From Oscillospiraceae bacterium (lineage in GTDB: Bacteria; Bacillota; Clostridia; Oscillospirales; Ruminococcaceae), in assembly GCA_014799395.1 (NCBI GenBank), contig JAAVID010000003.1:1-35498 (forward strand): 35,498 nt of DNA, read 5' to 3'. Under the pieces are notes generated by a model. The model worked only from the letters and a program-made list of their open reading frames with translations, had not been told where the DNA came from and did not search any database. Within the stretch, counting starts at the first letter, position 1. Every line of letters begins with the position of its first letter. The position numbers and the translations under genes were made by a program. Shown here in pieces: positions 1-35,498 of this stretch.

Positions 1-1
1 A

Positions 2-160
2 ATATCGCCGGACTTGATCTTCTATCCCGAAAGACCGTCGAAAGATTCCGAGATAGAAAACCTTGTCCGACTTCTCCATAGCTGCAACGACAATTCCTTA
101 AATGTTATTCGGGCAACCACTGAAGCCTTGCTTAAAAACCAGCCACTCACCAACCTTTAA
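2..160 (+). CDS. 3' end of an unidentified protein (partial)
   Basis: An open frame enters from the left edge and ends at a TAA at 158-160, giving the last 52 residues. The end is a helical, Leu-rich stretch (NLVRLLHSC, then TTEALLKNQ). This style of tail is common at the end of clostridial XRE-type regulators, but no helix-turn-helix is inside the window, so the identity is a guess. It is followed by a strong terminator at 270-303. Confidence 0.45.
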   Translation: MSPDLIFYPERPSKDSEIENLVRLLHSCNDNSLNVIRATTEALLKNQPLTNL

Positions 161-269
161 TATTATTATGGTATATTATTTAGAAAAAGTCAATAAGTTT
201 TTAAGCGAGTGGTCGAAATTGGCGGCTGAGTGGTTATAAATTATCATAAGCTGCCTGAAAAACAAAAAT

Positions 270-303
270 CCGCCCATAGCCTTTAAGCTATGGGCGGTTT
301 TTT
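270..303 (+). terminator. Intrinsic terminator
   Basis: An 11-bp perfect GC-rich stem (270-280 with 287-297) with a 6-nt loop is followed by six T. An A-rich run at 258-269 would also give it weak function on the minus strand, where the SIR2 gene ends at 397. The preceding 161-269 holds no gene that I can see. Confidence 0.85.
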
Positions 304-396
304 AAAGGTAAACCACTAATCTGAACACCGGTTTACTGGGGGGTAAAATACGAAAAAATCAACATTTCCGTGATTGTTCATATTTATACAGTTTGG
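298..396. repeat. Direct repeat, copy A (left of SIR2 cassette)
   Basis: This stretch shares a diverged but collinear match with 4473-4568 in the same orientation. Shared blocks include ggtaaaccac, gaacac, cgtgatt and gtatttat-like segments ending in a ggtttgg-like block. By eye the identity is roughly 70 percent. Both copies follow a hairpin with a T-run, although the copy B hairpin is degenerate. The SIR2-gene stop codon sits at the right edge of this copy. Confidence 0.55.
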
Positions 397-2922
397 CTAA
401 CCGTTGTTGTCCAAATCAGATTTCGGCGGTTCGATGTTTTCTATAAATTGCTCTAATTTTGCCTCTGCATTTCTAATATCAGTTATATATTTGTTCACAA
501 GTTCGTTATATGTTTTTTTGTATTTTTTTGCCTCTGCTGTTTCTCCAACAATGCGGACTAAATGACGATATGGCAAAATGAGGTAATAACTTTCTTGACC
601 GTATAAATTACCAACACGATCCACGACATCCATAACAATCGATATCGCTTCGTTAGAAAAAGCCCCTGTATTTCTTCTTAGTGCTTCTTTTACATCCGCA
701 AGCAATAACTCCAATTTAATTCTTTGTCTAAAATCTACCAATGCCCCTTTCTTGTTGGATTCACCTATTGATTTTGTTGCATATTTCAATGCCGTATGAT
801 AATCTTGTTTTAAATAATAGTAGTAAGCGGTTACGTACCATGTATGTGTAAGCGTTTCAGCAAAGCCATTTGGCAAATCAAGCCTGCTCTCTATTCCATT
901 GATCAACATTTCAATGTCTCGTTTTTCCTGCACAAACAACTCAAGTTCTGCATAAACATTTACGGAATTACAATAATCTCTGTTGCAATAATCAACGGTT
1001 TTAAATCTGTATTGATTTGCATATTGCACAATTTTATATGCAGTTTCGTACAATTCAAGATCTTTTGCCAATAAGCCAATGTTAAAAATTGTAGTAGCCC
1101 AAGACGCTGTTAGTTCCTTAATTTGTTCGCTATCTTGTGCATTTTGTGCAATTTCTTTCTTGACATCAACAACTTCGATATATATATCACAAGCTTTAAA
1201 GGGGTCTACTTCCTTTAATACTGTAGCATAAAAATTTAACGATCTAGAGTATAACATAGGCGATTCATTATATTCTCGTTTAATAAAGATATCTTTTTCT
1301 GCAGCATCTATAACAGGGCGTAAATCAGTGCTACTTAATGATTTTGTAATTGCAAGATTGGCATAACATTTAGCCTTAAGCAACATCATCTGTCTACTTG
1401 TATTACCACACATGTCAATAGCATGAATAGCTTTTTCCAGATAAGTTAAAGCGGCATCGCTGTCTTGGAAAAAATGTCCAAATGCTCCAATGGAATTTAA
1501 CAACTTAATTCGGATTTCAAAGTTTATTCTTTCTTCCATGCAGTCAATCAATGACTTAGCCATATTATAGGATGTTCCAATATCAATAAAGCTCATCCCG
1601 TTGCGGTATTGTAATTTTTCTAGCAATTCGTTAGCGAAATTGTTAATTTCATTATCATCCAATGCTGTTATCCACGATAAATTTAAATCTTTAATATTTG
1701 TAAGATTTCGTGGTATAGACCATTTTTTTTGAAGTAGGGGGGCAATTTCAGTTTCTATCAACGCTTCTTCCATTAGTTGCTCATTAAAAAAGGATATCGT
1801 CTCCTTTTGATAGTGCAAAAAACCTAACTTAACATATGCAGAAAAGGCTTCTCTACAAATATTTAAGACAGTATCTGTTTGATTTCTAGATGTTCCAATA
1901 GACTTTAAAATATCCTCAGTGAAGTCATTTTTTACATTGTCAATATCTAGCAATCCAGGAAACCGTATTGAAGTTTTATAATAACATTCTTTTAAAATCG
2001 ATATAAGTATCTGTATTTCAACACTATCTTCAATTTTTTCTAATATAGATCTTATTGAAATAATAAAGTGGTTTTCTTCAGATAAGTAAATCAACAACTT
2101 ATTAACAGCCTGAAAATCGCCTTCTGGATAAAAAATCGGCTCAATACCATATTTTGACAATATGCTATTCCTTTTAATTTGCTTTATTGAATCAGAAAAA
2201 TAGGGAAGAATAGCATAATGCGTGATACTATGATTCTTCTTAACGCATTCTTCTAAAATTTCAAGAGTCCGATCCTGTTCTAAACTGCACCCTAAAAAAA
2301 GAACTTTTTTCCCAGAAAATATTTTTTTTAAAAAAAAAGGAAGGAACCGATTTCCCCTCTTCCCTTTGTTCCCATAAACCTTATTATACTGTTCAGTTGT
2401 AAAAACAAATGATTGTGTTTCTTCTATTGAACCATGCAGCTTAAGCAACCGTCTTTCATTCATCTGAATTGCCTCATTCATCTGTCCAACAAGGCAGGGC
2501 AACAAAGGACGCAGATATCCTAAAGGTGAATTTGCCGATGCATCTTCTAGCAAAGTATCATAGTTAGTTGTTATTATCATTGGCGAAAACATTGATACAA
2601 TTAAAAAAGGGAGCTCTGTAAGACAAACTTTACTCTCGGAAAAAATGGTGCGAATTTTTTTCATAATTATATCAGAATTTCCTGAAACAGATACTATTTT
2701 ATCTGCAAAATCAAAAAAGTTGCCCTTTTTTTCTAGAGCACCTATTTCTTCAACTGTCAGGTATTCTGTGGCTAGTTTATGTAGAAGCTCTCCCCAAGTG
2801 TATAAGCCACACCCTTTTGATATTCCTGCACCAACAAACGGAATTATATTCTCCCTGTTTTTTTTTATTTCATTCAAATAGATAAAATTTGAATTAAAGT
2901 TAACCAGTTCGCTTAATTTCAT
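397..2922 (-). CDS. SIR2-like domain protein with C-terminal TPR-like repeats (probable NADase effector)
   Basis: This 841-residue protein has an N-terminal SIR2_2-type Rossmann domain. A GAGIS nucleotide-binding loop lies at about residues 31-35, TTNYD at about 121-125, and a KLHGS catalytic-His motif near residue 161, followed by an LFLGCS segment. The rest is alpha-helical with TPR-like pairs, such as a segment with DSDAALTYLEKAI and one with DYHTALKYATKSI. SIR2 domains in antiphage proteins (ThsA, DSR, SIR2-STAND families) are NADases that deplete NAD on infection. That role is inferred here from architecture only. The ATG at 2920-2922 has a GAGGTG site 7 nt upstream, so I prefer it to a TTG 15 nt further out. 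The gene lies 67 nt downstream of the NPCBM-like gene and is much more AT-rich than the chromosome to its right, consistent with transfer. Confidence 0.8.
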   Translation of the reverse strand: MKLSELVNFNSNFIYLNEIKKNRENIIPFVGAGISKGCGLYTWGELLHKLATEYLTVEEIGALEKKGNFFDFADKIVSVSGNSDIIMKKIRTIFSESKVCLTELPFLIVSMFSPMIITTNYDTLLEDASANSPLGYLRPLLPCLVGQMNEAIQMNERRLLKLHGSIEETQSFVFTTEQYNKVYGNKGKRGNRFLPFFLKKIFSGKKVLFLGCSLEQDRTLEILEECVKKNHSITHYAILPYFSDSIKQIKRNSILSKYGIEPIFYPEGDFQAVNKLLIYLSEENHFIISIRSILEKIEDSVEIQILISILKECYYKTSIRFPGLLDIDNVKNDFTEDILKSIGTSRNQTDTVLNICREAFSAYVKLGFLHYQKETISFFNEQLMEEALIETEIAPLLQKKWSIPRNLTNIKDLNLSWITALDDNEINNFANELLEKLQYRNGMSFIDIGTSYNMAKSLIDCMEERINFEIRIKLLNSIGAFGHFFQDSDAALTYLEKAIHAIDMCGNTSRQMMLLKAKCYANLAITKSLSSTDLRPVIDAAEKDIFIKREYNESPMLYSRSLNFYATVLKEVDPFKACDIYIEVVDVKKEIAQNAQDSEQIKELTASWATTIFNIGLLAKDLELYETAYKIVQYANQYRFKTVDYCNRDYCNSVNVYAELELFVQEKRDIEMLINGIESRLDLPNGFAETLTHTWYVTAYYYYLKQDYHTALKYATKSIGESNKKGALVDFRQRIKLELLLADVKEALRRNTGAFSNEAISIVMDVVDRVGNLYGQESYYLILPYRHLVRIVGETAEAKKYKKTYNELVNKYITDIRNAEAKLEQFIENIEPPKSDLDNNG

Positions 2923-2989
2923 AACCCCACACCTCAATAAACAAAAAATTGCTAAGCAAGATATAACCCCTACCTACTATACCCAAAAT

Positions 2990-4003
2990 CTACTTTATCA
3001 TCACATCAGCAAATCCTAGTGTTGCGTACCTGTTTTCCACAACTAATTTTATTTGGTTAATATTTGTTATAGGGATGGTTATATTTATAGCCAAGGCATC
3101 TGCCTTTATCTCATAGGTTTTGTAAAGAATACCATCCAAATATACTATTAATTTGCCATCAGTCATAGAGGTATTGTCGACATGACCCACATCAAAACGG
3201 ATTTCCTTAAATTGTCCCCCGATGTTTGATATGACATATCCCACACCATAATTATCATATAGTGTAAAGCCGTTTGTTCTTTCCTTTCCAGACATTGAAA
3301 ACAATTCTCCATTTATGTATTGGGAGTAATTATATGTTTCATAAAATGTGCAGGTATTCATAAAAAATTTAGGCTTTTCTGAATTTATATCATCAACTTT
3401 TGATAATAAATCTACACTATCTGGCAAAACATTTAACGCTTTTGTCACCAAATCAATTGCTTCCTCAAATTTCTCGTCTTTTTGTAAGTTATTTGCGTTA
3501 ACAATAGTCTGTACCTCATATTTTTTAGAGTAATTGCTAATAAGTTGTTCTATTTCCGGAGTGCATTCCTTAATGCTATATAATGTAAGTATAGCTTTTT
3601 CATAATTTTCTGAATCAGCATATGAATTTGCAATGTTTATTATTGATTCGACATTTTCGTTTGCATCAATTTCTTCTTGCATTTTTCTCATCGTTTCTTC
3701 CAGCTGATTAATTTCATCATTTAAACTTTGTTTATCAACATCTAATTGTTCTTTTTCACCTTTTAGTTGGTTAATTGTATCATTTAGACTCACATACCCA
3801 GAATATAATGATTGTAATGCCTCCTTATATGACATGTCCTTATCAATTACAGAAAAATATTCTGAAAGGGTTTCTACAGTTTTTGTTTCTAAAGTAGATT
3901 GTGTCGAAAAATTCCCAAGAAAAAATATTAATACAGATGTAGCAGTTGCAAAGCCAGCTGTAATTAATGCGCCAATTATTGCACTTTTAATTTCCACTTT
4001 CAT
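2990..4003 (-). CDS. Membrane-anchored coiled-coil / TPR-like / NPCBM-like protein
   Basis: This 337-residue protein has one N-terminal transmembrane helix (about residues 5-31, rich in I, G, A and F). A coiled coil with QLKGEKEQL-type heptads spans about 70-115, and two TPR-like helix pairs contain NYEKAILTLYSI and KFEEAIDLVTKAL. The C-terminal beta-rich domain (about 230-335) resembles the NPCBM family of putative carbohydrate-binding modules: GGQFKEIRFDVG, then GKLIVYLDG, then IKLVVEN. The ATG at 4001-4003 has an AGAGGTG site 8 nt upstream. It is the first gene of the two-gene AT-rich cassette and may share a transcript with the SIR2-TPR gene. Function is unknown. It could be a surface or envelope partner of the effector, or an unrelated passenger. 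Confidence 0.7.
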   Translation of the reverse strand: MKVEIKSAIIGALITAGFATATSVLIFFLGNFSTQSTLETKTVETLSEYFSVIDKDMSYKEALQSLYSGYVSLNDTINQLKGEKEQLDVDKQSLNDEINQLEETMRKMQEEIDANENVESIINIANSYADSENYEKAILTLYSIKECTPEIEQLISNYSKKYEVQTIVNANNLQKDEKFEEAIDLVTKALNVLPDSVDLLSKVDDINSEKPKFFMNTCTFYETYNYSQYINGELFSMSGKERTNGFTLYDNYGVGYVISNIGGQFKEIRFDVGHVDNTSMTDGKLIVYLDGILYKTYEIKADALAINITIPITNINQIKLVVENRYATLGFADVMIK

Positions 4004-4162
4004 AAAATTACACCTCTGTTGTATCATATAAGGCATAAATGACGAAAACACAATTTTGCACATGCTTTGCAGTTATAAAGCGCATATAATATTAGACAAT
4101 ATGTGTTTTAAACATCTTTACCTTTAAAAAGTTGCGTGAAAAATTTTGTATGCCAAACAAAA

Positions 4163-4181
4163 GGATAATGTACAATTATCC
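4163..4181. promoter_or_regulatory. Inverted repeat just downstream of the cassette promoter (possible operator)
   Basis: GGATAAT and ATTATCC are perfect 7-bp arms separated by 5 nt. On the minus strand they lie about 15-30 nt past the expected transcription start of the NPCBM-SIR2 cassette. This could be a repressor site or a leader hairpin. Confidence 0.4.
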
Positions 4182-4201
4182 GCCGTTAATTATATATAGA
4201 T

Positions 4202-4230
4202 ATTATACCATATACTAACAAATAATTCAA
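4202..4230 (-). promoter_or_regulatory. Promoter of the SIR2 cassette
   Basis: Read on the minus strand, TTGAAT (4225-4230) and TATAAT (4202-4207) are 17 bp apart, with a TG one base before the -10. The first gene starts at 4003, leaving a leader of about 190 nt. Confidence 0.75.
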
Positions 4231-4472
4231 CCTTTTTTTCGACTGGAAATTGCCATAACCCCTTGTTTTAGCGCGAAATGTCGATATTTTGCGTGAAATG
4301 CACGATTTTTGTGTATTCTGTCAATTATTCGTTTAAAACTTCGTTAATTATAGACATAACAACAATCCCTGAAAATTACCAATTTTGGCGCGTTTAGTTA
4401 CAGCTAATCGCGTAGCAATGAAATTTGCCACAAAACAAAAAAATCGCCCACAGTTTCATTACGCCGCAGACG

Positions 4473-4568
4473 ATTTTTTAGGTAAACCACCAATCCGAAC
4501 ACAGGGTTACTGTGATAAAACACCAACAGATTAACATCCTCGTGATTATTTGTATTTATCCGGTTTGG
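4473..4568. repeat. Direct repeat, copy B (right of SIR2 cassette)
   Basis: This is the diverged copy of 298-396. It lies between the cassette promoter and the terminator of tRNA-Leu. The similarity appears to extend left into a degenerate hairpin with a T-run (about 4438-4478). Apart from this and the promoter, the gene-free interval 4004-4618 is AT-rich and I see no other gene in it. Confidence 0.55.
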
Positions 4569-4618
4569 ATTGCACTATACCCTTGGAACAACCACACCAA
4601 ACACCGCTTTCCCGGGAT

Positions 4619-4659
4619 AAAAAACAAATAAAGGAGAACCGTCTTGGTGGTTCTCCTTT
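4619..4659 (-). terminator. Terminator of tRNA-Leu
   Basis: An 11-bp perfect stem (4630-4640 with 4649-4659) and an 8-nt loop are followed on the minus strand by a T-rich run (4619-4629). It begins 9 nt after the tRNA CCA end. Confidence 0.85.
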
Positions 4660-4667
4660 GTTCGATA

Positions 4668-4751
4668 TGGTGCGAGTGACGGGACTTGAACCCGTACGTC
4701 AAAGACACACGCCCCTCAAACGTGCCTGTCTGCCTATTCCAGCACACTCGC
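4668..4751 (-). tRNA. tRNA-Leu (anticodon GAG)
   Basis: The minus strand folds into a class II tRNA. It has a perfect 7-bp acceptor stem (GCGAGTG with CACTCGC), a D-arm with GGCAGA, an anticodon stem CACGT/GCGTG around a loop TTGAGGG (anticodon GAG), a long variable arm, and a T-arm ACGGG-TTCAAGT-CCCGT. The A discriminator is followed by an encoded CCA (4668-4670). It reads CUC and CUU leucine codons. Confidence 0.97.
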
Positions 4752-4767
4752 ATTTGACGACTTTATA

Positions 4768-4796
4768 ATTATATCACACCTTGAAAGATTTGTCAA
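4768..4796 (-). promoter_or_regulatory. Promoter of tRNA-Leu
   Basis: Consensus TTGACA (4791-4796) and TATAAT (4768-4773) are separated by 17 bp on the minus strand, 16 bp upstream of the mature tRNA. Confidence 0.9.
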
Positions 4797-4860
4797 TAGC
4801 TTTTTTGAAAAAATTTGCAAAAATTGCAGAGACGCCCCGAGTGAAATTTTTCTTCCCTAC

Positions 4861-4889
4861 TTGAAAAATCTCGTGAATTGTGGTATAAT
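4861..4889 (+). promoter_or_regulatory. Promoter of the PHP-MetF operon
   Basis: TTGAAA (4861-4866) and TATAAT (4884-4889) are 17 bp apart with an extended TGG before the -10. The first ATG is at 4995, giving a leader of about 100 nt. Confidence 0.85.
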
Positions 4890-4994
4890 ATTATGCGGTG
4901 TGTTATATATATTAAGCGGACAGACTTGTTTTCGTCAAATTTACCGAAAATTGCAGATTAACGAAACCCAAAATTGTGAAATATGAGGTGACTT

Positions 4995-5846
4995 ATGAAA
5001 GCCGATTTGCACTGCCATACCACTATATCCGACGGTTCGTTGGGGATCTCGGATATCATCAAGCAAGCCGACAGGGACGACGTTCGCTATCTCGCGATAA
5101 CCGACCACGACAGTTTGGCTTCACTATCGCGTTCGGCGGTATTGGGAAAGCGCTATAACGTAACGGTCATACCCGCGGCGGAGTTCTCGGCGTTTGACAG
5201 CGTGCGCGGCAGAAAAGTCCACATTTTGTGCTATATGCCCGAAAAGCCCGACCGGCTCGAGGGACTTTGCCTTAGAACCTCGGAGGGCAGAATGAAGCTC
5301 GGCAAGAGCATTGCGATGCGCGTTCTGGGAAAATATCCCATTACACTTGAGAGCATTCTCAAATATTCGGCGGGAAGCAAGGCAATTTATAAATGTCATA
5401 TAATGCACGCCTTGATGGATTACGGTTACACCACCGATCTTTACGGAAGCGTCTACGATGAGATTTTCGACGCGAAATACGGGCTTTGCGCGCCGCAGGT
5501 AAGGCAGGAGGCGGATTTTTATCCCGACGTGCGCTTTGTGACGACGCTCATTAAAGCCAGCGGAGGAATATCCGTAATGGCTCACCCGAAGGTATACGAC
5601 AGTATGGAGCTCCTCGAGGAGCTTGCCGCCGAGGGCGCTATCGACGGCGCGGAGGTCTGGCATTCGAGCGCGGACGAGAAGTTCCGCGGCGAGGTCACGG
5701 AGCTTGCCAAGCAGTATGGACTGATAACCACGGGCGGCTCGGACTTCCACGGCTTCTACAATCACTATGCTATACAGATAGGCTCCAATCCCACTCCCGA
5801 AGATGAACTTGACAAGATATTAAATCATAAGGTCAAGGCTATATAG
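4995..5846 (+). CDS. PHP-domain phosphoesterase (RNase AM / TrpH-YciV type)
   Basis: This 283-residue protein carries the metal ligands of the PHP fold: HCH at residues 6-8, TDHDS at 36-40, E63, H76, an AHP motif near 195 and GGSDFHG near 247. YciV-type members hydrolyse 3',5'-nucleotide bisphosphates and trim RNA 5' ends using a trinuclear metal centre. The length and motif order fit this cytoplasmic subfamily. The start has GAGGTG 4 nt before the ATG. It is the first gene of a six-gene operon, with 17 nt to the next ATG. The exact substrate is inferred from the family. Confidence 0.85.
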   Translation: MKADLHCHTTISDGSLGISDIIKQADRDDVRYLAITDHDSLASLSRSAVLGKRYNVTVIPAAEFSAFDSVRGRKVHILCYMPEKPDRLEGLCLRTSEGRMKLGKSIAMRVLGKYPITLESILKYSAGSKAIYKCHIMHALMDYGYTTDLYGSVYDEIFDAKYGLCAPQVRQEADFYPDVRFVTTLIKASGGISVMAHPKVYDSMELLEELAAEGAIDGAEVWHSSADEKFRGEVTELAKQYGLITTGGSDFHGFYNHYAIQIGSNPTPEDELDKILNHKVKAI

Positions 5847-5863
5847 AGCTTTTGGGAGAAAAA

Positions 5864-6292
5864 ATGACTTGGAACGAAATGCTCAAGGCGTTTAACGAGT
5901 ATAAGATTGCTGCGGAAAACGGCGACGCAGCCGCGCAATGTGCGCTTGCGCATTGTTATCTCAACGGAGACGGCGTGCAAACCAGTATGAAGAACGGCAA
6001 GATGTGGTTCGAGAGGTCTGCCGCTCAAGGCTATGCGGACGCGCAGTATTATCTCGGATTCTTGTATCTTTACAGAGAAAAGCCCGATGCCGAAAACGCA
6101 GAAATATGGTTTGAGAAAGCCGCCGCACAGGGTCACGCCAAGGCGCAAGTCGAGATCGGCAGGTCGCTTCTCGGGCGAGGCGAGTATGACAAAGCAGCGG
6201 AGATGTTTGCAAAAGCCGCTGCGCAGGGTGACGAGGACGCGATACTCTTTGACGAGATGATGAAGCAGAGGTATTGGGAAAATACAAAATAA
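5864..6292 (+). CDS. Small Sel1-like repeat protein
   Basis: This 142-residue protein is built almost entirely of about three Sel1-like (TPR-like) repeats. Each has the A-x-QG-x-A-x-A-Q signature: GDAAAQCALAHCYLNG, then QGYADAQYYLGFLY, then QGHAKAQVEIGRSLL, with a final QGDEDA. Such proteins usually serve as protein-interaction scaffolds. No signal peptide is seen, so it is probably cytoplasmic. I chose the ATG at 5864 because GGGAG lies 5-6 nt upstream. A TTG at 5852 would overlap that site. It sits between the PHP gene and malic enzyme (22 nt gap) and is probably co-transcribed. Confidence 0.85.
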   Translation: MTWNEMLKAFNEYKIAAENGDAAAQCALAHCYLNGDGVQTSMKNGKMWFERSAAQGYADAQYYLGFLYLYREKPDAENAEIWFEKAAAQGHAKAQVEIGRSLLGRGEYDKAAEMFAKAAAQGDEDAILFDEMMKQRYWENTK

Positions 6293-6314
6293 TACAGGTT
6301 GGGAAGGACAGAAA

Positions 6315-7478
6315 ATGGACATTAAAGAACAGGCATTGAAAAAGCATTATGAATGGCAGGGAAAGATAGAGGTCGTCTCCCGCGCGCCTATCGAGACGCG
6401 CGAGGACTTGTCGCTGGCGTACACTCCCGGAGTTGCGCAGCCCTGCCTTGAGATAGCGGAGAACCCCGAGCTGTCGTACAAGCTCACGCGGCGGAGCAAT
6501 CTTGTCGCGGTCATTACGGACGGCACGGCGGTGCTGGGTCTGGGCGACATAGGCGGACTTGCCGGAATGCCCGTAATGGAGGGCAAGTGCTGTCTGTTTA
6601 AGGAGTTCGGCGGCGTTGACGCGTTCCCGCTCTGCGTGAAGAGCAAAGACCCCGACGAGATCGTCCGCACAATAGAGCTTATCTCGGACAGCTTCGGCGG
6701 CATCAACCTGGAGGATATTTCGGCTCCCAGGTGCTTTGAGATCGAGGCTAAGCTCAAGGAGCGCCTCGATATTCCCGTGTTCCACGACGACCAGCACGGC
6801 ACTGCTATCGTTGTCGGCGCGGCGATGATGAACGCGGTAAAGCTCGCGGGAAAGAAACTCGGCGAGATAACCGTCGTTATTAACGGCGCGGGCTCGGCGG
6901 GTATCGCGATCGGCAAGTTTTTACTTAAATTGGGAATAGGCAATTTGATAATGGTCGACATCGGCGGCATAATAAACCGTGACGAGAACTACGAAAACCC
7001 CGCTCACTCCGAAATGTCGAAGCTCACCAACAAGAACAACGTCAAGGGCGGTCTCGCGGACGCTATGCGCGGCGCGGACGTGTTCGTGGGCGTATCCAAG
7101 CCGAATCTGGTAACTCCCGAAATGGTCAAGTCAATGGCGGACAAGCCCGTGCTTTTCCCTATGGCGAACCCCAATCCCGAGATAACCTACGAGCTTGCCA
7201 AGGAAAGCGGCGCGTACATTGTCGGCACGGGGCGGAGCGATTATCCAAACCAGATAAACAACGTGCTTGTGTTCCCTGGAGTGTTCAAGGGCGCGCTTTC
7301 GGTACGCGCAAAGGCTATTACCGAGGAAATGAAGCTCGCGGCGGCTTACGCTATCGCGGCGCTCGTGACTGAGGACAAGCTCTCGGCAGATTACATTATC
7401 CCGTCCGCGCTCGACAAGAGCGTCGCGGACGCGGTGGCAAAGGCAGTCGCGGACGAATGGACGCGCTCACGGAAATGA
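6315..7478 (+). CDS. NAD(P)-dependent malic enzyme, short form
   Basis: Catalyses oxidative decarboxylation of malate to pyruvate and CO2 with reduction of NAD(P). At 387 residues it is the short bacterial form without a C-terminal phosphotransacetylase domain. Visible motifs are YTPGVA with catalytic Tyr36, EGK with catalytic Lys91, NLEDI for metal binding, FHDDQHGTA, and a Rossmann loop GAGSAG near residue 195. GGAAGGA lies upstream of the ATG. Cofactor preference cannot be read with certainty. In the operon it could supply NADPH/NADH for the downstream methylenetetrahydrofolate reductase. That metabolic link is an inference. Confidence 0.93.
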   Translation: MDIKEQALKKHYEWQGKIEVVSRAPIETREDLSLAYTPGVAQPCLEIAENPELSYKLTRRSNLVAVITDGTAVLGLGDIGGLAGMPVMEGKCCLFKEFGGVDAFPLCVKSKDPDEIVRTIELISDSFGGINLEDISAPRCFEIEAKLKERLDIPVFHDDQHGTAIVVGAAMMNAVKLAGKKLGEITVVINGAGSAGIAIGKFLLKLGIGNLIMVDIGGIINRDENYENPAHSEMSKLTNKNNVKGGLADAMRGADVFVGVSKPNLVTPEMVKSMADKPVLFPMANPNPEITYELAKESGAYIVGTGRSDYPNQINNVLVFPGVFKGALSVRAKAITEEMKLAAAYAIAALVTEDKLSADYIIPSALDKSVADAVAKAVADEWTRSRK

Positions 7479-7486
7479 GGTAAATT

Positions 7487-7738
7487 ATGACTTACGAATA
7501 TACACCGCACGGGGTATGCTCGCGCAAAATGATACTGGAGGTAGAGGACGGCATAATCACCGACCTCAAGGTAGAGGGCGGCTGCAACGGCAATTTGCAG
7601 GGCATTTCCTCGCTTGTAAAGGGAATGAAAATAGACGAGGTCATCGAGCGCCTGTCGGGTATCCGCTGCGGCGCAAAATCCACGTCCTGCCCCGCGCAGC
7701 TTGCCGAGGCGCTCAAGCAGTTCAAAGCCGAAAATTGA
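7487..7738 (+). CDS. TSCPD domain-containing protein (TIGR03905-like)
   Basis: This 83-residue protein has four cysteines in conserved settings: GVCSRK, GGCNGN, IRCGAKSTSCPAQLA. This is the pattern of the small TSCPD proteins of Firmicutes, related to the C-terminal domain of some ribonucleotide reductases. The cysteines probably bind a metal. Function is uncharacterised. It has GAGG upstream of the ATG, lies 8 nt after malic enzyme and 12 nt before metF, and is clearly part of the operon. Confidence 0.85.
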   Translation: MTYEYTPHGVCSRKMILEVEDGIITDLKVEGGCNGNLQGISSLVKGMKIDEVIERLSGIRCGAKSTSCPAQLAEALKQFKAEN

Positions 7739-7750
7739 TAGGGGTAAAAT

Positions 7751-8614
7751 ATGAAAATTTGCGATTTATTTAAAGATAACCACACCGTTTTTTCGTTCGA
7801 GATCTTTCCGCCAAAAAAGGACGACTCGATAGAAACGGTCTACAAAACGCTGGACGAGCTCACCGACCTGAAGCCCGATTTCATCAGCGTTACATACGGC
7901 GCGGGCGGCACTCAGCCGGGCTGTTCCACGCGCGAGATAGTGAGCATTATCAAGGAGAAGTATCACACCGAGTCCATTGCGCACCTCACCTGCGTAAATT
8001 CGACCAAGGCGGACATCGACCGCGTTATCGAGGATTTCAAGGCGCACGGCGTTGAAAACGTCCTCGCTCTGCGCGGCGACATCAATCCCGATATTGAGCC
8101 GAAAAAGGAGTTCGCGCACGCCTGCGACCTTATCGCGTATATGAAGGAGCGCAGCGACCTCAGCTTTTCGGGCGCGTGCTATCCCGAGGGACACCCCGAA
8201 GCGCCGTCGTTCGACGAGGACGTCGCAAATCTCAAGCGCAAGGTGGACGCGGGCGCTTCGCATTTGATGTCGCAGTTGTTTTTCGATAACGATTATTTTT
8301 ACAGGTTTCTCGAAAAAGCCCGCGCGGCGGGTATAAACGTGCCTATCGAGGCAGGTATCATGCCGTGTATCAATGCCAAGCAGATACAGCGGATGGTCAC
8401 GATGTGCGGCGCGTCTCTGCCGCATAAGTTCACGCGGCTTATCGCGAGATACGGCGACAGTCCCGAGGCAATGCGCGACGCGGGTATCGCCTACGCTGTC
8501 GATCAGATAATCGACCTCGCGGCAAACGGCGTTGACGGAATTCATCTGTACACGATGAACAACCCCTATGTGGCAAGGAAGATCAGCGAAAGCGTGTCGA
8601 GGGTGATAAGATGA
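7751..8614 (+). CDS. metF: Methylenetetrahydrofolate reductase
   Basis: Reduces 5,10-methylene-THF to 5-methyl-THF, the methyl donor for methionine synthesis. At 287 residues it has normal length for a bacterial MetF TIM barrel. Motifs include FSFEIFPPK with the catalytic-Glu region at the N-terminus, SVTYGAGG, LALRGD near residue 115, a QLFFDND segment and EAGIMP. It overlaps the next gene by 4 nt (ATGA), which suggests translational coupling with the MetH-activation-like protein. Confidence 0.95.
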   Translation: MKICDLFKDNHTVFSFEIFPPKKDDSIETVYKTLDELTDLKPDFISVTYGAGGTQPGCSTREIVSIIKEKYHTESIAHLTCVNSTKADIDRVIEDFKAHGVENVLALRGDINPDIEPKKEFAHACDLIAYMKERSDLSFSGACYPEGHPEAPSFDEDVANLKRKVDAGASHLMSQLFFDNDYFYRFLEKARAAGINVPIEAGIMPCINAKQIQRMVTMCGASLPHKFTRLIARYGDSPEAMRDAGIAYAVDQIIDLAANGVDGIHLYTMNNPYVARKISESVSRVIR

Positions 8615-9267
8615 TAGGCAGGGCAGAGGCGTTAAGGTATCTGGGCGTTCACGGCGAACCCGACGAACGGCTCACGGCGCTGCTCGACGAGTGCGAGACG
8701 GAGCTGCTTGCGGCGGCTCGTCCGCGCTTTGTTTGGAGAATTTTCGATATTGTGCGCTCCGGGAGTGAAATTTCGCTCTCGGGGTGTGATTTTTCGCTTA
8801 TCGGCGGCGATATTGCGCGGCATCTGGAGGGCTGCACAAAGGCGGCGGTAACGGCGGCGACCCTCTCCGCGGACGCGGACAGGCTGCTCAAACGCTTACA
8901 GCTTTCCGACAGCGCAAAGGCTGTCGCCGCGGACGCGCTGGCAAGCGTTCTCGCCGAGCAGACATCCGAACAAGCCCGCCAAGCCCTTCTGAACGAAATG
9001 ACGGGATATTCCGCGACTTGGTGCTACGCGGCGGGCTACGGCGATTTTCCGCTTGAACAGGCGGCGCAATTGCTGACGGCGGTCGACGCGTCAAGAAAGA
9101 TAGGCGTGACCGTCACCACATCGAATATGATGACCCCGCAGAAAAGCATAGTCGGCATAGTCGGATTGTCCGAAACGCCGCTCAACAGCCGCCGCAGAAG
9201 CTGCGAGGACTGCAATCTGAAAGACGCTTGTCTCTTCCGCAAAAACGGAACAAAATGCAATATGTAA
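8611..9267 (+). CDS. Stand-alone methionine-synthase activation-domain-like protein
   Basis: This 218-residue protein resembles the separate activation domain used by bacteria whose cobalamin-dependent methionine synthase lacks its own. That domain helps the reductive methylation of inactive cob(II)alamin. The middle of the protein is the alpha/beta activation-like part, with an SNMMTPQKSIVGIVGL segment near residue 175. The tail (about 193-216) has CEDCNLKDAC plus a further Cys, a Cys-x2-Cys-x4-Cys pattern that may bind a metal or Fe-S cluster. It is translationally coupled to metF, which supports the methionine-cycle role. The MetH core gene is not in the window. Confidence 0.8.
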   Translation: MIGRAEALRYLGVHGEPDERLTALLDECETELLAAARPRFVWRIFDIVRSGSEISLSGCDFSLIGGDIARHLEGCTKAAVTAATLSADADRLLKRLQLSDSAKAVAADALASVLAEQTSEQARQALLNEMTGYSATWCYAAGYGDFPLEQAAQLLTAVDASRKIGVTVTTSNMMTPQKSIVGIVGLSETPLNSRRRSCEDCNLKDACLFRKNGTKCNM

Positions 9268-9268
9268 A

Positions 9269-9300
9269 AAAAGAGGTAATGTATATTACCTCTTTTTATT
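9269..9300. terminator. Bidirectional terminator between convergent operons
   Basis: A 12-bp perfect stem (9269-9280 with 9285-9296) with a 4-nt loop has A-runs on the left and T-runs on the right. It serves the metF operon (plus) and the sirtuin operon (minus). Confidence 0.9.
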
Positions 9301-9302
9301 TG

Positions 9303-10175
9303 TTAATTTTTCAGCTCGTCGAGCACCTTTGAAATATCCCCGTCAATAAGGATAGACTGCCCGGCAATCTCTTTCGGACAGCCGGTTTCTCCGAGATTTA
9401 CGCACACGTACTCCGCATTAGGATTTGCGGCGGTAAGTTTCCAAAACGGATATTTGATAATAACGGGCGTATTGTAGCCGACTCCCAGCTCAAGATACAA
9501 TACCCGTGAATGCTTCCGCGAACGGATAAAATCCGAATAGCGCTCCGCCGCCTTATGCCAGCCTTCGTCCTCGACAAATGTGTCGTCGCAGCGCAAATTC
9601 ATTGTGAGCGGCTTTCCGCAGTGAGGACATTTCGGAACTAATTCGGACGGTATTTTCATATCGGACTGCCGTTCGTACATCTGCCTGATAATTTCCTCGT
9701 TATCGAACGTTTCGTTGCAGCAGGGCTCGGAGCATTGAAACAGCCCGTAATCTCCCTGCGTGTAGAACAGTCGCTCCTTGTCAAATCCGGACTTCTGAAA
9801 ACAGTGGTCGACGTTTGTGGTTATCACAAAATAGTCCTTGTTTTTCACAAGTGAGAACAGATCGCCGTAAACCGATTTCGGCGGCTTGGTAAAGCGGTTC
9901 AGCATTATGTTCCTGCTCCAGAACGCCCACATTTCCTCCGCCGTTTTATACGGAAAAAATCCTCCCGAATACATATCGTGAAAGCCGTATTTCTCCTCAA
10001 AATCGGCGAAATTATCGCGGAAACGCTCGCCCGAATAGGTATAACCCGCCGCCGCGGAAAGCCCCGCGCCCGCGCCTATCACTACCGTCTCCGCGTTGTC
10101 AAGAGCCGATCTCAGCCGCTCGCTCTCAACCGAGTAATCGTTTGTAGATCTCGTAGTCATTGTCCTTGAAAACAT
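9303..10175 (-). CDS. SirTM-type (class M) sirtuin, probable protein ADP-ribosyltransferase
   Basis: This 290-residue protein has GAGAGLS at 34-40, a YSGERF segment, ITTNVDH near 119-125, a zinc-binding set (CSEPCC and later CPHC) and ELGVGYNTP near the C-terminus. The place of the usual catalytic His reads TQGDYG, with a Gln. As I recall, this substitution is a hallmark of SirTM enzymes, which ADP-ribosylate proteins rather than deacetylate them. The GAGGTGA site 7 nt before the ATG at 10175 supports this start, so the gene overlaps the macrodomain gene by 50 nt. SirTM and macrodomain genes form known writer/eraser pairs. This is the last gene of the ACGX-peptide operon. The substrate here is unknown. 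Confidence 0.88.
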   Translation of the reverse strand: MFSRTMTTRSTNDYSVESERLRSALDNAETVVIGAGAGLSAAAGYTYSGERFRDNFADFEEKYGFHDMYSGGFFPYKTAEEMWAFWSRNIMLNRFTKPPKSVYGDLFSLVKNKDYFVITTNVDHCFQKSGFDKERLFYTQGDYGLFQCSEPCCNETFDNEEIIRQMYERQSDMKIPSELVPKCPHCGKPLTMNLRCDDTFVEDEGWHKAAERYSDFIRSRKHSRVLYLELGVGYNTPVIIKYPFWKLTAANPNAEYVCVNLGETGCPKEIAGQSILIDGDISKVLDELKN

Positions 10176-10896
10176 TAAATATCACCTCAATATTTTGCTC
10201 GTTTTGCAGATAATCCCTTACTGTCTTAACGGCGATCTCCGCGGCTTTTTCGTTCGGGAAGCGAAACTCTCCCGTTGATATACAGCAAAACGCAATGCTC
10301 GATATTCCGTTTTGCACCGCCGTTTTCAGGCACTCGCGATAACAGGAGCTCAACTGTTCGCAATGCTCCTCGGTCAGCCTCCCTCCGACATACGGTCCTA
10401 CCGTGTGGATAACTTTTTCGCACGGCAGATTATACGCGTCGGTTATTTTCGCTTGACCGACGGGTTCTTCAACTCCCTGAGCGTTCATTATCTTACCGCA
10501 CTCAAGACGTAACTGCACTCCCGAAAAAGTGTGAATTGCGTTGTCGATACAGCCGTGGCACGGGCAGAAACAGCCGAGCATTTGCGAGTTCGCGGCGTTG
10601 ACTATCGCGCCGCATTTCAGCGTTGTAATATCGCCTTGCCAAAGGTAAACGCGCGGCTTTATCGGCGTTAGATCCTTGTAATCAACAATGCCCTTTTCTG
10701 CGATAGTCTCCCTAAGAAATTCGTCCTGAAAGCCGAGAAACTCCTCGGAGAGCGGCTTGGGAGCGCGCACGTTCACAAGACTGCGGAACAGCCGAAAACG
10801 CTCCTCCGCGCCGTCGGGAACCGAAATATTTTTATAATCCGCGTTTTCCGACAGCAGATTTTTTATTAAATACGATAGCTTTTCCGAACGGTTCAT
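10126..10896 (-). CDS. Zinc-type macrodomain protein-ADP-ribose hydrolase
   Basis: This 256-residue protein has a helical N-terminal extension (about 1-75) and a macrodomain. The macrodomain contains WQGDIT, IVNAANSQMLG, a Cys/His cluster CFCPCHGC typical of zinc-containing macrodomains, the VIHTVGP strand and a CISTGEFRFP loop near residue 210. It removes ADP-ribose from modified proteins. I chose the ATG at 10896 over a TTG at 10917 that lies inside the upstream gene. Only 4 nt separate it from the ferredoxin-fusion stop, and its end overlaps the sirtuin start by 50 nt. It is the presumed eraser for the sirtuin next to it. Confidence 0.88.
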   Translation of the reverse strand: MNRSEKLSYLIKNLLSENADYKNISVPDGAEERFRLFRSLVNVRAPKPLSEEFLGFQDEFLRETIAEKGIVDYKDLTPIKPRVYLWQGDITTLKCGAIVNAANSQMLGCFCPCHGCIDNAIHTFSGVQLRLECGKIMNAQGVEEPVGQAKITDAYNLPCEKVIHTVGPYVGGRLTEEHCEQLSSCYRECLKTAVQNGISSIAFCCISTGEFRFPNEKAAEIAVKTVRDYLQNEQNIEVIFNVFKDNDYEIYKRLLG

Positions 10897-10900
10897 AATT

Positions 10901-11515
10901 TTATCCCAGCCTTTCAACAGCCTTTACGGGGCAGTTTTCATAGCACGCGCCGCAGTGCAGACAATTCTCGGGAATAATTTCAAACGGCTTTCCCGCTTTT
11001 ATACAGCGCTGTGGACAAACCTTTGCGCATTTTCCGCACCCGATACATTTATCGGTTATTTTGTAGCCCTTATACTCCGCCTTGCCGTTCCCGATAACGT
11101 AGACCTCTCTGAAAATAGGATTTACGCCGAGATTAAAATATTCAATTTCCGCGTCCTTTATTTCAAAAATAATACCGATATTTCTTGTATCGTCGGGGTA
11201 GACGTTTGCGAGATACGGCTGTTCTTCAAAGATAGTATCGATACAAGCGCCCTGCCGTTCGTCCGATACGGGAACGGCTTTCGCGGAAAGCCTTATCATT
11301 TCCTTAAAGCGCGTGTAGGCGAGTATCTGTACTCTGCCGTCCTCAAGAAGCTCGCGGCAGAAGTTCTTTCCTCTCGCGGTAAAGAAATAAAAGCTCTCCT
11401 CGTCAAAGTGAATGGCGCTGATACAGCGTATCTGCGGAGCGCCGCTCCCGTCGACGGTAGCGAACGACAGCACCCCGACAAGCCTTAGTTTTTCAAGACA
11501 AGTTTTCGCGTCCAT
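10901..11515 (-). CDS. FMN-binding split barrel (PNPOx-like) fused to 2[4Fe-4S] ferredoxin
   Basis: This 204-residue protein is a fusion. Residues about 1-140 form a pyridoxamine-5'-phosphate-oxidase-like flavin-binding split barrel (GVLSFATVDGSGAPQIR, FYFFTARGKNF). Residues about 153-202 form a two-cluster ferredoxin (CIGCGKCAKVCPQRC and CLHCGACYENCP). Such fusions are cytoplasmic flavin/Fe-S electron-transfer proteins of unclear substrate. The ATG directly follows the nitroreductase stop (TAA-ATG), with GGAGGAC just upstream inside that gene. In this operon it could reduce the radical SAM enzyme or work with the nitroreductase, which is inference from neighbourhood. Confidence 0.88.
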   Translation of the reverse strand: MDAKTCLEKLRLVGVLSFATVDGSGAPQIRCISAIHFDEESFYFFTARGKNFCRELLEDGRVQILAYTRFKEMIRLSAKAVPVSDERQGACIDTIFEEQPYLANVYPDDTRNIGIIFEIKDAEIEYFNLGVNPIFREVYVIGNGKAEYKGYKITDKCIGCGKCAKVCPQRCIKAGKPFEIIPENCLHCGACYENCPVKAVERLG

Positions 11516-12103
11516 TTATTTGTCCTCCGCTCCGATTATTTTTACCCTGTTCGGCTTTCTCGGCTTGGTGTGCGGCTGTTCGCCGTCGATATAGCCGAGA
11601 ATAACGAAGCATATGCAGGAATAGTTTTCGGGAATTTCCCATTTTTTCAACAGCTCCGCGCCCTCGTCGTTATCGAATGTCTCTTCGCCGCGCGAGATAA
11701 TGCAGGACGAAATGCCAAGCTCGGTGGCTTGCAAAACCATATTTTCCGCGATACAAAACGCGTCTGCTACGCGGAACGCGAAATTATTCTGCCCGAAAAC
11801 CGCCGCAACGCACGGCGCACCGTAAAATCCGTTTTTAATGCTCGGGTCGTCGATAGTGCTCGGCTGTTCGGCGGAAACATAAGAGCCGACAAGCCGCGAG
11901 CGGTCGAACCTCGCGAGGTTCATAACCCCGAGCTTTGCCGTAAGCGCCTTATCGCGGATACCGACTATCATGCTCCGCTGACCCCCGCCCGCGTTCGGCG
12001 CGTAATTTCCCGCTTCAAGAATAAGCTCCAGATCGGCGCGCGAAATTTGTTTGTCGGTATATTTCCGTATCGAATGACGAGCTTTTATCAGATCCATTAA
12101 CAT
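11516..12103 (-). CDS. Nitroreductase-family flavoprotein
   Basis: This 195-residue FMN-dependent NAD(P)H oxidoreductase has the family N-terminus (KARHSIRKYTDKQI), a YAPNAGGGQ segment for FMN contact, and the AENMVLQATELGISSC helix. The ATG at 12101-12103 overlaps the maturase stop as TAATG and has AAGGAG 8 nt upstream within the maturase gene. A much longer upstream reading would run through the radical SAM gene and is rejected. Such enzymes reduce nitroaromatics, quinones or enones and are often controlled by HxlR regulators such as the one encoded divergently here. Confidence 0.88.
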   Translation of the reverse strand: MLMDLIKARHSIRKYTDKQISRADLELILEAGNYAPNAGGGQRSMIVGIRDKALTAKLGVMNLARFDRSRLVGSYVSAEQPSTIDDPSIKNGFYGAPCVAAVFGQNNFAFRVADAFCIAENMVLQATELGISSCIISRGEETFDNDEGAELLKKWEIPENYSCICFVILGYIDGEQPHTKPRKPNRVKIIGAEDK

Positions 12104-13134
12104 TACGAAAACTCCTTCCAGCACTGCGGGTCGGCGGCGTAGAAATTGCCGTTTTTGCCGCTCGCCACGGCGGGACAGCCTCTGCACCACGATTTCAGTT
12201 CGCATTTCGCGCATTTCTCGAATTTCGAGTAGTCGCGGTATTGCTCCATTTCGCACACCCAGACGTCGGCTATCCTGTCCTCGAAAACGTTGCCGACCTT
12301 GCTGTTCCGCACTCGGCGGCAGGCGAATATATCGCCGTTCGGGAGTATCGTAAGATGACAGTTCCCGCAGTTGCAGCCGCCGTATATCATATCCTTATCG
12401 GCGTTTTCGGGAATTTTGAACGTGCCGGTTTCGTAGTCGTACAGCGTCCACAAATGGTCCTTTTTATTGAAATAGGTCGTGCAGCCCCGTGCCTCGTATT
12501 CCTTGAATTTCTTGTCGCATAATTCCAGCAATTCGCGATAACGCATAGGCTCGATATTCGTGTCCTTTTCTTCGCTCGTCGGGCAGTACCGCGCGAACGC
12601 GAAAACGTCCGCCCTGTCCGCGACGGTATCGATGATGTCGGGTATTTCCTCGATATTCGTTCCCGAAACGGTAGTCATAACCACCGCGCGAATTCCCGCT
12701 TTTTTAACGCAGTCCAGCTTTTCAAGCGTGATGTCAAAGCTCCCCGCCTTGCGGAACCAATCGTGCGTTTCCCTCATTCCGTCGATAGAGAGCTGATACT
12801 TTTCACAGCCGAGCGACTTTAATTCACGGCAGACATCGTCGTTCAGATGAAACGGATTTCCGAGTATCGTAAATTTTATTTCGTGCTTTTTCAATAATTT
12901 CAAAAGCTCCCAAAAATTCGGGTGAAGAATAGGGTCGCCGCCCGTTATGTAAAAATACGGCAGACGCTTATAAACCTTGCAGAAATCAAGGCAGTTATAA
13001 AAGGTATCTTGAATTTGTTCCCAATCCATGGAATCAAGCGCCTTGCAGTTATTCTCGGAGAAGATATAGCAGTGCTTGCAGCGCTGGTCGCAGTCGTCTG
13101 TGATGTGCCACTGAAAGGAAAAGTATTTGCTCAT
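12103..13134 (-). CDS. Radical SAM/SPASM peptide maturase, ACGX system
   Basis: This 343-residue enzyme has the radical SAM cluster motif Cys15-x3-Cys19-x2-Cys22 (CDQRCKHC), the SAM-binding variant ITGGDP near residue 65, and a C-terminal SPASM-like region. That region has GGCNCGNC, a FACRR site and CAKCELKSWCRGC followed by a late Cys, for auxiliary Fe-S clusters. It lies 98 nt after the gene of a peptide made of ACGS repeats. This matches the NCBIfam/TIGRFAM class 'radical SAM protein, ACGX system', recalled and not searched. SPASM maturases install carbon- or sulfur-centred crosslinks in Cys-rich peptides. The chemistry in this family is not established to my knowledge. Confidence 0.9.
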   Translation of the reverse strand: MSKYFSFQWHITDDCDQRCKHCYIFSENNCKALDSMDWEQIQDTFYNCLDFCKVYKRLPYFYITGGDPILHPNFWELLKLLKKHEIKFTILGNPFHLNDDVCRELKSLGCEKYQLSIDGMRETHDWFRKAGSFDITLEKLDCVKKAGIRAVVMTTVSGTNIEEIPDIIDTVADRADVFAFARYCPTSEEKDTNIEPMRYRELLELCDKKFKEYEARGCTTYFNKKDHLWTLYDYETGTFKIPENADKDMIYGGCNCGNCHLTILPNGDIFACRRVRNSKVGNVFEDRIADVWVCEMEQYRDYSKFEKCAKCELKSWCRGCPAVASGKNGNFYAADPQCWKEFS

Positions 13135-13181
13135 TGCAGTTACCTCGTGTATATTTATCGGTTTCCCGAATTATTTCGTAT

Positions 13182-13208
13182 ATTCCCGAATTTTTTTAAT
13201 TCGGGAAT
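13182..13208 (-). promoter_or_regulatory. Intercistronic hairpin between ACGX precursor and maturase
   Basis: An 11-bp perfect stem (13182-13192 with 13198-13208) with a 5-nt loop lies 24 nt after the peptide stop. On the minus-strand RNA it is not followed by a U-run, so it is not a normal terminator. A second copy of the 3' arm (aattcggg) follows at about 13165-13172 and could pair instead. It may protect the peptide mRNA or set the peptide-to-enzyme ratio. Confidence 0.55.
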
Positions 13209-13232
13209 GTCCGTGATTATCCCGAAAGATAA

Positions 13233-13433
13233 TTACTTGTCGCCCGCTCCGCAGGCAGAACCGCAAGCGGAAGGCTTGTCACCCGAGCCGCACGCCGAAG
13301 GCTTATCGCCCGAACCGCAAGCGGAGGGCTTGTCGCCCGAACCGCAAGCCGCAGGCTTGTCGCCGCTGCCGCAGGCGGACATTGCCGCAACATTGTTGTC
13401 GCTGTTCCAATCGGATAAATTTGCAAGTGCCAT
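13233..13433 (-). CDS. ACGX-repeat RiPP precursor peptide
   Basis: This 66-residue peptide has a short leader of about 19 residues ending in VAAMS. A core follows with four ACGSGDKP(S/A) nonapeptides, then ACGS and ACGAGDK. Cysteines are at 21, 30, 39, 48, 57 and 61, so the spacing is 9, 9, 9, 9, 4. GGAGGTC lies 6 nt before the ATG. The ribosome-binding site, promoter and immediately downstream SPASM maturase all support translation. The 27-nt units differ at synonymous sites while the peptide is kept. The final product, its processing and its export are unknown. No protease or ABC transporter is in this operon. Confidence 0.9.
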   Translation of the reverse strand: MALANLSDWNSDNNVAAMSACGSGDKPAACGSGDKPSACGSGDKPSACGSGDKPSACGSACGAGDK

Positions 13434-13477
13434 AGTAATGACCTCCGTATTTTATTCGGAATTTCTTCCGTGACTTA

Positions 13478-13506
13478 ATTCTAACATATCGGACAATCGT
13501 TTACAA
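13478..13506 (-). promoter_or_regulatory. Promoter of the ACGX-sirtuin operon
   Basis: On the minus strand, TTGTAA (13501-13506) and TAGAAT (13478-13483) are 17 bp apart and about 45 nt upstream of the precursor ATG. Confidence 0.65.
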
Positions 13507-13527
13507 GTACGCACTTTTTTATTACAT

Positions 13528-13545
13528 AGTTACCTTTCGGTAACT
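13528..13545. promoter_or_regulatory. 18-bp inverted repeat, candidate HxlR operator
   Basis: AGTTACC and GGTAACT are perfect 7-bp arms around TTTC. The repeat lies 22 bp upstream of the -35 of the peptide operon and 39 bp upstream of the -35 of the HxlR gene. Its position in the divergent control region and its symmetry suit a dimeric winged-helix regulator. Confidence 0.55.
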
Positions 13546-13584
13546 TTTGCGTTGCCGCAAGGAATATCCGAGAAAAAATTTTTC

Positions 13585-13613
13585 TTGACTTTTTTAAGCA
13601 TATATATTATAAT
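13585..13613 (+). promoter_or_regulatory. Promoter of the HxlR gene
   Basis: TTGACT (13585-13590) and TATAAT (13608-13613) are 17 bp apart, about 40 nt before the ATG. Confidence 0.8.
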
Positions 13614-13654
13614 TTAAATATAATATTCGATTTTGAACTATTGGAGGTAACACT

Positions 13655-13981
13655 ATGCTGACAAAAGATGAAATGCCCGCTTGCCCCGTCGCTACGACCG
13701 TCGCGCTTATCGGAAGCAAATGGAAGCTCCTGATAATGCGAAATCTGCTCTCCCGCCCCTGGAGATTTAACGAACTGCGCAAGGATTTGGAGGGCGTAAG
13801 CCAAAAGGTGCTTACCGACAGCCTCCGCTCAATGGAGGAGGACGGGATAATCATACGCACCGTTTTCCCCGAGGTGCCGCCGCGCGTAGAATATTCGCTC
13901 TCCGAGCTCGGAGAATCAATGCGCCCGATAATGGACGCAATGGAGGTCTGGGGAACGGAATACAAGAAAAACAAAGCCTAA
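13655..13981 (+). CDS. HxlR-family winged-helix regulator (probable thiol/electrophile sensor)
   Basis: This 108-residue protein has the HxlR pattern: Cys10 in PACPV, then IGSKWKLLIMRNLL, the recognition region RFNELRKDLEGVSQKVLTDSL and the wing with PRVEYSLSELG. The N-terminal Cys is at the position used by redox- or electrophile-sensing relatives such as YodB and HypR, which control nitroreductase or azoreductase genes. GGAGG precedes the ATG. It is transcribed away from the ACGX-sirtuin operon, which includes a nitroreductase, so it is the likely regulator of that operon. Confidence 0.9.
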   Translation: MLTKDEMPACPVATTVALIGSKWKLLIMRNLLSRPWRFNELRKDLEGVSQKVLTDSLRSMEEDGIIIRTVFPEVPPRVEYSLSELGESMRPIMDAMEVWGTEYKKNKA

Positions 13982-13996
13982 GCATAAAGATAAAAA

Positions 13997-14030
13997 GTCT
14001 CCGAGCACAACGGTGTTCGGAGACCTTTTT
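13997..14030. terminator. Bidirectional terminator
   Basis: A 12-bp stem with one G-T pair (13997-14008 with 14013-14024) and a 4-nt loop has an A-run on the left and a T-run on the right. It serves the convergent HxlR gene and the 14035-14943 gene. Confidence 0.88.
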
Positions 14031-14034
14031 ATCT

Positions 14035-14943
14035 TTACAAAGAAAATTTCAGATTGAAATCGGCTTTCAGCTTATCGCGCGCGTCGACAATGCTTTCCTT
14101 TTCAATGCCGACCATAGAGCGGATAATTTCCGTGAGCGAAAGCCCCGTGTTGTCGTCTCTCTGCGCGTCCTGCATTTTCCGTATCAGCTCGAGCAGCTTG
14201 TCGATAGACTTGTCGTCGTCCTCGAGCGAAAAATCGTCGTCGTTGTACGCGGCAGCCAGCCTTTTCGCCATTGCCTGTAACTCCGGATTTCTCCAGTCGT
14301 TCGCCGGGTCAAAGCGCGAGATGTCATAGCCCGACTGCTTTTCCTTTAACCAACCGATAAGCTGATCCACCTTTTCGGGATCGTCGCCCTTTTGCGGGAA
14401 CGCCGTATACCGTATAAACGTCGCAAGGTCGTCCGCGATAGCCTTGCAGGTCGGGTAATCTACGGTAATATTTGTATCGTCGATTATCAGCCCTCTGCTC
14501 GCGGAATACGAATCGATCACCGCGCCGGTTTTGGGGTCTATCAGAAACTCATCAAATCTATCGGTGCGGAAACGGTCGCTGTAATGCTTTTCTTGCTGAG
14601 CTTTCAGCGCGTCCTCAAACGATTTGCCGTCCGCAAGCGCCTTCTCCACATCGTTCATAAATGTCGAGGCTTCGTTTGCGCCCAGCAAAATGAACATCGC
14701 CCCGCCTTTGATTGCCTTTCTGATTTCATCAATGTTATCCATTGACATAACTTTATCCATTGGCAGCCGACTGTATACCGATTGGACGCACATATCCTTT
14801 AATTCGTCCTCCGAATAAATACGCACGGGTTCGGCGTTCTCGGAAAGCCGTGAAAATATTTCGACCTTTGCGGAAGAATTTCTCTTATTCGGCGCAATAT
14901 TCGGCATTGTATAGCGTTGGTTATTAAATGCAACAGCGTTCAT
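14035..14943 (-). CDS. Unrecognised conserved-looking protein (302 aa)
   Basis: I do not recognise the family. It is a soluble, acidic protein without a signal peptide or membrane helix. The first 30 residues are polar and Asn-rich. The middle has GGAMFILLGANEASTF and a region with FDEFLIDPKTGAVIDSYSASRG, which reads like a calcium-loop-style or beta-hairpin segment. The C-terminal part is helical and highly charged (DDDFSLEDDDKSIDKLLELI). AAAGGAG lies before the ATG and there is a promoter at 15005-15033, so it is a single-gene unit. It may be secreted by a non-classical route or be structural. No function can be assigned. Confidence 0.75.
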   Translation of the reverse strand: MNAVAFNNQRYTMPNIAPNKRNSSAKVEIFSRLSENAEPVRIYSEDELKDMCVQSVYSRLPMDKVMSMDNIDEIRKAIKGGAMFILLGANEASTFMNDVEKALADGKSFEDALKAQQEKHYSDRFRTDRFDEFLIDPKTGAVIDSYSASRGLIIDDTNITVDYPTCKAIADDLATFIRYTAFPQKGDDPEKVDQLIGWLKEKQSGYDISRFDPANDWRNPELQAMAKRLAAAYNDDDFSLEDDDKSIDKLLELIRKMQDAQRDDNTGLSLTEIIRSMVGIEKESIVDARDKLKADFNLKFSL

Positions 14944-15004
14944 ATAATTTCTCCTTTGCGAATAATAATGTGTCGTAAATTTATAATACGGTATTCCTTA
15001 TACT

Positions 15005-15033
15005 ATTTTACCACATTTTTCTTCGCATTGCAA
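15005..15033 (-). promoter_or_regulatory. Promoter of the 302-residue protein gene
   Basis: On the minus strand, TTGCAA (15028-15033) and TAAAAT (15005-15010) are 17 bp apart with an upstream TGTGG context like other promoters in the window. Confidence 0.65.
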
Positions 15034-15155
15034 GGGGGGATCATTAAATACATCATTCTGCGTTTTGCACAATTTTGGATATGTAAAACTGTTTATTATG
15101 TTAAAAGCCCCCTCAACAACCGAGGGACGCAGCTTGTAGAAAAAGTCCACATTCA

Positions 15156-15256
15156 GACTGTCGAGAAGCCCTCAGATACGAGGAAACGGCTTGTCGGCTA
15201 GCCTTAATGGCTGCCGACAAGCCGTTGACGAAGTAGATGAGGGGTTATCGACAGTC
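15156..15256. repeat. Large imperfect palindrome (intergenic repeat element)
   Basis: Nested arms pair 15156-15164 with 15248-15256 (9 bp perfect), 15169-15174 with 15238-15243, and 15185-15198 with 15213-15226 (14 bp perfect) around an inner AGCC/GGCT. The total is about 101 bp. It begins 5 nt after the stop of the 54-residue gene on the minus strand and is followed by TTTTT about 13 nt further, so it may also end that transcript. The layout resembles a non-autonomous palindromic repeat. The interval 14944-15260 has no gene. Confidence 0.65.
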
Positions 15257-15260
15257 CGGG

Positions 15261-15425
15261 TCAGATTGCATCCATAAAACTGCCCAGCACCTTAAATGCC
15301 TTAGCCGCCGACTTGCGCTTGAAGCGCCGGTTGTCGGTGAGGGATTTCACCGCCATAAACGCCAGTCCTCCCGTGATGACTCCCGCCGCCGCGCTCTTTA
15401 TATAGCTTTGTGTTTGCTTGCTCAT
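15261..15425 (-). CDS. Small 54-residue hydrophobic/basic protein
   Basis: The frame begins MSKQTQSYIKSAAAGVITGG and ends SFMDAI. It has a Gly/Ala-rich hydrophobic helix (about residues 10-27) followed by a basic stretch (NRRFKRKSAAKAFK). GGAG lies about 11 nt before the ATG. The composition is protein-like and not random. It could be a small membrane-associated protein. The family is not recognised. It stands alone between the palindromic element and the ammonium-transporter promoter region. The stretch 15426-15680 shows no gene. Confidence 0.65.
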   Translation of the reverse strand: MSKQTQSYIKSAAAGVITGGLAFMAVKSLTDNRRFKRKSAAKAFKVLGSFMDAI

Positions 15426-15680
15426 TGAAAAATTCAGCTCCTTTTTTGAAAGTTTACGGTAGTATTTTCTGCAAATTCCCGCCTGTTATGCTAAGTAATA
15501 AATTGACGGCAAATTTTAATACGGGTATTTGGCATTGAAAAGCAATACCGTATAAATACGGAAATTAAGCGACGGCAGACGATTTTTGTGCAGTGTGCCC
15601 GTACATACGGATAAATCAAGGTTTGATTTAGTGAATTGCAACAAATTGCAGGATTTTCAATAAAAACTTGCAAAAATCTC

Positions 15681-15709
15681 TTGACATTTAACTTCAAAAC
15701 GAGTATAAT
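15681..15709 (+). promoter_or_regulatory. Promoter of the ammonium transporter
   Basis: Consensus TTGACA (15681-15686) and TATAAT (15704-15709) are 17 bp apart. The expected start, near 15714-15716, is right at the edge of the leader stem-loops. Confidence 0.9.
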
Positions 15710-15714
15710 AAGGA

Positions 15715-15777
15715 CATAGCAAAGGGGCTATGACATACGCTTCTCGATGGCGAGAGCGAATGTCATAGCCCCTTTTT
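15715..15777 (+). promoter_or_regulatory. ANTAR-like tandem stem-loop leader overlapping an intrinsic terminator
   Basis: Stem-loop P1 is CATAGC (15715-15720) with GCTATG (15727-15732) around the hexaloop AAAGGG, with A at position 1 and G at 4, as in ANTAR targets. P2 pairs 15738-15746 with 15751-15758 with one bulge and loop ATGG. A competing terminator pairs 15724-15736 with 15760-15772 (13 bp perfect), extended by AAA/TTT and followed by T5. P1 and the terminator share 15727-15732, so they exclude each other. This fits antitermination by an ANTAR protein under nitrogen control. No ANTAR gene is in the window. Confidence 0.65.
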
Positions 15778-15818
15778 GCAATACAAATAAACGAACAAAA
15801 ATGAAAGGAGCGTTTAAA

Positions 15819-17600
15819 ATGAACGCAATCTTAACGGCGCTCGCTTCTGCGGGCACCGAAGAAATCGTCAACGCCACGATGTTCAACGTGGGCGACGGAA
15901 ACGGTATCTGGTACCTTATAGGAGCGGCGCTGGTATTCTTTATGCAGGCGGGCTTCGCAATGGTGGAAACGGGTATGACCCGCGCGAAAAACGCGGGCAA
16001 CATCATAATGAAGAACCTTATGGACTTCTGTATCGGCACGGTGACGTTCGTGTTTATCGGCTTCGGGCTTATGCTCGGCAAGGACGCGCTGGCGGGTCTG
16101 GTGGGAATTCCCAACCTCGACATTCTGGGCAGCTTCTCGGACTTTGACAGGTGCGCCGAGTTCGTGTTCAACCTCGTGTTCTGCGCGACGGCGGCGACGA
16201 TCGTTTCGGGCGCAATGGCTGAGCGCACAAAGTTCATAAGCTACTGTATCTACTCCGGAGTTATCTCCGCGATAATCTACCCCATAGAGGCGCACTGGAT
16301 ATGGGGCGGCGGCTGGCTTTCGCAACTCGGCTTCGTTGACTTCGCGGGCTCGGCGGCTATCCATATGGCGGGCGGTATGTGCGCGTTTATCGGCGCGGCA
16401 ATGGTAGGTCCGCGTATCGGCAAATTCGGCAAGGACGGCAAGCCGAGAGCCATTCTCGGTCACTCGATGACCTTGGGCGCACTGGGCGTATTTATTCTGT
16501 GGTTCGGCTGGTACGGCTTTAACGGCGCGGCTGCCGACAACGTTGAGCACCTCGCGAACATCTTCCTCACCACTACGATAGCGCCCGCTATCGCGACCTG
16601 CACAACAATGATATTCACCTGGCTGAAAAACGGCAAGCCCGACGTTTCGATGTGCCTTAACGCTTCGCTTGCGGGTCTTGTCGGCGTAACGGCGCCCTGC
16701 GCGGACGTTGACTGCATAGGCGCGGCGGTCATCGGTCTGGTCTCGGGATTTTTGGTGGTATTCGGCGTTTGGCTGCTTGATTACAAGCTGCATATCGACG
16801 ACCCCGTCGGCGCTGTCGCGGTACATTTCTGCAACGGTATCTGGGGAACTGTCGCGGTCGGCTTGTTTGCGACCGGTAACGGACAAAACGCCGGCGTCGG
16901 CGGAACGCCCGTAAAGGGACTGTTTTACGGCGGCGGATTTACGCAGCTCGGCGTTCAACTTCTCGGTATCGTTTCGGTACTGGCTTGGACGGGCGTTATG
17001 ATCTCGCTTACGTTCCTCATTATCAAAAAGACGATAGGACTGCGCGCGTCCCGCCACGAAGAGATCGTCGGAATGGACGCGACGGAGCACGGTCTGCCCA
17101 GCTCCTACGCGGACTTTATCCCGACAATGCAGATCGAAACAACAGCTTCCGGCAGAGAAAAAGAGGTCGATACTCTCACGCAGGTCGAGAAAAAAGCCGA
17201 AACTGTCTCCGACACCGTTCAAAAGAGCTATACCCCGAGCGGCGCGCATATGTCCAAGGTGGTCATCATCACCAAGCAGGAGCATATCGAAGCGCTCAAA
17301 AACGCAATGTCGGCTATCGGTATTACGGGTATGACGGTCACAAACGTTCTCGGCTGCGGAATGCAGAAGGGCGCAACGGAATACTACCGCGGCGTGCCGA
17401 TAGAAACGCACCTGCTCCCGAAGGTCAAAATGGAGATCGTTGTGTGCAAGGTTCCCGTTGAAACGGTCATCGAAACGGCAAAGAACGTGCTGTACACCGG
17501 CAAGATCGGCGACGGCAAGATATTCGTCTACGACGTTGCCGAGGTCGTTAAAGTCCGCACGGGCGAGAGCGGCTACGACGCTTTGCAGGATAACGAATAA
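15819..17600 (+). CDS. Ammonium transporter with fused C-terminal PII domain
   Basis: This 593-residue protein has an Amt/MEP channel (about 1-410, eleven predicted membrane helices) with the twin pore histidines in AIHMAGG and AVHFCNG. The usual cytoplasmic tail reads HEEIVGMDATEHG. A linker of about 60 polar residues leads to a complete PII (GlnB/GlnK) domain from about 479, with CGMQKGATEYYRG and the YTGKIGDGKIFV ATP-binding loop. The fusion would let ATP/ADP/2-oxoglutarate sensing gate its own channel. The T-loop Tyr used for uridylylation is Ile528 here, so control by GlnD is unlikely. The ATG at 15819 has AGGAG upstream, and an earlier in-frame ATG would lie inside the leader hairpin. 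Confidence 0.95.
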   Translation: MNAILTALASAGTEEIVNATMFNVGDGNGIWYLIGAALVFFMQAGFAMVETGMTRAKNAGNIIMKNLMDFCIGTVTFVFIGFGLMLGKDALAGLVGIPNLDILGSFSDFDRCAEFVFNLVFCATAATIVSGAMAERTKFISYCIYSGVISAIIYPIEAHWIWGGGWLSQLGFVDFAGSAAIHMAGGMCAFIGAAMVGPRIGKFGKDGKPRAILGHSMTLGALGVFILWFGWYGFNGAAADNVEHLANIFLTTTIAPAIATCTTMIFTWLKNGKPDVSMCLNASLAGLVGVTAPCADVDCIGAAVIGLVSGFLVVFGVWLLDYKLHIDDPVGAVAVHFCNGIWGTVAVGLFATGNGQNAGVGGTPVKGLFYGGGFTQLGVQLLGIVSVLAWTGVMISLTFLIIKKTIGLRASRHEEIVGMDATEHGLPSSYADFIPTMQIETTASGREKEVDTLTQVEKKAETVSDTVQKSYTPSGAHMSKVVIITKQEHIEALKNAMSAIGITGMTVTNVLGCGMQKGATEYYRGVPIETHLLPKVKMEIVVCKVPVETVIETAKNVLYTGKIGDGKIFVYDVAEVVKVRTGESGYDALQDNE

Positions 17601-17614
17601 TTTTTCATAAAACG

Positions 17615-17650
17615 TTTCCCCGCGGATAATCGCGGGGAAATTCGTTTTTT
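17615..17650 (+). terminator. Terminator of the ammonium transporter
   Basis: A 10-bp perfect stem (17615-17624 with 17631-17640) is followed by TTCG and six T. It may also act on the convergent kinase gene. Confidence 0.88.
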
Positions 17651-17651
17651 G

Positions 17652-18641
17652 TTATTCTCGTGTGTCCACATCGTTCGCGGCAAGGTCGATAAACACCTCC
17701 GTGCCGTCCTTGTCCGAGCGTATCTCGATCTCGTGACCGAGCGCCTTGCAGATACGTCTGCAAAGGTACAGCCCTATTCCCGTAGCCTTTTTGTCGGCGC
17801 GTCCGTTGTTGCCGGTAAAACCGCGCTCAAACACCCTCGGCAGATCCTCGGGAGCAATGCCTATGCCCGTGTCGCGTATCGACAAGGTCTTTTCGGGCTT
17901 GAGCGTTATCTGCACGCTTCCGCTTTTCGTGTATTTCAACGCGTTCGAGATAAGCTGTTCGACCACGAAAAGAAGCCATTTCTCGTCGGTGAGCACATCG
18001 GTCTCCGTCGGCTCGTACACCAGCTTTATCCTCCTGCGGATAAACTGCGGCGAAAACTTTCGCAGCGCCTGCTTGATAATGTCGTCGAGAGAATGGCGGC
18101 GCAGTACAAAGTCGCTTGTTTCGCTGTCCAGCCGTACATAACAGAGCGCCATTTCGACATACTGCTCTATTTTTTGAAGATTTTCCGAAAGCTCGCGGCT
18201 CTCCTCTGTGTCGAGCTCCTGGAGCGACAGGCTCATTGCCGCGATCGGCGTTTTTATCTGGTGCGCCCACATCGTAAAGTACATCACGGCTTCGTCATAG
18301 CGCTTGTCGGCGGCGGAGATAAGCGAGGTCTTTTCGGTATGCAGGGTCTCGAGGAGCCGCTGATAACGCTGTTCGACCTCGTTGTCGCTGTCGGGAAGAT
18401 GCTCGAGCGTGAACAGTATCTCATATTGCAGACCGCACAGCAGCCTGTACTTGCGGTAATAGCGCAGAAAATCGCCGACCGCCGCGCCGACGGTGATAAC
18501 TCCGCATATAGCTCCCGCGTAAACGTACGCCATTATCGGCACTCCGTACAGCGCCATAAACAACACGAAAACCGCCGCGACCAGCAAGATCACGGCGATC
18601 ACTCTCCGTCTGTAATATAAGAAGTTAAGTAAAAATCTCAT
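17652..18641 (-). CDS. Two-TM sensor histidine kinase (BceS/GraS-like)
   Basis: This 329-residue kinase has two closely spaced membrane helices (about 13-31 and 36-56) with almost no outside loop, as in intramembrane-sensing kinases. The phospho-acceptor is His127 in the H-box MWAHQIKTPIAAM. The ATPase domain has an N-box (LISNALKYT), G1 (DTGIGIAPEDL), an F-box (VFERGF) and G2 (GIGLYL). Relatives pair with a response regulator and often a BceAB transporter for cell-envelope stress. Neither is adjacent here. Instead the ATG overlaps the stop of the CCA-enzyme-like gene by 4 nt (ATGA), with AAAGGA upstream. Confidence 0.88.
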   Translation of the reverse strand: MRFLLNFLYYRRRVIAVILLVAAVFVLFMALYGVPIMAYVYAGAICGVITVGAAVGDFLRYYRKYRLLCGLQYEILFTLEHLPDSDNEVEQRYQRLLETLHTEKTSLISAADKRYDEAVMYFTMWAHQIKTPIAAMSLSLQELDTEESRELSENLQKIEQYVEMALCYVRLDSETSDFVLRRHSLDDIIKQALRKFSPQFIRRRIKLVYEPTETDVLTDEKWLLFVVEQLISNALKYTKSGSVQITLKPEKTLSIRDTGIGIAPEDLPRVFERGFTGNNGRADKKATGIGLYLCRRICKALGHEIEIRSDKDGTEVFIDLAANDVDTRE

Positions 18642-20131
18642 TTTTTCCTTTTGAAAACGGGCTCGGCGCGCCGACCCTTTTCGCGCTTGGCGTGTTCCTT
18701 TTCCGCCTTTTCCTGTTGGGCGCGGCGGCGCTCGGCTTCTATCTGCTCGAGCTTGGACTTGCTCTTTTCCGCAATATCCAGCAGCATAAGACGGTTGTTG
18801 AACGACGGCTTATCGAGAACGATCTCAAACAGCGCGTTCAGAAGCTGCTCCGCCTCCGCGTCGCTGCCGACGAAGCGCTTGTCGAGCAGCTCGCGCTTGG
18901 TTATCGCAAGCTGACTGATGTCGTAACATTCGTTCGTTTCTATTATCTCGTTGAGCGCCGCAAGGCTCGCGCGGAGCTTTACGGTCATCTCGGGCTCGCT
19001 GTCGAACAGTCTCGCGCGGCTGTCGGCTATCTCGCACTGGAGCAGGTCGCGCAGATCGGTAGGTCCAAGCTCGCGGATAAGCGCTTTAAGCTCTTTTCGC
19101 GATTCGGGGATACGCACGTCGTGATGATAGACAAGCCAGCTTATCTCGTCCATCATATTTTTCGGGAACTCAAGCCGCCGCATAATGCCCTCTGCGAGCA
19201 GTCTGCTGCGCTCGCTGTGCCCCTTGAAGTGACCGTGACCGTCTCCGTCGATAAACATACAATCGGGCTTGCCGAGGTCGTGGAACAGCATTGTAAAGCG
19301 GATCTCGGGCTCGGGGAGCGCATATCCCACCGCCTTGCATATATGCGTCCACACGTCGAAATCGTGGTGCTTTGTAAGCTGAACCAGCCCAATGCACGGC
19401 TCTATCTCGGGGAGGACGTATTTAAGCACGTCCGAGTTTTTCTCCAGTGCGCGAGCGGCGTATTTGCCCATTACGATCCGCGTCAGCTCCTCGCGTATCG
19501 AGTCCGCGTCGGCGTAATCGAAGCAGGCGACGTTCGCGCGCATACAGTTGCGGGTCTGCTCCTCGATCTCGTACTCGTCCTCGGCGCAGTAGCGTATCGC
19601 CTTTAAAAGTCTTGAGGGCTTTATCGTGAAGCTCTTGGACATATCGTAGATAGTCTCGGTCGTCGGCTTGCCGCCTACCTTGACGTTGACCGTAACGTTC
19701 TCGCCGATAGCCACCACCTGCTTTATCTCGCCCGTCAGCGCGCTTCTGCCGTCGTACGGGTCGATAAGCCCCGCTTTCGGCGAATACGCCATAGCGTTCA
19801 TCGTAAAGCCGCGCCTCGCCAAGTCCGTCTCCAGGTCCTCGGCGTACATTACCCTGTTGCCGACTACCTCGCGGCGGTACGGCGATATCTGGATAACCAT
19901 TCCCACGACGGTCACCAGTATCTCACCGCGCGACATTCCCTCGTCGGAGATACGGTATTCGCGGAACGCGAACATTATATCGTTAATTTCCGCGTTGGTC
20001 ACTATATCAAAATCCTGCGGCGAGTTGCCCAGTATGAGCTCGCGCACGCAAGCCCCGACAACATAAGCCTCAAATCCCGCGCTCTCAAGGCGCTCCAGAG
20101 CCTCGATAACGGGTGCCGGTAAAATAATCAT
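18638..20131 (-). CDS. CCA tRNA nucleotidyltransferase-like protein with HD domain
   Basis: This 497-residue member of the polA-beta nucleotidyltransferase superfamily has GACVRELILG, the metal-binding DFD in QDFDIVT, RRGFTMNAMAY, and a later HD domain (HHDFDVWTH, LFHDLGKP). True CCA enzymes have GGCVRD, RRDFT and EDxLRxxRA. Here the Asp of RRDFT is Gly, ED is replaced by KP (IKPSRLLKAIRY), and about 20 extra residues lie before it. A highly charged tail (about 465-497, KAEKEHAKREK) is also extra. It may be the CCA-adding enzyme, or a poly(A)-polymerase-like paralogue. It is translationally coupled to the sensor kinase. Confidence 0.8.
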   Translation of the reverse strand: MIILPAPVIEALERLESAGFEAYVVGACVRELILGNSPQDFDIVTNAEINDIMFAFREYRISDEGMSRGEILVTVVGMVIQISPYRREVVGNRVMYAEDLETDLARRGFTMNAMAYSPKAGLIDPYDGRSALTGEIKQVVAIGENVTVNVKVGGKPTTETIYDMSKSFTIKPSRLLKAIRYCAEDEYEIEEQTRNCMRANVACFDYADADSIREELTRIVMGKYAARALEKNSDVLKYVLPEIEPCIGLVQLTKHHDFDVWTHICKAVGYALPEPEIRFTMLFHDLGKPDCMFIDGDGHGHFKGHSERSRLLAEGIMRRLEFPKNMMDEISWLVYHHDVRIPESRKELKALIRELGPTDLRDLLQCEIADSRARLFDSEPEMTVKLRASLAALNEIIETNECYDISQLAITKRELLDKRFVGSDAEAEQLLNALFEIVLDKPSFNNRLMLLDIAEKSKSKLEQIEAERRRAQQEKAEKEHAKREKGRRAEPVFKRKK

Positions 20132-20260
20132 AGTATCAATCCCTTTGTTTCAAATTCGTTTGACGGTCACGGCTTTTAAAAATGTCTTATGAGCCGTTAT
20201 CCGATTGCTATGCCCTAAGCAATTCCTTGTCAGACCTCATAATTAACCTCCATAAAGTTA

Positions 20261-21055
20261 TTATTCATCTTTATTACTATTGACATTCGGTATATAAACC
20301 AGTTCCTCTTCATAGTATACAAACCCATCCCTCCTAAAATCGCTATCATAGGTAATATTCATAACTTCAAAGTGATTAGATTTTATGTCGTTAGCTTTCT
20401 CATTGCATATATTTATTGTTTCTTGATCTCCAAAAAAACAATCTATACACATATATAAAGAGTAAAAATCTAATGTCATTTCTTGTATGGCATTATTCAG
20501 CTTATCAATATCAGCAGACTCACTTTTGTTTATAACGATCCAAACGCCAGTTTTATTAGTATCTTTCTCATCACTTTGAGCAAATGATTCAGAAAATGCC
20601 TTTACAGTTGCCTCGCTTGCTGAACGTATACCCGAATCGAATGAAGGATGAAGAGGCATAACATTAACCTCGGACGCAAATGTTTCGTAGTATTTTGACA
20701 AAACGTTGTCTATGTTTTCTTTCATTTGCTTTCTTATAACGTTGCGAATATATTCATCATACACGGTACGCTCTCCGCCAAAGTTGTTCACCTCATAGTT
20801 AAATACAATATTCTCATCGGATTTCGGAGAGCAAGTGCCAACCAATTCCCTATAATACTGCCCGGAACGAACACCTATTGAAACAACCTCAAACTCCTCG
20901 CCATACTTATCCCGGAGCGCGTTTTGGATATATTCCCGTGCTCCCGCCTTGGTAAGTCCGTCCCAAAAGCTGGGCATAAAGCTCGGCACTTCTTTGCACC
21001 CGGACAGCGTTACGACCGACAGCAAGACCATTACAGCCGCGAGAAATCTTTTCAT
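20261..21055 (-). CDS. Lipoprotein of unknown function
   Basis: This 264-residue protein begins with a lipoprotein signal peptide ending in the lipobox LSGC (Cys near residue 20). The rest is a soluble, acidic domain with no family I recognise. It has internal YGEEFEVVSIGVRSGQYY and EVMNITYDSDF segments. The ATG at 21055 has GGGAGGTG about 9 nt upstream, and a longer in-frame start lies upstream of this site. It has its own promoter and is more AT-rich than its neighbours. The 129 nt to the CCA-like gene show no clear terminator. Confidence 0.8.
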   Translation of the reverse strand: MKRFLAAVMVLLSVVTLSGCKEVPSFMPSFWDGLTKAGAREYIQNALRDKYGEEFEVVSIGVRSGQYYRELVGTCSPKSDENIVFNYEVNNFGGERTVYDEYIRNVIRKQMKENIDNVLSKYYETFASEVNVMPLHPSFDSGIRSASEATVKAFSESFAQSDEKDTNKTGVWIVINKSESADIDKLNNAIQEMTLDFYSLYMCIDCFFGDQETINICNEKANDIKSNHFEVMNITYDSDFRRDGFVYYEEELVYIPNVNSNKDE

Positions 21056-21108
21056 TTTGCCGGTCACCTCCCGTCTTACCCACTTTAACTCCATAATACC
21101 TCATAATA

Positions 21109-21137
21109 ATTATACACCATTTCTCTCCGCAATTCAA
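21109..21137 (-). promoter_or_regulatory. Promoter of the lipoprotein gene
   Basis: On the minus strand, TTGAAT (21132-21137) and TATAAT (21109-21114) are 17 bp apart, about 50 nt before the ATG at 21055. Confidence 0.8.
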
Positions 21138-21209
21138 GAGAAATTTGCGACATAATTTTGTATAAAATGACTAATTGGTGAAAACTGCAAAAAATTTTTA
21201 TAAAAGCAC

Positions 21210-21238
21210 TTGCATTTTTGTTGAATATGTTATATAAT
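21210..21238 (+). promoter_or_regulatory. Promoter of the EF-G-like gene
   Basis: TTGCAT (21210-21215) and TATAAT (21233-21238) are 17 bp apart, with a leader of about 75 nt before the ATG at 21319. Confidence 0.75.
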
Positions 21239-21318
21239 ATGAGTAATGAGTTTGCAGAATTTATAAAAGTGTGTATTATTTCTGCATTTCAAAATCAAAA
21301 ACCGGAGGTACTTTTCAA

Positions 21319-23325
21319 ATGAAAACATTCAAAGCCGACAACATACGCAACGTTGTCTTAGCAGGTCACGGCGGCAGCGGAAAGACCGCTCTCGCGGAAG
21401 CTATGCTCTTCAAATGCGGTTTGACCGACAGAATGGGAAACACCGCCGAGGGCAATACCGTATGCGATTTCGACGCGGAGGAGATCAAGCGCAAAATCTC
21501 GATCAACGCGTCTATTGCCAATATGACCTGGAACGACACCAAGGTCAACGTTATCGACGCTCCCGGTCAGTTTGATTTTGTCGGCGGTCTGCACGAGGGT
21601 ATCCGCGCTGCGGAGAGCGTTATCATCACCGTAAACGGCAAGGACGGCGTATGCCCCGGCACGATAAAATCCTATCAGCTCGCGGTCAAGAACAACAAGG
21701 CTTGTATGATGGCCGTTACCTGTATGGAAGTTGAGAACAGCGATTTCTATCGCGTATTCACGCAGATGAAGACCGTTTTCGGTCCGTCCGTCTGCCCTAT
21801 CGTCGTACCCTATGACAAAAACGGTCCGGTCGAGGCTTACATAAACCTCCTGACCATGAAGGCTTACAAATACGATAAAAAGGGCGTTCCCACCGAGGTC
21901 GAGATGCCCGCTTCCGAAAACCGTATCGCGGGACTTCGCGCGGCTATGGCGGAGGCAGTTGCCGAGACCAACGAGGAGTTTATGGACAAGTTCTTTATGG
22001 AGGAGGAATTCACCCAGGAGGAGCTTGTAAAGGGTATTCACGACGGCGTTGCAAGCGGAACGATAACTCCCGTAGTGTGCTGCGCGAACGATACGCTCTC
22101 GGGCGTTGATATGCTCCTCGACGCGGTGACGAAAATGCTGCCGTCTCCCAATGAGAGAAAGCTCGAGACCATTGACGGCTCTCCCGCCGATTACGACGAA
22201 AACAAGCCGTTCAAGGGTATCGTATTCAAGACCGTTGCCGATCCGTTTGTAGGCAAGATAAGCTATGTAAAGGTAGTGCAGGGCAAGCTCACCGCAAAGT
22301 CCGTTCCCGTTTCGACCTCCGGCGCGGAGCTTCGCTTCGGCAAGCTCGTGACCGTCTGCGGCAAAAAGCAGGACGAGACCGCCGAAGTGCTTGCGGGCGA
22401 CCTCTGCGCGGTAACGAAAATGGAAGCGAACACGGGCGACACTATCTGCGACCCCGCGGATACCAAGTCTCTGGCAGGTATGGAGTTCCCGAAGGCGTGC
22501 TATTTCAGAACGCTCAAGCTCATTCGCGGCGGCGACGAGGGCAAGCTCTCCACCGCGATAAAGCGCCTGCTCGAGGAGGACAGGACCCTCGAATACGTTC
22601 ACAATCACGAAACGCACGAGCGAATGATCGGCGGTCTCGGCGAACAGCACCTCGACGTTACGGCGGCTAAGCTCAAGGCGAAATTCGGTCTCGATGTGGA
22701 AATGGTCGCTCCGCAGGTCGCTTACCGCGAGGCTATCCGCAAGAAGGTCACTATCGAGAGCAAGTACAAGAAGCAGTCCGGCGGTCACGGTCAGTACGGT
22801 CACGTCAAGATCGAGTTCGAGCCGTATGATGGCGACGCGCTGCTGTTCGAGGAGAAGATATTCGGCGGCTCCGTTCCCAAGAATTTCTTCCCCGCTATCG
22901 AAAAGGGCTTGCAGGAGGCTGCGGAAAAGGGCTCTATCGGCGGCTATCCCGTCGTTCGGCTGAAAGCGACATTGCTCGACGGAAGCTATCACCCCGTGGA
23001 CAGCTCGGAAATGGCGTTCAAGACCGCCGCTTCCATGGCGTTCAAGGATTGTATGAAGATCGCCGAACCGTATCTGCTTGAACCGATACAGAGCCTTAAA
23101 GTGCTCGTTCCCGACGACAAGCAGGGCGACGTTATGAGCGTATTGTCCAAGCGCCGCGGCTCGGTTCTCGGAATGAACAGTATGGGCGACGGAATGACCG
23201 AGCTTATCGCGGAGGCTCCCGAAGCGGAAATGCTCGACTTCGCGCTGGTTCTCCGTCAGATAACGCAGGGTCTCGGCGAGTTCTCCGCGGAGTTCGCGAG
23301 ATACGAAATGGCGGCGGCAAAGTAA
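21319..23325 (+). CDS. EF-G-like translation factor with degenerate GTPase motifs
   Basis: This 668-residue protein has the full five-domain layout of EF-G: P-loop GHGGSGKT (16-23), domain IV with SGGHGQYGHVKIEFEP near 490, and the domain V end LSKRRGSVLGM. G3 reads DAPGQFDF with Gln84 in place of the catalytic His of DTPGHxDF. G4 reads VTCME (133-137) instead of VNKMD, and the switch I Thr is Ser61. It is therefore probably not the housekeeping EF-G but the EF-G-like (EF-G2-type) paralogue. Bacteroides EF-G2, as I recall, works without GTP hydrolysis during carbon starvation. A similar role here is inference. GGAGG precedes the ATG, and the gene is monocistronic. Confidence 0.9.
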   Translation: MKTFKADNIRNVVLAGHGGSGKTALAEAMLFKCGLTDRMGNTAEGNTVCDFDAEEIKRKISINASIANMTWNDTKVNVIDAPGQFDFVGGLHEGIRAAESVIITVNGKDGVCPGTIKSYQLAVKNNKACMMAVTCMEVENSDFYRVFTQMKTVFGPSVCPIVVPYDKNGPVEAYINLLTMKAYKYDKKGVPTEVEMPASENRIAGLRAAMAEAVAETNEEFMDKFFMEEEFTQEELVKGIHDGVASGTITPVVCCANDTLSGVDMLLDAVTKMLPSPNERKLETIDGSPADYDENKPFKGIVFKTVADPFVGKISYVKVVQGKLTAKSVPVSTSGAELRFGKLVTVCGKKQDETAEVLAGDLCAVTKMEANTGDTICDPADTKSLAGMEFPKACYFRTLKLIRGGDEGKLSTAIKRLLEEDRTLEYVHNHETHERMIGGLGEQHLDVTAAKLKAKFGLDVEMVAPQVAYREAIRKKVTIESKYKKQSGGHGQYGHVKIEFEPYDGDALLFEEKIFGGSVPKNFFPAIEKGLQEAAEKGSIGGYPVVRLKATLLDGSYHPVDSSEMAFKTAASMAFKDCMKIAEPYLLEPIQSLKVLVPDDKQGDVMSVLSKRRGSVLGMNSMGDGMTELIAEAPEAEMLDFALVLRQITQGLGEFSAEFARYEMAAAK

Positions 23326-23362
23326 CTTAAGGCTGTGGTGCTTCCTTTAAGTTCACATATTT

Positions 23363-23391
23363 ATCGGCGTCGGAAAACGGCGCCGATTTTT
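23363..23391 (+). terminator. Terminator of the EF-G-like gene
   Basis: A stem of 23363-23369 with 23381-23387, with one internal irregularity and an inner CGG/CCG-type pairing, is followed by a T-run. Confidence 0.75.
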
Positions 23392-23436
23392 GCCGTATTT
23401 TTAGCGGCGTTTCGGGCTAAAAATTCTAAAACAATA

Positions 23437-23465
23437 TTGACATTTTCGTCAAAATATGCTATGCT
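23437..23465 (+). promoter_or_regulatory. Promoter of the chemoreceptor gene
   Basis: TTGACA (23437-23442) and TATGCT (23460-23465) are 17 bp apart. The -35 lies inside an inverted repeat TTGAC-N6-GTCAA (23437-23452). Confidence 0.6.
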
Positions 23466-23555
23466 ATATGTAGCGGTTTTGTATCGGCATTAGGAAAAAT
23501 ATTGTGCAAAATTGTGCAAAACCGCCTATTTTTTTTGGTGAAAGGATTGACCAAA

Positions 23556-25880
23556 GTGGGAAAAGGGAAAAGCTCTATTAAAAAGAAAACGCTCCTTGTG
23601 AGCCTGCTACTTATGCTGGCGCTTATTATTGATATAACGATAAGCACCGTTATTCAGTACGTCCGCACCGAGGAAAACGTAAAAACGACGCTCGGAGAAA
23701 ATCTTGACAGCGCTATAACGCTGGTTGAGAGCGGACTTGAAAATATTACCATTCTGGTAATGGATCACGCCAACGACTACGAATTCTGGAACGGGACCGC
23801 CGAGGAAAAGGCGGCTCACGCACAAATGATCGCGTCGTATGACGACAATGTAAACAATCTGATATTTATGGACAGCGACGGAACGTTCCATAACGGCGAG
23901 ATACCGCAAAACGTTCTTTCGGCGCTGAATTCCTCGCAGACGGTAATGACGACCCCGAGCGACGCGAATTCGGTGTTTTATCTCGGCGTAAAGCGCTCCG
24001 ACGGCGCGGTGCTCTGTTCGGAGATGAAAGCCTCCAAGCTTTCGACCATTCTTGTGGGAAGCGCGTTCGATACACTCATTATTTCGAGTGACGGCTCGCC
24101 GATCGCGTCCGAGATAAAGAACGGCACTCCCGCGACAAATTATTCACAGTTTGTGCAGAAGTCGGACTCGCGCATTGTAAACGCCGTACCCGAGGGCGGC
24201 GGACTGTACGAGCGTTACTGCTACGCGGCTGCCGCTATTGACGGCACGGACAGCTGGACTGTACTTATAAGCGTAAAGTCGGGCAACTATTACCGCGGCG
24301 TAATGGTCGGATTTTTCGCGAACATCGTGGTTATCCTTCTTATGATCGGTCTTATAGTGATAATGGACATATTCATTTCCGGAAATATGCTTAAGCCCTT
24401 GGAGAACGTTCACGCGAAGATAACCGAAATGGCTTCGGGAAATCTTTCGGGAGCGCCGATCAAGATCCGCAACAACGACGAAATGGGCGAGCTTGCCTAT
24501 GCGGTCAATACAATGACGGAATTCAACAAAAACATAATCGGCGATATTTCCTACTACGCCGAGGAGATCGCCAAGCAGAACCTCTGCGTAAAGCCCAAGG
24601 CGCAGTACATCGGCGACTATCTGCCCGTAAAGCAGTCGCTCGAGCGTATCTGCGAGTCGCTGAGCGATGTCGTTTCACATATCGAGGACGCGGGCCGCGA
24701 CGTGAGCACAAGCTCCGCGCAGATGTCCACAAACTCTGCGGTGCTGTCTCAGGCGGCGGCAGAGGAAGCGAATACCGTTGCGCAGCTTAACGACAGTCTG
24801 CACAACGTTCACGATCAGATCAACAGCAACGCCGAAAAGGCTGTACTGGCGCGCAGCATGACCGACGAGACCGTTGACGCAATGAATCTGGGCAGCGAGA
24901 AGATGTCGAGAATGCTTGACGCTATGCGCGAGATAAACTCCACCTCCTCGCAGATCGCGAATATTATCAAGACTATTCAGGACATTTCGTTCCAGACGAA
25001 TATACTTTCGCTCAACGCGTCCATTGAGGCGGCGAGAGCGGGAGCGGCAGGAAAGGGCTTTGCGGTAGTTGCGGGCGAGGTTGGAAGCCTTGCCAACAAG
25101 ACCGCCGAGGCTGCCAAGTCAACGACAAAGCTCATTGAGACTTCTATAAAAGCAGTGGAACACGGTACGGTCATCGCTAATGAGAGCGCGGAAATGCTCG
25201 ATATGATCGTCGGCAAGGCGGGCGAGTCCGCAAAGGTTGTAGAGGAGATCGCGGACGCTTCCACCAAGCAGGCGGATTCCATCAAGCAGATTCTCGAGGG
25301 TATGAACAGCATTTCCACGGCGGTAAATCAGATAAGCGTTTCCGCAAGAGAGTGCGCGGATTCCTCCGAGCTTCTCGCGTCCGAGTCCTTAATGCTTCAC
25401 GAGACGGTTGAAAAGTTCGTTATCGATAAAAACAAGCCAAAGAAGCCGAGCGCGCCCGTTCAGAGCGCTCCCAAGACAGAGCCCAAGTCCGTACAGAGCA
25501 CGCCTAAGTCTGTTCAGCCCGCGCCGACTGCGCCTAAGCCCGTTCAGCCGAAAAAGACTATCAGTCTTGACGATGAGCCCGTAAAGACAGCCGCGCCCAA
25601 GCCCGCTTCAAAGCCTGCGGCAAAGCCCTTTAAGAGCTCACCCAAAAAGACTATCAGCCTTGACGACGAGCCCGCAAAGACAGCCGCACCTAAGCCCGCT
25701 TCAAAGCCCGCTGCTCCAAAAGCTGCGCCGCAATCGGCTTCCGCGAGACCCGCGTCCAAGCCCGTTATCAAGCTGGACGATGATGAGTTTTCCGCTCCCG
25801 CGGCTGCCGGCAGCGTAGTCAGCAAGGCTACTATGCAGCCCGTAAAGCGCACTATCCGTATGGATAACGATAAATATTAA
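23556..25880 (+). CDS. Methyl-accepting chemotaxis protein with repetitive Pro/Ala tail
   Basis: This 774-residue receptor has TM1 (about 10-33), an extracellular sensor of about 220 residues, TM2 (about 250-275), a HAMP linker, and a signalling domain with the conserved tip [20 protein letters not shown]. The sensor contains [10 protein letters not shown], reminiscent of CHASE4-like sensors. The last about 150 residues are a low-complexity Pro/Ala/Lys tail. It carries four similar boxes: [10 protein letters not shown] twice, [11 protein letters not shown] and [11 protein letters not shown]. No NWETF-type CheR tether is seen. The start is GTG at 23556 with GAAAGGA 9 nt upstream. It would control CheA, whose gene is not in the window. 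The ligand is unknown. Confidence 0.92.
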
Positions 25881-25886
25881 AATATC

Positions 25887-25916
25887 CCCGCTGTCGGCGA
25901 CGGCAGCGGGATTTTT
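25887..25916 (+). terminator. Terminator of the chemoreceptor gene
   Basis: A 10-bp stem with one G-T pair (25887-25896 with 25901-25910), a GCGA loop and a T5 run. The epimerase gene starts 27 nt later, so it may be partly read through. Confidence 0.85.
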
Positions 25917-25942
25917 GCAAATCATTTTACAGGAGGAAGATC

Positions 25943-26974
25943 ATGGTTGAGTGTAAAGAATTCGGTTACTGGCAGGGCTACCGCTGCCACCTGATAACAC
26001 TGAAAAACAAGGACGGATACAGCGCGTCGTTCACCGATTTCGGCGCGGCGATACAGTCGCTGTTCGTTCCCGACAGAGACGGCAATGCCGCGGACATCGT
26101 TCTCGGTTATGATACGCTGGACGAGTACGTCAAGGGCGGCTCTACCCACGGCGCGACCGTCGGACGTTACGCAAACAGAATAGGCGGTGCGAAATTCACG
26201 CTTAACGGCACGGAATACGAGCTCACGAAGAACGACAACGGTAATTCGCTGCACGGCGGCGAATTCGGCTACAACAAGCGTCTGTGGACTATCGAGAACA
26301 CGACCGACGGCGACGAGCCCTCGGTAACGTTCGGTCTCACAAGCCCCGACGGCGAGGAGCATTTCCCTGGAATGGTAAAGATAAAGGTCTGCTTCACGCT
26401 TGTGAAAAACGGGCTGAGCATACGCTACAATGCCGTTTCCGACAAGGACACGATATTCAACCTCACAAACCACTCGTATTTCAACCTCAAGGGCGAGGGC
26501 AACGGCGACATCAAAAATCATATCGTGCAGATAAACGCGCCGAAGTACACTCCCGTTGACAACCTGCTTATTCCTACGGGCGTTATGGCTTATGTTACCG
26601 GCACGGCGTTTGATTTTCAGAGACCGAAGCGCGTCGGCGAGGATATGGACAACGGTCGTTTGCCCAACGGCTACGACCACAATTTCGTGCTCGGCGAGGG
26701 CAAGGAGATGCGCACCGCCGCGGTAGTAAGCGAGCCGACGACCGGACGCGTAATGACCGTCTGCACCGACAAGCCCGCTATCCAGCTTTACATCGGCATT
26801 GGATTGAACGGCGAGGACGGCAAGAGCGGTCACAAGTACGATAAGTACGCGGGCTTGTGCCTTGAAAGCCAGTTCTGCCCCGATACGCCTAATAAGCCGC
26901 AGTTCGGAAGCTGTGTGCTCAGGGCGGGCGAGGAGTACTGCTACACCACGTCCTACACGTTCTCCGCAGAATAA
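25943..26974 (+). CDS. galM: Aldose 1-epimerase (mutarotase)
   Basis: Interconverts alpha and beta anomers of galactose, glucose and related sugars. It is 343 residues, normal for GalM. Catalytic residues are visible: NSLHGG (substrate-binding His near residue 94), NLTNHSYFNL (catalytic His near 174), and LESQFCPDTPN (catalytic Glu near 309). The GRYANRI and YDHNFVL motifs are also typical. GGAGGA precedes the ATG. No other galactose gene is adjacent, so it is probably a stand-alone unit. Confidence 0.95.
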   Translation: MVECKEFGYWQGYRCHLITLKNKDGYSASFTDFGAAIQSLFVPDRDGNAADIVLGYDTLDEYVKGGSTHGATVGRYANRIGGAKFTLNGTEYELTKNDNGNSLHGGEFGYNKRLWTIENTTDGDEPSVTFGLTSPDGEEHFPGMVKIKVCFTLVKNGLSIRYNAVSDKDTIFNLTNHSYFNLKGEGNGDIKNHIVQINAPKYTPVDNLLIPTGVMAYVTGTAFDFQRPKRVGEDMDNGRLPNGYDHNFVLGEGKEMRTAAVVSEPTTGRVMTVCTDKPAIQLYIGIGLNGEDGKSGHKYDKYAGLCLESQFCPDTPNKPQFGSCVLRAGEEYCYTTSYTFSAE

Positions 26975-27005
26975 TACGGAAGTTTTGCGGACGTTACAGA
27001 CGATA

Positions 27006-27039
27006 AAAAGCGGAAGAGCAAAATGCTCTCCGCTTTTTT
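27006..27039 (+). terminator. Terminator of galM
   Basis: A stem of 27006-27020 with 27024-27037 with one bulge, followed by a T-run ending at 27039. Confidence 0.85.
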
Positions 27040-27116
27040 GTTTGAATTTTTATGTAAGATTTCATATTTTTTTACGTCATTATTATTGAAAGGAAAAATT
27101 TATTTGGAGGTAACAT

Positions 27117-28148
27117 ATGAAATCGAGAATTACGGTAGGCGTTTTCAGCGTAATGATAGCGGTTTGTTCGCTGTCGATAGGCGGCTGTTCGGGAAACAAT
27201 GCCGAAACGGGCAAAGATATTACCGCAAGTAATATAAAGCAGCCAATTTATAATTCGGATAGTTCTTCAACATTGGAGAATGATTTGTCAGTCAACAGCG
27301 CTCCGACCGTGCCGAGCGGTCAGCCTACGGTATTTATCGGTGCGGACGGAGAACCTGTTTACGATACCGATGTTATGAAGATCACTAATTATTACGTTGA
27401 GAATTTCAGCAAAACGGCGGCTGAGATCACCAATGAGGACGAGGGAACGGAGATCATCTGCGAGGGCTTTCAATACTTTAAAGAACCCGTGAACACTGTT
27501 TACAACAGCTATGACAACCCCGAAATGTTTGACGGATATGAATTCAACGGCGAAATGCCCGTAAACAATAACCCCTGGAAACGCGTGAATGTCGGCGACG
27601 AGATATGCGGACTGAAGCTGAAATACGCCGTATCACTATTTTACATCGGATACGGTGATGATAACGATTTTGAGGAGCGCGGTACATACTGCCAATTCAA
27701 GGATCCCCATGCATATGAATACGCCGAAAACAGCGCACTTGTCGAGTTTGAGGGCACTCTCACGCTTACGGGATTTCTTTCAAGCTCTCCGAGGAGCTAT
27801 TATTTCCCCGACGGCGGTTATATGGACTTCTGCCCGATTGAGAACAAGCTCCCCGTTATGTGCTACGACGAATTTTTAACCGAACCAAACACTTGTTCTG
27901 TAATGGGAAACAGCGGCGCGGCGTGCGCGGTCGGTGAGAGCTATATCATTATTAACATAAATAAGGAGAGCAATGTTAAAAATCAACAGAATATCGAGTT
28001 CGTTGACGGAATGCCCGGGATCGGTGATACGGTTCTCGCGCGCGTTACGCTCTCCAATATAACCTATGGGTACGGTTATTACTCGGCGGACTTTTCCAAC
28101 GTTGAGATTTTGTCCGGCGTTTTGGCGCACGAGGACGACGAAATATAA
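27117..28148 (+). CDS. Lipoprotein of unknown function
   Basis: This 343-residue protein has a signal peptide with lipobox IGGC (Cys near 24), then a low-complexity Ser/Asn/Thr linker (about 25-75) of the type that spans the Gram-positive wall. The globular part is acidic and rich in Tyr and Gly, with GDEICGLKLKYAVSLFYIGYG and GYGYYSADFSNVEI segments. No family is recognised. TTGGAGG lies 7 nt before the ATG. Confidence 0.8.
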   Translation: MKSRITVGVFSVMIAVCSLSIGGCSGNNAETGKDITASNIKQPIYNSDSSSTLENDLSVNSAPTVPSGQPTVFIGADGEPVYDTDVMKITNYYVENFSKTAAEITNEDEGTEIICEGFQYFKEPVNTVYNSYDNPEMFDGYEFNGEMPVNNNPWKRVNVGDEICGLKLKYAVSLFYIGYGDDNDFEERGTYCQFKDPHAYEYAENSALVEFEGTLTLTGFLSSSPRSYYFPDGGYMDFCPIENKLPVMCYDEFLTEPNTCSVMGNSGAACAVGESYIIININKESNVKNQQNIEFVDGMPGIGDTVLARVTLSNITYGYGYYSADFSNVEILSGVLAHEDDEI

Positions 28149-28151
28149 ACA

Positions 28152-28181
28152 TAAAAACGGCGGAGCATAAACTCCGCCGTT
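28152..28181 (-). terminator. Terminator between the lipoprotein and mreB genes
   Basis: A 10-bp perfect stem (28156-28165 with 28172-28181) with a 6-nt loop is followed on the minus strand by TTTTATGTTTAT, so it mainly serves the mreB-like gene. No T-run follows on the plus strand. Confidence 0.75.
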
Positions 28182-28185
28182 GCCG

Positions 28186-29202
28186 TTAATGAAACCCGTA
28201 AAGCTGAACCTGCTCAAAGCCGTCCAGCAGCGAATCGGACATCTTGAACGCCTCGTCAACGCCCCTCGCCACGCACTCGATAGGATTATCCGCGATAAAG
28301 CACGGCGCGCCTACTCTGTCGGTTATCAGCTCGGGAAGTCCTCCGAGGAGCGCTCCTCCGCCCGTAAGCAGAATTCCGTTGCTGAGTATATCGCCCACCA
28401 GCTCGGGCGGCGTGGACTCCAGCACCAGCTTCACCTGCTCGACTATCTCCATTGCGTTCTCGTGAAGAGCCTCGTAGGTGTCAATATCGCTTATCTCAAT
28501 GCTTTCGGGCAGACCCTTTAGCAAATGCCGTCCGCGAACGATCATCTTCTTCATACCCGTAGGCTTGAATACGTTCGCGATCTCCATTTTCGCTTTCTCG
28601 GCGGTTTTCTCGCCTATGAGTATCTTATATTTCTGCGTGATGTGGCGGATTATCGCCGCGTCCATTTTATTGCCCGCCATTTTTACGCTGCGAGACTGCA
28701 CTATACCGTTGAACGAAGCGATAGCAACGTCCGATGTTCCGCCGCCGATATCCACGACCATAGTGCCGTTCGGGCGCGAAATATCGATACCCGCGCCGAT
28801 AAGCGCCGCGATAGGCTCCTCGATAAGATACACCTTGCGCGCGCCCGCCGACAGCGCAGCCTCAACGACCGCCCTGCGCTCAACGTCCGTAACGGAGCTC
28901 GGCACGCACAACACGATACGCGGCTTGACCATAAAGCCGCCGTTGACGATATTGATAAACTCCTTTATCATCGCCTGCGTCATATCGTTATCCGAAATAA
29001 CGCCGTCCTTCAGCGGACGAACCGCGACGATATACTCGGGCGTTCTTCCTATCATCTTGTACGCCTCGGTCCCCACCGCGACGACTGCCTTTTTCTTCTT
29101 ATCGTAAGCCACGACAGACGGCTCGCTCAAAACGATACCTCTGCCCGCAATAGTGATTATAATATTTGCCGTTCCAAGATCAATTCCAATATCTAAAGCC
29201 AT
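28186..29202 (-). CDS. mreB: MreB/Mbl-family actin-like protein
   Basis: This 338-residue actin-fold ATPase directs cell-wall synthesis in rods. Motifs are phosphate 1 (DIGIDLGTANIIITI), connect 1 and phosphate 2 (VVDIGGGTSDVAI), the IEEPIAALIGAGID segment, and the adenosine site LTGGGALLGGL. The length is normal. The N-terminus is short, without a long amphipathic extension. GGAG lies upstream of the ATG and the gene has its own promoter at 29277-29305. The usual partners mreC and mreD do not follow. It is a paralogue-type position, so Mbl or MreBH function is also possible. Confidence 0.93.
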   Translation of the reverse strand: MALDIGIDLGTANIIITIAGRGIVLSEPSVVAYDKKKKAVVAVGTEAYKMIGRTPEYIVAVRPLKDGVISDNDMTQAMIKEFINIVNGGFMVKPRIVLCVPSSVTDVERRAVVEAALSAGARKVYLIEEPIAALIGAGIDISRPNGTMVVDIGGGTSDVAIASFNGIVQSRSVKMAGNKMDAAIIRHITQKYKILIGEKTAEKAKMEIANVFKPTGMKKMIVRGRHLLKGLPESIEISDIDTYEALHENAMEIVEQVKLVLESTPPELVGDILSNGILLTGGGALLGGLPELITDRVGAPCFIADNPIECVARGVDEAFKMSDSLLDGFEQVQLYGFH

Positions 29203-29276
29203 CTCTTACTCCTACGGTGAAATTACACGATTTCCTCAAATTTCCTCAAACTTGCCATATATTCCCTCACCGAAAT

Positions 29277-29305
29277 ATTATACCACATTTTAACCAAAAA
29301 TTCAA
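29277..29305 (-). promoter_or_regulatory. Promoter of the mreB-like gene
   Basis: On the minus strand, TTGAAT (29300-29305) and TATAAT (29277-29282) are 17 bp apart with a TG one base before the -10. The leader contains a tandem repeat of atttcctcaa (about 29230-29249). Confidence 0.85.
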
Positions 29306-29323
29306 CAAGTAAAAATTCCCAAA

Positions 29324-29833
29324 TTATTCATCGTGGAAACAGCGTTTTTTGTTACCGATAAGCTCCCTTATCATTTCCGCCAGCACTATCTTGCGCACGG
29401 GCTCCATTCTCTCGCGGAGCTCGCGCGAGCCCGAACGCGCCGATTTGTTTATCCTGGCGAAACGCGCGGGAACCTTTGCGGATATTCTGCGCGAGAACAC
29501 CTCCACGCATTTGTCGCAGCTGCACGCGTTAAAGCGGTCAAGTATCTCGGGCGCTTCGTATTCTATCGCCGCTTCGGTAAGATTTACGACGACCGAATCC
29601 CTATCAGAAAACTCCTCGCCGAGGTCCATTCTCATAAGCTTTGATAACGGCTCGCGACCGCGAAGCTGCTTCGGCACACGGCTTTTCCCCGCCAGAATAA
29701 CGGGATTTACCGCGTTTTTATCCTGTTCAACCAACCGCATCACCTGCGGGGTCTTATTGCCCGAATTGTCCGCCTCCTTGGTTTTCTTCGGAGTCCTCGG
29801 CTTGGCTTCGGGACTGCGAGGTTTTCTGCCCAT
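29324..29833 (-). CDS. ComFB-like protein with basic N-terminus
   Basis: This 169-residue protein has a basic, Pro/Lys-rich N-terminus (about 1-65). A domain follows that resembles ComFB: VVVNLTEAAIEYEAPEIL, then Cys104-x-Cys106-x2-Cys109 in CSCDKCVEVF, then a stretch with KVPARFARI that parallels the family's LNxLPPRYV. ComFB proteins bind zinc, and cyanobacterial members bind cyclic-di-GMP. Its ATG directly follows the ParA-like stop (TAA-ATG), so the two are co-translated. The assignment rests on the Cys motif and flanking pattern and has moderate certainty. Confidence 0.65.
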   Translation of the reverse strand: MGRKPRSPEAKPRTPKKTKEADNSGNKTPQVMRLVEQDKNAVNPVILAGKSRVPKQLRGREPLSKLMRMDLGEEFSDRDSVVVNLTEAAIEYEAPEILDRFNACSCDKCVEVFSRRISAKVPARFARINKSARSGSRELRERMEPVRKIVLAEMIRELIGNKKRCFHDE

Positions 29834-30628
29834 TTACTTTTCTCCGTTTTTCTTAGATTTCGACTTCTTGTGCGGTTCGATCAGCTCTTTGATGAACGCC
29901 TTGTATTCCGTCGTCGCTCTGCACTTCGGCGCGTAGGTCATAACGCTCTCGCCGTGAGCGGGAGCCTCGGCAATGCTTACACAGGCACCGATCTTGGTCT
30001 TGAATATCGACGTATCCAGCTGCTGCGCTATCAGCTCCGCCAGCTCCTCGACCTCTTTCGTCAGAGTATAGCGCGGATTGTACTTGTTAAGCAGAATTCC
30101 GCGAACACACAGCGACTTGTTGTAATAACGCTTCACCGCGAAAATAGTCTGCTTTAACTGCGCAATGCCCTGTAACGACAATATCTCGCACAACATCGGG
30201 ATAACAAGCTCGTCCGAGGCGGTGTAGGCGTTTATCGTCAGCACCGACAGCGCGGGGGGCGTATCCAGTATAACATAATCGTACTTTTTGGAGACCTCGC
30301 CGAGCTGCTCTCGGAGAACGTATTCTCTGCCGACGCCCGTCATCTCAAGCTCCAGACCCGACAACAGTATATTCGACGGCACAACGTCGCAGGTACTGCC
30401 GCTAATTATCGCGTCGCCGATGTCGCAGTTGCCCTTCATCACGTCGTATATCGTGAAATTATCCTCGACCTCCACGCCCAGACTGAAGCTGAGGTTTCCC
30501 TGCGGGTCGAGATCCACCGCCAGCACCTTGTATCCCATAGCGGAAAGACCGCCGCAGAGCGCGCTGCACGTCGTAGTCTTTCCAACGCCGCCCTTTTGAT
30601 TAGTTACCGCAATTACCTTTGCCAACAC
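29834..30628 (-). CDS. ParA/Soj-family ATPase
   Basis: This 264-residue deviant Walker ATPase has KGGVGKTTT near residues 12-20, DLDPQGNLSF near 40, DTPPAL near 124 and the late NKYNPRY segment. ParA proteins position chromosomes, plasmids or large protein clusters on the nucleoid. ParB is the usual partner and is absent. The next gene encodes a ComFB-like protein instead, fused transcriptionally through TAA-ATG. I use the GTG at 30628, which has AGGAGG upstream. A basic tail (HKKSKSKKNGEK) may bind DNA. Confidence 0.9.
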   Translation of the reverse strand: MLAKVIAVTNQKGGVGKTTTCSALCGGLSAMGYKVLAVDLDPQGNLSFSLGVEVEDNFTIYDVMKGNCDIGDAIISGSTCDVVPSNILLSGLELEMTGVGREYVLREQLGEVSKKYDYVILDTPPALSVLTINAYTASDELVIPMLCEILSLQGIAQLKQTIFAVKRYYNKSLCVRGILLNKYNPRYTLTKEVEELAELIAQQLDTSIFKTKIGACVSIAEAPAHGESVMTYAPKCRATTEYKAFIKELIEPHKKSKSKKNGEK

Positions 30629-30678
30629 ATTCCCCTCCTACGGAAATTGAGCTTGTTCACCACGCTCTTCTAGGTAAA

Positions 30679-30708
30679 TAAGGGCGCGAGAATGACCGCG
30701 CGCCCTTA
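30679..30708 (-). terminator. Weak terminator after the diguanylate cyclase gene
   Basis: A 10-bp perfect GC-rich stem (30679-30688 with 30699-30708) has only three T after it on the minus strand, so partial read-through into the ParA gene is possible. Confidence 0.55.
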
Positions 30709-30729
30709 GCATATTCATAAAAAGCCGTA

Positions 30730-32742
30730 TCAATATCCCTCGGGATCGATATATTCACCCGACGAACTATCCTCCGGAACGTAAACATGATAGTTGGTCT
30801 TACCGTTCTTCTTTACATAGTACATTGCGGTATCCGCAAAGGAAATAAGCTCGTTGACGTCCTCGGTATGTTCGGGACAATACGCGATACCGATAGACGC
30901 TCTTACGTTGATAAGCATACCCTCGGCGGTCGTATAGCCGAGATACAGCTCGTCGATAATGTCCATCGCGATCTGCTCAAGATTTGCGACGTCCGCCTGG
31001 TCGATGTAGCAGAGAACAAACTCATCACCGCCGAAACGTCCCGCAATGCCGCCCTTGTCGTCGACCTTTTTGCGGATAGTATCAGCAACGAAACGAATTA
31101 CCTCGTCGCCGACGGTATGTCCGTAACGGTCGTTGATAAACTTAAAGTCGTCGACGTCTATAAACATAACGCCGATCTTCTTGGGACCTCTGCGGTCAAG
31201 CTCGGAGGACAGCAATCCGATAAAAGTGCTTCTGTTGTAAAGCTGAGACAGGAAGTCGTAGCTTGCGCGCTCGGAGAGCTGAAGCTCCATCTTCTTCTCG
31301 TTGTCTATATCCGTCATAACGCCGATTACACGAAGCGGATCGCCGAGACGGTCTGTGATACAAGTCGCGCGCAGCGAGACCCATACGTTCGCGCCGCTCT
31401 TGGCTTTAAGCTGATATTCCGCGCTGTATCCCGACTTGTTTTTCAGCAGGGTGTTTATGTCGCGCTTGTACTTCTCCGCGTCCTCGGTGGGCATCAGCGA
31501 ATCGAGGAACTTACCGTTTGAAAGAGTAGCGCCCTCGGTATTCAGATCGAATTTTGTGAGGGTGTTGTCCGAAACATACATCGTCTCCTTGTGGAAATCC
31601 CACTCGAACAGCATATTGTCGGACAGCTCGGAAATGGTTCTGTAACGCTCGCCGTTGATATATACCTCGTCGAGGAAGTCGTTGAACGAAGCCTGGATCA
31701 TCTCAAGCTCGCTCTTGCCCTTCTTGATATTGAAGCGGACGCTCGAAAGACCTTCTTCCGCATTGATATTGCTCATAGTCTTAAGCATACTCTGCATACC
31801 GCCGATAAATCTTCCGATAACGATAAACGCGATAACAGCCGCCAGAACCGCCATAACAACGATCGCGATCCAGCCCATCATATTTGTTTTGAGCGCGAAA
31901 GCCGTAAAGGTAGAGCTGTCCGCGATACCTACCCATCTCCAGTTGGTAACGTTCGGGATAACTCCGCACGAATACGCGTACTTGCCCGCCTTGCCGGTTA
32001 TGCTCTGAGCGTTGCCGTCCGCAACGTTCTGCGTGCGTTCAAAAATACTGTCCTTTTCACCTGTCAGCGCCGCATCTACCTCGCCGCTCTTTTTTGCGGA
32101 ACCGCTGTTGTCGTAGTTCAGCATATTGCCGTCATTGTCCATAAGAGCGAAGTACGCGTTGGTCTCGAGGTATGTACCCGAGAGAGCCTTCATCAGCATA
32201 CTGTCGGACTCGGGGGAGATGATAAGGCAGATATATCCGAGCTTGCCGCCTGTTTTATTGTCGGGATTTGCGTAAACCTCGCGGCAGACATACATTGCGT
32301 CAAAGCCATACTTCTCCCACGAAACAAGACCCGATACGACGGGCATTCCGTCGGCGTTGAAGTGCTCGAAGCTGCCCTGCTCGACATTCTTTGAGGATAT
32401 AAGAACGTTGCCGTTGGTATCAACGATAAGCGTATCGTAAATATCCGCCTTATTCTCTGTGAACGAATTTATCGCGTCTTTAGCCGCGCCGTCGTTGCTT
32501 TGGGCGTTCTGGACTACCACGTCCATTTTGGACAATGCGGTAGCGTCCGAGATATAACCCGACATAATGGTCTCAACCGCGCCCGCCTTTGTCGCGGATA
32601 CGGTGGTAAGCTCGTTCATTCTTACATCGTTGCTGTATCCGATTATCGAAAATGTTCCAACTGCACCCAAAATAAGAACGGGAGCTATTGCGAAGATAAG
32701 CAGAATACCTATCAAAGCCAATTTAAGAGTTGATTGTCTCAT
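30730..32742 (-). CDS. Membrane diguanylate cyclase (Cache sensor - PAS-like - GGDEF)
   Basis: This 670-residue protein has TM1 (about 9-35), an extracellular Cache-like sensor of about 245 residues, TM2 (about 288-310), a linker, a PAS-like domain (about 375-480, EWDFHKETMYVSDN) and a C-terminal GGDEF domain with intact GGDEF at 571-575. The product-inhibition I-site (RxxD ending 6 residues before GGDEF) is missing, as D562 and G565 stand there. Active-site motifs predict an active enzyme making cyclic-di-GMP from GTP without that feedback. AGGGGGA precedes the ATG. The sensed ligand is unknown. Confidence 0.93.
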   Translation of the reverse strand: MRQSTLKLALIGILLIFAIAPVLILGAVGTFSIIGYSNDVRMNELTTVSATKAGAVETIMSGYISDATALSKMDVVVQNAQSNDGAAKDAINSFTENKADIYDTLIVDTNGNVLISSKNVEQGSFEHFNADGMPVVSGLVSWEKYGFDAMYVCREVYANPDNKTGGKLGYICLIISPESDSMLMKALSGTYLETNAYFALMDNDGNMLNYDNSGSAKKSGEVDAALTGEKDSIFERTQNVADGNAQSITGKAGKYAYSCGVIPNVTNWRWVGIADSSTFTAFALKTNMMGWIAIVVMAVLAAVIAFIVIGRFIGGMQSMLKTMSNINAEEGLSSVRFNIKKGKSELEMIQASFNDFLDEVYINGERYRTISELSDNMLFEWDFHKETMYVSDNTLTKFDLNTEGATLSNGKFLDSLMPTEDAEKYKRDINTLLKNKSGYSAEYQLKAKSGANVWVSLRATCITDRLGDPLRVIGVMTDIDNEKKMELQLSERASYDFLSQLYNRSTFIGLLSSELDRRGPKKIGVMFIDVDDFKFINDRYGHTVGDEVIRFVADTIRKKVDDKGGIAGRFGGDEFVLCYIDQADVANLEQIAMDIIDELYLGYTTAEGMLINVRASIGIAYCPEHTEDVNELISFADTAMYYVKKNGKTNYHVYVPEDSSSGEYIDPEGY

Positions 32743-32806
32743 CGTCGATCCCCCTAAAATAAAAATTAAAATATAATAGTGGCGCCTGCCGTATTGCGCG
32801 GCTGCG

Positions 32807-33496
32807 TCAGATCATCTCTTCCTGCGCGACCTCTTTCTGCCGCTGCTCGGACTGCACCTTGTAAATGAACCGTCCGATATAGTCCTCCTGTGCCGCGGTA
32901 AGTCCCTGGAACTCACACCCGTACCCGCAGATATTGCCGTCGGCGTCGCGCTGTACTCTGAGCACTCTCACCGCGGCGTTCAGCGGATAATCCGCGAAAA
33001 GCTGTATCTCCACGCATAGCAGATCGTCGGGTACAAACTCCACCTCATCGGGGTCGCACATAAGGAACACCCCTCCGACGTTTATATCCAGCACCGCAAT
33101 AGCAACGGGCTCGTCAAACCTTATGGTTTTCTCGTCGCGGACGAAGAACAGCGCCTTTCCGTTTTCGTGAACCTTTATCTTGAAATATCTGCGGCGCTCC
33201 TCAAGCACCCGCGTATCTCCCGAGCGCAGGAGCTGAATGTTCATCTGAGTCTCCATGGAGACCGATACCGCGCCCGAATACCTTATTCTGTCGGAGCTTT
33301 TAGTCGTCATAACGACGGAAACTATCTTATTGCGGTCAAGCTCTGGGAGGTCTCTTCCCTTTATCATAACGATACAATCCTCGTCGGACTGCATACTTTT
33401 GGGAATGATAAACCCCTTTTCCGCCGCGATTATGATATTTCCTTTCTCGTCAAGCACCTCGACCTTTATGACCTTGCTGCTCAAAATCAAACGCAT
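32807..33496 (-). CDS. PilZ/YcgR-like protein with altered c-di-GMP motifs
   Basis: This 229-residue protein has a YcgR-type N-terminal barrel (about 1-95) and a C-terminal PilZ domain. The usual RxxxR reads R102-x3-K106 (ERRRYFKI). The usual DxSxxG reads D137-x-N139-x2-G142 (LDINVGGVFL). Both changes are conservative, so binding may be weakened or kept. GYGCEFQGL near residue 202 is typical of PilZ. I choose the ATG at 33496 (AGGG 4-5 nt upstream) over a TTG at 33523 without a site. Location upstream of the cyclase suggests it is its receptor. Target proteins such as the flagellar motor are unknown here. Confidence 0.85.
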   Translation of the reverse strand: MRLILSSKVIKVEVLDEKGNIIIAAEKGFIIPKSMQSDEDCIVMIKGRDLPELDRNKIVSVVMTTKSSDRIRYSGAVSVSMETQMNIQLLRSGDTRVLEERRRYFKIKVHENGKALFFVRDEKTIRFDEPVAIAVLDINVGGVFLMCDPDEVEFVPDDLLCVEIQLFADYPLNAAVRVLRVQRDADGNICGYGCEFQGLTAAQEDYIGRFIYKVQSEQRQKEVAQEEMI

Positions 33497-33661
33497 CAAA
33501 CCCTTTATCAACCATATTTTCAACGCACGGTGTATAAATTACACTATTGTGCAGAATAATCCTTCTATCATTATACAATATTCACCTAAATAAATCAAGT
33601 GCTATTTAAAAAAATCTAAAAAAATTACAGTTTTTTTTAAAATTTTTGGCTAACATAACGA

Positions 33662-34270
33662 TTAAGTTGCAAATATTGAGATATTTTGCGCTTGTTCGTT
33701 GACAAGTCCTTGGGTGAAAATTCTGAACGAAAACACGGTATTATCCTTTTCAAACATAAACTCGCGCTGTTCGGAAAGGGCTTCGGAGCCCTGTTCCTCG
33801 AATATCGTGATCTCCGAGAGCCAGCCGCTCACTCCGCCCATAGTCTCCTCGGCGAGACTGCTTTCGGTGTAGTAACCGTTTACACGGTACTCGAACACCG
33901 TGCTGTCGTGCGTCGTCCTCGCGAGCGAGCCGACGGTCAGATCCTCGTTTACGATGTTCTCAAGCGACTGAGACGAGAAAAGCGCCAGCGCGTCCTCCGA
34001 GGGCGCTTCCGCGTAGACTATATAGCGCTCGCCGTTCTCTTCGAGATCCTTTTTCAGCTCCTCCGCCGAGGCGTAAACGTCGGGATTGCGGCTGTATGTA
34101 ACGTCATAAATATCGTCTCCCGTAAAAATTTTCCAGTCCTCGGGAAATCCTATGCTCACGCCCGCCGAAGCTACCTCGGCGGCATTGCCGTTCACCGTGA
34201 CTTTATCGCTCGAACAGCCGCTCAGCATAAGCGTCAGCGCGAGTGCCGCGCATAATGATCGTTTCTTCAT
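33662..34270 (-). CDS. Lipoprotein of unknown function
   Basis: This 202-residue protein has a signal peptide and lipobox LSGC (Cys19). The mature part begins with a PsbP-like or LpqN-like pattern (GVSIGFPEDWKIFTGDD), which is common in clostridial lipoproteins, but no firm family can be given. The ATG directly follows the pseudouridine-synthase stop (TAA-ATG). Confidence 0.8.
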   Translation of the reverse strand: MKKRSLCAALALTLMLSGCSSDKVTVNGNAAEVASAGVSIGFPEDWKIFTGDDIYDVTYSRNPDVYASAEELKKDLEENGERYIVYAEAPSEDALALFSSQSLENIVNEDLTVGSLARTTHDSTVFEYRVNGYYTESSLAEETMGGVSGWLSEITIFEEQGSEALSEQREFMFEKDNTVFSFRIFTQGLVNEQAQNISIFAT

Positions 34271-35119
34271 TTACTTGATCAAACTCCTTATATCCTCGGG
34301 AAGCGCGCTTTCAAGCTTTACGCGCTCCCCCGTCACGGGCTGAGCGAACTCTGCCCGTCCGCAGTGCAGAGCCTGTCTGCCTATCGCCGAACAGTCGCCG
34401 CCGTACATATCGTCGCCGCACAAGGGATAGCCGATATGCGCGAAATGAACGCGTATCTGATGAGTTCTTCCCGTTTCGAGTACTATTTCCAGCAGCGTCC
34501 TGCCGTTTTTATGAAGAACGGCTTTATACCGTGTAACGGCGGACTGTCCGTCCTCCCTTACCGTGCGCTTTATAATGCTGTCGCCCTCCCGTCCTATCGG
34601 CAGGTCTATCACGCCGCTTCCCTCGATAATACCGTCTATCACGGCGAAATATGTCTTTGAAACGCTCTTGATAAGCAATGACGCGGCTCGGCGGTTCTTC
34701 GCGCACACGCAAAGCCCGGAGGTGTTCCTGTCGAGCCTGTTTATCGGGCGGAACGCCGCGTCCGGAAACATCGCCGCGTACAGATTGGCGAGCGTGTCCG
34801 TTCTGTGCCGTATCGACGGGTGAACGGGCAGAAACGGCGGCTTGTCGAAGACGATAACGTCATCGTCCTCATAGACCGCCGCCGCGCGGATATCGGGGTT
34901 CGACTCAACGTTTTCGTTCGCGCTGTCGTCCATAACCACGCGGAGAATATCGCCCCCGTTTACTCTGTCGACCGTGCGGAGAAGCTCTCCGCCGCGAGTA
35001 ATGCCGCCGCTCTGCTTGAGCTTGGTGACTATCCTGCGCGAAAAACCGTGCCTACGGAGGAAGTCCAGCGCCGTCAGCCCGCCGTCCGCTTCACTTACGG
35101 TAAATGTCAGCTCCCTCAT
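34271..35119 (-). CDS. RluA-family 23S-type pseudouridine synthase
   Basis: This 282-residue protein isomerises specific uridines in structured RNA. It has an N-terminal S4-like domain (LRRHGFSRRIVTKLKQSGG, about 21-40) and the catalytic motif RPINRLDRNTSG near residue 127 with the nucleophilic Asp. The motifs ETGRTHQIRVHFAHIGYPLCGD follow near 215. Bacterial RluA, RluC and RluD cannot be separated by eye. The start overlaps the upstream DHHW-like gene stop by 4 nt (ATGA), and its own stop directly precedes the lipoprotein ATG. Confidence 0.95.
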   Translation of the reverse strand: MRELTFTVSEADGGLTALDFLRRHGFSRRIVTKLKQSGGITRGGELLRTVDRVNGGDILRVVMDDSANENVESNPDIRAAAVYEDDDVIVFDKPPFLPVHPSIRHRTDTLANLYAAMFPDAAFRPINRLDRNTSGLCVCAKNRRAASLLIKSVSKTYFAVIDGIIEGSGVIDLPIGREGDSIIKRTVREDGQSAVTRYKAVLHKNGRTLLEIVLETGRTHQIRVHFAHIGYPLCGDDMYGGDCSAIGRQALHCGRAEFAQPVTGERVKLESALPEDIRSLIK

Positions 35120-35498
35120 CTCGTAAGAGCCAGCTTGGGGATATTGCCGTCCTCGGAAAAGCCTATGACATTGTACATAAACAAGACCTCGGTAAACTCG
35201 TCCATTTTGACAAGGCTGTTCAGACCCGTGTTTATATAACGCATATCCACCATCGTTATTTTGCTGTAATGCTTGGACAAAAACGGTACGAGCGAGTGCG
35301 CGTAGCTGTCCTTTATCATAAGCAGGCTCTTTCCGTTGTCAACGTTCGTCTCGATAGTCACGATAGGCACGTTGCTTCCCGTATAGGACGAGTATTTGTC
35401 CTTTTCGTCCAGGAATTCGCGGACGTAAAGGCTGTCGTAGACGTTGACCTCGCGGTCGTTGCGGCAGGTCATCTTTACGGTCGGCTCGCCGTTAGCTA
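35116..35498 (-). CDS. 3' end of a DHHW-family / AlgJ-AlgX-like protein (partial)
   Basis: The open frame continues to the right edge, giving the last 127 residues. It has SLLMIKDSYAHSLVPFLSKHYSKI-type sequence with a DSY motif and VDMRYI, typical of the SGNH-like DHHW proteins of Firmicutes, which resemble the alginate O-acetyltransferases AlgJ and AlgX and often act with membrane-bound acyltransferases on the cell surface. The catalytic N-terminal part is outside the window. Confidence 0.82.
   Translation of the reverse strand, partial: ANGEPTVKMTCRNDREVNVYDSLYVREFLDEKDKYSSYTGSNVPIVTIETNVDNGKSLLMIKDSYAHSLVPFLSKHYSKITMVDMRYINTGLNSLVKMDEFTEVLFMYNVIGFSEDGNIPKLALTR

Follow-up and report, generated by a model that had tools for sequence, protein, structure and literature searches.

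The window, by which we mean the whole 35,498-nucleotide stretch of DNA that was analyzed, contains six genes on the minus strand between positions 13433 and 9303, all of which were confirmed to be open. Read from 13433 downward, their products are an ACGX-repeat peptide and its radical SAM/SPASM maturase, followed by a nitroreductase, then a flavin/2[4Fe-4S] fusion, and finally a zinc macrodomain with the class M sirtuin SirTM. A sequence-only reading had listed the same six genes, and searches bore out each of them in both position and family, but that reading had missed a divergent HxlR gene (13655–13981), the promoter and putative operator of the operon (13530–13478) and a hairpin terminator (9268–9297). 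The operon thus appears to be bounded on both sides, by the HxlR gene with the promoter and putative operator at one end and by the post-sirtuin hairpin at the other. The latter, a terminator-like hairpin, is listed on the plus strand, and a T run also follows on the minus strand. As read from the sequence, the maturase stop and the nitroreductase start have one base in common within TAATG (12105–12101), and the nitroreductase and FMN-ferredoxin genes abut with no spacer. Four bases separate the FMN-ferredoxin and macrodomain genes, counting from the ATG at 10896 (the ORF list has an earlier TTG), and, with the first ATG as the start, the macrodomain and sirtuin genes share 50 bases. Separate promoters and terminators between the genes had been named as signs of mere neighbors; a promoter/terminator scan listed no terminator-like site at any gene junction of the operon, but a second, weak promoter-like site, a candidate in the precursor–maturase gap, counts the other way.

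The first gene (13233–13433, minus strand) encodes a 66-amino-acid precursor with the leader MALANLSDW and six Cys-Gly sites, which matches TIGR04341 (target_ACGX) at 61.7 bits against a cut-off of 28; the repeats in the gene are 27 nt each. A Cys-Gly precursor ORF was present in 69 of the 73 named loci with more than 700 nt upstream. The adjoining gene (12103–13134, minus strand) encodes a maturase of 343 amino acids that carries the cluster motif CDQRCKHC, identified by alignment, and matches TIGR04340 (rSAM_ACGX) at 590.6 bits against a cut-off of 400. Its next-best NCBIfam family is that of SbtM (TIGR04082), matched along its length at 169.2 bits, below the cut-off of 350. By curated cut-offs, the peptide and maturase are an ACGX RiPP system. 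The hairpin that had been proposed between the two genes (13140–13236, minus strand) is real when its folding is compared with shuffles (−24.6 kcal/mol, z −3.59, not equaled by any of 200 shuffles), and no U run follows the stem. A literature search found neither a paper naming models TIGR04340/TIGR04341 nor a published function of ACGX peptides.

The third gene (11516–12103, minus strand), whose start ATG lies inside TAATG, encodes a 195-amino-acid flavoprotein of the nitroreductase family (PF00881, 79 bits). Among 59 named loci, a nitroreductase (NTR) was found near the maturase in 42 and an MDR oxidoreductase in 16, never both, with neither in one. The fourth gene (10901–11515, minus strand) encodes a fusion of 204 amino acids, recognized by PNPOx_N (PF01243) and 4Fe-4S motifs, which joins a PNPOx-type FMN domain to a 2[4Fe-4S] ferredoxin (PNPOx-Fd). 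It had been suggested that this fusion is the dedicated reductant of the maturase. That role is not supported, because 27 loci with SirTM and no intact maturase also carry the fusion, each of them with both ferredoxin motifs. Two of these loci, L160 and L260, resemble remnants of an ACGX operon.

The fifth gene (10126–10896, minus strand) encodes a zinc macrodomain, a predicted ADP-ribosyl hydrolase that matches NF003163 (protein-ADP-ribose hydrolase; 349.8 bits, cut-off 272) as well as Macro (PF01661). The protein matches the zinc macrodomains 8rsi and 5kiv, with residues 1–255 aligning to 8rsi, and the eight-residue zinc loop CxxxxHxC and the Dx3H motif of Zn-Macro are intact (GCFCPCHGCIDNAIH); these residues are retained in 42 of 42 linked macrodomain copies. 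The overlapping last gene (9303–10175, minus strand), which is thereby linked to the zinc macrodomain as is characteristic of SirTM, encodes a sirtuin that matches SIR2 (PF02146) weakly, at 21.4 bits and below the gathering score of 24, and the solved SirTM of S. pyogenes (5a3a) at E 5e-72. Alignment to 5a3a places Asn121, Gln140 (replacing His) and Arg195 in the catalytic positions, and the Gln is found in 53 of 54 linked SirTM copies, the remaining copy having a gap. By sequence this sirtuin is class M, and ADP-ribosyltransferase rather than deacylase activity is predicted. Ariza et al. 2024 (PMC11490716) describe GcvH-L as the only known SirTM-modified protein and the targets of other SirTM/zinc-macrodomain systems as unknown. 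The source genome gave no GCV_H (PF01597) match at E ≤ 0.001, and GcvH was above the cut-off in 4 of 24 maturase-positive genomes.

The divergent gene (13655–13981, plus strand) encodes an HxlR-family (DUF24) regulator (PF01638, 105 bits; RrpB/RrpA-like below cut-off) with a single Cys in an N-terminal ACPV motif, and a CP motif is present in 79 of 83 HxlR proteins of ACGX loci. A sigma-70-type promoter precedes hxlR (13585–13613, plus strand; TTGACT-17-TATAAT, 11 of 12 matches), and an operon promoter lies at 13478–13506 on the minus strand (−35 TTGTAA, −10 TAGAAT, extended TG, 9 of 12 matches). The −35 element of the latter is overlapped by a conserved 29-bp motif (13502–13530, minus strand) with a GTGCGTACTT core at 13514–13505, which we consider a putative HxlR operator; in the source genome this is the only site within 3 mismatches of the 21-bp form of the motif. 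The core was found upstream of the maturase in 74 of the 90 ACGX loci examined, some of them cut by contig ends, and in 72 of these 74 sites (26 + 46) the distance from the motif start to a −10-like hexamer is 30 or 31 nt. We know of no GTGCGTACTT half-site motif for the HxlR/DUF24 redox regulators YodB, HypR, QsrR and RrpB. Of 56 SirTM loci outside intact ACGX operons, 31 have the motif at a score above the 99th shuffle percentile, as do 25 of the 27 such loci that also have HxlR. In maturase-positive genomes the motif was present at 15 of 24 assessable trans SirTM loci, the other 9 being without it. Since an operator-like site thus stands upstream of SirTM operons outside intact ACGX operons, the peptide part and the SirTM part look like one HxlR-type regulon, whether in cis or in trans.

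The distribution of these genes points in the same direction. In a class-wide sample, SirTM was present in 16 of 16 maturase-positive genomes versus 50 of 375 without maturase (Fisher p 8e-14), and it lay within 5 kb of the maturase on the same strand in 13 of the 16. An order sample, which overlaps the class sample in genomes, gave 11 of 12 maturase genomes versus 51 of 283 (p 1.7e-7); both p values ignore kinship among genomes. SirTM was adjacent in 6 of these 12, a seventh (G094) is perhaps split by contig ends, and G151 gave no SirTM match. Among 80 named maturase genomes, SirTM was matched at E ≤ 1e-10 in 70, with two doubtful cases, and gave no match in 10. Of the 80 named ACGX loci, 40 have SirTM no more than 6.5 kb from the maturase, and only 28 have both SirTM and the macrodomain nearby. 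When at least 5 kb was available after the maturase start, SirTM was near the maturase in 35 of 59 named loci and absent within 6.5 kb in 24. Gene order was collinear in 50 of 54 linked loci, and the complete order of precursor, maturase, reductase, PNPOx-Fd, macrodomain and SirTM was seen in only 19 of them. The sequence-only reading had proposed that the two systems belong together, and its call for a comparison of relatives is answered in its favor: SirTM is frequent with the maturase, often nearby and usually collinear, and the operator-like site precedes both parts even when they are apart.

Together, these observations make it somewhat probable that this is one HxlR-controlled thiol/electrophile-stress operon, which brings together reversible ADP-ribosylation, reductases and a sulfur peptide kept inside the cell. 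An oxidative or electrophile stress setting, as also proposed earlier, is supported indirectly, by an HxlR-family gene with the N-terminal Cys-Pro motif and by the fact that 58 of 59 loci have an NTR or MDR-type oxidoreductase close to the maturase. Electrophiles or oxidants would likely modify the HxlR cysteine and release the promoter, and the reductase and the flavin-ferredoxin protein would likely detoxify or re-reduce. The Cys-repeat peptide could plausibly be produced in excess over the maturase by way of the hairpin between them, gain a sulfur-based modification at its Cys-Gly sites, perhaps a thiooxazole as by SbtM, and remain intracellular, carrying sulfur in a redox-active or scavenging role. 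SirTM would then put ADP-ribose on one member of the set and the zinc macrodomain would strip it, giving an off/on switch; which member serves as the target is a guess.

A staphylococcal/streptococcal operon, described as containing a lipoylated GcvH-L carrier, its ligase, SirTM, a zinc macrodomain and flavin oxidoreductases, offers an analogy in which the peptide would take the position of GcvH-L and the maturase that of the lipoate ligase. That the peptide is the ADP-ribose acceptor is possible but doubtful. A shade more doubtful is the specific form in which the matured ACGX peptide is the SirTM substrate, with redox-active sulfur installed on Cys-Gly by the radical SAM enzyme, ADP-ribose placed on a neighboring Asp or on the new sulfur, and the zinc macrodomain reversing this. 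Of the 66 genomes of the class sample in which SirTM was found, 50 have no maturase, which rules out the peptide as the sole SirTM target across species. This frequency, along with loci L260 and L160, in which the peptide/maturase part is lost or broken and the SirTM part retained, indicates that SirTM does not need the peptide. Moreover, precursors from loci without SirTM have the same Asp/Glu positions when compared by eye, and therefore no acceptor signature tracks SirTM.

The same observations suit an alternative of one regulon without biochemical crosstalk, in which the peptide system and the ADP-ribosylation pair answer the same stress separately and the SirTM target is a housekeeping or stress protein elsewhere; SirTM/zinc-macrodomain operons with HxlR and the same motif indeed occur without the peptide. 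We regard this as a serious contender that falls short of probable, as maturase-positive genomes mostly retain SirTM (in each of the three samples above) and the same one-strand order recurs across the SirTM tree, beyond what a shared stress should need. It is unlikely that PNPOx-Fd is instead the ADP-ribosylated target: the fusion often adjoins the pair both in ACGX operons and in maturase-free SirTM operons, including the 27 loci above, and is associated with SirTM among 59 ACGX loci (26/9/9/15, p 0.007), but it is absent from 9 of the 35 SirTM-linked ACGX loci with enough DNA and was detected in only 16 of 58 SirTM loci of one set.

Co-occurrence partly follows descent, because the linked label clusters on the SirTM tree (none of 500 shuffles gave as low a value) and several SirTM-positive, maturase-negative genomes share genera with maturase-positive ones; the label also clusters on the maturase tree (6 of 500), and some co-occurrence is clade-wise. 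Chance neighbors, or one ancestral accident inherited by descent, are nevertheless very improbable, given that on the SirTM tree of 130 rows the linked label needs 22 changes, at least 9 of them forced (quick method), that trans loci have the motif in common and that adjacency was seen in 13 of 16 sampled genomes. Bacteriocin and anti-phage systems can include Cys-rich RiPPs and sirtuins, and in PADLOC the maturase weakly matches viperin (56.5 bits), but an exported bacteriocin or defense cluster is scarcely credible here, where the maturase reaches 590 bits against its own family, the sirtuin and macrodomain match 0 PADLOC families at E ≤ 0.001, and no exporter or peptidase was recognized at a fixed place beside the locus (clusters named by eye; 12 of 80 loci have an ABC ATPase type and 6 a MATE type, at scattered positions).

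If the combined stress operon is correct and the peptide is its acceptor, a ribosomal peptide would act inside the cell as a redox carrier that can be used repeatedly and is gated by reversible ADP-ribosylation, and the matured ACGX peptide would be the first SirTM substrate besides GcvH-L. As many related species share the arrangement, ADP-ribosylation of the peptide or of its partners can be tested, and the operon provides a short candidate list for SirTM in a genome where GcvH was not detected. ACGX peptides in turn gain partner enzymes and a likely physiological setting, HxlR-type stress control, such that a handful of proteins could bear on both SirTM targets and ACGX peptide function.

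Among known systems, a close parallel is the extended SirTM operon described from Staphylococcaceae and Lactobacillales, with GcvH-L, LplA2, zinc macrodomain, SirTM, OYE and LLM (Rack 2015, PMC4518038; Ariza 2024, PMC11490716). As far as these accounts describe it, that operon shares with ours a macrodomain adjoining SirTM, the catalytic Asn/Gln/Arg residues, the zinc loop, flavin oxidoreductases, an oxidative-stress setting there and a stress-type regulator here, and a small sulfur-bearing partner with its own modifying enzyme. It differs in that neither GcvH-L nor LplA2 is among the operon genes of the window, in the HxlR gene and motif found here, and in the small partner, here a Cys-repeat peptide that is of ribosomal origin and has a radical SAM maturase. 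The minimal macrodomain-SirTM operons in the same accounts have the pair seen here; among those of Clostridia, the HxlR-type motif is frequent (the 31 of 56 SirTM loci) and some have a PNPOx-Fd gene. To the ACGX RiPP system as named in TIGR04340/TIGR04341, the present findings add the reductase close by, the HxlR gene with the motif, and the SirTM pair. SbtM, a thio(seleno)oxazole RiPP maturase, is described as acting on the Cys of a short peptide to produce a thiooxazole (PMC11002830), whereas the ACGX maturase falls under the SbtM cut-off and a thiooxazole is a candidate product of it. Finally, the regulator resembles YodB, HypR, QsrR and RrpB in sequence family and N-terminal Cys, although it falls under the RrpB cut-off.

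All six genes that the sequence-only reading had placed in one minus-strand operon (13433 to 9303) were verified. The precursor (13233-13433) and the radical SAM/SPASM maturase (12103-13134), both on the minus strand, are members of the ACGX NCBIfam families, above curated cut-offs. The maturase stop overlaps the next start as claimed, the nitroreductase beginning at 12103 within TAATG, and the gene that follows encodes, according to family matches, a PNPOx-type flavin domain fused to 4Fe-4S ferredoxin motifs (PNPOx-Fd). In the macrodomain, both the CxxxxHxC zinc loop and the Dx3H motif are present, and the top solved matches are zinc macrodomains (8rsi, 5kiv). The sirtuin matches the class M sirtuin (SirTM) of S. 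pyogenes (5a3a, E 5e-72); its Asn121, Gln140 and Arg195 align with Asn118, Gln137 and Arg192 of that enzyme, mutation of which is reported to lower its activity dramatically (PMC4518038). No known RNA family reached its gathering score in the window. In one relative (G136; loci L011 and L040) the maturase shows Arg at the position of the second Cys of the cluster (CDQRRKHC), along with further unusual changes, in an operon that is otherwise present; this may reflect an inactive enzyme or a sequence error.

Divergent from the operon is an HxlR-family gene (13655-13981) that the earlier reading had not listed, nor had it listed the hairpin terminator 3' of the sirtuin at the operon's end (9268-9297). 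The sole Cys of this HxlR protein sits within an ACPV motif near the N-terminus; of 83 HxlR proteins of ACGX loci, 79 have a CP motif. The interval from hxlR to the precursor contains a promoter-like site (TTGTAA-17-TAGAAT, extended TG, 9/12 matches), the -35 of which is overlapped by a putative operator motif with the core GTGCGTACTT. No terminator-like site was listed at the gene junctions. Two weak promoter-like sites occur in the precursor-maturase gap, in a scan that found 11 such sites against 5.4 expected, and a second transcription start may be located there. The hairpin noticed earlier in the same gap is computed to be stable; as it lacks a U run, its role is more likely to adjust the peptide-to-enzyme ratio than to terminate transcription.

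Linkage of the peptide and ADP-ribosylation parts was borne out in other genomes. In a class-level sample of 391 genomes, the maturase exceeded the TIGR04340 cut-off in 16 and SirTM (E<=1e-40) was present in 66, comprising 16/16 genomes with the maturase versus 50/375 without (Fisher p 8e-14, without correction for descent). In 13 of the 16, SirTM is encoded on the maturase strand no more than 5 kb away, the exceptions being G036, G659 (47% identical, partial) and G693. In an order-level sample, which has genomes in common with the class sample, SirTM (E<=1e-10) occurred in 11/12 maturase genomes (exception G151) versus 51/283 others; adjacency was seen in only 6/12 (G000, G031, G067, G136, G161, G282), and the pair in G094 may be split by contig ends. 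From a genome collection we took the best 80 of 568 relatives as named loci, most of which are metagenome-assembled. A SirTM match at E<=1e-10 was present in 70 of these best-80-of-568 genomes (46/50 plus 24/30), two of the matches being doubtful: that in G320 is a sirtuin of 27% identity and that in G328 a fragment of 52 residues. At a distance of up to 6.5 kb from the maturase, SirTM was found in 40 of these 80 loci, the macrodomain in 30, and the two together in 28; where the sequence continued for 5 kb or more after the maturase start (59 loci), 35 had SirTM near. Of 54 linked loci, 50 have the genes in collinear order on a single strand, 19 of them with the full set including a detected precursor; the other four comprise L036 (pair on the hxlR side, reversed), L062 and L108 (macrodomain elsewhere) and one locus with an MDR gene before the maturase. 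A tally over 97 loci, which includes duplicates, contig ends and three viral-collection contigs, gave HxlR 75, precursor 73, nitroreductase 61, PNPOx-Fd 51, SirTM 45 and macrodomain 36. Linked records not marked metagenomic include Agathobaculum sp. Marseille-P7918 (L074) and Oscillibacter valericigenes An411 (L083).

Several outlying loci were also recorded. A contig filed under Candidatus Brocadia (L087, PHFX01000078.1) encodes a 78% identical maturase and probably represents contamination of that assembly with Clostridia DNA. In the viral-collection contig L127 (IMG/VR) the maturase shares 56% identity with that of the window, the peptide leader differs, and an HxlR-like gene follows downstream in the same orientation. 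Three maturase relatives of family f78 (L248, L249, L250; 37-38% identity, 285-308 bits, below cut-off) have no ACGX peptide ORF in the 700 bases upstream, and their genomes have no SirTM match at E<=1e-40.

The peptide part and the SirTM part appear to form one regulon under an HxlR-type motif, a putative operator defined by sequence conservation. After removal of seven loci from 97 (L033, L034 and L035, the same records as L089, L071 and L074, plus L045, L046, L128 and L129), the core was found 5' of the maturase in 74 of 90 ACGX loci, contig ends truncating some of the 90. In 72 of these 74 sites a -10-like hexamer comes at a constant spacing (offset 30 in 26, offset 31 in 46), and a dyad such as GCACAATATTGTGC is visible in several. 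A 29-bp weight matrix built from the ACGX sites, with a pass defined as a score above the 99th percentile of block-shuffled controls, passed in 31 of 56 SirTM loci outside intact ACGX operons, including 25 of the 27 with HxlR; two of 58 such loci, with less than 700 nt upstream, were left out. As only ACGX loci were used to train the matrix, its success at peptide-less SirTM operons is not circular. Where SirTM lies elsewhere in a maturase-positive genome, 26 regions were picked by hand from such cases; L293 and L294 were dropped for too little upstream sequence, and 15 of the 24 assessable regions passed. Four of the nine that fail (L280, L282, L284, L286) carry a more distant SirTM type, 44-52% identical. 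Among second-copy SirTM regions (L302-L306), two passed, two failed and one had too little upstream sequence. In the window's genome a 21-bp form of the motif, allowing up to 3 mismatches, occurs once, at the operon. Two other exact copies of the 10-bp core, both intragenic (by eye, in genes for pyruvate phosphate dikinase and a phage capsid protein), were rejected as extra operator sites because three copies in 2.76 Mb are about what chance would give.

Change counts on two trees indicate that the link was formed or lost several times. On a SirTM tree of 130 rows (from 137, those under 240 aa or with stops being removed), made by a quick method without bootstrap and with long-branch warnings, the ACGX-linked label required 22 changes, at least 9 forced by starred branches, versus 41 for shuffled labels; none of 500 shuffles gave a count this low, which shows clustering of the label by descent as well. 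A maturase tree of 63 rows required 14 changes for the label SirTM nearby, at least 3 forced, versus 19.4 when shuffled. Upstream of an intact macrodomain-SirTM part, a 56-residue maturase piece is left in L160 (G273) and a 62-residue nitroreductase piece in L260 (G565), which indicates that the peptide part can go while the ADP-ribosylation part remains.

Near the maturase, in 59 loci, we found a nitroreductase in 42, an MDR (ADH_zinc_N) oxidoreductase in 16, both in none and neither in one; the MDR family was assigned from one example, and the usual place is directly 3' of the maturase. From what is known of these families, such reductase partners fit a response to quinone-like or other electrophiles. 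PNPOx-Fd occurs in 27 loci that have SirTM but lack an intact maturase, two of them ACGX-operon remnants, with both ferredoxin motifs in 27/27, compared with 52/56 copies in ACGX loci. Among ACGX loci it associates with SirTM (26/9/9/15, p 0.007). Its presence without a maturase and this association place PNPOx-Fd with the ADP-ribosylation part, and the proposal that the ferredoxin fusion is a dedicated maturase reductant was abandoned. Among neighbour clusters, named by eye, no exporter or peptidase was recognised at a fixed place (12 loci have an ABC ATPase type and 6 a MATE type, at scattered positions), so the peptide probably stays in the cell. A defence or bacteriocin reading was set aside on neighbour-cluster and defence-model evidence. 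A DUF5131 gene lies 3' of SirTM in L162, L164, L242 and L306 (the L074 copy is PF07505) and downstream of the maturase in 8 of the 80 named loci (best 80 of 568).

Thirteen genomes have SirTM but no directly adjacent macrodomain at the ACGX locus. A writer-without-eraser reading of these loci was rejected, since 12 of the 13 have a zinc macrodomain over cut-off elsewhere, five of these best matches being flagged with one in-frame stop. The other, G350 (L102), has no zinc macrodomain match genome-wide and is either a writer without an eraser or an incomplete assembly. Divergent SirTM-like genes, 33-39% identical, occur at L207, L208, L209, L212, L213 and L214, and at G309:C65 and G306:C2; no zinc macrodomain was found at the six L-numbered loci. 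Such genes stand two or three in tandem at G293:C29, G139:C22, G159:C34, G309:C65 and G306:C2.

In 73 named loci with a readable precursor, the leader M[AGS]L...W is present in 70 and the C-terminal pattern in 69. Cys is followed by Gly in 261 of 263 cases (non-overlapping scan), with 2 to 15 Cys per precursor (median 6), most spacings being of 4 and 13 residues. After its own family, the maturase scores best in NCBIfam against SbtM (169 bits, below its cut-off of 350), which converts peptide Cys to thiooxazole (PMC11002830); this ranking suggests that the product may be similar to that of SbtM. An acceptor signature was sought in the precursors and rejected, no difference in Asp/Glu or Cys patterns being seen by eye between SirTM-linked and unlinked loci. 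At the 58 SirTM loci, no peptide with three or more ACG[STAG] was found on the SirTM strand.

In the known extended SirTM operon, lipoylated GcvH-L is ADP-ribosylated on Asp, a zinc macrodomain reverses this, and two flavin-type oxidoreductases accompany the operon, as described in two papers (PMC11490716, PMC4518038). GcvH had no match in the window's genome, and GCV_H exceeded its cut-off in only 4 of 24 maturase-positive genomes; given this scarcity, the SirTM target in most maturase-positive genomes must be another molecule. One distinct possibility is a target other than the operon's own products, the link to the peptide being one of shared regulation only; SirTM occurs without the maturase in 50 of 66 genomes, which tempers the case for the peptide as target. 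PNPOx-Fd is a less likely candidate target. The ACGX peptide itself is a natural candidate because the layout parallels that of the GcvH-L operon, with a small sulfur-bearing partner, a dedicated modifying enzyme, SirTM, a zinc macrodomain and flavoenzymes; on this analogy it may, tentatively, be what SirTM modifies. In a searched open-access library, outside which most subscription journals lie, no relevant paper on the ACGX system appeared among the titles listed and none named its TIGR04340/TIGR04341 models; we found none on SirTM with radical SAM or on macrodomain, sirtuin and HxlR together, and none, by title, on a RiPP joined to SirTM. The parts of the operon are known families; joined under an HxlR-type motif, they constitute, within the reach of these searches, a new kind of extended SirTM operon alongside that of GcvH-L.
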